In this document: positions 1 to 40,014 of the stretch, piece after piece
How positions within the stretch are numbered: the stretch's first letter is position 1
How the letters are laid out: every line of letters starts with the position of its first letter
IMG/VR virus record: IMGVR_UViG_3300042398_000608
Location: 1 to 40,014 of that record
DNA: 40,014 bases
From: a virus
Strand: one strand, 5' to 3'
Notes under the pieces: model-generated
What the model was told of the DNA's origin: nothing
The model's database searches: none
Seen by the model: the letters and a program-made list of their open reading frames with translations, nothing else
Translations under genes and position numbers: made by a program

Positions 1-697
1 CATCGCAACCGCACTCAACGCCCAAGGGAAAGGCGTGGGGGAGTGGGACGGTGAAAAGGGTGATATTTACAACACCTCCAGTGAAGCAATGACTCAAGAA
101 GATGATTTGTTAATTCCAAAGCAAGCACCCGTGGAGGAAGACGACATGGATGGCGAATACGAGGATAGTCTCAAGGATCAAATTGGGGACATCATTCTTG
201 ATGGTTCTCTTGACGATTCCGCAAAGATTGAAAAGCTTTTGGCCCTTTGCTCAAACGGGGATGAAAGTTCATCTGAAGGTGAAATTGATGGCGAAATGAA
301 TGAGGCTGAAGAACCAGCTATTTCAATCGGTGATGAAGATGAAGAAGACATGGAAGAAGAACAATATGAACTCATGAAAACTGAGGAATCATTGCGACGA
401 ACCAAGTCCAACCCGGCAGTCCGAAAGTTGATTGAAGAGGTGGATGCCTACCGTGCCCGTGACAAAAGGGAAAGGCTTGTCAAGGAGGCCAAGAAATTCT
501 GCGAGGCTTCAAGCCTTCCAAAATATTCAATCACGGAAGCATTCCTTGGAATCCTTGCCGATTCCAGCAAGAAGAATTGGAGACCACTGATTGATGACAG
601 GCGCAAAGTCATTTATAGGGGTGAGGCACCTGTTTCGTCCGTGGCTCAAAATGGCGATTTGACGGTTGATTCATTGGTCAAAGCTTTACGCTCTTAA
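1..697 (+). CDS. 3' part of acidic scaffold-like protein (continues from 39559 across the circular join)
   Basis: This is the C-terminal 231 residues of a 341-residue protein whose start lies at 39559; the frame enters here at base 2 and stays open through the 127-base overlap, so the GTG at 35 is not the true start. The protein is strongly acidic in the middle, with runs of Glu and Asp and one EEDMEEEQ stretch, and has a charged, probably helical C-terminal third. No enzyme motif is visible. It sits between the prohead protease and the decoration and major capsid genes, the usual place for a scaffolding or core protein, so that role is inferred from position and composition only. It is followed 20 bp later by the decoration gene. 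Confidence 0.75.
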   Translation, partial: IATALNAQGKGVGEWDGEKGDIYNTSSEAMTQEDDLLIPKQAPVEEDDMDGEYEDSLKDQIGDIILDGSLDDSAKIEKLLALCSNGDESSSEGEIDGEMNEAEEPAISIGDEDEEDMEEEQYELMKTEESLRRTKSNPAVRKLIEEVDAYRARDKRERLVKEAKKFCEASSLPKYSITEAFLGILADSSKKNWRPLIDDRRKVIYRGEAPVSSVAQNGDLTVDSLVKALRS

Positions 698-717
698 CAA
701 GAAAGGTTGGTGATTTG

Positions 718-1200
718 ATGGCTGTATCTCAGTACCTGTATGGAACAATAAACCCGGTTGTTGCCCCGGTCTTGACTGCTCAAGCTGTCGCTGTTGGCGA
801 CATCGTTGGGTTGTCATCCGGCAATGTGGTTCGTGCTTCCGATGAAACTTGGGACACCAATCTGGCGACCACTCAAACTGCTTTTGTAACCAGATTCCTT
901 GGCGTGTCTGGCCAGCAAAAAGACGCTACTGTTGCCCGTGTTTTTGGCAACTCATCTGACAACCTGATCAGAATTGACTGCTCAGGAATCTTTGAGTTTG
1001 ATTGTGCCAGCGCAACTTTCGCCATTGGCGACCTTGTAGGCTGCGCCAAGCAAACTGGCAACTTATTGGAAGCACAAAAAGTTGTGGCGGTGGCATCGGA
1101 AGCACTTGCCATCGGAAGGGTGGTTGAGGCCGGTGCCTCCATTACCCGGGTCAAGATTCAACTCTTGTCCGTCAAGAACCCTGTGGCACGCCAATCCTAA
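718..1200 (+). CDS. capsid decoration-like protein (DUF2190 style)
   Basis: A 160-residue protein immediately upstream of the major capsid gene. It is rich in Ala, Val and Gly with many short beta-type segments and repeated AVGD/AIGD turns (QAVAVGDIVGLSSGNVV, then AIGDLVG, then AIGRVVEAG), the pattern seen in DUF2190-type phage head decoration or stabilisation proteins. ATG 718 is preferred over TTG 715; a GAAAGG ribosome site lies about 13 bp upstream. The likely role is to bind the outside of the expanded capsid. The family call rests on pattern and position, not on a search. Confidence 0.6.
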   Translation: MAVSQYLYGTINPVVAPVLTAQAVAVGDIVGLSSGNVVRASDETWDTNLATTQTAFVTRFLGVSGQQKDATVARVFGNSSDNLIRIDCSGIFEFDCASATFAIGDLVGCAKQTGNLLEAQKVVAVASEALAIGRVVEAGASITRVKIQLLSVKNPVARQS

Positions 1201-1224
1201 CCAAAACAGCAAGGAGTTTTTTCC

Positions 1225-2391
1225 ATGATTGAGTACAAGCTAAAGCAAATTTGTGAGCAGAATGGTGTCAACGCTACGGTGAACACCCTGAAGGATGCCA
1301 TTGCAGAAAAGAAAGTTGCTGTTGGCGACTTCTCTTTGCGCCGGATGGCTGAAGCCTTCATTGGCCACAACTGGACAAGCGTTCTTGAAAACAGAATGAG
1401 CCGGGTTCAGGAATCATCTGAGGCTGTTTCTGCCTCACTTTTCACGGCCATTACTGGTCAGCTTTTGGTCAACGAAATCAAAGAGAAGTTCAGGCTTGCA
1501 TCATTCATTGGTGAAGAGCTTGCCACCACGATTGCTGTAACAAACGGCAACCTTGGAACTCAAAAGGTGCCATACCTGTCCGATGTAAGGGACATCGGTG
1601 CAAAGCTTGAAGAGGGTGAGCCATACCCGCAAACCCAATTTGCTGGGCAGTACATCACCTATCCGGGTGTGGAAAAGCATGGCCGTATCTGTGCCGTGTC
1701 CATGGAAGCAATTTACAGCGATTTGACCACTCAAATCCTTGACTCTGCCCGCAGCGTGGGAACCTATCTTGCGCTGACCAAAGAGTACAAGATTCTTCAG
1801 GTGATTCTTGGAATCACTAACAACCACAGCTGGAACGGAACCAGCTACAACACTTACCTCACCACTGGCGCATGGATTAACAAGCTTACAGGCTTCAGTT
1901 TGACCGATTGGACCACGATCAACAGCCTTGAGCAATTGTTCGTGAACATGGTCGATCCAATCACTGGCTACCCAATCTTGGTGGAGCCAAAGCAGATGTT
2001 GGTCATGCCTGCCCTGAAATATCAGGCACGCAGTATTGTCAACGCAACTGAGGTGCGCCGGGCAAATCCGGGTTATGCGACCTCAGGTGCGCCAATTCAG
2101 AATATTAGTGAGAACCCACTGGATCGTGACTACCAAATTATGACCAGCCCTCACGCTTTTAAAGCACTGACTGACAGCGGTGTTTCGGCAAGCAACGCCA
2201 ACACTCGCTGCTACCTTGGGGACTTCAAGAAGGCCTTTGTTTGGCGTGAGGCCAAGCCATTGACTATTGTTGAAGCACCACCCTTGAACCCTCTTGAGTT
2301 CAATCAGGACATTGCTCTTGCGGTCAAGGCAAGCTGGATGGGCGTTGCGGGTGTCCGTGACCCAAGGTATGTAGTTGCAGGGACCGAATGA
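1225..2391 (+). CDS. major capsid protein, probably HK97 fold
   Basis: A 388-residue protein with a strong AAGGAG ribosome site before ATG 1225. The first 70 residues are helical and charged, followed by a segment starting near LLVNEIKEKFRLASFIGE that resembles the N-arm and start of the HK97-type shell domain. A later stretch (DFKKAFVWREAKPLTIVEAPP) and the C-terminal KASWMGVAGVRDPRYVV fit the final strands where capsid proteins bind neighbours. Position after protease, scaffold-like and decoration genes and before connector genes is the standard head-gene order. It would form the shell around the packaged genome. No catalytic motif is present. Confidence 0.8.
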   Translation: MIEYKLKQICEQNGVNATVNTLKDAIAEKKVAVGDFSLRRMAEAFIGHNWTSVLENRMSRVQESSEAVSASLFTAITGQLLVNEIKEKFRLASFIGEELATTIAVTNGNLGTQKVPYLSDVRDIGAKLEEGEPYPQTQFAGQYITYPGVEKHGRICAVSMEAIYSDLTTQILDSARSVGTYLALTKEYKILQVILGITNNHSWNGTSYNTYLTTGAWINKLTGFSLTDWTTINSLEQLFVNMVDPITGYPILVEPKQMLVMPALKYQARSIVNATEVRRANPGYATSGAPIQNISENPLDRDYQIMTSPHAFKALTDSGVSASNANTRCYLGDFKKAFVWREAKPLTIVEAPPLNPLEFNQDIALAVKASWMGVAGVRDPRYVVAGTE

Positions 2392-2633
2392 CGATGAGCA
2401 AGCAGAAGTTTTCTGAGTTTAAGGCTGACCCGGTTACCACGAAAGATTTGGCACCGGGTGAGCCTGAAACTCTGCAGAAGGTTGTTGTTTCCAACGGGAA
2501 GCGCAGCTGGACGGTTGGTCTTGAATCTTTGCCCGATATGGCCATTGAGGCCGAAAGTCAGGGTGAAGCTGTTAAGGCCTACAATACCATCATGGGAATC
2601 ATCGCAACGGAACACACATACAGGGTATCCTGA
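2388..2633 (+). CDS. small head-region protein, unknown
   Basis: An 81-residue hydrophilic protein whose ATG overlaps the stop of the major capsid gene (ATGA), so translation is probably coupled; a second in-frame ATG at 2394 is possible. It contains no recognisable motif. The alternation of a short beta-rich part (KVVVSNGKRSWTVGL) and a helix (DMAIEAESQGEAVKAYNTIMG) resembles small head or connector accessory proteins. The role is inferred only from its place between capsid and connector genes. Confidence 0.6.
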   Translation: MTMSKQKFSEFKADPVTTKDLAPGEPETLQKVVVSNGKRSWTVGLESLPDMAIEAESQGEAVKAYNTIMGIIATEHTYRVS

Positions 2634-2851
2634 TGGCACTTGCTGATGATGTCGCCAGTATCGCAACTCAGCGCAGCAATTTACTTGCTGCGCTGACTGC
2701 CGATTCCATTAACCCACAGCCAAGTTATTCAGTTGGCGGGCAATCGGTTTCACGGTCGGAATGGCGTGAAAGCTTGCTGCGCCAAGTTGCCGACTTAAAC
2801 AAAATGGCTCAAATTCTCAATCCGTTGGAAATCCGGGCACAAATCTATTGA
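2633..2851 (+). CDS. small head-tail connector-type protein
   Basis: A 72-residue protein with a helical N-terminus (MALADDVASIATQRSNLLAA), a central YSVGGQSVSRSEW segment and a second helix. Small proteins of this shape, beginning with a helix that lists repeated loading of an ATQR...LL pattern and containing a YS(V/I)xGxSVS(R/W) core, occur next to phage head genes and are thought to act at the head-tail joint. The start overlaps the preceding stop (TGATG). The exact function is unknown. Confidence 0.6.
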   Translation: MALADDVASIATQRSNLLAALTADSINPQPSYSVGGQSVSRSEWRESLLRQVADLNKMAQILNPLEIRAQIY

Positions 2852-2861
2852 GGTTTGACCA

Positions 2862-3317
2862 ATGCCCAGCATCGACATCTCTGGCGATTATGTTGCCTTT
2901 GACAACACGCAATCCGTGACGCTAACAAACCCGGACGGAAGTGGCGGGGTTGTTGACTACGCACTCCAGCAGGGTGTTGACACGGTATTGGCTGACATGG
3001 GTGACGGAACGCTGGGATACAGGACATTTTGCACTTGGAATTTATGGCGTGGCCCTGTCAGGGGAGCAAATGCAATCCTGTTTGATTCCGACCCAACCTC
3101 AGAAGTCATGTACCAAGCCCCAAGCCTGATTGACCCTTCCCGTGAAATTGTCTGGGATGCCCTTGTCCCCCAGCTTAATGGTTATGTTCAGGATATTTCT
3201 GGAACAAAGTGGTTTATTTCGGCCGTGAACAACGATGTTTGGGGCAACAAATACCAGCTTGAGTGCGAGTCTCAAGCTGGAACAGCGGTGGAAGAAGTGG
3301 ACCTTCCTGTACCATGA
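2862..3317 (+). CDS. head closure/connector protein, putative
   Basis: A 151-residue, mostly beta protein with no enzyme motif. It opens with MPSIDISGDYVAFDNTQSVT and contains several short extended segments and turns. Between a small head protein and the tail-terminator candidate, its location and size match adaptor or head-closure (stopper) proteins of siphoviruses. The next gene overlaps its stop by ATGA. The functional call is by synteny. Confidence 0.5.
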   Translation: MPSIDISGDYVAFDNTQSVTLTNPDGSGGVVDYALQQGVDTVLADMGDGTLGYRTFCTWNLWRGPVRGANAILFDSDPTSEVMYQAPSLIDPSREIVWDALVPQLNGYVQDISGTKWFISAVNNDVWGNKYQLECESQAGTAVEEVDLPVP

Positions 3318-3754
3318 GTGTTTACTTTGATATTCTTTTTTTTCTGAAAACACGCATTCAAAATGCTGTGGGTACCAATGCATCTGTTGCCCTGAGAAAA
3401 AGGCCTGTTAACCTTGCTGGCGACATCTTCCCGATGATTGTGATTGCCCCAACAGAGGATGGGGAAATCATCGAGACGGAAGCATTCCAGAAGAATGTTG
3501 TCTATGTTTACCCGGTTGTTGTTGCCATGTTTCTTGTTGGGGATAGGGTTCAAACGCTGGATGTTGAAGGATATTTGTCCCTGAGGCAGACGGTGAGGAA
3601 CGCAATTTACCAGCCATTACTTTCAGGGGCAGGGACCGTTTACGACACCCAGATGGACATTGGCGGGCCATTTATTCAAGTGGAGCAACGGGCAACGGTT
3701 GAACTGACAACATTTCGTGTGAACTTCCTGAGTCTTGAAGAAAGGGTAAGCTGA
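3314..3754 (+). CDS. tail terminator-like protein, putative
   Basis: A 146-residue protein starting at ATG 3314, which overlaps the previous stop; the longer open frame from 3263 is rejected because it would overlap 55 bp of the upstream gene. Its order of elements (N-terminal helix VYFDILFFLKTRIQNAVG, several strands, a helix LDVEGYLSLRQTVRNAIYQPLL, then strands) resembles the alpha/beta fold of tail-terminator or neck proteins such as lambda gpU. It precedes tail tube genes, which supports a role capping the tail or joining it to the head. Not proven. Confidence 0.5.
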   Translation: MSVYFDILFFLKTRIQNAVGTNASVALRKRPVNLAGDIFPMIVIAPTEDGEIIETEAFQKNVVYVYPVVVAMFLVGDRVQTLDVEGYLSLRQTVRNAIYQPLLSGAGTVYDTQMDIGGPFIQVEQRATVELTTFRVNFLSLEERVS

Positions 3755-3755
3755 A

Positions 3756-4133
3756 ATGCCTTTATCACATAATTTCAACATCGGTTTCCAAGCTGATTCT
3801 GGTGCAATACAAAGCTTCACGGCAAATCAGACGGCTGATGGAAGCGTGGGGGCATCAGTCATAATCCCTGCTGCTTCCAGCAACTTTCAGGTCACATTCC
3901 CCTTGACAGCATCTTTGGTAAAAAGCGTGATTTTGTGGGTAGATGCAAACATGACGGTGTTGACCAAGAACGGTGGCTCTACACAAAACACTTTTGTCAT
4001 GGTTCCCAACAAGCCTTTGATTTGGCAGTTTGGATTCCCTGTTTCCTGCCCAATTACGGGTGACTGCAATCATCTTCATGTAACCAGCACACCGGGTGGC
4101 AACCTGAACTTTTATGTTCTGGAGGACATTTAA
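3756..4133 (+). CDS. beta-rich virion protein, unknown
   Basis: A 125-residue beta-rich protein with many Thr, Ser, Val and Asn residues and alternating hydrophobic positions, consistent with a beta-sandwich. A string such as PLIWQFGFPVSCPITGDCNHLHVT contains two Cys residues. It has the same general look as the following gene product and as the product of 29233-29550, which may all be small surface or decoration proteins. It lies two bases after the terminator-like gene and overlaps the next start by one base. Confidence 0.5.
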   Translation: MPLSHNFNIGFQADSGAIQSFTANQTADGSVGASVIIPAASSNFQVTFPLTASLVKSVILWVDANMTVLTKNGGSTQNTFVMVPNKPLIWQFGFPVSCPITGDCNHLHVTSTPGGNLNFYVLEDI

Positions 4134-4615
4134 TGGCACTTGATTTCGCCAGCATATCCATTACCTCAAATTGGCAGCAAAGCAAAGCCAACACGGGTTA
4201 TGCAAACACCGTTCAAGGGCCAGATGGCCTTTCGCTGAACATTTCGTACACCGTTGGGTCATCTGCTGCCAACTCTATTTATGTGGTTCAAGGAACCTTG
4301 GCAGCGTCTGCTTCAACAACCGTTGATCTTTTTTCCTTCACCGATCAGCTTGGTCAATCGGTGTCCATGGTCAGGGTTTATGCGATCATCGCAAAAACAG
4401 CTGACTCATCCCTCAAGGTTGAACCGGGTGCCACCAACCCATTAACATGGTTTTTCGGTGGAACAACTCCCAGCTTGACCATCCCGTCTGGAGGTGGCTT
4501 TTGCTTTGCTCAGAACACGGCAGCAACAGTCAGCGCATCGGCAAGGAATATCAAGCTCACAAATACAGGTGCTGTTACTTTGACTTACAATCTTGCAATA
4601 ATTGGAGGCCCATGA
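4133..4615 (+). CDS. beta-rich virion protein, possible decoration protein
   Basis: A 160-residue protein with an Ig-like or jelly-roll look: long alternating Ser/Thr/Val strands and the end LTNTGAVTLTYNLAIIGG. The motif pattern (RVYAIIAKTADSSLKVEPGATNPLTWFFGG) is reminiscent of small virion proteins that carry a single beta domain. It sits among tail genes immediately before the tail tube gene. A decoration or minor tail role is inferred; nothing specific is recognised. Confidence 0.5.
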   Translation: MALDFASISITSNWQQSKANTGYANTVQGPDGLSLNISYTVGSSAANSIYVVQGTLAASASTTVDLFSFTDQLGQSVSMVRVYAIIAKTADSSLKVEPGATNPLTWFFGGTTPSLTIPSGGGFCFAQNTAATVSASARNIKLTNTGAVTLTYNLAIIGGP

Positions 4616-4616
4616 C

Positions 4617-4979
4617 ATGGCTGTTACACAGTATCTTGCTGGTAAGTTTGCGTTCATCACCGTTGGTGGTACATCGTATCCAATGGACAGTTTTTCGCTG
4701 GATGATACGGCTGAAGAGGTTGATGTAACCAACTTCACTAGCCTTGGGTTCAAGCAGACCATTCCGGGCATTGGTTCGGCTACATTTTCGGCAAGTGGAC
4801 CATACACGGGAACGGCACCGACTGCCGGGGCTGCTGGATTGATCGTGTTTGGTATTTCTGCTGCCGTATCGGCTACCCGGAACATGACCATCACCAGTGT
4901 CAAGGTAAGCACACAAGTCAAGGACAAGGCCACGCTTGAAATTACTGGTGTGATGACTGAAAAATATCCATTCGCATAA
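4617..4979 (+). CDS. tail tube-like protein 1
   Basis: A 120-residue protein; ATG 4617 is chosen because a GGAGG site lies about 8 bp upstream, whereas the TTG at 4602 has none and would overlap the previous gene. It opens with MAVTQYLAGKFAFITVGGT, has a SFSLDDTAEEVDVTNF segment and ends in a strand-rich KDKATLEITGVMT. The sequence style (short strand, turn, VDVTNFTS, later strand pairs) matches small tail tube proteins and their relatives, which form the stacked hexameric tube. Two related small genes occur here (also 4979-5479). Confidence 0.55.
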   Translation: MAVTQYLAGKFAFITVGGTSYPMDSFSLDDTAEEVDVTNFTSLGFKQTIPGIGSATFSASGPYTGTAPTAGAAGLIVFGISAAVSATRNMTITSVKVSTQVKDKATLEITGVMTEKYPFA

Positions 4980-5479
4980 TGGCACCTCAAGCAGCATTAT
5001 ATGGACGGAATGCACGCCTCATTTATGGGTTATCACTCCAAATTGAGGCTGATTCCTATTCTTTGCAGGTGTCCGCACCCACCGTGGACACCACAAATAT
5101 TTCCATTTATGGTGGCCAAATTGATTGGCCATATGATCAAGTCAGGCTAAATCCCTTGGTTCCTTTAATGGCCCCTATTCCGGGGGACAAAAGAAGGTTC
5201 ATGGAATTTGGTACACCGGGACAAGTGACTTTTGGCGGTGTGAGAAGGGCAAAGGTTACTTTGTCAGGGATATGCACGGCTGAATCCCGTACACCCCATG
5301 TTGGGAATTTTGTGCGCATACTTTTGACTCACGATGCAATTTATGGTTCAAACGGTATTGTGACCATTCCGGCAATCATTACGGATTTCACGCTTGAACA
5401 AAGTGTGCGTGGGTATATGCGATGGAATTGCGCTGGTGAGTCCACTGGCGATTTCGATGTGACACAGATAGGTGGATGA
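4979..5479 (+). CDS. tail tube-like protein 2 or tail tube cap
   Basis: A 166-residue protein that shares one base with the preceding stop. It has a VSAPTVDTTNISIYGG segment, a GGVRRAKVTLSGIC strand and a C-terminal MRWNCAGESTGDF motif. The pattern TPHVGNFVRILLTHD followed by ITDFTLEQSVRGYMRWNCAGES resembles phage tail proteins in which a late strand pair closes the tube subunit. It probably forms the tube or its specialised ring together with the preceding gene product. It precedes the tail chaperone pair, which fits synteny of tube, chaperone and tape measure. Confidence 0.55.
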   Translation: MAPQAALYGRNARLIYGLSLQIEADSYSLQVSAPTVDTTNISIYGGQIDWPYDQVRLNPLVPLMAPIPGDKRRFMEFGTPGQVTFGGVRRAKVTLSGICTAESRTPHVGNFVRILLTHDAIYGSNGIVTIPAIITDFTLEQSVRGYMRWNCAGESTGDFDVTQIGG

Positions 5480-5922
5480 TGCTCAAGACCGTATCGGAAA
5501 CACTTGGAAGCCATGGCGATGGATTGCTGTATGAGGCCACGGATGGCCAAAAACACAAGGTCACGCCTTTGACCCTCAAGAGCATGGCCCGGTTTGAGAA
5601 GTGGCTTGAGGGAAGGGCATTCAAGGCTGTTAATGACCAGAAGGATTTGCTTGGGGAAAACTTCCCCATGGCGATTTCTGGCGTTGCTGCCGACATCGCC
5701 AAGGGACGATATGCCTTTGGCGGAAAAGAATGCTCAGATGCTTTTTCCACCATTCCCGGCATGGTTTGCGTTATTTCGATCATGATGGGGGTGGACGAAA
5801 TCAGGGCCAAGCACCTGTTGGAAACGGAAAGGGACTCATTGGCACCTGTAATCAATCACGCAATGAAGGAATCCCTGCCCGACTTGGAGGGAAAGCAGCA
5901 GACGGTGGAGCAGGCCACCTGA
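5476..5922 (+). CDS. tail assembly chaperone, gpG-like
   Basis: A 148-residue mostly helical protein that starts by overlapping the tail-tube-like gene stop. It comes directly before a second, -1 frame gene and the tape measure gene, the conserved place of the tail assembly chaperones that coat the tape measure during tail assembly. Near its 3' end is the heptamer GGGAAAG (5889-5895), the same slippery heptamer used by lambda gpG, placed correctly in the zero frame as G GGA AAG. About 8 bp further is a 5 bp GC stem with a 6-base loop. A fraction of ribosomes should shift to make the longer product. Confidence 0.75.
   Translation: MMLKTVSETLGSHGDGLLYEATDGQKHKVTPLTLKSMARFEKWLEGRAFKAVNDQKDLLGENFPMAISGVAADIAKGRYAFGGKECSDAFSTIPGMVCVISIMMGVDEIRAKHLLETERDSLAPVINHAMKESLPDLEGKQQTVEQAT
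5889..5919 (+). promoter_or_regulatory. programmed -1 ribosomal frameshift site
   Basis: GGGAAAG at 5889-5895 in the zero frame, an 8-base spacer, then GGTGG (5904-5908) pairing with CCACC (5915-5919) around AGCAGG. The same heptamer serves in lambda gpG/gpGT. Confidence 0.7.
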
Positions 5923-6176
5923 TTCCTCACTATCCTCAGATGGTCGCTGGTTTGATTGATGAGCCTTACCTTCTGAAGATGGAAGAAATATCACAGCTGA
6001 CCCTGCGCCAAATCGTGATGCTTTACTACCGAAAAAGGGATGACAAAGGCAAGCCTTTACCATTGCCGTATGGGTTCGATGATCCTGAGGCAGAAAAGAA
6101 AAAAGTGTATGAGTTTTGGCTGTACACAGGGATGGAAGAAGAAAAGGCAAGGAGATTAGTTTATGGCAGCTGGTGA
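5895..6176 (+). CDS. -1 frameshift extension, gpGT-like tail assembly chaperone
   Basis: The second reading frame of the chaperone pair: after slippage at GGGAAAG the ribosome reads GGG AAA and then from 5895, giving a predicted 233-residue fusion (140 residues of the upstream protein plus 93 here). The extension contains a compact charged domain (QMVAGLIDEPYLLKMEEISQ and LRQIVMLYYRKRDDKGKPLP) without its own good start signal. Its overlap with the tape measure start at 6163 is the typical arrangement. A stand-alone ATG at 5940 is a poorer alternative. Confidence 0.7.
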   Translation, partial: AADGGAGHLIPHYPQMVAGLIDEPYLLKMEEISQLTLRQIVMLYYRKRDDKGKPLPLPYGFDDPEAEKKKVYEFWLYTGMEEEKARRLVYGSW

Positions 6177-7626
6177 CGCAGCGATGCAGATGCTGGCTCA
6201 AGCCTTCTCAGGGCTTGCTCAGAACGCAATGTCAGCAACCAGCGCATTAAGGTTGACCAGCCAGCAAGCAACCAAGATCAACTCGCAGTTTTCCAAGTTT
6301 TCTTTGAATCAAATCCGTGGAGTGTTTTCGGACATCGGGTCAAAGTTTTCCAAGTCTTTTTCTGGTCTGTCAACAAATGTCCAAAATTTTGCTAAAGCAT
6401 TGGACCTGTCCGATCAAGATGTTGCTGCTTTCGGGAAAAGACTTTCGTCTTTTTCTTTCACAAAAATACAGTCGCTTTTTAGTTCCGGCATGCTTTCCAA
6501 GTTGGGGAAAGGTGCCTCAGCGGGTGGTGAGGGAATGGCCACAGCAGCTAAAGCAGCTTTTTCCGGTGCCTCTGCTGCGATGATGCGATTTGCTGTTGTG
6601 GGTGGCGTGGCCATGGCCTTAGCAACCAAAGGAATCGTCGCAGCAGCAAAAGGAATCATCAAGGGAATTGAGGTTGTGGCAAAGGGAATGATTCCCGTTG
6701 CCAAGGGGGTGTTTTCTGGCCTTTCTGCAGCAGCTACTGCACCAGTTGCTGCCTTTGGCGCATTAACAGGGGCATTTACAGGAATTATTGACGCCGTTGG
6801 GAGTTTTGTATCATCGTTGAACCCGGCTATCATGGAGCAACTTCAGCTTGCCTTTGACGACCTTTATGCTGTTGTGGGAAAGCTTTTTGTTCCAATCATG
6901 GCAGCGGTTGTTCCGATTGTTCGCACATTCGCTGATGCCCTTCTGCCTGTAGTTCAATCAATGATTCCGGCATTCCAGCTTTTTGCTGATGCAATGATCA
7001 ATCTTGCTGCCCCTGTAATTGGAATCTTCTCAGGCCTTCTTGCGACAATGCAGCCTTACCTTGAGCAGTTTGCCGGAATGGTGGCAAAGATTGCTCAGAC
7101 GATTGGTCAAGGCCTTCAGCCAATAATTGAGGCCATGCTGCCGTATTGGGAAGCCTTGGCAGAAATCATTGTCATGCTCATGGACCCAATCAACCAGCTG
7201 ATTGGCGCACTCATGAGCCTTGCAGCCCCTTTGATCAATCTGATTGTGCCTTACCTTGTACCCGCATTAAAAATGTTGGCCGATGTTGTTGCGTACATTG
7301 TGAATAAGTTCAGCTGGCTGATTGGAAAGATTGCCGAATTTGCTCAGGGATTTGTTCAGCCCGGGGCTGGTGGAAGGCTAAAGGTGCCTCAGGTAACACC
7401 CGGGGCATCCCGTGGAACAGCAGCTAAAGGCGCACAGTTTACAGGGTTTGCCGAATTTGGTCAGCAAATTATGCAAGCTTCATTTGGAAGCAGCGTAAAC
7501 ACCCCGGAATTCAAGACGGCAGAAAACACAGCAAAGATTGCCGATGGCATTCAAACACTTGTAAGGCAGGGTGAGAATCAAGCACCAGCTGCTCAGATAG
7601 GCCAAGCTGCCCGGGGGAAATTCTAA
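6163..7626 (+). CDS. tape measure protein
   Basis: A 487-residue protein right after the chaperone pair with AAGGAG 8 bp before ATG 6163. It is alanine-, glycine- and hydrophobic-rich, with several long hydrophobic runs (for example near 6600-6780 and 7000-7310) that are typical of tape measure proteins inserted in the host membrane, and charged helical ends. The length is short for the family. If the usual proportion applies, the tail would be on the order of 70 nm; this is an estimate. It would set tail length and form the channel for DNA entry. Confidence 0.8.
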   Translation: MAAGDAAMQMLAQAFSGLAQNAMSATSALRLTSQQATKINSQFSKFSLNQIRGVFSDIGSKFSKSFSGLSTNVQNFAKALDLSDQDVAAFGKRLSSFSFTKIQSLFSSGMLSKLGKGASAGGEGMATAAKAAFSGASAAMMRFAVVGGVAMALATKGIVAAAKGIIKGIEVVAKGMIPVAKGVFSGLSAAATAPVAAFGALTGAFTGIIDAVGSFVSSLNPAIMEQLQLAFDDLYAVVGKLFVPIMAAVVPIVRTFADALLPVVQSMIPAFQLFADAMINLAAPVIGIFSGLLATMQPYLEQFAGMVAKIAQTIGQGLQPIIEAMLPYWEALAEIIVMLMDPINQLIGALMSLAAPLINLIVPYLVPALKMLADVVAYIVNKFSWLIGKIAEFAQGFVQPGAGGRLKVPQVTPGASRGTAAKGAQFTGFAEFGQQIMQASFGSSVNTPEFKTAENTAKIADGIQTLVRQGENQAPAAQIGQAARGKF

Positions 7627-8756
7627 TGGCATCCGGCACGCTTTACACAAAATACTGGGAGGCAATCGACTCAGTCAGCCCGTCCACAGCATCTTTTGGC
7701 CCGGATGGTGGCACGGCAACGGTGGATTACATCATCGTAAGGAATGGGCTTGATTCATTCCTTACAGAAATTCTTGGAAAATCAGTCATTCAGCAAACGA
7801 ATGCTAATGGGGACTTGACCGGAAGATTGGTCAGGACCATCCCATTGGCCCATCCTGAGTACAACTGGCTTTATGCCAGCAAGATTGACAGGGTTGTAGG
7901 TGTTGGCGCAGCAGGAGCCAATGACGCTGAAGTGAGTATTGTCAGCCTTACGGATGAGCTTGAGAGGAACCTCCCAAGCTTTTTTGTGCGTTATGAGAAA
8001 TACCGGGTCACTGTAACCTTTGAATCAAGGCCATATTTGTTGATCAATGACACGCAGATGGCACCATACTGGAACTTGGTGCGCTATTACAGCCCGGATG
8101 GCGGTGGAAAAAACTATAGGGATTATGCAGAACACCTGCGGTTTACACGCATTAAATATGAGCCTAATGCTCAGTTGCTTCCAAGCAACAACGGCTCATT
8201 CTTCCTTCACTCTCCAGATTTGCCCGGTGGGCTTCCCCAGCCAATCAGTCAGGCTAATGGAGCAGGGCCAAGGATCACGGTTGTAAAGAATTCCGTAAAA
8301 ATAACATGGTTCTTTGTCCCGTACAAAATGGTGACAAGCAAAACCATTCAGCAGGCGTATGGGCGGGTCAACTTTCAATCCAGCGGAAACTTTTTTGGCT
8401 TCCCTGATGGCTCACTTCTTTTTCTTGGCATGGAAATCAATGACTACCCGGGGCCAAGGCCCACTACGAACATTGACCTCAACAACATAACAGACTCAAT
8501 TTATGACAACAAATATTGTGACATTACCTTTGTTTTTGAACAGTTTGAAGTCTCAGCAGAAATGCAGGCTGACACCCCTGCCGGTGTTCCGGGTTGGGTT
8601 GTTCCAAAACACCATAATATGTCGCCTCATTCTGGGCTGATGCGATATTGTTACACCTGCAACAGTGACAATCCGGCAACGGGTCAGCCAATTTACTACA
8701 GCTACGATATGCGCAGGTTGTTCCTGTACCGTGAAACTATCCCAGCGGGTGAGTAA
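7626..8756 (+). CDS. tail tip/distal tail protein, unknown
   Basis: A 376-residue protein following the tape measure, so probably part of the baseplate or tail tip, with one-base overlap at each end. It is rich in Tyr, Asn, Pro and Gly. Tracts such as PEYNWLYASKIDRVVG and VTVTFESRPYLLINDTQMAP suggest a mixed beta protein. Two Cys occur close together near the C-terminus (RYCYTCNSDNP). No hydrolase motif is visible. Distal tail protein or tail-hub role is by synteny. Confidence 0.55.
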   Translation: MASGTLYTKYWEAIDSVSPSTASFGPDGGTATVDYIIVRNGLDSFLTEILGKSVIQQTNANGDLTGRLVRTIPLAHPEYNWLYASKIDRVVGVGAAGANDAEVSIVSLTDELERNLPSFFVRYEKYRVTVTFESRPYLLINDTQMAPYWNLVRYYSPDGGGKNYRDYAEHLRFTRIKYEPNAQLLPSNNGSFFLHSPDLPGGLPQPISQANGAGPRITVVKNSVKITWFFVPYKMVTSKTIQQAYGRVNFQSSGNFFGFPDGSLLFLGMEINDYPGPRPTTNIDLNNITDSIYDNKYCDITFVFEQFEVSAEMQADTPAGVPGWVVPKHHNMSPHSGLMRYCYTCNSDNPATGQPIYYSYDMRRLFLYRETIPAGE

Positions 8757-9148
8757 TGGCGCAGGCAGTTGACGGTGAAATCCTCAGCGAATGGTTTGTT
8801 GCCAAAATCTTAGAAGTTGGCGCAGCTGTTGACCCGTCACCATGCAACGGAATTCCGCACGGTTGGACCACTATGGAGCCATGCGCCAACGCAACAAAAT
8901 TCAGAGATGACCACGCAGACTATCGTGTTGTAAAAGGCACGACAACAATCATGCCAGCCTATGCGATTGACGGAAGTGCATCAGCTGTTGGGGCAATCGT
9001 GATGATGCGTTACAGGGCAAGGCCGAATGGAATGCCCGTGATGGAGTTTATTGTTGGAAATTCAATGGACTGCCCTCATGTCACTTCCGTCCAATGCACG
9101 GGTGGAATTCTTGCCGTGACCTATGACACAACTTGCGTGGGCGTATGA
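8756..9148 (+). CDS. small Cys-containing tail protein
   Basis: A 130-residue protein with Cys at several positions (PSPCNGIPH, EPCANA, DCPHVTSVQC, TTCVGV). It overlaps the preceding and following genes by a few bases. It has no recognisable catalytic motif and looks like one of a family of compact, possibly disulfide-linked tail-tip proteins also formed by the next three genes. Function unknown; role as virion component inferred from context. Confidence 0.5.
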   Translation: MAQAVDGEILSEWFVAKILEVGAAVDPSPCNGIPHGWTTMEPCANATKFRDDHADYRVVKGTTTIMPAYAIDGSASAVGAIVMMRYRARPNGMPVMEFIVGNSMDCPHVTSVQCTGGILAVTYDTTCVGV

Positions 9149-9597
9149 GCACTACACTGATTGACTGCAAAACGCTTGTACCCTTGGCCTACAACCCGTC
9201 ATTTCATCCGTGTTGGGGCAGGCGGGCATTCCCATCAACGATGGCCTTTTCAGCGGGCCCATCAACCCCAATACCCCCAAATACAAGCTGCAATACTGGC
9301 TGGCCAACTTCAGTCATTACTGGATCACTAGCAAGAACTGGGCCTTGCAACTTTTCATGGTCATATTCTTCTGGTTCATTCACAATTCTTTTTGCTTGGA
9401 CCTTATCCACCTATCCTGTCACTTGTTCGATCAATCAGGCAGAAATGTACCCAAATTGGTCACTTAATAATTTGACCGGAATTCCAACTGGGACATGCTC
9501 GCAAGACCCGGCAACCGGAATTGTTACCATGACATTTGCGGGCATTATTTCTGATGGTTTTTGCAACTGCCCTATCACTGTTTCGTACACGGGGTGA
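9145..9597 (+). CDS. Cys-rich tail-tip protein, unknown
   Basis: A 150-residue protein starting at ATG 9145, which overlaps the previous stop by ATGA; the GTG at 9133 is a weaker start. It carries about eight Cys (IDCKT, HPCWG, TSCNTG, GPCNFS, VTCSI, GTCSQD, GFCNCP) spread along a Ser/Thr-rich beta sequence. Even spacing of Cys suggests disulfide-stabilised loops. Unknown function; possibly an adhesin module of the tail tip. Confidence 0.5.
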   Translation: MSTTLIDCKTLVPLAYNPSFHPCWGRRAFPSTMAFSAGPSTPIPPNTSCNTGWPTSVITGSLARTGPCNFSWSYSSGSFTILFAWTLSTYPVTCSINQAEMYPNWSLNNLTGIPTGTCSQDPATGIVTMTFAGIISDGFCNCPITVSYTG

Positions 9598-9600
9598 AAG

Positions 9601-10668
9601 ATGGGTGCCGGGGCAAAAGCCTATTTGCTGGCAGGCGATTGCCTTACAATTCCCACAAGATTTTGCATGCCGTTTAAAGAATTTTGCATTCACACCCTTG
9701 GGTCAAGTCCACCAATCGGCTCATACCCTGATTCCGGGTTGTTTGGCTGCGGTGCTTACAGCGCAACGCCGGGCACACAATTTTTGCCTGAGCCAAGAAT
9801 ACCTGATGCCCTGACAAGCCATCCCCTGTATGGCAGAACTTCCGCAACGCTGACAATGCCTACCTTCTTTCAAACTGCCGACCTTGCCACTTGGAGAGAA
9901 CGCAAGGTGATTGGGCCTATGGACCCGTACAACATTCGGGCATCAGGGCCAGCAGTCCAGCAGGCCCACATGGTTACAGAGGTCAGAAGAAGGCTAAAAA
10001 GAACGGCAACCCCAAACAACAATTCTTATGCAAACCGTTATGAGTTCAATTTCACAGACGCAACAACCCCTTTGAGCAATCAGCCAGACCCAATCGGATT
10101 CCTTCACCCGGCCATGTATTTCTGGACAAACAAAAATGTCCCAGAACCATTCTTGGCGGTTGATTATTTTGAAGACTCAGGGGTGTCGCCACCAACTTCC
10201 GACAATTACAACCAAAACATCATTCCTTTCTGCAATCCGTTGAATGCTTACAGCGAATCAGGAGCACTTCTTGGCCAATACATCGGCTACACGGCCATGT
10301 ATTACTTTGGAATTGCTTACATCAAATACCCAATTCCCGGTTTTAGGCCAGAAGACTATTACAGCCCACTTCCTGTGAAGCCAGAAGCATTGCCAACCTA
10401 TCAATTTTTCACTTTGGATTGCCATATTTTCATGGCCGCAAGCCCTGCCTCAGGGCAGGTTTTGAAGTCACCAAAAATAAATTCCACCAGAAACTGGGTG
10501 TACAATCGTGACGGAACTACATGGAATGTGTGCGATCAGTACATGTATATGCTTTGCGGGGCATTGACTAACAACTGGAAGTTCAATGTTAAATTCAACC
10601 ACATTGACGGAACGGATGAAACCATCCTCTTCAACTTTTCCAACTTCCAAGTTTTTGTGACACCATGA
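9601..10668 (+). CDS. tail protein, unknown, aromatic- and Pro-rich
   Basis: A 355-residue protein with N-terminal Cys clustering (LLAGDCLTIPTRFCMPFKEFCIH) and a long Tyr, Pro and Asn-rich body (for example YYFGIAYIKYPIPGFRPEDYYS). It is not obviously related to known enzymes. It continues the block of co-expressed tail-tip proteins, with the next gene overlapping its stop by ATGA. It may be a receptor-binding or baseplate component. Confidence 0.5.
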   Translation: MGAGAKAYLLAGDCLTIPTRFCMPFKEFCIHTLGSSPPIGSYPDSGLFGCGAYSATPGTQFLPEPRIPDALTSHPLYGRTSATLTMPTFFQTADLATWRERKVIGPMDPYNIRASGPAVQQAHMVTEVRRRLKRTATPNNNSYANRYEFNFTDATTPLSNQPDPIGFLHPAMYFWTNKNVPEPFLAVDYFEDSGVSPPTSDNYNQNIIPFCNPLNAYSESGALLGQYIGYTAMYYFGIAYIKYPIPGFRPEDYYSPLPVKPEALPTYQFFTLDCHIFMAASPASGQVLKSPKINSTRNWVYNRDGTTWNVCDQYMYMLCGALTNNWKFNVKFNHIDGTDETILFNFSNFQVFVTP

Positions 10669-12065
10669 CCACCTACATTCAATCGGTTGCCAGCAATGTT
10701 TGCGGGGACACCCCCCCGGGAATTCCTGTAAACATTGATTGTTCTTTGTGCCCTATTGGATTCCCTCAGGCAGGTGGGCAAATCGGTATCAGCTTTTTTG
10801 GGCCTATTTGCCCCCCAGCCACAGACCCAAGCCCAAGTAAATGGCTGGGATTTGAGGAAAAAACAGCGCAATTCAAGTGCATAAACCCGGGACAGAATGC
10901 TGAACCGGACCCAAACAGGTGGCAAGCAATCGGGTATTTCGCCAGCATTTCTGGACCCGGTGGATGTGCTCAGCAATATAAATGGGTGGCTGCTCTTCAA
11001 GCACTTAACAACACGCAAATTACCGTCACCGTCACCGTGTTTGTTCTTGTCCCGACAACAGGGGGGAACACTTGGACAACTTACCTTACATGGACAGAAA
11101 CCCTGACAGAAACGCCAAGCGTTGACACGACAAAATACCGTTCACGCAGCTTTTCATCGCCAACTTTTTATTCCATTTCTGTCAACGAAATCGGTGGGAA
11201 AGGTGACCCCGTTTCATACGCCAAAATGAATGTCGGGATGTTTTCTATGCGGGTTGGCTGCGGTTCAGTGGGAAATGCCATACCCGATGTTTGCGGATTT
11301 TGGGATGGAAGTCAGTGGCTGACCTGCTTTCGTGGGTTCATCAAATCGACATCTAGCACAGCAATCCGTGGTTTTACTCAGTTTGGCTTCAACAGCCTGA
11401 CCTGTGCAGCTTCAGACGCTTGCGGTTGCGACACCATCACTTTGACCAGCTTGTCCCCCGTAACGGGCACCTGCATATTTAACACAAGCAGTTTTGCTTC
11501 AACCTACGGTGTCCTTGGGCTACCCGGTGGAATTGAAGCGGTTGGGGCTGTTCAGCAAGTCCAGCACGCCCCATCTGTTTCTGGAATCGATGTAATCGTC
11601 AAGCAAATCGGTGGGGGTGCCATCTACATCTGCACTAATGACAGTGGCGCAGGATGGATTTGCACCCCGGCTGTTGTTTCGCAATCAAATAGTCCAAGGA
11701 TTTTGACTGCAACAAGGTCAAATTTTGTTGTTTACCTTTACACTTTGAACTTCCCCAACCCTGAACTCTTGCCTGAGGAATGCTACACGCCGGTTTCAGA
11801 AGGAACATACCCGTTGTTTGAATCGTCTGAGGTGCCGGAGCGGTTTGATCAGGAGCCTGTCAAAATTGCCGTCCCTGTTGAGATCAGGCGCATCCATGCA
11901 CCTTGCGCCAACCTTGGACCAATCATTGAGGGAAGCAATGAAAACGGTTGCGGATCATGCTACAAGTACAAATGTTCAGTTTTTGGGGAATGCAAGCTTG
12001 TTGACCCGTCTGGTAAAGTTCAACAGTGCTTGACTTGTGACAAATACAAGGAAAGGGGCAAGTGA
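10665..12065 (+). CDS. large Cys-rich tail protein
   Basis: A 466-residue protein in which I count 23 Cys. They are dispersed through the beta-rich body and clustered in the C-terminal 70 residues as C-x2-C, C-x4-C and C-x2-C pairs (CGSCYKYKC, GECK, QQCLTCDK). This could be a small zinc-binding or disulfide-knotted end domain. The protein has Asn/Gly/Pro-rich turns and is flanked by other tail genes. Such a Cys load is unusual for a phage tail protein. Function unknown; attachment is the most plausible guess. Confidence 0.55.
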   Translation: MTTYIQSVASNVCGDTPPGIPVNIDCSLCPIGFPQAGGQIGISFFGPICPPATDPSPSKWLGFEEKTAQFKCINPGQNAEPDPNRWQAIGYFASISGPGGCAQQYKWVAALQALNNTQITVTVTVFVLVPTTGGNTWTTYLTWTETLTETPSVDTTKYRSRSFSSPTFYSISVNEIGGKGDPVSYAKMNVGMFSMRVGCGSVGNAIPDVCGFWDGSQWLTCFRGFIKSTSSTAIRGFTQFGFNSLTCAASDACGCDTITLTSLSPVTGTCIFNTSSFASTYGVLGLPGGIEAVGAVQQVQHAPSVSGIDVIVKQIGGGAIYICTNDSGAGWICTPAVVSQSNSPRILTATRSNFVVYLYTLNFPNPELLPEECYTPVSEGTYPLFESSEVPERFDQEPVKIAVPVEIRRIHAPCANLGPIIEGSNENGCGSCYKYKCSVFGECKLVDPSGKVQQCLTCDKYKERGK

Positions 12066-12727
12066 TGCCATTTTTAATTGTAGGGCTGCTGTTTTTCCAA
12101 GACCTCAAGCTGCCATCCGAAATCAAGGGCCAGCCTAATCAGTTTGTCACTATTCTTGCCGAGACAACGGGTGAGGTTGTTCGTTTTGTGGCGATTGATC
12201 CCGGCCTTTCTGTTTTCCCTGCTGAACTTTTAAGCAATAAAAAAGCGACCGTGGTCACAGGTCCAACAGGAAAGTACAGGATTTTGGCCTACACCAGCAT
12301 TGGTAATAAGCCAACTGACCCAGTTATTACCACGGTTGTAATCGGTGACCCCGTTGTTCCTGTGCCACCTCAGCCTCAACCCGGTCCAAACTTTTTGTCC
12401 AAGCTCAACTCAACGCTGGAAGCCATTTACGGTGGGCTTCAAGAACCCGGCAGAGAATCACAAGTCAAAATACTTGCCCAAATTTACAAGCAAGGCGCAT
12501 CGGATTTGGCAAGAATGAGCAATATTGCCGATGTCTACAACGGATTGCAGTCACAAGCTGCCGTGAAAATGAACCCCCAATCAATTGTGGAAATTCGCAG
12601 GGCCATTTCGGCTGACATGAAAGCAAGGTTTGGCACGGATGCCAACCAAGTCCTCAATGATGAACTACGCAAGACATTCAGCGAATATTTCTTGAGCCTT
12701 TCATCAATTCTGGAGGGTTTGGTGTAA
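12065..12727 (+). CDS. exported two-domain protein, unknown
   Basis: A 220-residue protein starting at ATG 12065, which overlaps the preceding stop. The first 12 residues (MPFLIVGLLFFQ) are hydrophobic and may be a signal or anchor. An N-terminal beta domain of about 90 residues is followed by a proline-rich linker (VVPVPPQPQPGP) and a helical C-terminal domain. The gene sits between the tail-tip block and the peptidase, so it could be a lysis accessory or surface protein. No catalytic motif was found. Confidence 0.5.
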   Translation: MPFLIVGLLFFQDLKLPSEIKGQPNQFVTILAETTGEVVRFVAIDPGLSVFPAELLSNKKATVVTGPTGKYRILAYTSIGNKPTDPVITTVVIGDPVVPVPPQPQPGPNFLSKLNSTLEAIYGGLQEPGRESQVKILAQIYKQGASDLARMSNIADVYNGLQSQAAVKMNPQSIVEIRRAISADMKARFGTDANQVLNDELRKTFSEYFLSLSSILEGLV

Positions 12728-13635
12728 TGGAGGATTTTTACAACTTTACTACAGGCTGGATTGACAGCCCCGATGATGTTTCAGCAGTTGCTGCGGAATT
12801 GCCAAACCCTGTGTTTGGGGACACGGAAGCAAGCACGCTTCCTGAGTCAGAAATCCCTGACCATGTTTACCTTTGGGATTTGGCAAGAAAAGTGACCGGC
12901 AATCTTCTTCCCCCAAGAAATCAGGGCAAGGTTGGAAGTTGCGTTGGTCATGGGACGGCAAGGGCCAACGAATACACAATGCTGGCGGAAATAGCCCAAG
13001 GTCAAGCAGAGGAATTTAAACCAATTGCCCCTGAGGTCATCTATGGGGGAAGCCGGGTTGAGATTGGTGGTGGTAGGTTGCGTGGAGATGGCAGTATTGG
13101 GGCTTGGGCTGGCAAATGGGTCAATCAGTACGGTCTTGTTGCTCGTGGTGTCTACGGCAAGCTGGATTTGCGTTCATACAATGAGCAGACTTGCCGTCAA
13201 CTTGGGGCAAACGGAATTCCTGCTGATGTCGAATCAGTCGCAAGAGAACACCCGGTTGGGGGCATCACGCTAATCAAATCCTTGGTTGATTTGAGAAAAG
13301 CTTTGGCACAGGGATTTGCGGTGGCGATTTGCTCTGGAGTTGGATTTCAGCTTGGGCGTGATGGCCGTGGGGTATGCAGCCGGAAGGGTGTTTGGAACCA
13401 TTGCATGACGGTTGCCGGATTTGCAACGCTGGAAGGCAAAAAGATTTACAGGATTGACAACTCTTGGGGCGACATGGCCCATACTGGACCTGTTGGCCCG
13501 GGAAATCCGGGGCCAGAAGGCTTTTATTGTGAGGAGGATGCCATGGCAGAAATTCTTGCTGCTGGTGATTCTTGGGCTTTTTCTGATGTAAAGGGATTTG
13601 TCAGGAAGCCTGTAATTGTTGATTGGTTCATTTAA
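12727..13635 (+). CDS. papain-family (C1) cysteine peptidase
   Basis: A 302-residue protein with the papain-fold active site visible in order: oxyanion Gln66 and Cys72 in NQGKVGSCVGHGT, His225 in WNHCMTVAG and Asn245 in RIDNSWG. Such enzymes cut peptide bonds. No muramidase, amidase or transglycosylase gene is recognisable in the genome, while two holin-like membrane proteins follow, so a lysis or cell-wall degradation role is plausible. An alternative is a virion-bound peptidase acting during entry, as the neighbours upstream are tail-tip genes. There is no clear signal peptide. Confidence 0.85.
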   Translation: MEDFYNFTTGWIDSPDDVSAVAAELPNPVFGDTEASTLPESEIPDHVYLWDLARKVTGNLLPPRNQGKVGSCVGHGTARANEYTMLAEIAQGQAEEFKPIAPEVIYGGSRVEIGGGRLRGDGSIGAWAGKWVNQYGLVARGVYGKLDLRSYNEQTCRQLGANGIPADVESVAREHPVGGITLIKSLVDLRKALAQGFAVAICSGVGFQLGRDGRGVCSRKGVWNHCMTVAGFATLEGKKIYRIDNSWGDMAHTGPVGPGNPGPEGFYCEEDAMAEILAAGDSWAFSDVKGFVRKPVIVDWFI

Positions 13636-13699
13636 CATGATGAGGGGATGGCTGAAACTTTTAAGGCTTTTTAGGCTTTTTCAAAGAAGGACAAAAACC

Positions 13700-13990
13700 A
13701 TGTTTCCCGCAACATCTTTTGCTATTGTTTTGGACTTTGTGAAAGGTTCAAGGCCTTGGTCAGGTGAAGTCTTTGACGGAACGCTTGACTTGGTCAAGTG
13801 GTGCTATCACGCAATATCAGGGCAGACAAGTTTGGTAGGCAGCGAGTTGGAAACCAATGACCCGGTGGTTGCCCTTGAGCAGCTTGGCGAGTCCGCTCAA
13901 AACGGGGTGGCAACCTTCAACCCGGCACTCGTTGTTTTTGTTGCTCAATTTCTTCTTGGCATCATCCTTGAGAAATGGAAAAAAGGCTAA
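13700..13990 (+). CDS. small membrane protein, holin-like candidate
   Basis: A 96-residue protein starting at ATG 13700, which has GAAGGA about 8 bp upstream; the upstream in-frame ATG at 13637 has no clear ribosome site. A hydrophobic C-terminal segment (NPALVVFVAQFLLGIILEK) ends in a basic KWKKG tail, consistent with a single membrane span. Between the C1 peptidase and another membrane-associated small protein, it could be a holin or spanin-like component. Holin assignment is by position and topology only. Confidence 0.5.
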   Translation: MFPATSFAIVLDFVKGSRPWSGEVFDGTLDLVKWCYHAISGQTSLVGSELETNDPVVALEQLGESAQNGVATFNPALVVFVAQFLLGIILEKWKKG

Positions 13991-14008
13991 TTCAAGGAGT
14001 GCCAGAAA

Positions 14009-14296
14009 TTGGAATCCAACACTTATGTTCAATTGGTTCGGGAATTTGGTGTTCCCTCCATGTTTGCTGTGGCTATGGGGTACACCGTCTTGCGTGGCTT
14101 GCAATGGTTTGCTGAGCGTGTTTATCTGCCTCAGCAAGACAGGACATTTCGGTTCATGGATAGGCTCGAAATTCATCTTGACCGCATGAGCGAGAGCCAA
14201 AGCAAACTTGTTACTGACCTTCAACGCTTGGGAGATGCGGTTGATTCGCTTGAATCACGCATGGCTCAATGGGAAAAGAAGGATGGCATATCATGA
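14009..14296 (+). CDS. small membrane protein with coiled coil, holin-like candidate
   Basis: A 95-residue protein starting at TTG 14009; a strong AGGAG at 13995-13999 makes this start convincing. It has a hydrophobic N-terminal region (FGVPSMFAVAMGYTVLRG) followed by a long amphipathic helix with charged heptads (LVTDLQRLGDAVDSLESRM), a layout seen in XhlA-type and other small phage lysis membrane proteins. Its 3' end overlaps the fibre gene start by ATGA. Function is inferred. Confidence 0.5.
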   Translation: MESNTYVQLVREFGVPSMFAVAMGYTVLRGLQWFAERVYLPQQDRTFRFMDRLEIHLDRMSESQSKLVTDLQRLGDAVDSLESRMAQWEKKDGIS

Positions 14297-15633
14297 GCCT
14301 ACCACTTCTTGGTGCTGGATTATCTGCCCCCGGTGTTGCCATAACCGGCCTTGCTGTGGACTTTCCATTTGCAACAAGTCAAAGCCTCACATCGGCTACA
14401 GACAGCATAAATTTTACATTTACCAGAGGCACAACTGCTTACTACCACAACTCTTCAGGTGTGCTTACCAATGCGGCAATAAATTCGCCAAGATTTGAAT
14501 ATCAATACAACGGTACAAGTTGGGTCTGCAAAGGTTTATTGCTTGAATCAGGCGGAATAAATTATTGCCCATATTCCAATTACCCTGCTTCAGGATGGCA
14601 AATTTACCCAAGCGGATCTTTAAATTTTACATCCAACTTTGCCACAGCACCAGACGGGACAACTACAGCAGCGAGAATATATCCAAATGCCAACGGAAGT
14701 TTTCCAACTATTTATCAAGGAACAGCATCTTCTTCTATCAAAACTCAATCTGTTTATGCTAAATACAACGGCATACCTTACATTGCTTTTTACAACTCGG
14801 CAGGGTCTGGGCCAGCTGTTTGGTTTAATATTCAGACCGGGACAGTTGGAACATCGACAGGGTATACAGCTAATATTCAAAATGTTGGCAATGGTTGGTA
14901 CAGATGTTCCGCTACAAACGACATTTCTTCAAGCTCATGGGCATATCATTATGTCTGTTTAGTTGATGCAAATGGAGGCACAACAGTAACCGCATCTGGG
15001 ACAAATGGCGCACTTATTTGGGGGGCACAATCAGAGCTTAACACTTCCGCAACCTACGCTCCAAGAGCTAAATTTGCCTCATCCTATATTCCAACCGGAG
15101 CCAGTTCGGCAACACGGGAAGTTGATTCTTGCTACATAACAGGTGCAAATTTTACTTCAATATTTAATCCAGTTGAAGGTACATCTGTTTTAGAATACAG
15201 CACTAATCCACTCAGCCTTGGATTCCCCCAAATGTATCTGATGGGGATAGCAATGAATAACGGCTCTACAGACATTGCATCTCAAATTTATGCTAGTTCA
15301 TCTTCTAATATTATGATTTGTGCAATGCGAGTTGCAAGTACAGACTACAACTCAAACGGCAGTTCTGGAAGCTTTGTTGCAAATTCTGCCAGTAAAATAG
15401 CCTATGGATTTATGTCGGGAAGCATGGCAGCGTATTTAAATGGTGTAGCTTCTGGATCATCCAGCAGTTCATATTCAACAGCAACTTTTAATACATCAAG
15501 TTCAAACCGTATGTGGCTTGGTACAAGAAACAGTAGTAGCCAAAGTTTAAGCGCATTTACTGGGTATATTTCACGATTCCGTTATTACCCAACACGACTA
15601 TCAAACGGAACACTTGCGAGCTTGTCAACATGA
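14293..15633 (+). CDS. tail fibre / receptor-binding protein
   Basis: A 446-residue protein. Residues about 30-85 match a widespread phage head-spike and tail-fibre module with the pattern FTRGTTAYYHNSSGVLTNAA, followed by a segment that ends in LLLES and NYCPYSN. The remaining region is Ser, Thr, Tyr and Asn-rich and probably forms beta-sandwich (LamG/concanavalin-like) carbohydrate-binding domains. Likely role: binding surface glycans. The base composition is clearly more AT-rich than the head genes (23 G/C in the 60 bases at 15241-15300), suggesting exchange of this module. Confidence 0.7.
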   Translation: MSLPLLGAGLSAPGVAITGLAVDFPFATSQSLTSATDSINFTFTRGTTAYYHNSSGVLTNAAINSPRFEYQYNGTSWVCKGLLLESGGINYCPYSNYPASGWQIYPSGSLNFTSNFATAPDGTTTAARIYPNANGSFPTIYQGTASSSIKTQSVYAKYNGIPYIAFYNSAGSGPAVWFNIQTGTVGTSTGYTANIQNVGNGWYRCSATNDISSSSWAYHYVCLVDANGGTTVTASGTNGALIWGAQSELNTSATYAPRAKFASSYIPTGASSATREVDSCYITGANFTSIFNPVEGTSVLEYSTNPLSLGFPQMYLMGIAMNNGSTDIASQIYASSSSNIMICAMRVASTDYNSNGSSGSFVANSASKIAYGFMSGSMAAYLNGVASGSSSSSYSTATFNTSSSNRMWLGTRNSSSQSLSAFTGYISRFRYYPTRLSNGTLASLST

Positions 15634-15962
15634 TTGATTTATTTCTTAAATTTGATTCCCGTGAACAAGCCATCTCCATTGGAGAGCAGCTTGGTTATAC
15701 GACATGGAATTCAGAAATAAATGATTGGCTAACCGTAGGCACAGAGAATATGTTGGTCTGCGTTATTGGCTCACATTTTTATCCTGATGGGACGATGGTT
15801 GAAGACCCGTATGGCAACCTTATACCGCACAAGATTTCTGATGGAAAATATTGGGTGATGCTTCGGGATATGAATGACACGCCAATTCCACCCGAAGTTC
15901 AACCGTTAGTTGTCTACCCAAATCCTGATGATCCAATGGTTCCTCAACAAAGGTGGGCATAA
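15630..15962 (+). CDS. small fibre-associated protein
   Basis: A 110-residue protein overlapping the fibre gene stop by ATGA. The beginning (MIDLFLKFDSREQAISIGEQ) and the end with several Pro and Asp residues suggest a compact alpha/beta domain. It may be a fibre chaperone or small tail component that works with the flanking fibre genes. No known family is recognised. Confidence 0.5.
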   Translation: MIDLFLKFDSREQAISIGEQLGYTTWNSEINDWLTVGTENMLVCVIGSHFYPDGTMVEDPYGNLIPHKISDGKYWVMLRDMNDTPIPPEVQPLVVYPNPDDPMVPQQRWA

Positions 15963-15964
15963 CA

Positions 15965-16831
15965 ATGACCGCTAAAAAAATTAACGAATTAACAGCAAAA
16001 ACGCCTGTTAGCACGGATGTTATTCCGGTGGCCGACCCGGTGACGGGCATTGCTGGAAAGTCCACCATTGCTCAGATTTTGACCGCTGCGCTTCCAACGC
16101 CAAATTTGGCAACAACAGGCTGGCTTTTTGGAGTGAATCAAGCTGCAACTGGATATGAAATAATTCCAGCAAATCCGGCAGACTTTTTAAGTAGAATTCC
16201 AACATCATCAACAGCGATAGCTTTTCGTGGCATTCTTGTTTCAGCAAGGTTTGGAGTAGGTGGCGGTGCAGCATATTCTAGTTTGTCTTCCCTTATTCTT
16301 TCTGATTTAACAATTTTGACATCCAATTCTTCAGTTTCCTTGCTTGTTAGCAATTATTCGGCTTTAACTTATTTTGAGGCCTTTTCTCTAGTTTATTGTG
16401 TTGGTGGAGTTGTCGTAACATCTTGCCCGCTGCTTCAAACCTTGAACTTTCGTGCGCTTCAAAATGCAAACAGCATTACAGTATCCAGCAATTCCCAGCT
16501 ATCGAGTCTTTTTTTCCAATCGTTGAAATATTGCAATCAGGACTTTACCGTCTCAGGCTGTCCTCTTTTAACAACAATGCCTGTAATCCCATCTAGCAAT
16601 TTAATCAAGGGAATTGGAGGATCGGTAATTTTGACAGGTAATGCGTTGGATGTTAGTACTGTTGATAATTGGCTAGATGGCTTATCAAAAATGGATGGCA
16701 CAAACGGAAAATGGTTGTATTCAAATAATTCAGTAAATCTTTCTGGTGGAACTAATGCCGTCCCAAGCGCAACCGGTCTTGCAGCAAAAGCCATTCTTGT
16801 CTCTCGTGGATGTACGGTCACGCACAACTAA
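15965..16831 (+). CDS. tail fibre with leucine-rich beta-solenoid-like repeats
   Basis: A 288-residue protein starting at ATG 15965 (AAAGGTGGG about 8 bp upstream; the earlier GTG is weaker). An N-terminal attachment module (KKINELTAKTPVSTDVIPVA) common in fibre proteins precedes a mid-region with irregular repeats of roughly 22-24 residues, for example VTSCPLLQTLNFRALQNANS and VSSNSQLSSLFFQSLKYCNQ. These look like leucine-rich-repeat or L-domain solenoids. The end carries the motif NLSGGTNAVPSATGLAAKAI seen at fibre tips. It is probably a receptor-binding fibre. Confidence 0.65.
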   Translation: MTAKKINELTAKTPVSTDVIPVADPVTGIAGKSTIAQILTAALPTPNLATTGWLFGVNQAATGYEIIPANPADFLSRIPTSSTAIAFRGILVSARFGVGGGAAYSSLSSLILSDLTILTSNSSVSLLVSNYSALTYFEAFSLVYCVGGVVVTSCPLLQTLNFRALQNANSITVSSNSQLSSLFFQSLKYCNQDFTVSGCPLLTTMPVIPSSNLIKGIGGSVILTGNALDVSTVDNWLDGLSKMDGTNGKWLYSNNSVNLSGGTNAVPSATGLAAKAILVSRGCTVTHN

Positions 16832-16842
16832 GGAATTACATC

Positions 16843-17064
16843 ATGCCCGATCCGACACCGCACACAGTTGGCCCTGCTCTTAGCTGGCGATTGGTTCACG
16901 ATTCCGTTTGGTGGTACGCATGGTTTCAATCGACCGGGTACACCACCTCGATTCACACGATTGAGGAATTTCAAACTGAACAGGAAGGCAATGATCGGAT
17001 TGCGGAATTGGGGTTGGTTCCATTCAACCCTCCAGCACCACCAGAACCTGAGGAAATTCCGTGA
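16843..17064 (+). CDS. small hypothetical protein, fibre region
   Basis: A 73-residue protein starting at ATG 16843 after AAGGAA. The sequence is Trp-rich (WRLVHDSVWWYAWFQS) and ends in a proline/glutamate tail (NPPAPPEPEEIP). Close to the fibre genes; unknown function, perhaps a fibre accessory. Confidence 0.5.
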   Translation: MPDPTPHTVGPALSWRLVHDSVWWYAWFQSTGYTTSIHTIEEFQTEQEGNDRIAELGLVPFNPPAPPEPEEIP

Positions 17065-17390
17065 ATTGGATTCAGAAATTATTTATTGGGCCTTCTCAAA
17101 TTTGGGGTGGACCGCAGCGTTCAATTGGCTGGAACAAGGTGCGTGACGAGCACATAAAAAAACAGCCGGTTTGTTGCGGTTGTAATGCTTCATCAAGGCT
17201 TGAAGCCCATCACATTATCCCTTTCCATGTTCGCCCTGATCTTGAGCTTGAGCCGGGCAATTTGATAACTTTGTGCAGGGATTGCCACTGGAATATTGGC
17301 CATCTGCGTGATTGGTCGCTTTGCAACCCCTGTGTTGTTGAAGACGCTGAAGACTATTTGCGCAGATTTCTTGAGGCCAGAAGAAAATGA
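17061..17390 (+). CDS. HNH endonuclease
   Basis: A 109-residue protein from GTG 17061, overlapping the previous stop by four bases. It shows the HNH signature: a CCGCN knuckle, then AHHIIPFHVRPDLELEPGN, then LCRDCHWNIGH, so a metal-bound beta-beta-alpha nuclease core with two zinc-binding Cys pairs. It could be a packaging-associated HNH protein or a homing-type enzyme. Many phages carry an HNH protein near terminase; here it lies far from it, between fibre and early genes, so a homing or accessory role cannot be excluded. Confidence 0.75.
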   Translation: MNWIQKLFIGPSQIWGGPQRSIGWNKVRDEHIKKQPVCCGCNASSRLEAHHIIPFHVRPDLELEPGNLITLCRDCHWNIGHLRDWSLCNPCVVEDAEDYLRRFLEARRK

Positions 17391-17480
17391 CCGGGCAAGG
17401 CGGGGATGTTTTTGCTGTTTCCTGTCACGCCTCATGCCCTTCCTGAAGATGAACAGCGACAAGGAAGGGTTGCCCGGTCA
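17388..17480 (+). ncRNA. candidate structured RNA element upstream of the GP88-like gene
   Basis: An 11-base perfect inverted repeat encloses this 93-base segment: TGACCGGGCAA (17388-17398) pairs with TTGCCCGGTCA (17470-17480). Inside are a GGCG/CGCC stem (17399-17402 with 17428-17431) and an 8 bp CCCTTCCT/AGGAAGGG stem (17437-17444 with 17462-17469) that directly abuts the outer stem. The two inner loops carry complementary GCTGTT (17414-17419) and AACAGC (17452-17457), which could kiss. The ribosome site of the next gene lies in the inner stem. Proposed from visual pairing only. Confidence 0.4.
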
Positions 17481-18193
17481 TGAAACGGTTCAGGGCACTA
17501 AGGTTAAAAATGGTCAGCGATTCACCGGGTTTAAAGCCCGGTGAGTGCCCTTTTTCAACAAATCTTGTCACGGGTTACAGCCTTAACTTCCCTATCGCAG
17601 ACACTTGCAGCCCATCAAAGCTTTGTGGTGATACCTGTTATGCCGGGTGCGGTCCAATCACTTGGTCAGCGAGTATTTCCAAACAATACCGAAACATGAT
17701 CAGCTGTAAAAATGACCCGGAAGGCTTTGCCCTGAGGGTGCTTGCCCGCTACAAGAAATTGCGCTTAGATTTCATCACTTGGAACGGTAGTGGCGACCTG
17801 TTTCAGGAATCCGTCGATTGTGTAAACTGGATTGGCAAAAATGCACCCGGTGTGCCTCAGTGGGTAAGAACAAGGAAGCCTTCAATGGCAGGCCAAATCC
17901 TTGAATACCCCAATGTTTTTGTTCATTTCTCTTTGGACAAATACAGTCTTGACCGGAAAGACCAAGTTGCTTGGAAAACCAAGAATCATCACTACAGCTA
18001 CCAGTATTCACCGGGTGAGACGGAAAACTACCCGGAAGGCGTAAAGGTTGTTTTTGGTCACAACTACAAACTTCCTGTGGAAATTTCTGGAACTAAAGGC
18101 GTAATAAAGGAAGAAGTTTGCCCGTTGAACCTTACTGATGACATGTCTGGGACCTGCATTTCTTGTCGTAGGTGCTTCTCCAAAGGGAAATAA
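17480..18193 (+). CDS. GP88-like cysteine-containing protein
   Basis: A 237-residue protein resembling the mycobacteriophage GP88 family: an early FPIADTCSPSKLCGDTCYAGC cluster, then YRNM, and a later WNGSGDLF that matches the SGD-F motif of these proteins. A second Cys group lies at the end (EEVCPLNLTD...CISCRRC). The family function is unsettled. The start is ATG 17480, with AAGGAAGG about 11 bp upstream, partly inside the candidate RNA element; ATG 17510 is possible. The gene is the last before the promoter-like region at 18194-18367. Confidence 0.6.
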   Translation: MKRFRALRLKMVSDSPGLKPGECPFSTNLVTGYSLNFPIADTCSPSKLCGDTCYAGCGPITWSASISKQYRNMISCKNDPEGFALRVLARYKKLRLDFITWNGSGDLFQESVDCVNWIGKNAPGVPQWVRTRKPSMAGQILEYPNVFVHFSLDKYSLDRKDQVAWKTKNHHYSYQYSPGETENYPEGVKVVFGHNYKLPVEISGTKGVIKEEVCPLNLTDDMSGTCISCRRCFSKGK

Positions 18194-18296
18194 TAAGAAA
18201 AAAAGCCTTGTTTTTCCTTGTTTTCCTTCCAGCTTGATGAAGAACAGAAAGCTTTTAACATAAAGCTTGCTATTTACTTTGACATTGGGATAGGTA

Positions 18297-18319
18297 ATGA
18301 TAGTTTTCCCCATCACGGG
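18297..18319 (+). promoter_or_regulatory. promoter-like repeat A (before DUF932 gene)
   Basis: Contains ATGATA, five bases, then CCCC...CGGG, the same order as in copies at 19538 and 21348. A TTGACA occurs at 18279-18284 but the spacing to GATAGT (14 bases) is short. The 18194-18296 stretch is otherwise AT-rich non-coding sequence. Promoter role is inferred from repetition before genes that follow a break in the coding series. Confidence 0.35.
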
Positions 18320-18367
18320 TGTGGTGGGGATTTTGTTGTTTCGGAAGGATTTGAACAGGAGTTGGAA

Positions 18368-19363
18368 ATGTCTCACGAAATTGATCAATCTGCCGGTTAT
18401 GCTGCTGCTGCTTATGCCCGTGTGCCTGCTTGGCACGGTTTGGGTAAGGTTTTGCCAAACCCAATGGATCCTGAGGAGGCCATTGCTGCTGCCGGAATTG
18501 GTTGGGGGGTGTCTTGTCAGCCTGTTTACCGTGCCTATGACGGTGGCAGTTTTGAGGTCATTACAGACAGGCGCATCGTTGTCAGGGATGACACGAACGC
18601 AATTCTTGGCCATGTGGGAACCCAGTTTGTTCCTTTGCAGCAACAAGGCCAAGTGGACTTTTTGCGTGGCGTTGTGGGGGAAGGCTGCAAGATCGATGCT
18701 TGTGGTTCCTTGCGTGACGGCAAACGGGTCTGGTTTTTGTGCGATCTCAAGGCCAGCTACGATGTTGTCAAGCACGACACCGTCAAGCCATATTTGCTGA
18801 CCCTCAACGGTCACGATGGCAACCTTGCTTGGATTTCATTGCTTACTGCCGACCGGGTTGTTTGCGCCAATGTTTTGGCGTTGGCGATGTCCCGTGTTGG
18901 TTTGGATCGTGATGGAAATCCGACCAAGACCGGTGACGGCACGGGTTATGTCAAGCTGCGCCACAACGGGAAGTTGAGTGAGAACATTGAGCAGGCTAAG
19001 CTTGCTCTTGCAATCACCAGAAGTGCATCAGAGAAGCAGGCTATTCAAGCAAAGGCACTCGCTGCCAAGAAAATGCTTACGGCTGATCTGACGGCATTTT
19101 TCGTGGAGCAGGTTGAGTCCCTGAAATTCTCCAAGGAGCGCAGCGAACTGGTGCTGCAGGAGCTGGCCATGGGGCTTGATGCAGAAACCAACAGCTTGCC
19201 CGGAATGCGTGGGACCGCATGGCAAGCTTTTAATGTTTGGGGTGAGTGGCTTGACCACGCCCCAAGGCGTGTCAGCCCGGGTGTCCGCATGGAATCCCTT
19301 TGGGTTGGGGATGGCGCAAGAACCAAGGCCAAGGCTTGGGACAAGCTGCTTGCGACCGTGTAA
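18368..19363 (+). CDS. DUF932 family protein
   Basis: A 331-residue protein starting at ATG 18368 with AGGAG six bases upstream; the earlier frame from 18218 has no signal. It contains the DUF932 hallmarks: PAWHGLGKVLPNP, an EAIAAAGIGWGV segment, VGTQFVPLQQQ, and YLLTLNGHDG...RVVCANVLALAM. The family occurs widely in phages and plasmids; its function is not settled. It is the first gene after the promoter-like region and is closed by an intrinsic terminator, so it is probably a monocistronic early gene. Confidence 0.75.
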   Translation: MSHEIDQSAGYAAAAYARVPAWHGLGKVLPNPMDPEEAIAAAGIGWGVSCQPVYRAYDGGSFEVITDRRIVVRDDTNAILGHVGTQFVPLQQQGQVDFLRGVVGEGCKIDACGSLRDGKRVWFLCDLKASYDVVKHDTVKPYLLTLNGHDGNLAWISLLTADRVVCANVLALAMSRVGLDRDGNPTKTGDGTGYVKLRHNGKLSENIEQAKLALAITRSASEKQAIQAKALAAKKMLTADLTAFFVEQVESLKFSKERSELVLQELAMGLDAETNSLPGMRGTAWQAFNVWGEWLDHAPRRVSPGVRMESLWVGDGARTKAKAWDKLLATV

Positions 19364-19383
19364 CCTACGGGCCTGACCCGTTG

Positions 19384-19417
19384 GCCCCATCCCTGACAGG
19401 CTGGGGCTTTTTTTTTT
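19384..19417 (+). terminator. intrinsic terminator after DUF932 gene
   Basis: A GCCCCA/TGGGGC stem (19384-19389 with 19402-19407) is followed directly by ten T residues. It ends the DUF932 transcript. Confidence 0.8.
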
Positions 19418-19536
19418 GCCCAGCAGGAAATTTTAACAATTACCTAAGTGATGTTCGGTTTGGCATTAAAGAATTCAAGGAACAAATCCTCCAAGGCTTG
19501 TCCAGAATTGGGGTATCTTTTTTTTATTTCTGGGTC

Positions 19537-19571
19537 GATGATAAAAGTCCCGCAAGGGATTGTTTTGATGT
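19537..19571 (+). promoter_or_regulatory. promoter-like repeat B (before zinc-ribbon gene)
   Basis: Reads ATGATA, AAAGT, CCCGCAAGGG, then a T-rich tail. Copy C at 21348 shares the CCCGCAAGGG palindrome-like block and the following TTGTTTT pattern. A GATAAA resembles a -10 box. No convincing -35 box is visible, so an alternative phage-sigma promoter or a processed 5' leader is possible. The 19418-19598 interval is otherwise non-coding. Confidence 0.4.
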
Positions 19572-19598
19572 TTTTAAAGGAAATGAAGGAGTTTCAAG

Positions 19599-20468
19599 AT
19601 GTCTAGCAACAATAGCAGGTTTGGTATCGGTGGCTGCTTTTCATGTGTGGCTTGTGGTAAAAAAACACGCAAGACCGGGAAAAATGACAGCACCGAATTG
19701 TGCAACAAATGTTATGACATGGCTGGCATGGAGAACGAACACAATGACGGTCACCATAATGCCAATTTCAACCCCAAGTGCCCCGATTGTGTAAGGGAAG
19801 GCAAGGATCGATTTGACAAGGTAGGCAAGCAGCTTGGCAAGCCCGATCCAGAGGTCAAGATTCAGGCAATTCTTGAGGACATCAAAGCAACTTTGGAGAG
19901 CAACAGCAAGGCCACCGATTTCACCGAAATTTCCAAGGCCATGTGGCCGAAGAAGGGTGACAAGATTGGGAAGAAAAAGAAAGCAGAGGCCAAGGCTGCT
20001 GCAAAGGAAAAGCCTTGCTCAAATTGCGGTGTAGCACGCAAGGAATGGGACAACGAGAGCAGGCTGGCAAACCCGGATGACGCTGTGCCATTTAGCTCTC
20101 TTTGCCAAGGTTGCTATGAGGCTCAATTTGATGGCGACATCAAGCCTGCCCAGCCTGTTGACCCTGCTGTGTTTGTTGTCGATGTGCTGAAATGCGACGA
20201 CACGCCAATCAAGCCCGTCAAGCCTGCCAAGGTTGCACCAGTCTCCAAGACTACGGCCAAACCGTCCAAGGAATCCAAAAAGGTGCCTCACTGCTGCCAG
20301 TGCAGGAAGTCCGGTCACAAGAATTTGGACAGCGATGTTCTCATGTCTTATGTTCGGGCATCGGACCCCAAGCTCAACAAAATTTTCATGCGGGGCAACC
20401 TTTGCAAATCGCATCGCAACGAAATCGCCAAGGACAGCACCAAGAAGGTAATTCTTGAGGCCAAATAA
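19599..20468 (+). CDS. zinc-ribbon early protein, unknown
   Basis: A 289-residue protein starting at ATG 19599 after AAGGAG. It carries an N-terminal C-x2-C ... C-x2-C domain (CVACGKKTRKTG ... LCNKCYDMAGMENE), the pattern of a small zinc ribbon domain found in many bacterial and phage proteins. There are two more Cys pairs (CSNCG ... LCQGCYE and CCQCRKSGH). A Lys- and Ala-rich linker separates the middle parts. Role unknown; perhaps nucleic-acid binding. It is followed by tandem hairpins and a terminator. Confidence 0.6.
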   Translation: MSSNNSRFGIGGCFSCVACGKKTRKTGKNDSTELCNKCYDMAGMENEHNDGHHNANFNPKCPDCVREGKDRFDKVGKQLGKPDPEVKIQAILEDIKATLESNSKATDFTEISKAMWPKKGDKIGKKKKAEAKAAAKEKPCSNCGVARKEWDNESRLANPDDAVPFSSLCQGCYEAQFDGDIKPAQPVDPAVFVVDVLKCDDTPIKPVKPAKVAPVSKTTAKPSKESKKVPHCCQCRKSGHKNLDSDVLMSYVRASDPKLNKIFMRGNLCKSHRNEIAKDSTKKVILEAK

Positions 20469-20481
20469 ACTTGCCCCTGCC

Positions 20482-20533
20482 CCCCACTCGTGACAGGAGT
20501 GGGGATATGGGGCCAGCTTGCTGGCCTTTTTTT
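20482..20533 (+). terminator. tandem hairpins, intrinsic terminator after zinc-ribbon gene
   Basis: An 8 bp hairpin CCCCACTC/GAGTGGGG (20482-20504) is followed by GGCCAGC-TT-GCTGGCC (20511-20526) and seven T residues. Only 33 bases separate it from the next start, so the downstream gene either uses readthrough or a promoter hidden in this short gap. Confidence 0.75.
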
Positions 20534-20566
20534 GTTTTTAACCAAGGATCAGGAAGGAATTGAGCC

Positions 20567-21253
20567 ATGAGTCAGTTAGCAACGCAATCGCAACAGGAAG
20601 GCATCAAAATCACCAAGCACCACTACGGTGTCACAATGACCCGGGGTGAATTGAGGATGCGACCTAACAACCAAGGAAGCCTCTTTCAGATGGTGTCGTG
20701 CAAGGTAGTGGTCACGGTGGTGACCATTGAGGCTGTGGGCGAATCACCTTTAAAATACGCAACAGCCTACGGATTCTGCCAGACATCCAAGTACATCAAG
20801 GCTGCAAACTACCAAGTCATTCAAGGATTTGCAGAATGCAATGGCTACACCATTGACATCAACGAGCAAAATTCTGTTGCGCCTATTGAAATTTTTAAGT
20901 GGCACCTCACGAATGATTGGGGCATTAACAAGGATGTGCTAAAGAGGAATTTTGAGGACAATGACCGTGGTCCAGAATTTGAATTGGACGGGCAACTTAT
21001 TTTTCAGCGTGGTCAGAATTACACCCTGCCTGAGATTTGCGTTATGCTTGGCTGGCTGACCACCTCTCACGACGATTGCGTGTTGGATTGCCCGGAAGAA
21101 TACTCAGCCTTGGAGGTGTATCAGGTCAAGCAGAAGATCAAGAGGCAGCTTGAAATTACCAACAGGTTTTGCGATATGCTAAAGGAAACAGGGTTGAACA
21201 CCTTGGACCTTGCCGAAATTGCCTACAAAAAACACAACCGCAGTTCTGACTGA
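20567..21253 (+). CDS. conserved phage protein, unknown
   Basis: A 228-residue protein with AGGAAGGA eight bases before its ATG. It begins with Gln-rich residues, has a strand-rich middle with a GQLIFQRGQNYTLPEI region, and an amphipathic helical end (VYQVKQKIKRQLEITNRFC). No catalytic or binding motif is recognised. It is flanked by terminators on both sides, so it may be an early single gene. Confidence 0.5.
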   Translation: MSQLATQSQQEGIKITKHHYGVTMTRGELRMRPNNQGSLFQMVSCKVVVTVVTIEAVGESPLKYATAYGFCQTSKYIKAANYQVIQGFAECNGYTIDINEQNSVAPIEIFKWHLTNDWGINKDVLKRNFEDNDRGPEFELDGQLIFQRGQNYTLPEICVMLGWLTTSHDDCVLDCPEEYSALEVYQVKQKIKRQLEITNRFCDMLKETGLNTLDLAEIAYKKHNRSSD

Positions 21254-21279
21254 TTCCCAAAGAATTTACAGAAAAAGCA

Positions 21280-21312
21280 CCCGGCCATAAAAAGTGGTCG
21301 GGTTGTTTTTTT
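21280..21312 (+). terminator. intrinsic terminator
   Basis: CCCGGCCA pairs with TGGTCGGG (21280-21287 with 21295-21302; one G-T pair), followed by a T-rich tract ending at 21312. Confidence 0.75.
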
Positions 21313-21327
21313 AAAATTGACCTTTAC

Positions 21328-21368
21328 TTGCTTCTGGGCATGGCCCGATGATAATTGACCCGCAAGGG
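21328..21368 (+). promoter_or_regulatory. promoter-like repeat C
   Basis: TTGCTT (21328-21333), 16 bases, then GATAAT (21350-21355) gives a plausible sigma-70 promoter. It is followed by CCCGCAAGGG (21359-21368), identical to copy B. The first gene of the replication operon starts 35 bases later. Confidence 0.5.
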
Positions 21369-21403
21369 TTGTGTTTTCGTTTTTACAGGAAGGATGGAAT
21401 GAA

Positions 21404-21841
21404 ATGATTTGGACATTTCGTATTGGCCCATTTTCTGCTGAATTTGCTTCAGCGGTGATGCTTGATGGTGATGGCTCATACCTCAACGAAAACCTTGCCA
21501 AGCTTGGTTTTCTGAGAATCAGGTACAGTCACTTTTTCTACCAAGATTTTGCGATTAATTGGAAGATTGAGCAGCAAGACCCGGCACCGCACAAATCTTG
21601 CTGGTCTGCCTGTCTAATGAACATCCACAACAAAATTCCCTGCTTTGCTCTTGACTCCATGACGGGTTGGATCAATGCGGGAAATGACAAGGATGCCGTG
21701 GCGGAAATCGTGCCGGACATCCTCAAAATAGTTGCCCAGAATTGGGTATTCAAATCAACTGGATTTATGGAATCCAGTTTGGCCCGAATTGCCCCCGGGA
21801 TGATGGGGCAAATGAAGGATTGGTTGGAGGAATTAGCATGA
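21404..21841 (+). CDS. hypothetical protein, start of replication operon
   Basis: A 145-residue protein; ATG 21404 is chosen because AGGAAGG lies about 10 bases upstream and the GTG at 21371 lies inside the leader. It has an alternation of strands and helices (WTFRIGPFSAEFASAVMLDG; FFYQDFAINWKIEQQ). No family is recognised. It is first in the chain 21404-24435 and overlaps the Gp157-like gene by ATGA, so it may have a recombination or replication-related role. Confidence 0.5.
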   Translation: MIWTFRIGPFSAEFASAVMLDGDGSYLNENLAKLGFLRIRYSHFFYQDFAINWKIEQQDPAPHKSCWSACLMNIHNKIPCFALDSMTGWINAGNDKDAVAEIVPDILKIVAQNWVFKSTGFMESSLARIAPGMMGQMKDWLEELA

Positions 21842-22338
21842 GCACCTTGTTTAATTTGACTGCGGAACTCAAGCACCTTGAGTCCATCGTTGTGGCGATG
21901 GAGGAAGGGACTGACCTGCCCGCCGAAATTGCGGATTGGCTGGATGTGACACAGGCCGATTTCGACAAGAAGGTTGAAGGGTATTGCAGTGTAATCGGTG
22001 AGCTTGATGCTTTGGCCAAGGCACGGGAAGAAGAAGCAGCCCGGATCAAATCCTTGGCAGCAATCACCAACAGCCAAATTGAGCGCATGAAAGTTGCCCT
22101 CAAGGAGGCGATGCAGAAGCTTGAGACCCCCAAGCTGGAGACAACAAGGTACAAGGTTTGGGTCCAAAATGCTGGTGGCAAGCAGCCAATCCAGATTGAG
22201 GAGGAAGATGTGCCACATGATTTGAAAAAGGTCCAATTTGTCACCGACAAGGACAAAATCCGTGAAGCTTTGGAATCTGGCAAAATACTGCCTTTTGCCC
22301 GGTTGTTGCCCCGTGGTCAAGTTTTGAGGATCAAATAA
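21838..22338 (+). CDS. Gp157-like siphovirus protein
   Basis: A 166-residue protein matching the siphovirus Gp157 family in layout: an N-terminal helix (LFNLTAELKHLESIV), then a long helical pair rich in Glu/Lys, then LKEAMQKLETPKLET, a KVWVQNAGGKQPIQIEE strand and the closing end GKILPFARLLPRGQVLRIK. Members are often found beside single-strand annealing proteins and SSB in phages. The ATG overlaps the previous stop. It is likely part of the recombination and replication module. Confidence 0.7.
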   Translation: MSTLFNLTAELKHLESIVVAMEEGTDLPAEIADWLDVTQADFDKKVEGYCSVIGELDALAKAREEEAARIKSLAAITNSQIERMKVALKEAMQKLETPKLETTRYKVWVQNAGGKQPIQIEEEDVPHDLKKVQFVTDKDKIREALESGKILPFARLLPRGQVLRIK

Positions 22339-22577
22339 TGAGCCACCAAAATTTGCCGGAAATGCCGGAAATGGGATATTTGGACCCCTTGTCCAAGGTG
22401 GACAGGGTTCTTGCCTTGAATCAGGCATATTCTTGCATCCGTTCAATGATGAAGAATGACCTGAAGGGTGACCAGCGAGTCTATTTGGACTGCTTAACCA
22501 TTGTCAACGAATTGACCAAGAGAACCTTGTCTGCTGGAAAGGTTTGCGGTCATCAACCAGAAGTGGAGACGGAATGA
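22338..22577 (+). CDS. small hypothetical protein
   Basis: A 79-residue helical protein sharing one base with the Gp157-like stop. It has a moderately hydrophobic core (PLSKVDRVLALNQAYSCIRS) and a Cys-His ending (GKVCGHQPEVETE). Unknown function; it belongs to the recombination and replication chain by position. Confidence 0.5.
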   Translation: MSHQNLPEMPEMGYLDPLSKVDRVLALNQAYSCIRSMMKNDLKGDQRVYLDCLTIVNELTKRTLSAGKVCGHQPEVETE

Positions 22578-22972
22578 AAAGCTTTGGTGGACTTTGCATC
22601 AACAGGAGCCCGGGTGATGGTATATGCCTTGTTTACCCACACGGGGACATCATTGAATTGACGGTTGGGCGGGTGTCCAAACGGGCAACAGCAGTGTTTG
22701 TTGAGACAATGGACGGTGGCAAGCGACCAAGACGGTCATACAAGGATGTCAAGCGAATTGACATTGCCGTTGATGAGTCGATTGAGCTGCCGGGTCATTA
22801 CGATACGGGTGAAACCGTTGTAAACCTCCATCAGGTGGAGGGTGGCAGGGCTGTTTTCAGGGTTCTTGCGCACAATTTGATCAGGGTGTTTCGCTCTGAG
22901 TTGTTGCGCACTGAAGACGGCAAGTTCAATGTTTTTGACAAGAGGAATGAGGGAGTCAGCAACGATGAGTGA
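22574..22972 (+). CDS. small beta protein, CsrA-like N-terminus possible
   Basis: A 132-residue protein; ATG 22574 overlaps the previous stop by ATGA. The N-terminal 50 residues (LCINRSPGDGICL, then HGDIIELTVGRVSKRATAVF) follow the CsrA order: L-x-x-R-x-P-G-(D/E), a hydrophobic strand, a turn and an I-x-L-T-V strand. The C-terminal half is unrelated to CsrA. If it is CsrA-like it would bind mRNA leaders. The similarity is weak and could be chance. Confidence 0.45.
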   Translation: MKSFGGLCINRSPGDGICLVYPHGDIIELTVGRVSKRATAVFVETMDGGKRPRRSYKDVKRIDIAVDESIELPGHYDTGETVVNLHQVEGGRAVFRVLAHNLIRVFRSELLRTEDGKFNVFDKRNEGVSNDE

Positions 22973-23747
22973 CCTTATGCAACAGCCCCAAGATGGCGAT
23001 TCCATGGCGCAAAGGGTCAACCTTGCCTTGATCCAAGGTGACCTGTCCAAGCTGTCTGAGCCGGAACGGTTGAAATATTACCACACCGTCTGTGCCAGCG
23101 TTGGACTTAACCCAAGCACCAAGCCTTTTGGCTACCTGTCTTTTCAGGGAAAGCTTACCCTGTATGCGACAAGGAATTGCACGGATCAGTTGCGTGCGAT
23201 TTATGGTGTTAGCTTGGTTGCCCATGAAATCAAGGAAGTGGGCGGGGTGCTGTACTGCACCGTGTCCATGAGGGACCGGCATGGCCGGACTGACACCGAT
23301 ATGGGGTGCGTGACCGTGAAAGGCCTTTCGGGTGATGCTTTGGCCAATGCGTGGATGAAAGCACTCACTAAGGCAAAAAGACGCTGTACCCTCAGCCTCT
23401 GTGGCTTGTCTAGCCTTGATGAATCTGAGATTGAAACCGTTCAAGGGGCAACCCCGGTTGAACCTGAAACGGTGCGTGTCCTTGAGGAACGCAGCCCCAA
23501 GAAAGAAGACAAGCCTGAAAAGCTTGTTGAGAATGCCAGAAAGCGTGAAAAGCTAATGGCGGAATTTGTTGAAATGTTTAGCAAGGCAAAGGAAATGGGA
23601 ACCTTGCCAAATGATTGGAAGCAGTTCATCAGGAGCCAATACGGGGTGACCGTTCTCAAGGAGGCATCAGCAACCCAGCTTGGCCACCTAATTGATTGGA
23701 TTGCCGTGTACCTCATTCCCAACGAGGAAGAAGGGCAAGAGTCCTGA
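22965..23747 (+). CDS. putative single-strand annealing / recombination protein
   Basis: A 260-residue protein starting at ATG 22965 (8 bp overlap, GGGAG upstream). It has a conserved core: SVGLNPSTKPFGYLSFQGKL, TLYATRNCTDQLR, a VTVKGLSGDALANAWMKALT block and TKAKRRCTLSLCGLSSLDE. This pattern is found in phage proteins beside Gp157 and SSB and is thought to represent RecT/Sak-type annealing proteins. The C-terminal 90 residues form a Lys/Glu-rich helical tail. It would anneal complementary strands in recombination-dependent replication. Confidence 0.55.
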   Translation: MSDLMQQPQDGDSMAQRVNLALIQGDLSKLSEPERLKYYHTVCASVGLNPSTKPFGYLSFQGKLTLYATRNCTDQLRAIYGVSLVAHEIKEVGGVLYCTVSMRDRHGRTDTDMGCVTVKGLSGDALANAWMKALTKAKRRCTLSLCGLSSLDESEIETVQGATPVEPETVRVLEERSPKKEDKPEKLVENARKREKLMAEFVEMFSKAKEMGTLPNDWKQFIRSQYGVTVLKEASATQLGHLIDWIAVYLIPNEEEGQES

Positions 23748-23768
23748 AATTAAAGAAGGATGCGTGTT

Positions 23769-23852
23769 ATGGCCGATGTTTTTGTTGTTGGAATGGCCAT
23801 GCTTGTGACAGCGGTGTCGATTTGGCTGTCCAACGATGAGGATCAAAAATGA
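23769..23852 (+). CDS. 27-residue membrane microprotein
   Basis: A short open frame with AAGGA eight bases upstream of ATG 23769. It encodes a hydrophobic helix (MADVFVVGMAMLVTAVSIWL) with an acidic tail SNDEDQK, consistent with one membrane span. Its stop overlaps the next small gene start by ATGA, which supports reality. Earlier in-frame ATG 23760 lacks a ribosome site. Function unknown. Confidence 0.5.
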   Translation: MADVFVVGMAMLVTAVSIWLSNDEDQK

Positions 23853-23977
23853 CACGCATCTTTTTGTTTATTAGCCTTGTTTGCCTATCCGGTTGCAAGG
23901 CGTGCCAATCCGAGTTTTCCGTTGCCTATACGGCAAAAGACTGCTCAGCAACTTACACAATCAGGAGCGTACCATGA
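23849..23977 (+). CDS. 42-residue lipoprotein-like peptide
   Basis: It overlaps both neighbours by ATGA. The N-terminus MTRIFLFISLVCLSGC is a lipoprotein signal peptide ending in the lipobox LSGC, so Cys16 would be lipidated and the mature peptide would be only 27 residues, with two more Cys. Small phage lipoproteins can act at entry exclusion or in lysis. It lies beside recombination genes, which suggests an early exclusion role rather than lysis. Function inferred. Confidence 0.5.
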   Translation: MTRIFLFISLVCLSGCKACQSEFSVAYTAKDCSATYTIRSVP

Positions 23978-24435
23978 GTGACTTTGACGATTTCTTCCGT
24001 GAAATGGATTCCCACGAGTTTGACCCCAAGTCTGCTGAACCGCCAATCAAGCCGGAAGAATTGGCGGATGGGGAGTATGTGGCCCGTGTTTTGTCCATCA
24101 CACCAAGGCGCATCAAATCCTTGGATTGCTGGTGTCTGGATTGGTCTGTCAAATTGGACATCAAGTTATCATCCGGCAACGCTGACCCAGAATTGCACGG
24201 AAGAATTCTTGGATTTGGCAACCTTTTGTTGACCGTTCAATCCAAGACCCGTCTTGCGATGGACATGAGAAAGTTGGCGATTGAGGGCTCAACTTTTTCT
24301 GAAATCATCAAAGATGCGATGGAGAAGTTGCCCGGGAACAATGCCGTTTTCAAGAAATCAGCCAGCATGTCCAAGGCTGGCAAAACTTACCACAATGTTG
24401 AGATTTTGAACATTTTGGAGGAGGAGCTGTTCTGA
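23974..24435 (+). CDS. SSB-like phage protein
   Basis: A 153-residue protein beginning MSDFDDFFREMDSHEF, from ATG 23974 overlapping the previous stop. It has a DGEYVARVLSITPRR strand, a WCLDWSVKLDIKLSSG strand pair and an acidic tail that ends in LEEELF. The Asp/Glu-rich tail with terminal Phe is the feature by which SSB proteins bind partner proteins. Layout also resembles the DUF669-type phage ssDNA-binding proteins. Its place after the annealing protein fits a replication role. It is followed by a terminator. Confidence 0.6.
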   Translation: MSDFDDFFREMDSHEFDPKSAEPPIKPEELADGEYVARVLSITPRRIKSLDCWCLDWSVKLDIKLSSGNADPELHGRILGFGNLLLTVQSKTRLAMDMRKLAIEGSTFSEIIKDAMEKLPGNNAVFKKSASMSKAGKTYHNVEILNILEEELF

Positions 24436-24467
24436 TTGACAAAGCCTGATGGTTTGGGCGACCATTC

Positions 24468-24500
24468 AACCGGGGGTCATGCTCCCGGTTGTTTGGTTTT
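24468..24500 (+). terminator. intrinsic terminator after SSB-like gene
   Basis: AACCGGG (24468-24474) pairs with CCCGGTT (24484-24490), loop of nine bases, followed by the T-rich GTTTGGTTTT. Confidence 0.7.
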
Positions 24501-24525
24501 CAAGGAAAGAATGGGAGTGCTTTTG

Positions 24526-24777
24526 ATGTCTAAGTTTGAGCCTTTGTTGGAGAAGTTTACCCACCCGCACGGTATTGAGTATGTGTGGGTTTATGACGGA
24601 AAGATTTTTGGCCGTGTTGAGCCTGTTGGGATGAACAAGGCCGGAAGGAAGGTTTGGCGTTGCTGCATTGGCAACAAATCAATTGCCATCTACACAGGGA
24701 AGAATGGCCGTGCTTTGGGAATTACTAGCACCAAGTTTTTGTCCGAACAACTAATTGCCAAGGAGTTTGGGAAATGA
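24526..24777 (+). CDS. hypothetical protein
   Basis: An 83-residue protein. ATG 24526 follows GGGAG by eight bases; TTG 24436 would run through a terminator hairpin and is rejected, and ATG 24511 is a possible alternative. The sequence has a beta-rich core (EYVWVYDGKIFGRVEPVG; WRCCIGNKSIAIYTG). Unknown function, early region. Confidence 0.5.
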   Translation: MSKFEPLLEKFTHPHGIEYVWVYDGKIFGRVEPVGMNKAGRKVWRCCIGNKSIAIYTGKNGRALGITSTKFLSEQLIAKEFGK

Positions 24778-25163
24778 TTGTTGTTGATGACGGTGAATTC
24801 CTTCCGTTCCCTGTGTTTTGTTTTAGTGATGATCCTTGCGGGCCAAGCATGGACAGCCTGCGCTTCATCAAAGATTTGAGGAGGATTTCTTGGATTTGCT
24901 ACTGGTATGAGTCAGGTAGTTATGAGGGAAATGGCCGTGCATTTGCCCAAATTGACGGTGAAATATACAGCAAAGGTTTGGGACATTGTTCTTGCCATGG
25001 GCCTTGGTGCAACATTGAGGCACCGATGGAGATGGGAGATTGGGTTGGCCCGATTGACAGAGGGGAGTTTGCCCTGTCGTTGATTGAAGATATGGGAACG
25101 GCACTCAACGAACACCCAAGAGAAATGTGCCAGAAGATGCTTGAGCTAGTGGAGGTTGGATGA
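24774..25163 (+). CDS. hypothetical protein
   Basis: A 129-residue protein overlapping both neighbours by ATGA. It contains several aromatic residues (ISWICYWYESGSYEG) and three clustered Cys (GHCSCHGPWCN). The C-terminal part is helical. No family is recognised. Confidence 0.5.
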   Translation: MIVVDDGEFLPFPVFCFSDDPCGPSMDSLRFIKDLRRISWICYWYESGSYEGNGRAFAQIDGEIYSKGLGHCSCHGPWCNIEAPMEMGDWVGPIDRGEFALSLIEDMGTALNEHPREMCQKMLELVEVG

Positions 25164-25342
25164 TGGACAACACCGATGAGATCATTGACAGGCTGGTGTA
25201 CCGTTCCAGCGAATTGGAGGCCCTGTTCAAAAGACTTGAGAATGCCATCATCTGTCACCAGATGAAAAAGGCTGGCCAAGGGACTGAAGCTGATTTGGTT
25301 TTGTGGGCATCAGTTGGTTTGATTCCAAAGAAGGCGCAATGA
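25160..25342 (+). CDS. small hypothetical protein
   Basis: A 60-residue helical protein overlapping the previous and next genes by ATGA. Amphipathic helix in SSELEALFKRLENAI. Likely real because of the tight coupling. Confidence 0.5.
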   Translation: MMDNTDEIIDRLVYRSSELEALFKRLENAIICHQMKKAGQGTEADLVLWASVGLIPKKAQ

Positions 25343-25854
25343 TCAGGCTTCCAGTACTCAAGGAGGAATTCATCCAAGCAAGGCTTGATGCCGTTGCGCT
25401 TGGAAAGCTGAACAGGAGCATTCTTGCAGGTGAGGGAAACCTTGCCGGATTTCTTGGGGAGTTGGCTGTCCACAGGTATTTCAAATATTTGGGAAGCAAA
25501 AGAAGCAACACATTCCATCACGATTTGAGGATTGGTAAACACCGTTTTGATGTTAAGACAAAACGCAGAACGGTGGAGCCTTTGCCAAATTATGTTGGAA
25601 CGGTCCCAGCTTATTCAAAGCAAGATTGCCACGCATACATTTTTACTTCAGTCCACTTTCAGGGTGACATTCCCGTTTCAATAACCCTGTGCGGTTGGAT
25701 GGAGTCCAAGTCTTTCAGGAGGGAAGCAACGCCAATCAAAAAGGGTGACAGGTGCGCCGAAAACAACTGGATCTGCTCAATGGACTGCTTTGATTTGGAA
25801 TACAGCAAAATGAGGCCGATCATTGAGTTGGAGACTGACCTGATTTTTAGATGA
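25339..25854 (+). CDS. PD-(D/E)XK-type nuclease
   Basis: A 171-residue protein from ATG 25339. An upstream acidic residue in GFLGELAVHRYF, then LRIGKHRFDVKTKRR with a D-x-K core, and a following YSKQDCHAYIFTS block match the restriction-endonuclease-like fold used by many phage and restriction nucleases. The active residues would be Glu in GELA, and Asp and Lys in FDVK. It sits among recombination and replication genes, so exonuclease or resolvase-type processing is plausible. Confidence 0.6.
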   Translation: MIRLPVLKEEFIQARLDAVALGKLNRSILAGEGNLAGFLGELAVHRYFKYLGSKRSNTFHHDLRIGKHRFDVKTKRRTVEPLPNYVGTVPAYSKQDCHAYIFTSVHFQGDIPVSITLCGWMESKSFRREATPIKKGDRCAENNWICSMDCFDLEYSKMRPIIELETDLIFR

Positions 25855-25895
25855 AACCCCACGGGCAATCCCATACCCGGAAGCCCGTGGGGTTT
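25854..25895 (+). terminator. intrinsic terminator or long hairpin
   Basis: A perfect 13 bp stem: AAACCCCACGGGC (25854-25866) and GCCCGTGGGGTTT (25883-25895) with a 16-base loop. The T tract is short (TTTGTGAT), so it may be a weaker terminator or bidirectional hairpin. Confidence 0.65.
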
Positions 25896-25946
25896 GTGAT
25901 CACCAAATGGGCAATAAGGTGATGACGCTAATTTATGCGTCATCAC
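25896..25946. promoter_or_regulatory. palindromic operator-like sites before replication initiator
   Basis: A GTGATCAC palindrome at 25896-25903 is followed by a perfect 10 bp inverted repeat GTGATGACGC / GCGTCATCAC (25919-25928 and 25937-25946) with an 8-base AT loop TAATTTAT. There is no T tract, so it looks more like a protein-binding operator or a replication-origin element than a terminator. The initiator gene starts 23 bases later. Confidence 0.4.
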
Positions 25947-25968
25947 TCCAGTTAGTCAAGGAGGGATG

Positions 25969-26934
25969 ATGAGTTGGATCAAGGTTCACCACGCAACACC
26001 CAATAAGCCGGAAATTGGCCTGTTGTCAAGAAAGCTAAAGATTTCAAGGGCAAGGGCATTCGGTGCGTGTGTTTGGATTTGGATATGGGCTGACCAAAAC
26101 GCTGATGGCGATTTTGTTGTCAGTGGCAGCAAGGAGGATTTGGATGACCTTGTTTCTGTGCCGGGTGTCGCCGATGCCCTTGTCGAGGCAGGGTGGCTGG
26201 AAATCGCAGATGGCAAAATCTGCTTTCGCAACATTGACCGGCACCTATCAGGTACGGCAAAGAACAATGCGCTTGCAGCAAAACGCCAAGAAAAGTGGCG
26301 TAACGGTCAACCGTCACTAGACAAGACAAGACAAGACAATATTACTTCTTCTTCATTATTCAATGATGAAAGTCATTTAGTAAAGGAAGAAGGAAAAGAA
26401 GAAAGAAGGAATGAAAGGAAAGGAAAGGAAGGGGGGATGCAAGGGGGGAAACCGGAATTCCCTGCTGAGTTGGACACCGATGAAATCAAAGGCCTTTGGA
26501 TTGGTTGGATGGAATCAAGGTCAGCAACTTGGCCCAAAAGGCCATTTTCTGACCGTTCTGCTCAAATCGCCATCACCAAGCTTTTGCGTTGGGGTTATGA
26601 GAAGGCCAAGCTTGCCTTGGAGAACGCTGCCATTGGGGGTTGGCTTGGGCTTCATGAACCCGATGAACCTCCAGCAAAGTCTGGCATGAAGGCGATGGAT
26701 GCCAACCGTACCTTGATTGGCCGTGTCGGGCAAATACCCGATGGTGACCCAATCCTTGCGTCGATGAAACGGGCCATCAAGCCAAATCCGGTTGACCCGT
26801 CAACAGGCTTGCTGTCTAAGGCCTTTAAAAATGCGTTTACTGAGCGATTGGAGGCCCGGATGGGGCAAGGGCCAATTCCGAATGAAAATCGATTAGGCGT
26901 GAAATTAGACCAACAGGAAGGGGAAGCGGAATGA
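25969..26934 (+). CDS. replication initiator-like protein
   Basis: A 321-residue protein. ATG 25969 has AAGGAGGG upstream (an ATG 25966 also exists). Its N-terminus has the phage replisome-organiser winged-helix style: WIKVHHATPNKPEIGLLSRK, then WIWIWADQNADGDFVVSG, then VEAGWLEIADGKICFRNIDR followed by a basic AKRQEKWRNG. The middle of the gene is unusual: (GACAA)4 at 26320-26339, an AT-rich stretch and long purine runs (26382-26437), so the initiator may bind an origin inside its own gene as in lambda O. Confidence 0.6.
   Translation: MSWIKVHHATPNKPEIGLLSRKLKISRARAFGACVWIWIWADQNADGDFVVSGSKEDLDDLVSVPGVADALVEAGWLEIADGKICFRNIDRHLSGTAKNNALAAKRQEKWRNGQPSLDKTRQDNITSSSLFNDESHLVKEEGKEERRNERKGKEGGMQGGKPEFPAELDTDEIKGLWIGWMESRSATWPKRPFSDRSAQIAITKLLRWGYEKAKLALENAAIGGWLGLHEPDEPPAKSGMKAMDANRTLIGRVGQIPDGDPILASMKRAIKPNPVDPSTGLLSKAFKNAFTERLEARMGQGPIPNENRLGVKLDQQEGEAE
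26320..26437 (+). other. candidate replication origin inside the initiator gene
   Basis: Direct repeats GACAA x4 (26320-26339), then an AT-rich 40 bases (26340-26381), then polypurine runs with GGAAAG units (26382-26437). This pattern of repeats next to an easily melted, asymmetric tract resembles intragenic phage origins. No binding data. Confidence 0.35.
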
Positions 26935-27581
26935 GCATTCAGGAGCAGGTTCCTTTATGGCAAGAGGTTCATGTCAGGCTTTACTCCACACCCGGCGACA
27001 AATGGTGGGAGACATACGCAATCTGGACAAGATTGTTTGAGGCTGAGGGGTGGACAGATGAACAGGTGGTGAATGCCGTTTACAGGACAGCAAGAAGGGA
27101 TGTTTTGCCCCGATTTGCCCCTGAGCACCTTCAGGCAATCCGTGAGGAACTGCGGATGATGTTCAAGGAGCAGTCTGACCTGAGGCGCAAGCAGGCCGAT
27201 GAGGTTGGTTGTGACGCTTGTTCAGGTACGGGTTGGATTTGCGATTTGCCTCACCCTGAGCATGTCGTTGAGGGAAGGTGGATGCAAAATCTTGGAATGT
27301 ACTACACCGTGGCGGTTTGCTGCTTTTGCATGAAGGGGCAAGGAATCAAGGCCTTTGTCACGGCTCACTGGGCAAAACAGCCCGTGCGTGAGGGTGAATC
27401 GCCAATGTGCTGGGACTCATACACCAAGAGAAATCCCGAATACAAAGCACAAATAGATGTTCGTGAGAGTTTGAGGCAGGCTGAAAGGGAATCAAACCGC
27501 AACAAGGCAGCTTCATCTAATGACGAAACAAAGAAAAGACTTCACGAGATCATGGCCAAGATTGGGGGTATGCGGAAATGA
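26931..27581 (+). CDS. zinc-binding replication-associated protein, putative helicase loader
   Basis: A 216-residue protein overlapping the initiator by ATGA. The central part contains two Cys pairs (GCDACSGTGWICD ... AVCCFCMKGQG), a DnaJ-like zinc-ribbon pattern, flanked by helical segments rich in Arg and Glu. Such a gene after an initiator is often a helicase loader or a replication accessory; this role is an inference. The next gene overlaps its stop by ATGA. Confidence 0.5.
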   Translation: MSIQEQVPLWQEVHVRLYSTPGDKWWETYAIWTRLFEAEGWTDEQVVNAVYRTARRDVLPRFAPEHLQAIREELRMMFKEQSDLRRKQADEVGCDACSGTGWICDLPHPEHVVEGRWMQNLGMYYTVAVCCFCMKGQGIKAFVTAHWAKQPVREGESPMCWDSYTKRNPEYKAQIDVRESLRQAERESNRNKAASSNDETKKRLHEIMAKIGGMRK

Positions 27582-28126
27582 AATTGACAAAAAAGCAAAG
27601 CAAGCTGGTTGAAAAGAACATTGGGGTTGCTTATTGGTTTTGCGGAAAGCGCAAGATTCCCTACGGGTTTACAATCGATGAGCTTGTTAGTGAATACTTG
27701 GAAACTGTGTGTATTGCAGCAACAAAATGGATACCCGGTGATGGGCGAACATTTCAGAATTTCGCCATTCACGCCATGTCATTTAGGTGGTCCGAACTGG
27801 TCAGGAGGAGCAGGACAAAAAAGCGTGGCGGTGATGTTTTATTGCAAAGCCTTGACAAGGAGTGGGAGGATGGAACCTTATCAGAGCATGAGAATTTAGG
27901 AATTTTTCAGATTGACCACATTGAAAAGATGGAGGAGCACAACGCTGTTGCCGATGCTTTGAAAACCTTGGACCGGCAAGAAAGGGCTGTTTTTAAGGCA
28001 AAAATGAAAGGCCTTACCTTCAAGGAGATGGAAAAGCAGCTTTCAAGGAGGAAGGAAAGGCTGAGGCAGGTTTACAGTGAGGTTGAGCAGAAGGTGAGAA
28101 GATTTGTGTTGCGCCGGTTTGCTTGA
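27578..28126 (+). CDS. sigma-70-like factor 1
   Basis: A 182-residue protein with sigma region-2-like features (VAYWFCGKR, DELVSEYLETVCIAATKW, RTFQNFAIHAMSFRWSELVR) and a C-terminal region-4-like helix-turn-helix (LKTLDRQERAVFKAKMKGLT, FKEMEKQLSRRKERLRQVYS). It may direct host RNA polymerase to phage promoters in late development, or it could be a divergent regulatory relative. Overlaps the preceding gene by ATGA. Confidence 0.55.
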   Translation: MKLTKKQSKLVEKNIGVAYWFCGKRKIPYGFTIDELVSEYLETVCIAATKWIPGDGRTFQNFAIHAMSFRWSELVRRSRTKKRGGDVLLQSLDKEWEDGTLSEHENLGIFQIDHIEKMEEHNAVADALKTLDRQERAVFKAKMKGLTFKEMEKQLSRRKERLRQVYSEVEQKVRRFVLRRFA

Positions 28127-28165
28127 CGGGTTATGGTTGTTGCGTCTTGTACTTCAGGAGGAAGC

Positions 28166-28549
28166 ATGAAAAAGACTTTGATTGCGATTTGCCTTGCCGG
28201 GTTGTTTGCCGGGCATTCAGATGCCGGGGTGTTTAGGAAAAAGGCTGCTGTCTGCGTGTCTGGGCAATGCCCAACGCAAACAACCGCCAAGGTGGAATCC
28301 AAGACGGTGACCACCACCCAAACAACCACGACAAGCAACACGAGCACCGCAGCAGGCGTGGCCAATTTGATTGTTGTCACCGGACGATTTCGCCATTGGG
28401 GTGGCTACAGCGGATTTGAGGGAATTGGCATGGGGGCAACCCCTGAGGCAGCAGAGTCGAATTGTTGCTACCGCAACCGATTTGTGCCCCGTGACCGGGC
28501 ATTCGCAAGGATGGGCAACGGAATGTGGGTATGTGTTTGCCGTTATTGA
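28166..28549 (+). CDS. secreted protein, unknown
   Basis: A 127-residue protein from ATG 28166 with AGGAGGA upstream. The N-terminus MKKTLIAICLAGLFAGHSDA is a clear signal peptide, followed by a Thr-rich linker (TTTQTTTTSNTS) and a C-terminal domain (RFRHWGGYSGFEGIGMG, then SNCCYRNRFVP) with four Cys. The domain has the style of small extracellular proteins of planctomycete-type bacteria, so it may come from the host. Function unknown. Confidence 0.55.
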   Translation: MKKTLIAICLAGLFAGHSDAGVFRKKAAVCVSGQCPTQTTAKVESKTVTTTQTTTTSNTSTAAGVANLIVVTGRFRHWGGYSGFEGIGMGATPEAAESNCCYRNRFVPRDRAFARMGNGMWVCVCRY

Positions 28550-28582
28550 TGCCTGACAACCGGGTCAGCCAGTAAACTTTTG

Positions 28583-28617
28583 AGCCTGCCGGGTCAAATC
28601 CGGCAGGCTTTTTATTT
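28583..28617 (+). terminator. intrinsic terminator
   Basis: A perfect 10 bp stem AGCCTGCCGG/CCGGCAGGCT (28583-28592 and 28600-28609), loop GTCAAAT, followed by TTTTATTT. It is the last terminator before the continuous late block. Confidence 0.85.
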
Positions 28618-28627
28618 GGAGGGTAGG

Positions 28628-28777
28628 ATGGAAAAAATTGACATATTTGTTGAACATTACAAAAGCTTAATAAATGAATTGGTAAGGCTGAAAAAAGAAG
28701 TAGAAAAGCTGAGGAAAAAAAATGATGATCTTGAGTCCATAATAGACTGCTATGAAAGTGAGGAAATGCGATGGTAA
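28628..28777 (+). CDS. small coiled-coil protein
   Basis: A 49-residue protein from ATG 28628 after GGAGGG. It is almost one helix (LINELVRLKKEVEKLRKKND) with a leucine-zipper-like heptad pattern and probably dimerises. Role unknown. Confidence 0.5.
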   Translation: MEKIDIFVEHYKSLINELVRLKKEVEKLRKKNDDLESIIDCYESEEMRW

Positions 28778-28835
28778 GTCATTTATATTTGTGTAGCACT
28801 GAGTTCCGTGGTAACACGGTTTGGACTGCAACAAT

Positions 28836-29219
28836 ATGCCAAAACTGGTTGTTTCAATTGACTTGCCCCTTCCCCCAAGCGTCAACCATCTGTGGGGATT
28901 TGGCAACAGGCGATGCTACCCCAAGAAGCAATACAAGCAATGGATCGTGAACGCCAAGGCTTGCGAAATGGTTCAGGAGTGCAGGCCACCTAAAAATCGC
29001 AATGACAGCAGAAAAGTTGAAATTGCAATTCAAGTGTTTCCCGGCAAGGGATTTCGCTGGAATCGTGACGGAAGCAACATGATCAAGGCTCTGGAAGATT
29101 GGCTGGTCAACAACGGTTACATCAAGGATGATTCATTTCAGTTTGTCAGGGAAACAAAGGTGTTCTTGTCCAATCAGCAGGTGCCAGAAAGCTTTGTTAG
29201 GGTTACAGTGACGCAATAA
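28836..29219 (+). CDS. rusA: RusA-like Holliday junction resolvase
   Basis: A 127-residue protein. ATG 28836 is chosen since the RusA core starts at once with IDLPLPPSVNHLWGFGNRRC. RusA hallmarks follow: a YPKKQYKQW helix, a basic region, then RWNRDGSNMIKALEDWLVNN and GYIKDDSFQF, where acidic residues should bind metal. The usual DxDN is replaced here by RDGSN, a small departure. It would resolve recombination or packaging intermediates. No clear ribosome site is visible upstream. Confidence 0.7.
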   Translation: MPKLVVSIDLPLPPSVNHLWGFGNRRCYPKKQYKQWIVNAKACEMVQECRPPKNRNDSRKVEIAIQVFPGKGFRWNRDGSNMIKALEDWLVNNGYIKDDSFQFVRETKVFLSNQQVPESFVRVTVTQ

Positions 29220-29232
29220 CAAGGAGTTTGCC

Positions 29233-29550
29233 ATGCCGTTTGCTAAAATTGACACAATAACATCCGGTGATAACACGATTGTCACGGCAGTACCCGGTCG
29301 CAAGATCAGGCTCATAAATTACACGGCAATCGCAACAGGTGCCGTTGCTATTCGCTGGAAATCCGGTGCTTCAACCAATCTTTCAGGGGCAATGTCCCTT
29401 GCAGCCAACGGTGGTGCTGCTCCCAGCGGATCAGGCCAATCCCCAGCTGGACTTATTGGTCTTCTTGAAACCAATTCCGGTGAGGCTTTGGTCTTGAACT
29501 TGGGTGGTGCGGTTCAAGTGTCCGGCCATCTGACCTATCAGGTGATTTAA
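29233..29550 (+). CDS. small beta-domain protein, decoration-like
   Basis: A 105-residue protein after AAGGAG (29221-29226). It has a KIRLINYTAIATGAVAIRWK segment, then a Gly/Ser/Ala-rich stretch and EALVLNLGGAVQVSGHLTYQ, which match a small one-domain virion protein type with two beta strands near each end. It lies away from the head genes, before a Pro-rich protein, so a late structural or host-surface role is possible. Confidence 0.5.
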   Translation: MPFAKIDTITSGDNTIVTAVPGRKIRLINYTAIATGAVAIRWKSGASTNLSGAMSLAANGGAAPSGSGQSPAGLIGLLETNSGEALVLNLGGAVQVSGHLTYQVI

Positions 29551-30296
29551 TGGCATTTCCATCACCCCGTGCGTTCCTTGGGTTCTTGAAATCCGTATTC
29601 ACCGGCTATGTGCGGGGTGATGGCAACCTGCTTGTTTCTGCTGGAAAAGCTTTGCAAAAGCTTGGAAGACGGATGATGCGGGTTGCTCAACCCGGGCCCG
29701 GTGGGTTTCAGCCACAAATCAAGATTGAAAGGCCTTTTCAGCCACAAGCACCACATCCGGGTGTTCCCCCAAAGCCAATTCCGCCATCAAGACCAAAACC
29801 ATATACTGGTGGACCCGGTCCAAGAACATTTGTGTCCAAACCTCTTGCTGCAGGAGGAATTGCTCCAGAATACACGGATGGGCTTGATAATCCCGTTGTG
29901 TCAAGCTGGATTGCCGGGATCAACTTCCGGCCAAAGGGTGGCCGGGCAGAAATAGTTTCCCAGCCAATGGGCAGTAGGCTTGGGACAAATGTGGGAATGC
30001 GTGACTACCTTTTCAAGAAAGGCGACCTGACAATGGTCACCGAAAATGCTTCAAAGAACAATTCTGATGGCAGGTACACCTACCCTAATGTTCCAAGGAA
30101 AGTCATGAATGACTTTCTTATGTCACCATCCAAGGGCAGGTTTTATTGGTGGGGATACAATGGATCCAAGGCACTGCGTGCCTATTCCAACCGTGCCAAG
30201 ATTGGAAAAAGGTTGAAACGAAAGGGCTCATACCTGAGAAGAAATCCTGTCAGCCCGCACAGGATTAAGAAAAGTAAAGCCAAAAGGTCATTCTAA
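29550..30296 (+). CDS. Pro-rich protein with KTSC-like domain
   Basis: A 248-residue protein. An N-terminal helical part is followed by a Pro-rich linker (HPGVPPKPIPPSRPKPYTGG), then a domain with a KTSC-like pattern (RYTYPNVPRKVMNDFLMS, followed by SKGRFYWWGYNG) and a basic end (RRNPVSPHRIKKSKAKR). KTSC domains occur in phage and bacterial proteins with poorly known roles. The Lys/Arg tail suggests DNA or RNA contact. Confidence 0.5.
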   Translation: MAFPSPRAFLGFLKSVFTGYVRGDGNLLVSAGKALQKLGRRMMRVAQPGPGGFQPQIKIERPFQPQAPHPGVPPKPIPPSRPKPYTGGPGPRTFVSKPLAAGGIAPEYTDGLDNPVVSSWIAGINFRPKGGRAEIVSQPMGSRLGTNVGMRDYLFKKGDLTMVTENASKNNSDGRYTYPNVPRKVMNDFLMSPSKGRFYWWGYNGSKALRAYSNRAKIGKRLKRKGSYLRRNPVSPHRIKKSKAKRSF

Positions 30297-30532
30297 TGCT
30301 TGACGCATACACGCCTTACCCAGCAAACCCTGAGGTTGGAACAACTGATTGGCTAAATGAGGCCCATTGCGCCTATTTTGAAGGGAATTATCAAAGGGCC
30401 AATGTAGCAGCAATTCTTTTTCATGCTGAGTCAGTTGATGCATTACGGTTATTGCTGGTGGAAGGCGCACTGGCGAACACGGAAGTGCCAATCAACATTA
30501 AACCAATGACCGATGGGATGGTTGGAGGCTAG
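30296..30532 (+). CDS. small hypothetical protein
   Basis: A 78-residue protein starting on the last base of the preceding gene. Helical, with a YPANPEVGTTDWLNEAHCAY segment. No motif recognised. Confidence 0.5.
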   Translation: MLDAYTPYPANPEVGTTDWLNEAHCAYFEGNYQRANVAAILFHAESVDALRLLLVEGALANTEVPINIKPMTDGMVGG

Positions 30533-30534
30533 CA

Positions 30535-30756
30535 ATGATCCAATTTAGCGAAACCATGCTCAAAAGATGTTTGCAAAACTGCATTACAACTTTGCAGGGA
30601 ATTCTTGAGTCAGGTGATGAAAAAAACAAGATTGAGGCATCTGTACAGCTTGCTCACTTGATAATGAATATCCATAGGCTGAAGATGGAAGAAGAAAACC
30701 AGCAGATGCTGGATGATTCGGATGACAACATTGAAGGTGAGGAATGGAAGTCATGA
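30535..30756 (+). CDS. small acidic helical protein
   Basis: A 73-residue protein with a helical N-terminus and an acidic C-terminus (MLDDSDDNIEGEEWKS). Its end overlaps the ParB-like gene by ATGA, so it is likely co-translated with it. Function unknown; might be a partner of the ParB-like protein. Confidence 0.5.
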   Translation: MIQFSETMLKRCLQNCITTLQGILESGDEKNKIEASVQLAHLIMNIHRLKMEEENQQMLDDSDDNIEGEEWKS

Positions 30757-31406
30757 AGATCAAAGACCGAATCAAGGAATTGCGCCGGGTGAAGGCATCT
30801 GAAATCCTTCCCAATCCCAAGAACTGGCGGACGCACGGCAAAGACCAATCGGATGCCCTCAAGGGTGTCCTTGCGGAAATAGGGTTTGCCAATGCCGTTC
30901 TTGCCCGGGAAACCAAGGAAGGCTTGATGTTGGTCGATGGCCATCTCAGGACGGAAACAGCAGGTGATACGCTAATTCCCGTGTTGGTTCTTGATGTCAA
31001 TGAGGATGAGGCTGACAAGCTGCTTTTGACCCTTGACCCTTTGGCCAGCATGGCCGGAACCAACGCCAAGGCCTTGGAGGAGCTGCTGGACAATGTCCGC
31101 ACAGACAATTTTGCTGTCAGCTCAATGCTTGCTCAGCTGCGTGAGCAAACTGTCAACTTCAACGAAATCGACAATCTGACCAACAAAGACGGCACGGAAA
31201 CAATTCTCAAGTCCAAGGATGACTATGAGTCAGCGACCATACGGCAGATGGTCCTGACCTTCAACAATGACCAATACGAAATGGTGATTGAGGCTTTTGC
31301 TGAGTATTGTGAGAAGAATGGCCTGTCAAGCAACACGGAAGCCGTTGTAAATCTTCTCCATGAGCAGGGGTATCATGTTAATCCACGCCAAACTGAAACC
31401 GATTGA
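30753..31406 (+). CDS. ParB/Spo0J-like N-terminal domain protein
   Basis: A 217-residue protein with ParB N-terminal features: ASEILPNPKNWRTHG, QSDALKGVLAEIGFANAVLA, and MLVDGHLRTETAG, the last matching the nucleotide-binding box. ParB-like proteins bind or cut nucleic acid or use NTPs. ATG 30753 overlaps the previous stop. It is the first gene of the modification cluster, and ParB-like genes are known to accompany TET/JBP and terminase genes in phages. Its role here could be to direct modification or packaging; unproven. Confidence 0.7.
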   Translation: MKIKDRIKELRRVKASEILPNPKNWRTHGKDQSDALKGVLAEIGFANAVLARETKEGLMLVDGHLRTETAGDTLIPVLVLDVNEDEADKLLLTLDPLASMAGTNAKALEELLDNVRTDNFAVSSMLAQLREQTVNFNEIDNLTNKDGTETILKSKDDYESATIRQMVLTFNNDQYEMVIEAFAEYCEKNGLSSNTEAVVNLLHEQGYHVNPRQTETD

Positions 31407-32187
31407 TTTTGACAAGTACAAAGGGAAATCCGCCAGCGAAGACGATTGCAAGCAGCTAATTGATTATGACGCTGAAATCTATGTAAACGGCAAGCTGGCG
31501 ATTGCCTACAAGCATCACCTTGATGACCCCGTTCTTGAAACGCTAAGGTCAAGCATGGTCAAGGTGCCCTACACCGTCTCCAACCGATCATCCGGCATGA
31601 GGTCAACCAGCAGAATATTTGGCTATGCTCCAAGGCTTGCGATCAAGAATCAGCCATGCCGGGTTACAAGCCTTGCGTATGACAGCCCATCAGAACACAA
31701 GGTGCTTTGCCAGACGGCAAAGGTTGTTGAGGGATATTACCGCCAAGTCAATCCAAGCCTTTATGAGCGACACTCATCACTCAGCAATCAAAATCTTGAC
31801 GGGAATTGGAAGCTTGAGGAAACATGCTTCACCTCTGGAATTGCCAATGACTGCAACCCGCTCAAATACCATTTTGACTCAGGAAATTATGTTGGTGTAT
31901 GGTCCGGCATGATTGTTCTGAAAAAGGATATTTCTGGCGGAAAGTTGGCAATTCCAGAATTAAATATGACCTTGGAGTGCGGTGACAAATCCCTTGTTTT
32001 GTTTGATGGCCAAGGCTTGCTTCACGGTGTCACGCCAATACACAAGAAAAAACCAGATGGGCGCAGGTTTTCAGTGGTTTACTACAGCCTGAAGGGAATG
32101 TGGAAATGTTTGGGCGTTGATGATGAGGTTGATCGTCTGAGGGAAATTCGCACAAGGATTGAACGCAAGAAAAGGTCATCTGAATGA
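31375..32187 (+). CDS. TET/JBP-type 2-oxoglutarate/Fe(II) dioxygenase
   Basis: A 270-residue protein with the double-stranded beta-helix iron site: HFD (His166, Asp168) in NPLKYHFDSGNYVGVWSG, His217 in FDGQGLLHGVTPI and Arg230/231 in DGRRFSVVYYS for 2-oxoglutarate. The surrounding pattern (VLKKDISGGKLAIPELNM; VVYYSLKGMW) is that of phage TET/JBP enzymes, which hydroxylate the 5-methyl group of a base in DNA. ATG 31375 is chosen; ATG 31360 has no ribosome site. It would open the modification path. Confidence 0.75.
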   Translation: MLIHAKLKPIDFDKYKGKSASEDDCKQLIDYDAEIYVNGKLAIAYKHHLDDPVLETLRSSMVKVPYTVSNRSSGMRSTSRIFGYAPRLAIKNQPCRVTSLAYDSPSEHKVLCQTAKVVEGYYRQVNPSLYERHSSLSNQNLDGNWKLEETCFTSGIANDCNPLKYHFDSGNYVGVWSGMIVLKKDISGGKLAIPELNMTLECGDKSLVLFDGQGLLHGVTPIHKKKPDGRRFSVVYYSLKGMWKCLGVDDEVDRLREIRTRIERKKRSSE

Positions 32188-32915
32188 GTGTTGTAAACTT
32201 TGGCGTTCAACTAATCCAGACGATGGACCTTGATCCGGTCTATGTGGCAGTCCACCGGGCAAAACTTCCCAAACAAATCCTGAGAAAATGGTTGCTTGCT
32301 TACTGGTGTTACTACCACGCAGGGGTTGCCTCAAAAATTGCAACCGCAGATGATTGGCACAAGGAAGCCCAAGCCTTGTATTCCTCATGCCCAAGAGGTG
32401 CTGAGCGCAGACACTTCCGTGGTAAAAATGGGCAAGATGCTTTGGACTACCTCAGGGACAAATTCCCATGTGCGGAATCAGCTGTTGAAGGCCTTGAGGC
32501 TATTTGCCCAGCAGACTACGCAACCTTGGCAGGAAAAGTGCGTGAGTGGAAAGGCTTTGGGCCTTGGATTGCCTTCAAGGCTGCTGACATGATGGAGCGT
32601 GTTGTTGGGGCCAAAGTTGATTTTTCATCAATGAAACTGGACATCTACGATGAACCGGCAAAAGCTGCCAAGCTCATTTTTCCTCATCTGACCCCCAACG
32701 AAACAGCAAAAAAGCTTGCGGAATCACTAAGTGAGCATCTTGCTCCACCTTTGTTTGACCGGCCAATCAATGTTCAAGAGGCTGAAACGGTGCTATGCAA
32801 GTACAAATCTCACATGAAAGGGCATTACCCGGTCGGCAAGGATTCCCGTGAGTTGCGTCATGCCCTGAAGGGGTGGGGGATGCTTGCCTCAAAGATTGCT
32901 GAAGGTGTGCCATGA
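32184..32915 (+). CDS. alpha-glutamyl/putrescinyl-thymine pyrophosphorylase-type, amino acid:DNA transferase-like
   Basis: A 243-residue protein with the hallmark blocks of this family: LRKWLLAYWCYYHAGVAS, then SCPRGAERRHFRG, and WKGFGPWIAFKAADMMERV. Members replace the activating phosphate group on 5-hydroxymethylpyrimidine in phage DNA by an amino acid or amine (glycine in M6-type phages). ATG 32184 overlaps the dioxygenase stop by ATGA, and its end overlaps the FAD gene start by ATGA. Strong family resemblance; exact substrate unknown. Confidence 0.8.
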   Translation: MSVVNFGVQLIQTMDLDPVYVAVHRAKLPKQILRKWLLAYWCYYHAGVASKIATADDWHKEAQALYSSCPRGAERRHFRGKNGQDALDYLRDKFPCAESAVEGLEAICPADYATLAGKVREWKGFGPWIAFKAADMMERVVGAKVDFSSMKLDIYDEPAKAAKLIFPHLTPNETAKKLAESLSEHLAPPLFDRPINVQEAETVLCKYKSHMKGHYPVGKDSRELRHALKGWGMLASKIAEGVP

Positions 32916-33670
32916 GATTTCTTGTTGTGGGCGGTGGGCTGGTTGGGGGTGTTTTCGCCAAGCTGGCAAGAAAAAACAATCATGATGTTGTTGTTTTTGA
33001 CTGTAACAAGCCCTTGTCCGCATCCCCAGCAGCTGCCTGTCTTCTCAAAGAAAGCTGGGTTGCCGGTGGTTATTACCGGGAAGCCGTTGAAACCCTCTCA
33101 ACCATTGCGAGGCCAAGGACAATTCTTTTTGAAAAGCAGGGTGAGGCAACTTCCTTCAGGCCGTGCGATTTGATGGAGAAAAAGCCTGTAAACGAACAAA
33201 TTGTCAAGGTTGCGAATGGTTCTGTCACTACGGCAATCGGCAAAACCTTCCTTGGGGATTATGTTGTTGTTGCTGCCGGAGTTCACACGAAATCCCTGAC
33301 CGGCATCAATGTTTATGGCCTTGCGGGGATGGCCTTGGTTTATCAGGGCGAACACCGACCACACTACGAAACATGGGCCCCTTACAAACAAATTGTCAGT
33401 TTCAGCCGTGATCCCGGGTCCACTTATGTTAGTGACGGGACAGCTTTGAAATCTTGGCAACCCGACAACACAAAAAGGCTTGTCAAACACGCAGCAAGAG
33501 CTGGACTGTACAAAAGATTCAGCCCCTTGTTTGGCTATCGGCCATACACCGACACCGAACCAGAATTGATCAGGCTTGACTCAAGGATTTGGGTTGCAAC
33601 CGGAACAAGAAAGAATGGGACAGTATTGTCCGCAATTTGGGCAAACAAGATTTTGGAATCATCCAAATGA
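32912..33670 (+). CDS. short FAD-dependent oxidoreductase (DAO type)
   Basis: A 252-residue protein with an N-terminal Rossmann dinucleotide site, VVGGGLVGG, and a later FAD-family pattern (YVVVAAGVHTKSL) and end RIWVATGTRKNG. It is shorter than most amine oxidases of this fold (370-400 residues). In M6-like phages a glycine-oxidase-like FAD enzyme trims the attached glycine to an aminomethyl group; the same is proposed here. Overlaps the previous and next genes by ATGA. Confidence 0.75.
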   Translation: MRFLVVGGGLVGGVFAKLARKNNHDVVVFDCNKPLSASPAAACLLKESWVAGGYYREAVETLSTIARPRTILFEKQGEATSFRPCDLMEKKPVNEQIVKVANGSVTTAIGKTFLGDYVVVAAGVHTKSLTGINVYGLAGMALVYQGEHRPHYETWAPYKQIVSFSRDPGSTYVSDGTALKSWQPDNTKRLVKHAARAGLYKRFSPLFGYRPYTDTEPELIRLDSRIWVATGTRKNGTVLSAIWANKILESSK

Positions 33671-34263
33671 TTCAAGTCATGAATGTAAGAGGTACAAACG
33701 GAAGTGGCAAAACCACCCTGATGCGACGATTGATCATGGAGGACAAGGCCGGGGGTATCATCCGTGTAAACAAAGGAAGAACGCAGGCGCATTACCTTCC
33801 CGGCATCAGGGCTGTTGTTCTTGGAACCTATCACCCGGGAAGGTCCACTGGCGGTTTGGACATGATCCAATCAACCGATGAGGCCTTGGACGCTGCCAAG
33901 GATGTTGCCCTCAACCACCAGCCATTCCCGTTGCGCTTTCTTTTTTTTGAAGGCATCATTTGCTCAACGGTATTTCAAACATGGCTAGACTACAGCCTAA
34001 TTTTGCGCAGGGATGGCGATTGCGGGATGACTTGGGCCTTCTTGCACACGCCGGTCAAACAGTGCTTAGAACGCATTAGGATGCGTCAAACGGCAAGAGG
34101 AAAGCTCAAGCCAATAAATTGTGGGCTGGTTGAGCAAAAATACACCACAATTATGAGGATCAGGCAAAAGGTTTTGGACAGCGGTGAATCCCTGCTGGAC
34201 TTGCCTCAAGGGGGTGAGTTTGATGTTCTCAAGGGTTGGATAGCGCAATTTTGCAAGGATTAA
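33667..34263 (+). CDS. P-loop kinase, 5-hydroxymethyluracil-DNA-kinase type
   Basis: A 198-residue protein with Walker A VRGTNGSGKTTLMRRL (Lys15), a STGGLDMIQS block and FFEGIICSTVF, the features of the phage DNA-base kinase group. It should transfer phosphate from ATP to the hydroxymethyl base in DNA, making it reactive for the transferase. It starts at ATG 33667, overlapping the FAD gene by ATGA, and ends three bases before the terminase small subunit. The assigned substrate is inferred. Confidence 0.75.
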   Translation: MIQVMNVRGTNGSGKTTLMRRLIMEDKAGGIIRVNKGRTQAHYLPGIRAVVLGTYHPGRSTGGLDMIQSTDEALDAAKDVALNHQPFPLRFLFFEGIICSTVFQTWLDYSLILRRDGDCGMTWAFLHTPVKQCLERIRMRQTARGKLKPINCGLVEQKYTTIMRIRQKVLDSGESLLDLPQGGEFDVLKGWIAQFCKD

Positions 34264-34265
34264 AC

Positions 34266-34673
34266 ATGGCGGGCAGGCCGATAAAAGTCACTGATGCACA
34301 GATCATTGCCTCAATCCTGAGATGCAAGGGGCTGATCTATTTAGCTGCCAAGGATTTGAGGGTTGATCCAAGCACCATCCATCGCAGGCTTCAGAAAAAG
34401 CCAAAGCTGAGAAAGGTAGTTGAAAAGGAAAGGGGTGAGTTTGTTGACACGGCAGAACTTGCCCTGCTGAATGCTGTAATGCGTGGAGATGCTTGGGCTG
34501 TATGCTTTGCCCTCAAGACCCAAGGAAGGGTCAGAGGTTATTGTGAAAGGCACGAGATTGCCGAATTGTCCCGTGAGTTGGAGGCAATCCGAAATGAACT
34601 TGCAAAAAATGGTCAAGGAAGCGCAGGAAATCAGGCGCAGAATCAGGGAAGGGAAATGCCAGAAAGTCCCTGA
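34266..34673 (+). CDS. terS: terminase small subunit
   Basis: A 135-residue protein, AAGGA six bases before ATG 34266. An N-terminal helix-turn-helix (AQIIASILRCKGLIYLAAKD; DPSTIHRRLQKKPKL) and a following helical oligomerisation part with RGYCERHEIAE match small terminases, which recognise DNA for packaging. Directly overlapped by the large terminase gene. Confidence 0.75.
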   Translation: MAGRPIKVTDAQIIASILRCKGLIYLAAKDLRVDPSTIHRRLQKKPKLRKVVEKERGEFVDTAELALLNAVMRGDAWAVCFALKTQGRVRGYCERHEIAELSRELEAIRNELAKNGQGSAGNQAQNQGREMPESP

Positions 34674-36087
34674 GTGCCCTGTTGAATACGCCAAACAAAA
34701 AGGCTTGAAGTTGACTTCTCAGCAAGTTGCTGCCCTCAAGGCTTTGACCAGCCCGCCATACAGTTTGCTTGTTCGTGCTGCTCACAGCGTTGGCAAGACA
34801 TTTTTGGCTGCTGTTGCTGCTGCTTGGTTTTATGACCGCCACAACCCGGGTCTGTGCTTGACGACAGCCCCAACCTTGTTTTCCGTGCGTGACCTTTTGT
34901 TCAGGGAATTAAGGCGCATCAAGCCTGATGACCCGGATTGGTTACCCAAGGCAACACGCCTCGAGTCCAGCCAAGACCATTGGATTCACGGATTCACGGC
35001 CAGCAAGGGTGATTCCTTCCAAGGAAGGCACATGTCGGACATGATGGTTGTTTTTGATGAGGCTGCTGGCGTTGATGTTGTGTTTTGGGACCGATCCAAG
35101 ACCATGGTTGAGAAAGGGCGCAAGGGCCATTACTTCTTGGCAATTTACAACCCATACGACACAAGCTGCCCAGCTTACATTGAGGAACAATCCGGCGCTC
35201 ACGCTGTAATGGAGATGAGTGCGCTGGATCATCCCAATGTGAAATCCGGCATGGAAATCGTGCCCGGAGCAATCACAAGGTCAACGGTCCACCAAAGGGT
35301 ACACACCGAATGCCGTAAGCTTGAGCCGGGTGAACCCGTTGGCCCAAATTCTTTTGTTTGGGATAGTGAGTATTATGAACCTGAATCGCCTTTGTTTGAG
35401 GTGCAAATCCTTGGCCGTTGGCCTTCCCGGTCTGTTGCGTCTGTTTGGTCAGACCGTGCCCTTGAGTACATCCAGCAGAAGATTCCCATTAACCCGGATT
35501 GGCTTGTCCAAATCGGTTGTGACCCGGCAAGATTTGGCGATGACAGGACAGCCATTTGTATTCGCAAGGGAATGGCAATCATCCACATGGAATTCTACCG
35601 TGGTTGGAGCCTCAACCAGACAGCTGATCGCCTCAAGGAGTTGTGCGGAATTCACCAGACCAACGGGCAACCGGCAAGAGCAATCCCTGTGCTGATTGAC
35701 GCTGCTGGCCTTGGTGCCGGATTGGTGGACATGAGGGGAAGGTCAAGCGACAGGTACAACTTTGTTGAAATCAACTCTGCCCTCAAATCCCGTTGGGAAG
35801 GTGATTACACAAACCTTAGGTCTGAACTTTGGTTCAATGCATCAGAACTGGCGGATGCTGAGCAGATTTCAATTGCTATGCTTCCTGAGGACATCCGGCA
35901 AGCACTCATGCTAGAATTGCGCCAACCCATTTTTACTTTGGATACCCTTCAAAGACGAATGGTTGAGGCAAAAGCAATGACCAAACGCAGGCTAAAGTGC
36001 AGCCCTGACCTTGCGGACGCATTCAACCTTGCTTGCTTCCTGAGGAGCCATGAAGGCTTCACGGAACGGGTCACTGGACGCATCTAG
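34594..36087 (+). CDS. terL: terminase large subunit
   Basis: A 497-residue ATPase-nuclease. Start ATG 34594 with GGAGG upstream; the 34483 ATG would overlap more of the small subunit. Walker A is AAHSVGKTFLA (Lys68), Walker B is MMVVFDEAA (Asp155-Glu156), and the nuclease begins at GCDPARFGDDRT (Asp310), followed by IDAAGLGAGLVD and the last acidic motif near CSPDLADAFNLA. It translocates and cuts the DNA at packaging. Confidence 0.9.
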   Translation: MNLQKMVKEAQEIRRRIREGKCQKVPECPVEYAKQKGLKLTSQQVAALKALTSPPYSLLVRAAHSVGKTFLAAVAAAWFYDRHNPGLCLTTAPTLFSVRDLLFRELRRIKPDDPDWLPKATRLESSQDHWIHGFTASKGDSFQGRHMSDMMVVFDEAAGVDVVFWDRSKTMVEKGRKGHYFLAIYNPYDTSCPAYIEEQSGAHAVMEMSALDHPNVKSGMEIVPGAITRSTVHQRVHTECRKLEPGEPVGPNSFVWDSEYYEPESPLFEVQILGRWPSRSVASVWSDRALEYIQQKIPINPDWLVQIGCDPARFGDDRTAICIRKGMAIIHMEFYRGWSLNQTADRLKELCGIHQTNGQPARAIPVLIDAAGLGAGLVDMRGRSSDRYNFVEINSALKSRWEGDYTNLRSELWFNASELADAEQISIAMLPEDIRQALMLELRQPIFTLDTLQRRMVEAKAMTKRRLKCSPDLADAFNLACFLRSHEGFTERVTGRI

Positions 36088-36112
36088 CCATTTATTTGAG
36101 TGGAGGGACAAA

Positions 36113-38041
36113 ATGACACAGAAAAATGGCAATGTTGCTACAGGTCCGCAAAAAGTCAAAGAGGCAATGGACCTTTATGCCCAGATGCCTTACTTCCCGT
36201 ATTTGGACACCCGTGACTTGTTTGCGGAGGTTGGGCCATACGGGTTTATGGACGGTGCGCCTCAGCAATACCTGACACGCCGTGACAACAGGATGGCAGG
36301 TGAACTGCTGCCCCTGTACATCAACTGGTGGCAGCTAAAGATTCTCAGGGACAGATCAAGGCAGATAGCAAGAAACAATGAGTTTGCTATTGCTGCAATC
36401 AACGCCCACAGGAATTATGTGGTTGGCACCGGATTCCAGTACACGGCTCAAGCAAGGGTAGACGGGACAAGTCAGGATTTGATACAGCGTGTTCAGGATT
36501 TGGTTGATGTTTTTGTTGAGCACAATCGGATGGCAGAAATTGAGTCAGAGGTTATTTACAGGCTTCATGCTGAGGGTGAGTGCTTTCTCAGGTCATTCCG
36601 TGGAGAAGATGGGCTGATCCGCATTCGGTTTATTGAGCCTGAACTTGTCAGGCCACCGGCAGACGATACCACGCCGCAATCCAGCTTTGGAATAATTTGC
36701 GCCGATGAGGACATCCACCATCGTGTGGGTTATTGGGTGATTGAAAAGCCTTGGAATGATTTGACCCCAACCAAAGTGCTAGCTGACAATATTCTTCACC
36801 TCAGGCTAAATGTAGAATCAAACAGCAAGCGTGGATTGCCCACGATTTATGCAGTGGAAAGCAATTTGCGGGCATCTGAGGATGTCCTTCAATCAATGAT
36901 CGCCATCGCCAAGGCCAGAAGCAAGATTGCCGTCATCAGGAAGGTTAATGACAGCCCACCGGAAGCTGTTCAGGCTTTGACCCAGACAGCAGCCGATTAC
37001 AGCGTGACAGACCCGGTTCAGGGGCGTTCAACAACAATCAATCACATGGGATATGGCAGCATTCTGACAACAACGGGCAATGTTGAATATGAATTCCCAA
37101 GCCTTAATGTTGGCGCAGCAGATTTGACGGAAGTGCTTTCAACCAACCTGAGGGCCATTGCTGCCCGGTTTGGCATTACCGAAACAATGATGTCAACCGA
37201 TGCCAGTAACAACAACTATGCCAGCGCATTGGTGGCGGAAGCACCTGCCGTCAAGACATTTGAACGCATGCAGAAGATGATTGGTCAAGCAGTAGGGGAA
37301 AGGCGCACAAGGCCTGAGAAATCCCTGATTTGGCAGCAGATCACCTACGCTGTTGAGCGTGGGATGCTTCCACGAGATGTCATGGACAAAATCGTGATCA
37401 GGGCCAAGGGACCGCAACTGATCGCAAGGGATTATGACCGTGAGGCCAACACCTCCAAGACATACATGGAAATGGGTCTTTGGTCACCTCAAACCGTCAC
37501 CTCAGAGTCTGGCAAGAATTATGAGGAAGAACAAAGGAACATAAACAAAGCCAAAGAGGAAAGCGCAAGCAAGAATTTTGAGATCAGGTCAAAATATCCT
37601 CGGGGTCAAAATGAAGGTCCACAGGGCCAAGAGTCAGAGGAAGTGGCTGAAGCAACCGATGCGGAAATGGATGAATTTAACAAACTTCTTGCCAAAATGC
37701 CCAAGAGGCAAACAGCTGCTCAGAAAGAAAAAGCTGCCAGAAAAAGGGCAATTGACAGGCTCAAGAAGTCTATGGAGCCATTTCAAAAGATTATTGCCGA
37801 TGTACAGAAAATGCAGGCAACCAAGATGGGGTCACAGGACAGCCGTCTCAGGGACATTATCAACCGTGCCAAAACAAACATTGCACAAATACAAAGGGAA
37901 ATTGACCGATTGAATGCGGAAGGGGTCAAGGAAGCAGACGACAAGCTTTCAAACAAAATTAAAAAGCTAATGGGTGAAGGATACCCGCAGAAACAAGCTG
38001 TTGCGATTGCTCTTTCAATGCAAAGCAGTGGCGAACTGTAG
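36113..38041 (+). CDS. portal protein
   Basis: A 642-residue protein, ATG 36113 with GGAGGG upstream. The middle (RNNEFAIAAINAHRNYVVGTGFQ; FIEPELVRPP; DNILHLRLNVESNSKRGLP) is the lambda gpB/phage portal type, forming the dodecameric channel where DNA enters. The C-terminus is extended, charged and coiled (ADVQKMQATKMGSQDSRL), and ends in a GEGYPQKQAVAIALSMQ motif that also occurs at the end of unrelated phage proteins. Confidence 0.85.
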   Translation: MTQKNGNVATGPQKVKEAMDLYAQMPYFPYLDTRDLFAEVGPYGFMDGAPQQYLTRRDNRMAGELLPLYINWWQLKILRDRSRQIARNNEFAIAAINAHRNYVVGTGFQYTAQARVDGTSQDLIQRVQDLVDVFVEHNRMAEIESEVIYRLHAEGECFLRSFRGEDGLIRIRFIEPELVRPPADDTTPQSSFGIICADEDIHHRVGYWVIEKPWNDLTPTKVLADNILHLRLNVESNSKRGLPTIYAVESNLRASEDVLQSMIAIAKARSKIAVIRKVNDSPPEAVQALTQTAADYSVTDPVQGRSTTINHMGYGSILTTTGNVEYEFPSLNVGAADLTEVLSTNLRAIAARFGITETMMSTDASNNNYASALVAEAPAVKTFERMQKMIGQAVGERRTRPEKSLIWQQITYAVERGMLPRDVMDKIVIRAKGPQLIARDYDREANTSKTYMEMGLWSPQTVTSESGKNYEEEQRNINKAKEESASKNFEIRSKYPRGQNEGPQGQESEEVAEATDAEMDEFNKLLAKMPKRQTAAQKEKAARKRAIDRLKKSMEPFQKIIADVQKMQATKMGSQDSRLRDIINRAKTNIAQIQREIDRLNAEGVKEADDKLSNKIKKLMGEGYPQKQAVAIALSMQSSGEL

Positions 38042-38556
38042 TGAACCCGATGCCGGTCAAACATGACGAAATCCTGAAATATGCACCTTTGGTGAATTAT
38101 TTCGCCAGAAAGTTTATTGGCAGGTATCGGAAGAAGACAACGCTGAATGACTTGGTTCAAGCTGGTTGGTTGGGCCTGATGAAAGGCTTGAAGAATTATG
38201 ACCCAAACCGTGGAATAACTTTGGGTGCCTATTCAAGGGCATGGATTTGGGGGTCAATTTACAAGGAGGCGCATGGCCGGAAAAAAGTCAGGGCTGAGGT
38301 CAGGTTGGGCCTTCCTGTCAATCTTTACGCCAAAGAGGAATGCCTTGTTGACCTCAGGGACACGATTTCATCCCTGCCAGAAATAATTGCTGTTTTCATT
38401 AACCTGATTTGGATTGATGGGGAAACACCGGAATCGGCCTGCTCAAGGATGGGCCTTACGGATGTCAAACCCCAAGAAATGTTGAGGCAAGCACAGGAAT
38501 CCTTGATGGAGGTGATCACTTATTATGGTGATGAGCAAGATTGTGACGATTCATGA
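38041..38556 (+). CDS. sigma-70-like factor 2
   Basis: A 171-residue protein from GTG 38041, sharing one base with the portal stop (ATG 38050 is possible). It has a clear sigma region 2: ILKYAPLVNYFARKFIG, then LNDLVQAGWLGLMKGLKNYD, then GITLGAYSRAWIWGSIYKEA with basic HGRKK. The C-terminal part is less clearly region 4. It is unusual to find it between portal and protease. It could serve as a late sigma factor. Confidence 0.65.
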   Translation: MNPMPVKHDEILKYAPLVNYFARKFIGRYRKKTTLNDLVQAGWLGLMKGLKNYDPNRGITLGAYSRAWIWGSIYKEAHGRKKVRAEVRLGLPVNLYAKEECLVDLRDTISSLPEIIAVFINLIWIDGETPESACSRMGLTDVKPQEMLRQAQESLMEVITYYGDEQDCDDS

Positions 38557-39556
38557 ACGCACCGTTGGCTCCAGCCTTTCCAGCATTAAGCAGGAATCGG
38601 GTGGTGCTCCAATTATTCCCGGGGTGAAAGTCTTGGGGGTTGAGAGCAAGAACGGTCGCAGGTATCCGTTGGAGGTGATGGAAAAGTCACTCCAAAAATA
38701 TGAGGGCGCAATCGTCAACATTGATCACCCGGCTGGATCTGAACCAAGGAAATATGAAGACAGGTTTGGCCGGTTGACAAATTGCCGTCTGGAATCTGAT
38801 GGAATTTATGCTGATTTGTCTTACAATCCAAAGCACCCTCTTGCTGAAGGCTTTGAGTGGTGGGTAAAAAATGACCCAAAGGCCATTGGTTTGTCGCACA
38901 ACGCACAGGCGAAAACCAAAATGAACGAACAGGACAACATTGAGGAAATTGAGGAAATAGTCCAAGTGGACAGCGTAGACCTTGTTGCTGAACCAGCCAC
39001 AACTTCCGGATTGATGGAGTGTGTCGTGAAGGCCAAAAGGATTTCTGAACGATGCTGGGATGGCTACGAACCAACCCCGGGAAAAGAACCCTATTCCAAG
39101 GGTAGTTGTAAAAAAGAAACAACAAAGGGATTTAAAAAGGGGAATCGCATGAATGTAAAAGAATCATTGAACGCAATTGAAAAAGTAATTTCTGATTTTC
39201 AAAAAAACATCGGAAAAGCATTTTATGATTCTTGCAAAGCTGTTCCAAGAACCGGAGTCCCAAAAGAATGGCATAGTTCTTTGGATCACGGGTTAACTGC
39301 AAGTAGCAGTCCTTGGTATGGAGTGATTAACGAGGCAGAAAAAATTGCTAAAAAAATGTATAAAGAATATGTTGATAGGGTTGAGGATCACCGTGCTGAA
39401 GCTAAAAAGCGTGGCATGGCTGAATCCAAGCCCACTAAAAAGCTGAATGTAACCGAAGCTAAAAAGCGCAGAAATCTTGAATCAGTTGCGATCAGGCGCA
39501 AGCTTGTCGCTGAGGCCATCATGACAATTTTAAAAAAGAAAGGTCAAGGAGCATAA
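38525..39556 (+). CDS. prohead protease with C-terminal extension
   Basis: A 343-residue protein; the near-perfect GGAGGTGATC at 38508-38517 favours ATG 38525. Herpesvirus-assemblin-like protease features are NGRRYPLEV, His68 in NIDHPAG, Ser124 in GLSHNAQAK and VDSVDLVAEPATTSG. It should cleave the scaffold and capsid proteins during maturation. The C-terminal half follows a CWDGYEPTPGKEPYSKGSCK motif and an AT-rich segment (about 39121-39240), apparently a different origin from the core. Confidence 0.7.
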   Translation: MVMSKIVTIHERTVGSSLSSIKQESGGAPIIPGVKVLGVESKNGRRYPLEVMEKSLQKYEGAIVNIDHPAGSEPRKYEDRFGRLTNCRLESDGIYADLSYNPKHPLAEGFEWWVKNDPKAIGLSHNAQAKTKMNEQDNIEEIEEIVQVDSVDLVAEPATTSGLMECVVKAKRISERCWDGYEPTPGKEPYSKGSCKKETTKGFKKGNRMNVKESLNAIEKVISDFQKNIGKAFYDSCKAVPRTGVPKEWHSSLDHGLTASSSPWYGVINEAEKIAKKMYKEYVDRVEDHRAEAKKRGMAESKPTKKLNVTEAKKRRNLESVAIRRKLVAEAIMTILKKKGQGA

Positions 39557-39558
39557 CA

Positions 39559-40014
39559 ATGGGAATTCTTGCGAATTTGATTGCTGAGGCATACAAGGCC
39601 AAGCAAGTTTTGTCCGCCGTCAATTCAAAGTTTATTGCCGTTGCCCCCAAGCTGCTTAAAGCTGGACCAGCTGGCAGCGATGTTTCCAAGGAAATTAAAG
39701 GCATGATCAACGATGCAGCCCGGGCAGTAAATATGTTGGTTGGCAGCGTTGAAGACGCTGAACAAGAGCTGGCCACAGAATCTGTCAAAAAAGAAGCAGC
39801 TGGCAAAGTCAAAATTTACAACAGCTATGCGTCTTGGAAGGCTGCTGTAAAGAAAGCTGGAGCTGTCAGGATTGATGGCGACAAAGACATCGCAACCGCA
39901 CTCAACGCCCAAGGGAAAGGCGTGGGGGAGTGGGACGGTGAAAAGGGTGATATTTACAACACCTCCAGTGAAGCAATGACTCAAGAAGATGATTTGTTAA
40001 TTCCAAAGCAAGCA
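39559..40014 (+). CDS. 5' part of acidic scaffold-like protein (continues at base 1)
   Basis: Starts at ATG 39559 with AAGGAG eight bases upstream, three bases after the protease stop. It encodes the first 152 residues here and continues at window base 128 after the 127-base repeat, for 341 residues in all. The N-terminus is helical (MGILANLIAEAYKAKQVLSA) and a SYASWKAAVKKAGAVRIDG block precedes a GVGEWDGEKGDIYN motif. Likely scaffold or core protein by position. See the matching 1-697 entry. Confidence 0.75.
   Translation, partial: MGILANLIAEAYKAKQVLSAVNSKFIAVAPKLLKAGPAGSDVSKEIKGMINDAARAVNMLVGSVEDAEQELATESVKKEAAGKVKIYNSYASWKAAVKKAGAVRIDGDKDIATALNAQGKGVGEWDGEKGDIYNTSSEAMTQEDDLLIPKQA
39888..40014. 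repeat. terminal direct repeat identical to 1-127 (assembly overlap)
   Basis: The last 127 bases equal the first 127, and a single frame crosses the join without change. A 127-base length equals a commonly used assembler k-mer, so this is best read as circular closure, not as a biological terminal repeat. Confidence 0.9.

Follow-up and report, generated by a model that had tools for sequence, protein, structure and literature searches.

A ParB-TET gene cluster beside the terminase genes of a 40-kb phage as a probable operon for thymine hypermodification

The five coupled genes in front of the large terminase gene of the phage analysed here probably form a post-replicative thymine hypermodification operon whose final product would be 5-aminomethyl-deoxyuridine (5-aminomethyl-dU). 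The whole stretch of DNA analysed, called the window below, comprises positions 1 to 40,014 of virus record IMGVR_UViG_3300042398_000608. An exact repeat of 127 bp was common to both window ends, so that the record is a complete phage genome of about 39.9 kb, and the absences reported below hold for the whole genome as far as profile searches can tell, which divergent enzymes can escape. Among 50,697 phage records, none matched the cluster side of the phage (24000-39500) at the nucleotide level.

All five cluster ORFs were intact, coupled and on the + strand, with the last stop at 34263; the starts given are likely starts, chosen with homologue support. They encode a ParB-like protein (30753..31406), a TET/JBP Fe(II)/2-oxoglutarate dioxygenase (31375..32187), an amino acid:DNA transferase (ADDT; 32184..32915), a DAO-type flavoenzyme (32912..33670) and a P-loop protein assigned as a 5-hydroxymethyl-dU (5-hmdU) DNA kinase (33667..34263). 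The preceding ORF (30535-30756) overlapped the ParB start by 4 bp, the TET start lay 32 bp inside the ParB gene, with an identical overlap in the relative L015, and 4-bp ATGA overlaps were found at the TET/ADDT, ADDT/FAD and FAD/kinase joints, which confirmed the earlier claim that the five genes are coupled by overlapping starts and stops. A small ORF on the + strand (34266..34673) started 3 bp after the kinase stop, and the terminase large subunit gene adjoining the cluster (34594..36087, + strand; PHROG 1.2e-22) was followed by a lambda-type portal gene. PHROGs matched the small ORF only weakly, and to an unknown family; its homologues precede the terminase in related phages. The claim that the cluster is joined to the terminase genes thus held for the large subunit, while the small ORF is a candidate small terminase by position and conservation only.

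Assignment of the TET ORF was based on its profile, its ligands and its predicted structure. Pfam placed it in Tet_JBP (3.8e-13, above the curated cut-off), and the iron triad H171-x-D173...H222 and the 2-oxoglutarate (2OG)-binding R236 were invariant in 37 phage homologues. L244 was a further invariant TET residue, at the site where human TET2 has a base-contacting His (H1904). A single-sequence search against solved structures found nothing, and the structural model (pLDDT 94) was matched by Foldseek to CMD1, CcTET, NgTET1 and human TET2 with E values of 1e-9 or better. The HxD...H triad, the 2OG-binding Arg and the TET fold that mark the TET/JBP family were therefore all present. The ParB-like ORF received no call from Pfam; it matched the PHROG 'ParB-like partition protein' (2.6e-14), and its AlphaFold model matched ParB, Noc, KorB and sulfiredoxin (Srx) structures, the best at 1.9e-6. 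Residues N27, G66 and R69 (GHxR motif) were conserved among 28 homologues. Model and alignment together place the protein in the ParB/Srx fold, that is, the fold of the ParB N-domain with the conserved G-H-x-R, and the protein is probably a DNA- or nucleotide-binding partner of TET. Of 82 TET loci (kept IMG/VR matches together with reference phages, not fully dereplicated), most, indeed nearly all, had the ParB gene beside TET, and ParB therefore belongs to the wider TET module and is no specific part of the amination pathway.

The remaining three enzymes resembled those of the thymidine hypermodification pathway of Pseudomonas phage PaMx11. The ADDT ORF matched Pfam ADDT at 1.7e-20, above the curated cut-off, its nearest PDB chains were 8z2m ('Glycinyltransferase', 5e-51) and 25qc (3e-48), and it was 41-43% identical to the PaMx11, Sonora and YuA proteins; it is probably a glycinyltransferase acting on 5-phosphomethyl-dU. 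The flavoenzyme matched Pfam DAO (2.3e-9, above the curated cut-off) and was nearest to PDB 8z2o/8z79 'Flavin-dependent lyase' (5e-20). With its relatives it had the motifs GxGxxG, WAPY, GxRPY and TGxxKxG in common, its identity to the characterised or nearest lyases was 32-38%, and it is probably a flavin-dependent lyase that converts the glycyl to the aminomethyl group. Over the aligned stretches, the 8z2m and 8z2o chains had the same sequence as PaMx11 gp46 and gp47 translated from the phage record, and this pair reportedly makes N-alpha-glycyl-thymidine and 5-aminomethyl-dU, in line with a title cited in PMC11946847. The kinase ORF matched Pfam HMUDK_HMUD1 (5e-14, above the curated cut-off) and was 37-38% identical to the Sonora and YuA kinases, with a conserved Walker A motif GSGK[TS]; a single-sequence search of it against solved structures found nothing. 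By these matches the window appears to encode the glycinyltransferase-kind ADDT, the 5-hmdU DNA kinase and the flavin-dependent lyase (PaMx11 branch) of M6/PaMx11-type systems. Profile searches bore out the families named in the sequence-only reading, with Tet_JBP, ADDT, DAO and the 5-hmdU kinase placed by Pfam above cut-off and the fifth protein recognised as ParB-like by PHROGs and fold. The order proposed there, amino acid attachment and then trimming to an aminomethyl base, also held in structure-database and comparative tests, with 8z2m and 8z2o as the nearest solved structures, and the pathway is thus an inference with good support.

Supply of 5-hmdU set the window apart from M6/PaMx11-type systems, in which it presumably comes from a phage dUMP hydroxymethylase. 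Profile search detected no thymidylate-synthase-type dUMP hydroxymethylase (PF00303) in the complete window genome. PF00303 was found in YuA, Sonora and PaMx11, the YuA copy being annotated as a putative deoxyuridylate hydroxymethyltransferase, and no TET was found in these three phages; in the window, L015, L091, LittleMunchkin, Tonitrus and KayaCho, TET was found in all six and the hydroxymethylase in none. Among 94 ADDT loci (scan loci together with named phages, screened with local profiles), 11 had TET without hydroxymethylase, 62 hydroxymethylase without TET, 21 neither, many of these being incomplete, and 0 both. The exclusion gave a Fisher P of 1.9e-6, which is only indicative as the loci are related by descent. 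This perfect complementarity suggests that both enzymes supply the same 5-hmdU intermediate. Family-A DNA polymerase was undetected in the window, L015, L091, L072, L078 and Tonitrus, and was present in 17/17 hydroxymethylase-type records tested and also in two TET actinophage records. No C5-cytosine methyltransferase (PF00145) was found in the complete window genome either. Since hydroxymethylase, C5 methyltransferase and family-A polymerase were all undetected in a complete genome, the source from which TET makes 5-hmdU is probably thymine in already replicated DNA. Read most simply, TET takes the place of the hydroxymethylase, works on thymine once the DNA is finished and spares the phage any remodelling of the nucleotide pool.

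In the proposed pathway, the phage DNA would be synthesised with ordinary thymine, and TET, which the ParB-like protein may guide or load, would oxidise some thymines of the duplex to 5-hmdU. The kinase would phosphorylate the hydroxyl of 5-hmdU, and the ADDT would then bring in an amino acid, most likely glycine, whose amino group displaces the phosphate. The flavoenzyme, judging from the PaMx11 enzymes, would then cleave the appended glycyl group to leave 5-aminomethyl-dU. Profile searches of the whole 40 kb detected no acetyltransferase (GNAT), radical-SAM enzyme or PALP-type PLP enzyme, so that the initial observation that none is visible to elaborate the base further was extended genome-wide for these families, and, with no acetyltransferase detected, the pathway probably stops at the free amine. 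The likely purpose, by analogy with characterised relatives (PMC6449724), would be the protection of phage DNA against host restriction.

A cytosine route, in which TET would oxidise host-methylated 5-methylcytosine (5mC) to 5-hydroxymethylcytosine and the kinase, ADDT and flavoenzyme would carry it on to an aminomethyl-cytosine, has in its favour that the solved TETs matched by the window model act on 5mC DNA, and a study is said to have reported C5-cytosine hypermodification by phage TETs. TET-dependent cytosine hypermodification needs a C5 methyltransferase to make 5mC, which could be a host enzyme. L072 (327 kb), a large record with TET, did carry a C5 DNA methylase, but this was only 1/46 TET records (the window and 45 others); the methylase was absent from the window genome, and a rapid scan of the TET loci for C5-methylase motifs found none. 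The kinase, ADDT and flavoenzyme all belong to the thymidine series, and the complementarity of TET and dUMP hydroxymethylase, which implies a shared 5-hmdU intermediate, also argues against cytosine, so we regard this route as unlikely. On the missing methyltransferase and the downstream enzymes of the thymidine series, thymine rather than 5mC is most likely the TET substrate.

Within the thymine series the end point may be another one, if the ADDT uses a different amino acid or the flavoenzyme oxidises without cleaving, which would leave an amino-acyl or oxidised base. Different ADDT families use different amino acids. An otherwise conserved ADDT stretch reads FDNAAVFMF in PaMx11 and FSSMKLDIY in the window, and with 32% identity the flavoenzyme is a distant relative of 8z2o, so that the amino acid used may differ. 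This outcome is nevertheless rather unlikely, as the solved structures that match the two enzymes best belong together as a glycine-specific pair from a single pathway, and the two genes lie side by side with a 4-bp overlap, which is also their arrangement in PaMx11 and Sonora. That the cluster would act on pool nucleotides, on tRNA or on some target in the host instead of phage DNA seems very improbable. The PHROG labels 'queuine tRNA-ribosyltransferase' for a TET relative and 'terminase small subunit' for the kinase, which would point that way, look like propagated misannotation, whereas the TET model matched DNA-bound DNA dioxygenases and the ADDT and HMUDK are described as DNA-acting families by their Pfam names.

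The genes around TET varied among phages. Within 4.5 kb of TET in the 82 loci, a glycosyltransferase (TAGT or DXD) was found in 30, an FkbM-type methyltransferase in 12, an ADDT in 10, usually together with kinase and flavoenzyme, a kinase alone in 6, and nothing recognised in 24. The sister contigs L013/L014 matched the window at 85% in the portal and 72% in the large terminase (both matches in L013), at 35-83% in the upstream genes, at 61% in ParB and at 55% in TET; in the slot of the window's ADDT-FAD-kinase genes they carried FkbM. All five cluster proteins of L015 were 46-73% identical to those of the window and its small-terminase-like ORF 57%, but its portal only 30%, and a counterpart of the window's large terminase was not found in it. 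From the FkbM exchange in L013/L014 and the shared cluster with divergent packaging genes in L015, the tailoring set appears to move as a unit.

In the nearest five-gene relatives, L015 (the same record as L090) and L091, the order ParB-TET-ADDT-flavoenzyme-kinase was kept beside phage packaging genes. The ADDT tree (midpoint rooted, with two long-branch rows) grouped the window (L002 in the tree), L090 and L091 with 99/97 support among the hydroxymethylase-linked ADDTs, and placed the actinophage TET-linked ADDTs in a separate group (97/92). The kinase families differed in accord with these clades, HMUDK in the window and Ploopntkinase3 in the actinophages. Within the limits set by the rooting and the long branches, the tree suggests that the joining of an M6/PaMx11-type cassette to a TET module was an event separate from that in the actinophages. 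A scan of a genome collection for hosts of close ADDT relatives gave seven loci, none close to the window phage.

For the known phage bases derived from 5-hmdU, the starting point is believed to be a modified nucleotide in the pool. If the reading given here is true, entry through TET would enable a phage of 40 kb, in which no polymerase or nucleotide-metabolism genes of its own were detected, to gain an amine-bearing base after replication, and the TET, kinase, glycinyltransferase and flavin lyase would make up a natural toolkit with which primary amines could be put on the thymine of ordinary DNA. A wider proposal, which we hold to be possible but somewhat short of probable, is that ParB-linked phage TETs hydroxylate thymine directly in replicated DNA, with no need of hydroxymethylase or phage polymerase, and that the TET neighbourhood is a plug-in site at which sister phages exchange glycosyltransferase, FkbM or amination cassettes, giving several undetected bases such as O-methylated 5-hmdU in the FkbM phages. 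Because TET and hydroxymethylase are complementary in their distribution, the thymine hydroxylation long predicted for phage TETs can be put to a direct test, for which the cultured phages CaiB/LittleMunchkin and Tonitrus and loci in Streptomyces africanus and Brevibacterium genomes also offer material.

Five-gene ParB-TET-pyrophosphorylase-kinase clusters have already been described, before the terminase in Gordonia DR-cluster phages, among them CaiB with its 4-bp overlaps (PMC9302106), and in Rhodococcus phage Tonitrus (PMC11955845), so the window cluster is not categorically new. Like the window, CaiB/LittleMunchkin (genus Sourvirus) and Tonitrus have coupled ParB, TET, ADDT, P-loop kinase and a fifth ORF upstream of the terminase. 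However, the LittleMunchkin and Tonitrus kinases are Ploopntkinase3 (5e-58 and 4e-50) and the window kinase is HMUDK_HMUD1, their ADDTs lie in a separate clade, and their kinase is followed by the fifth ORF, whereas in the window the flavoenzyme is followed by the kinase. The actinophage fifth ORF had no Pfam match, and its assignment as a clear DAO-flavoenzyme orthologue was rejected at an hhalign probability of only 6.5%; its profile matched flavoenzyme-position genes beside other ADDTs, and it is a possible remote relative of the DAO lyase. KayaCho (Mycobacterium B-cluster phages) has ParB and TET coupled before the terminase as in the window, but no ADDT, flavoenzyme or 5-hmdU kinase was recognised at its locus. 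The loci of the TET-associated glycosyltransferase (TAGT) also have ParB-TET near the terminase and a tailoring enzyme beside TET, with glycosyl transfer (base-J-like) where the window has amination. PaMx11 and Sonora (Mesyanzhinovviridae) encode ADDT, flavin-dependent lyase, (GNAT), 5-hmdU DNA kinase and dUMP hydroxymethylase; the ADDT, flavoenzyme and kinase are homologous to those of the window and in the same order, with the Sonora flavoenzyme and kinase 35-37% identical over most of their length. In these phages the hydroxymethylase presumably makes 5-hmdU at the nucleotide level and the phage polymerase incorporates it, whereas in the window both were undetected and TET was present. The window cluster is thus arranged like the CaiB cluster, from which it differs in kinase family and transferase clade, and appears to work like the PaMx11 pathway, of which it would not be a member when membership is judged by the hydroxymethylase.

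The first and last 127 bp of the window (1-127 and 39888-40014) formed an exact repeat with one copy at each end of the record. This repeat shows that the assembly closes into a circle and is complete, with approximately 39,887 bp of unique sequence. Sigma-factor-like genes were located at 27578-28126 (ECF type) and at 38041-38556 (sigma-70 region 2), the latter flanked by the portal gene and the gene after it.

The TET/JBP dioxygenase (TET, 31375-32187) and the 5-hmdU DNA kinase (33667-34263) of the window carried the PHROG labels phrog_6059 and phrog_800, respectively. Many phage records bear the PHROG labels "queuine tRNA-ribosyltransferase" on TETs and "terminase small subunit" on 5-hmdU DNA kinases, both of which look like misannotations.

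A large phage record (L072, 327 kb, and L073) contained two TETs and three ParB-like genes, as well as an amino acid:DNA transferase (ADDT), a flavoenzyme-like gene, a kinase and, distant from the cluster, a C5 DNA methylase. ParB, ADDT, flavoenzyme-like, Ploopntkinase3 and TET genes were also clustered in contigs from bacterial genomes of named strains, Streptomyces africanus (L174) and Brevibacterium sp. (L175, with two flavoenzyme-like genes in tandem).

In the nearest relative, L015, a weak acetyltransferase (GNAT) match was observed a short distance upstream of its five-gene cluster (6108-6626), and the product of this candidate gene could acetylate the aminomethyl base. An FkbM-type methyltransferase overlapped the TET in L013 (6517-7191), L014 (7541-8215), L016 (5530-6237) and nine further loci of sister and related phages, and could yield O-methylated 5-hmdU. 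In these phages, it occupied the position held by the ADDT, FAD enzyme and kinase in the window.
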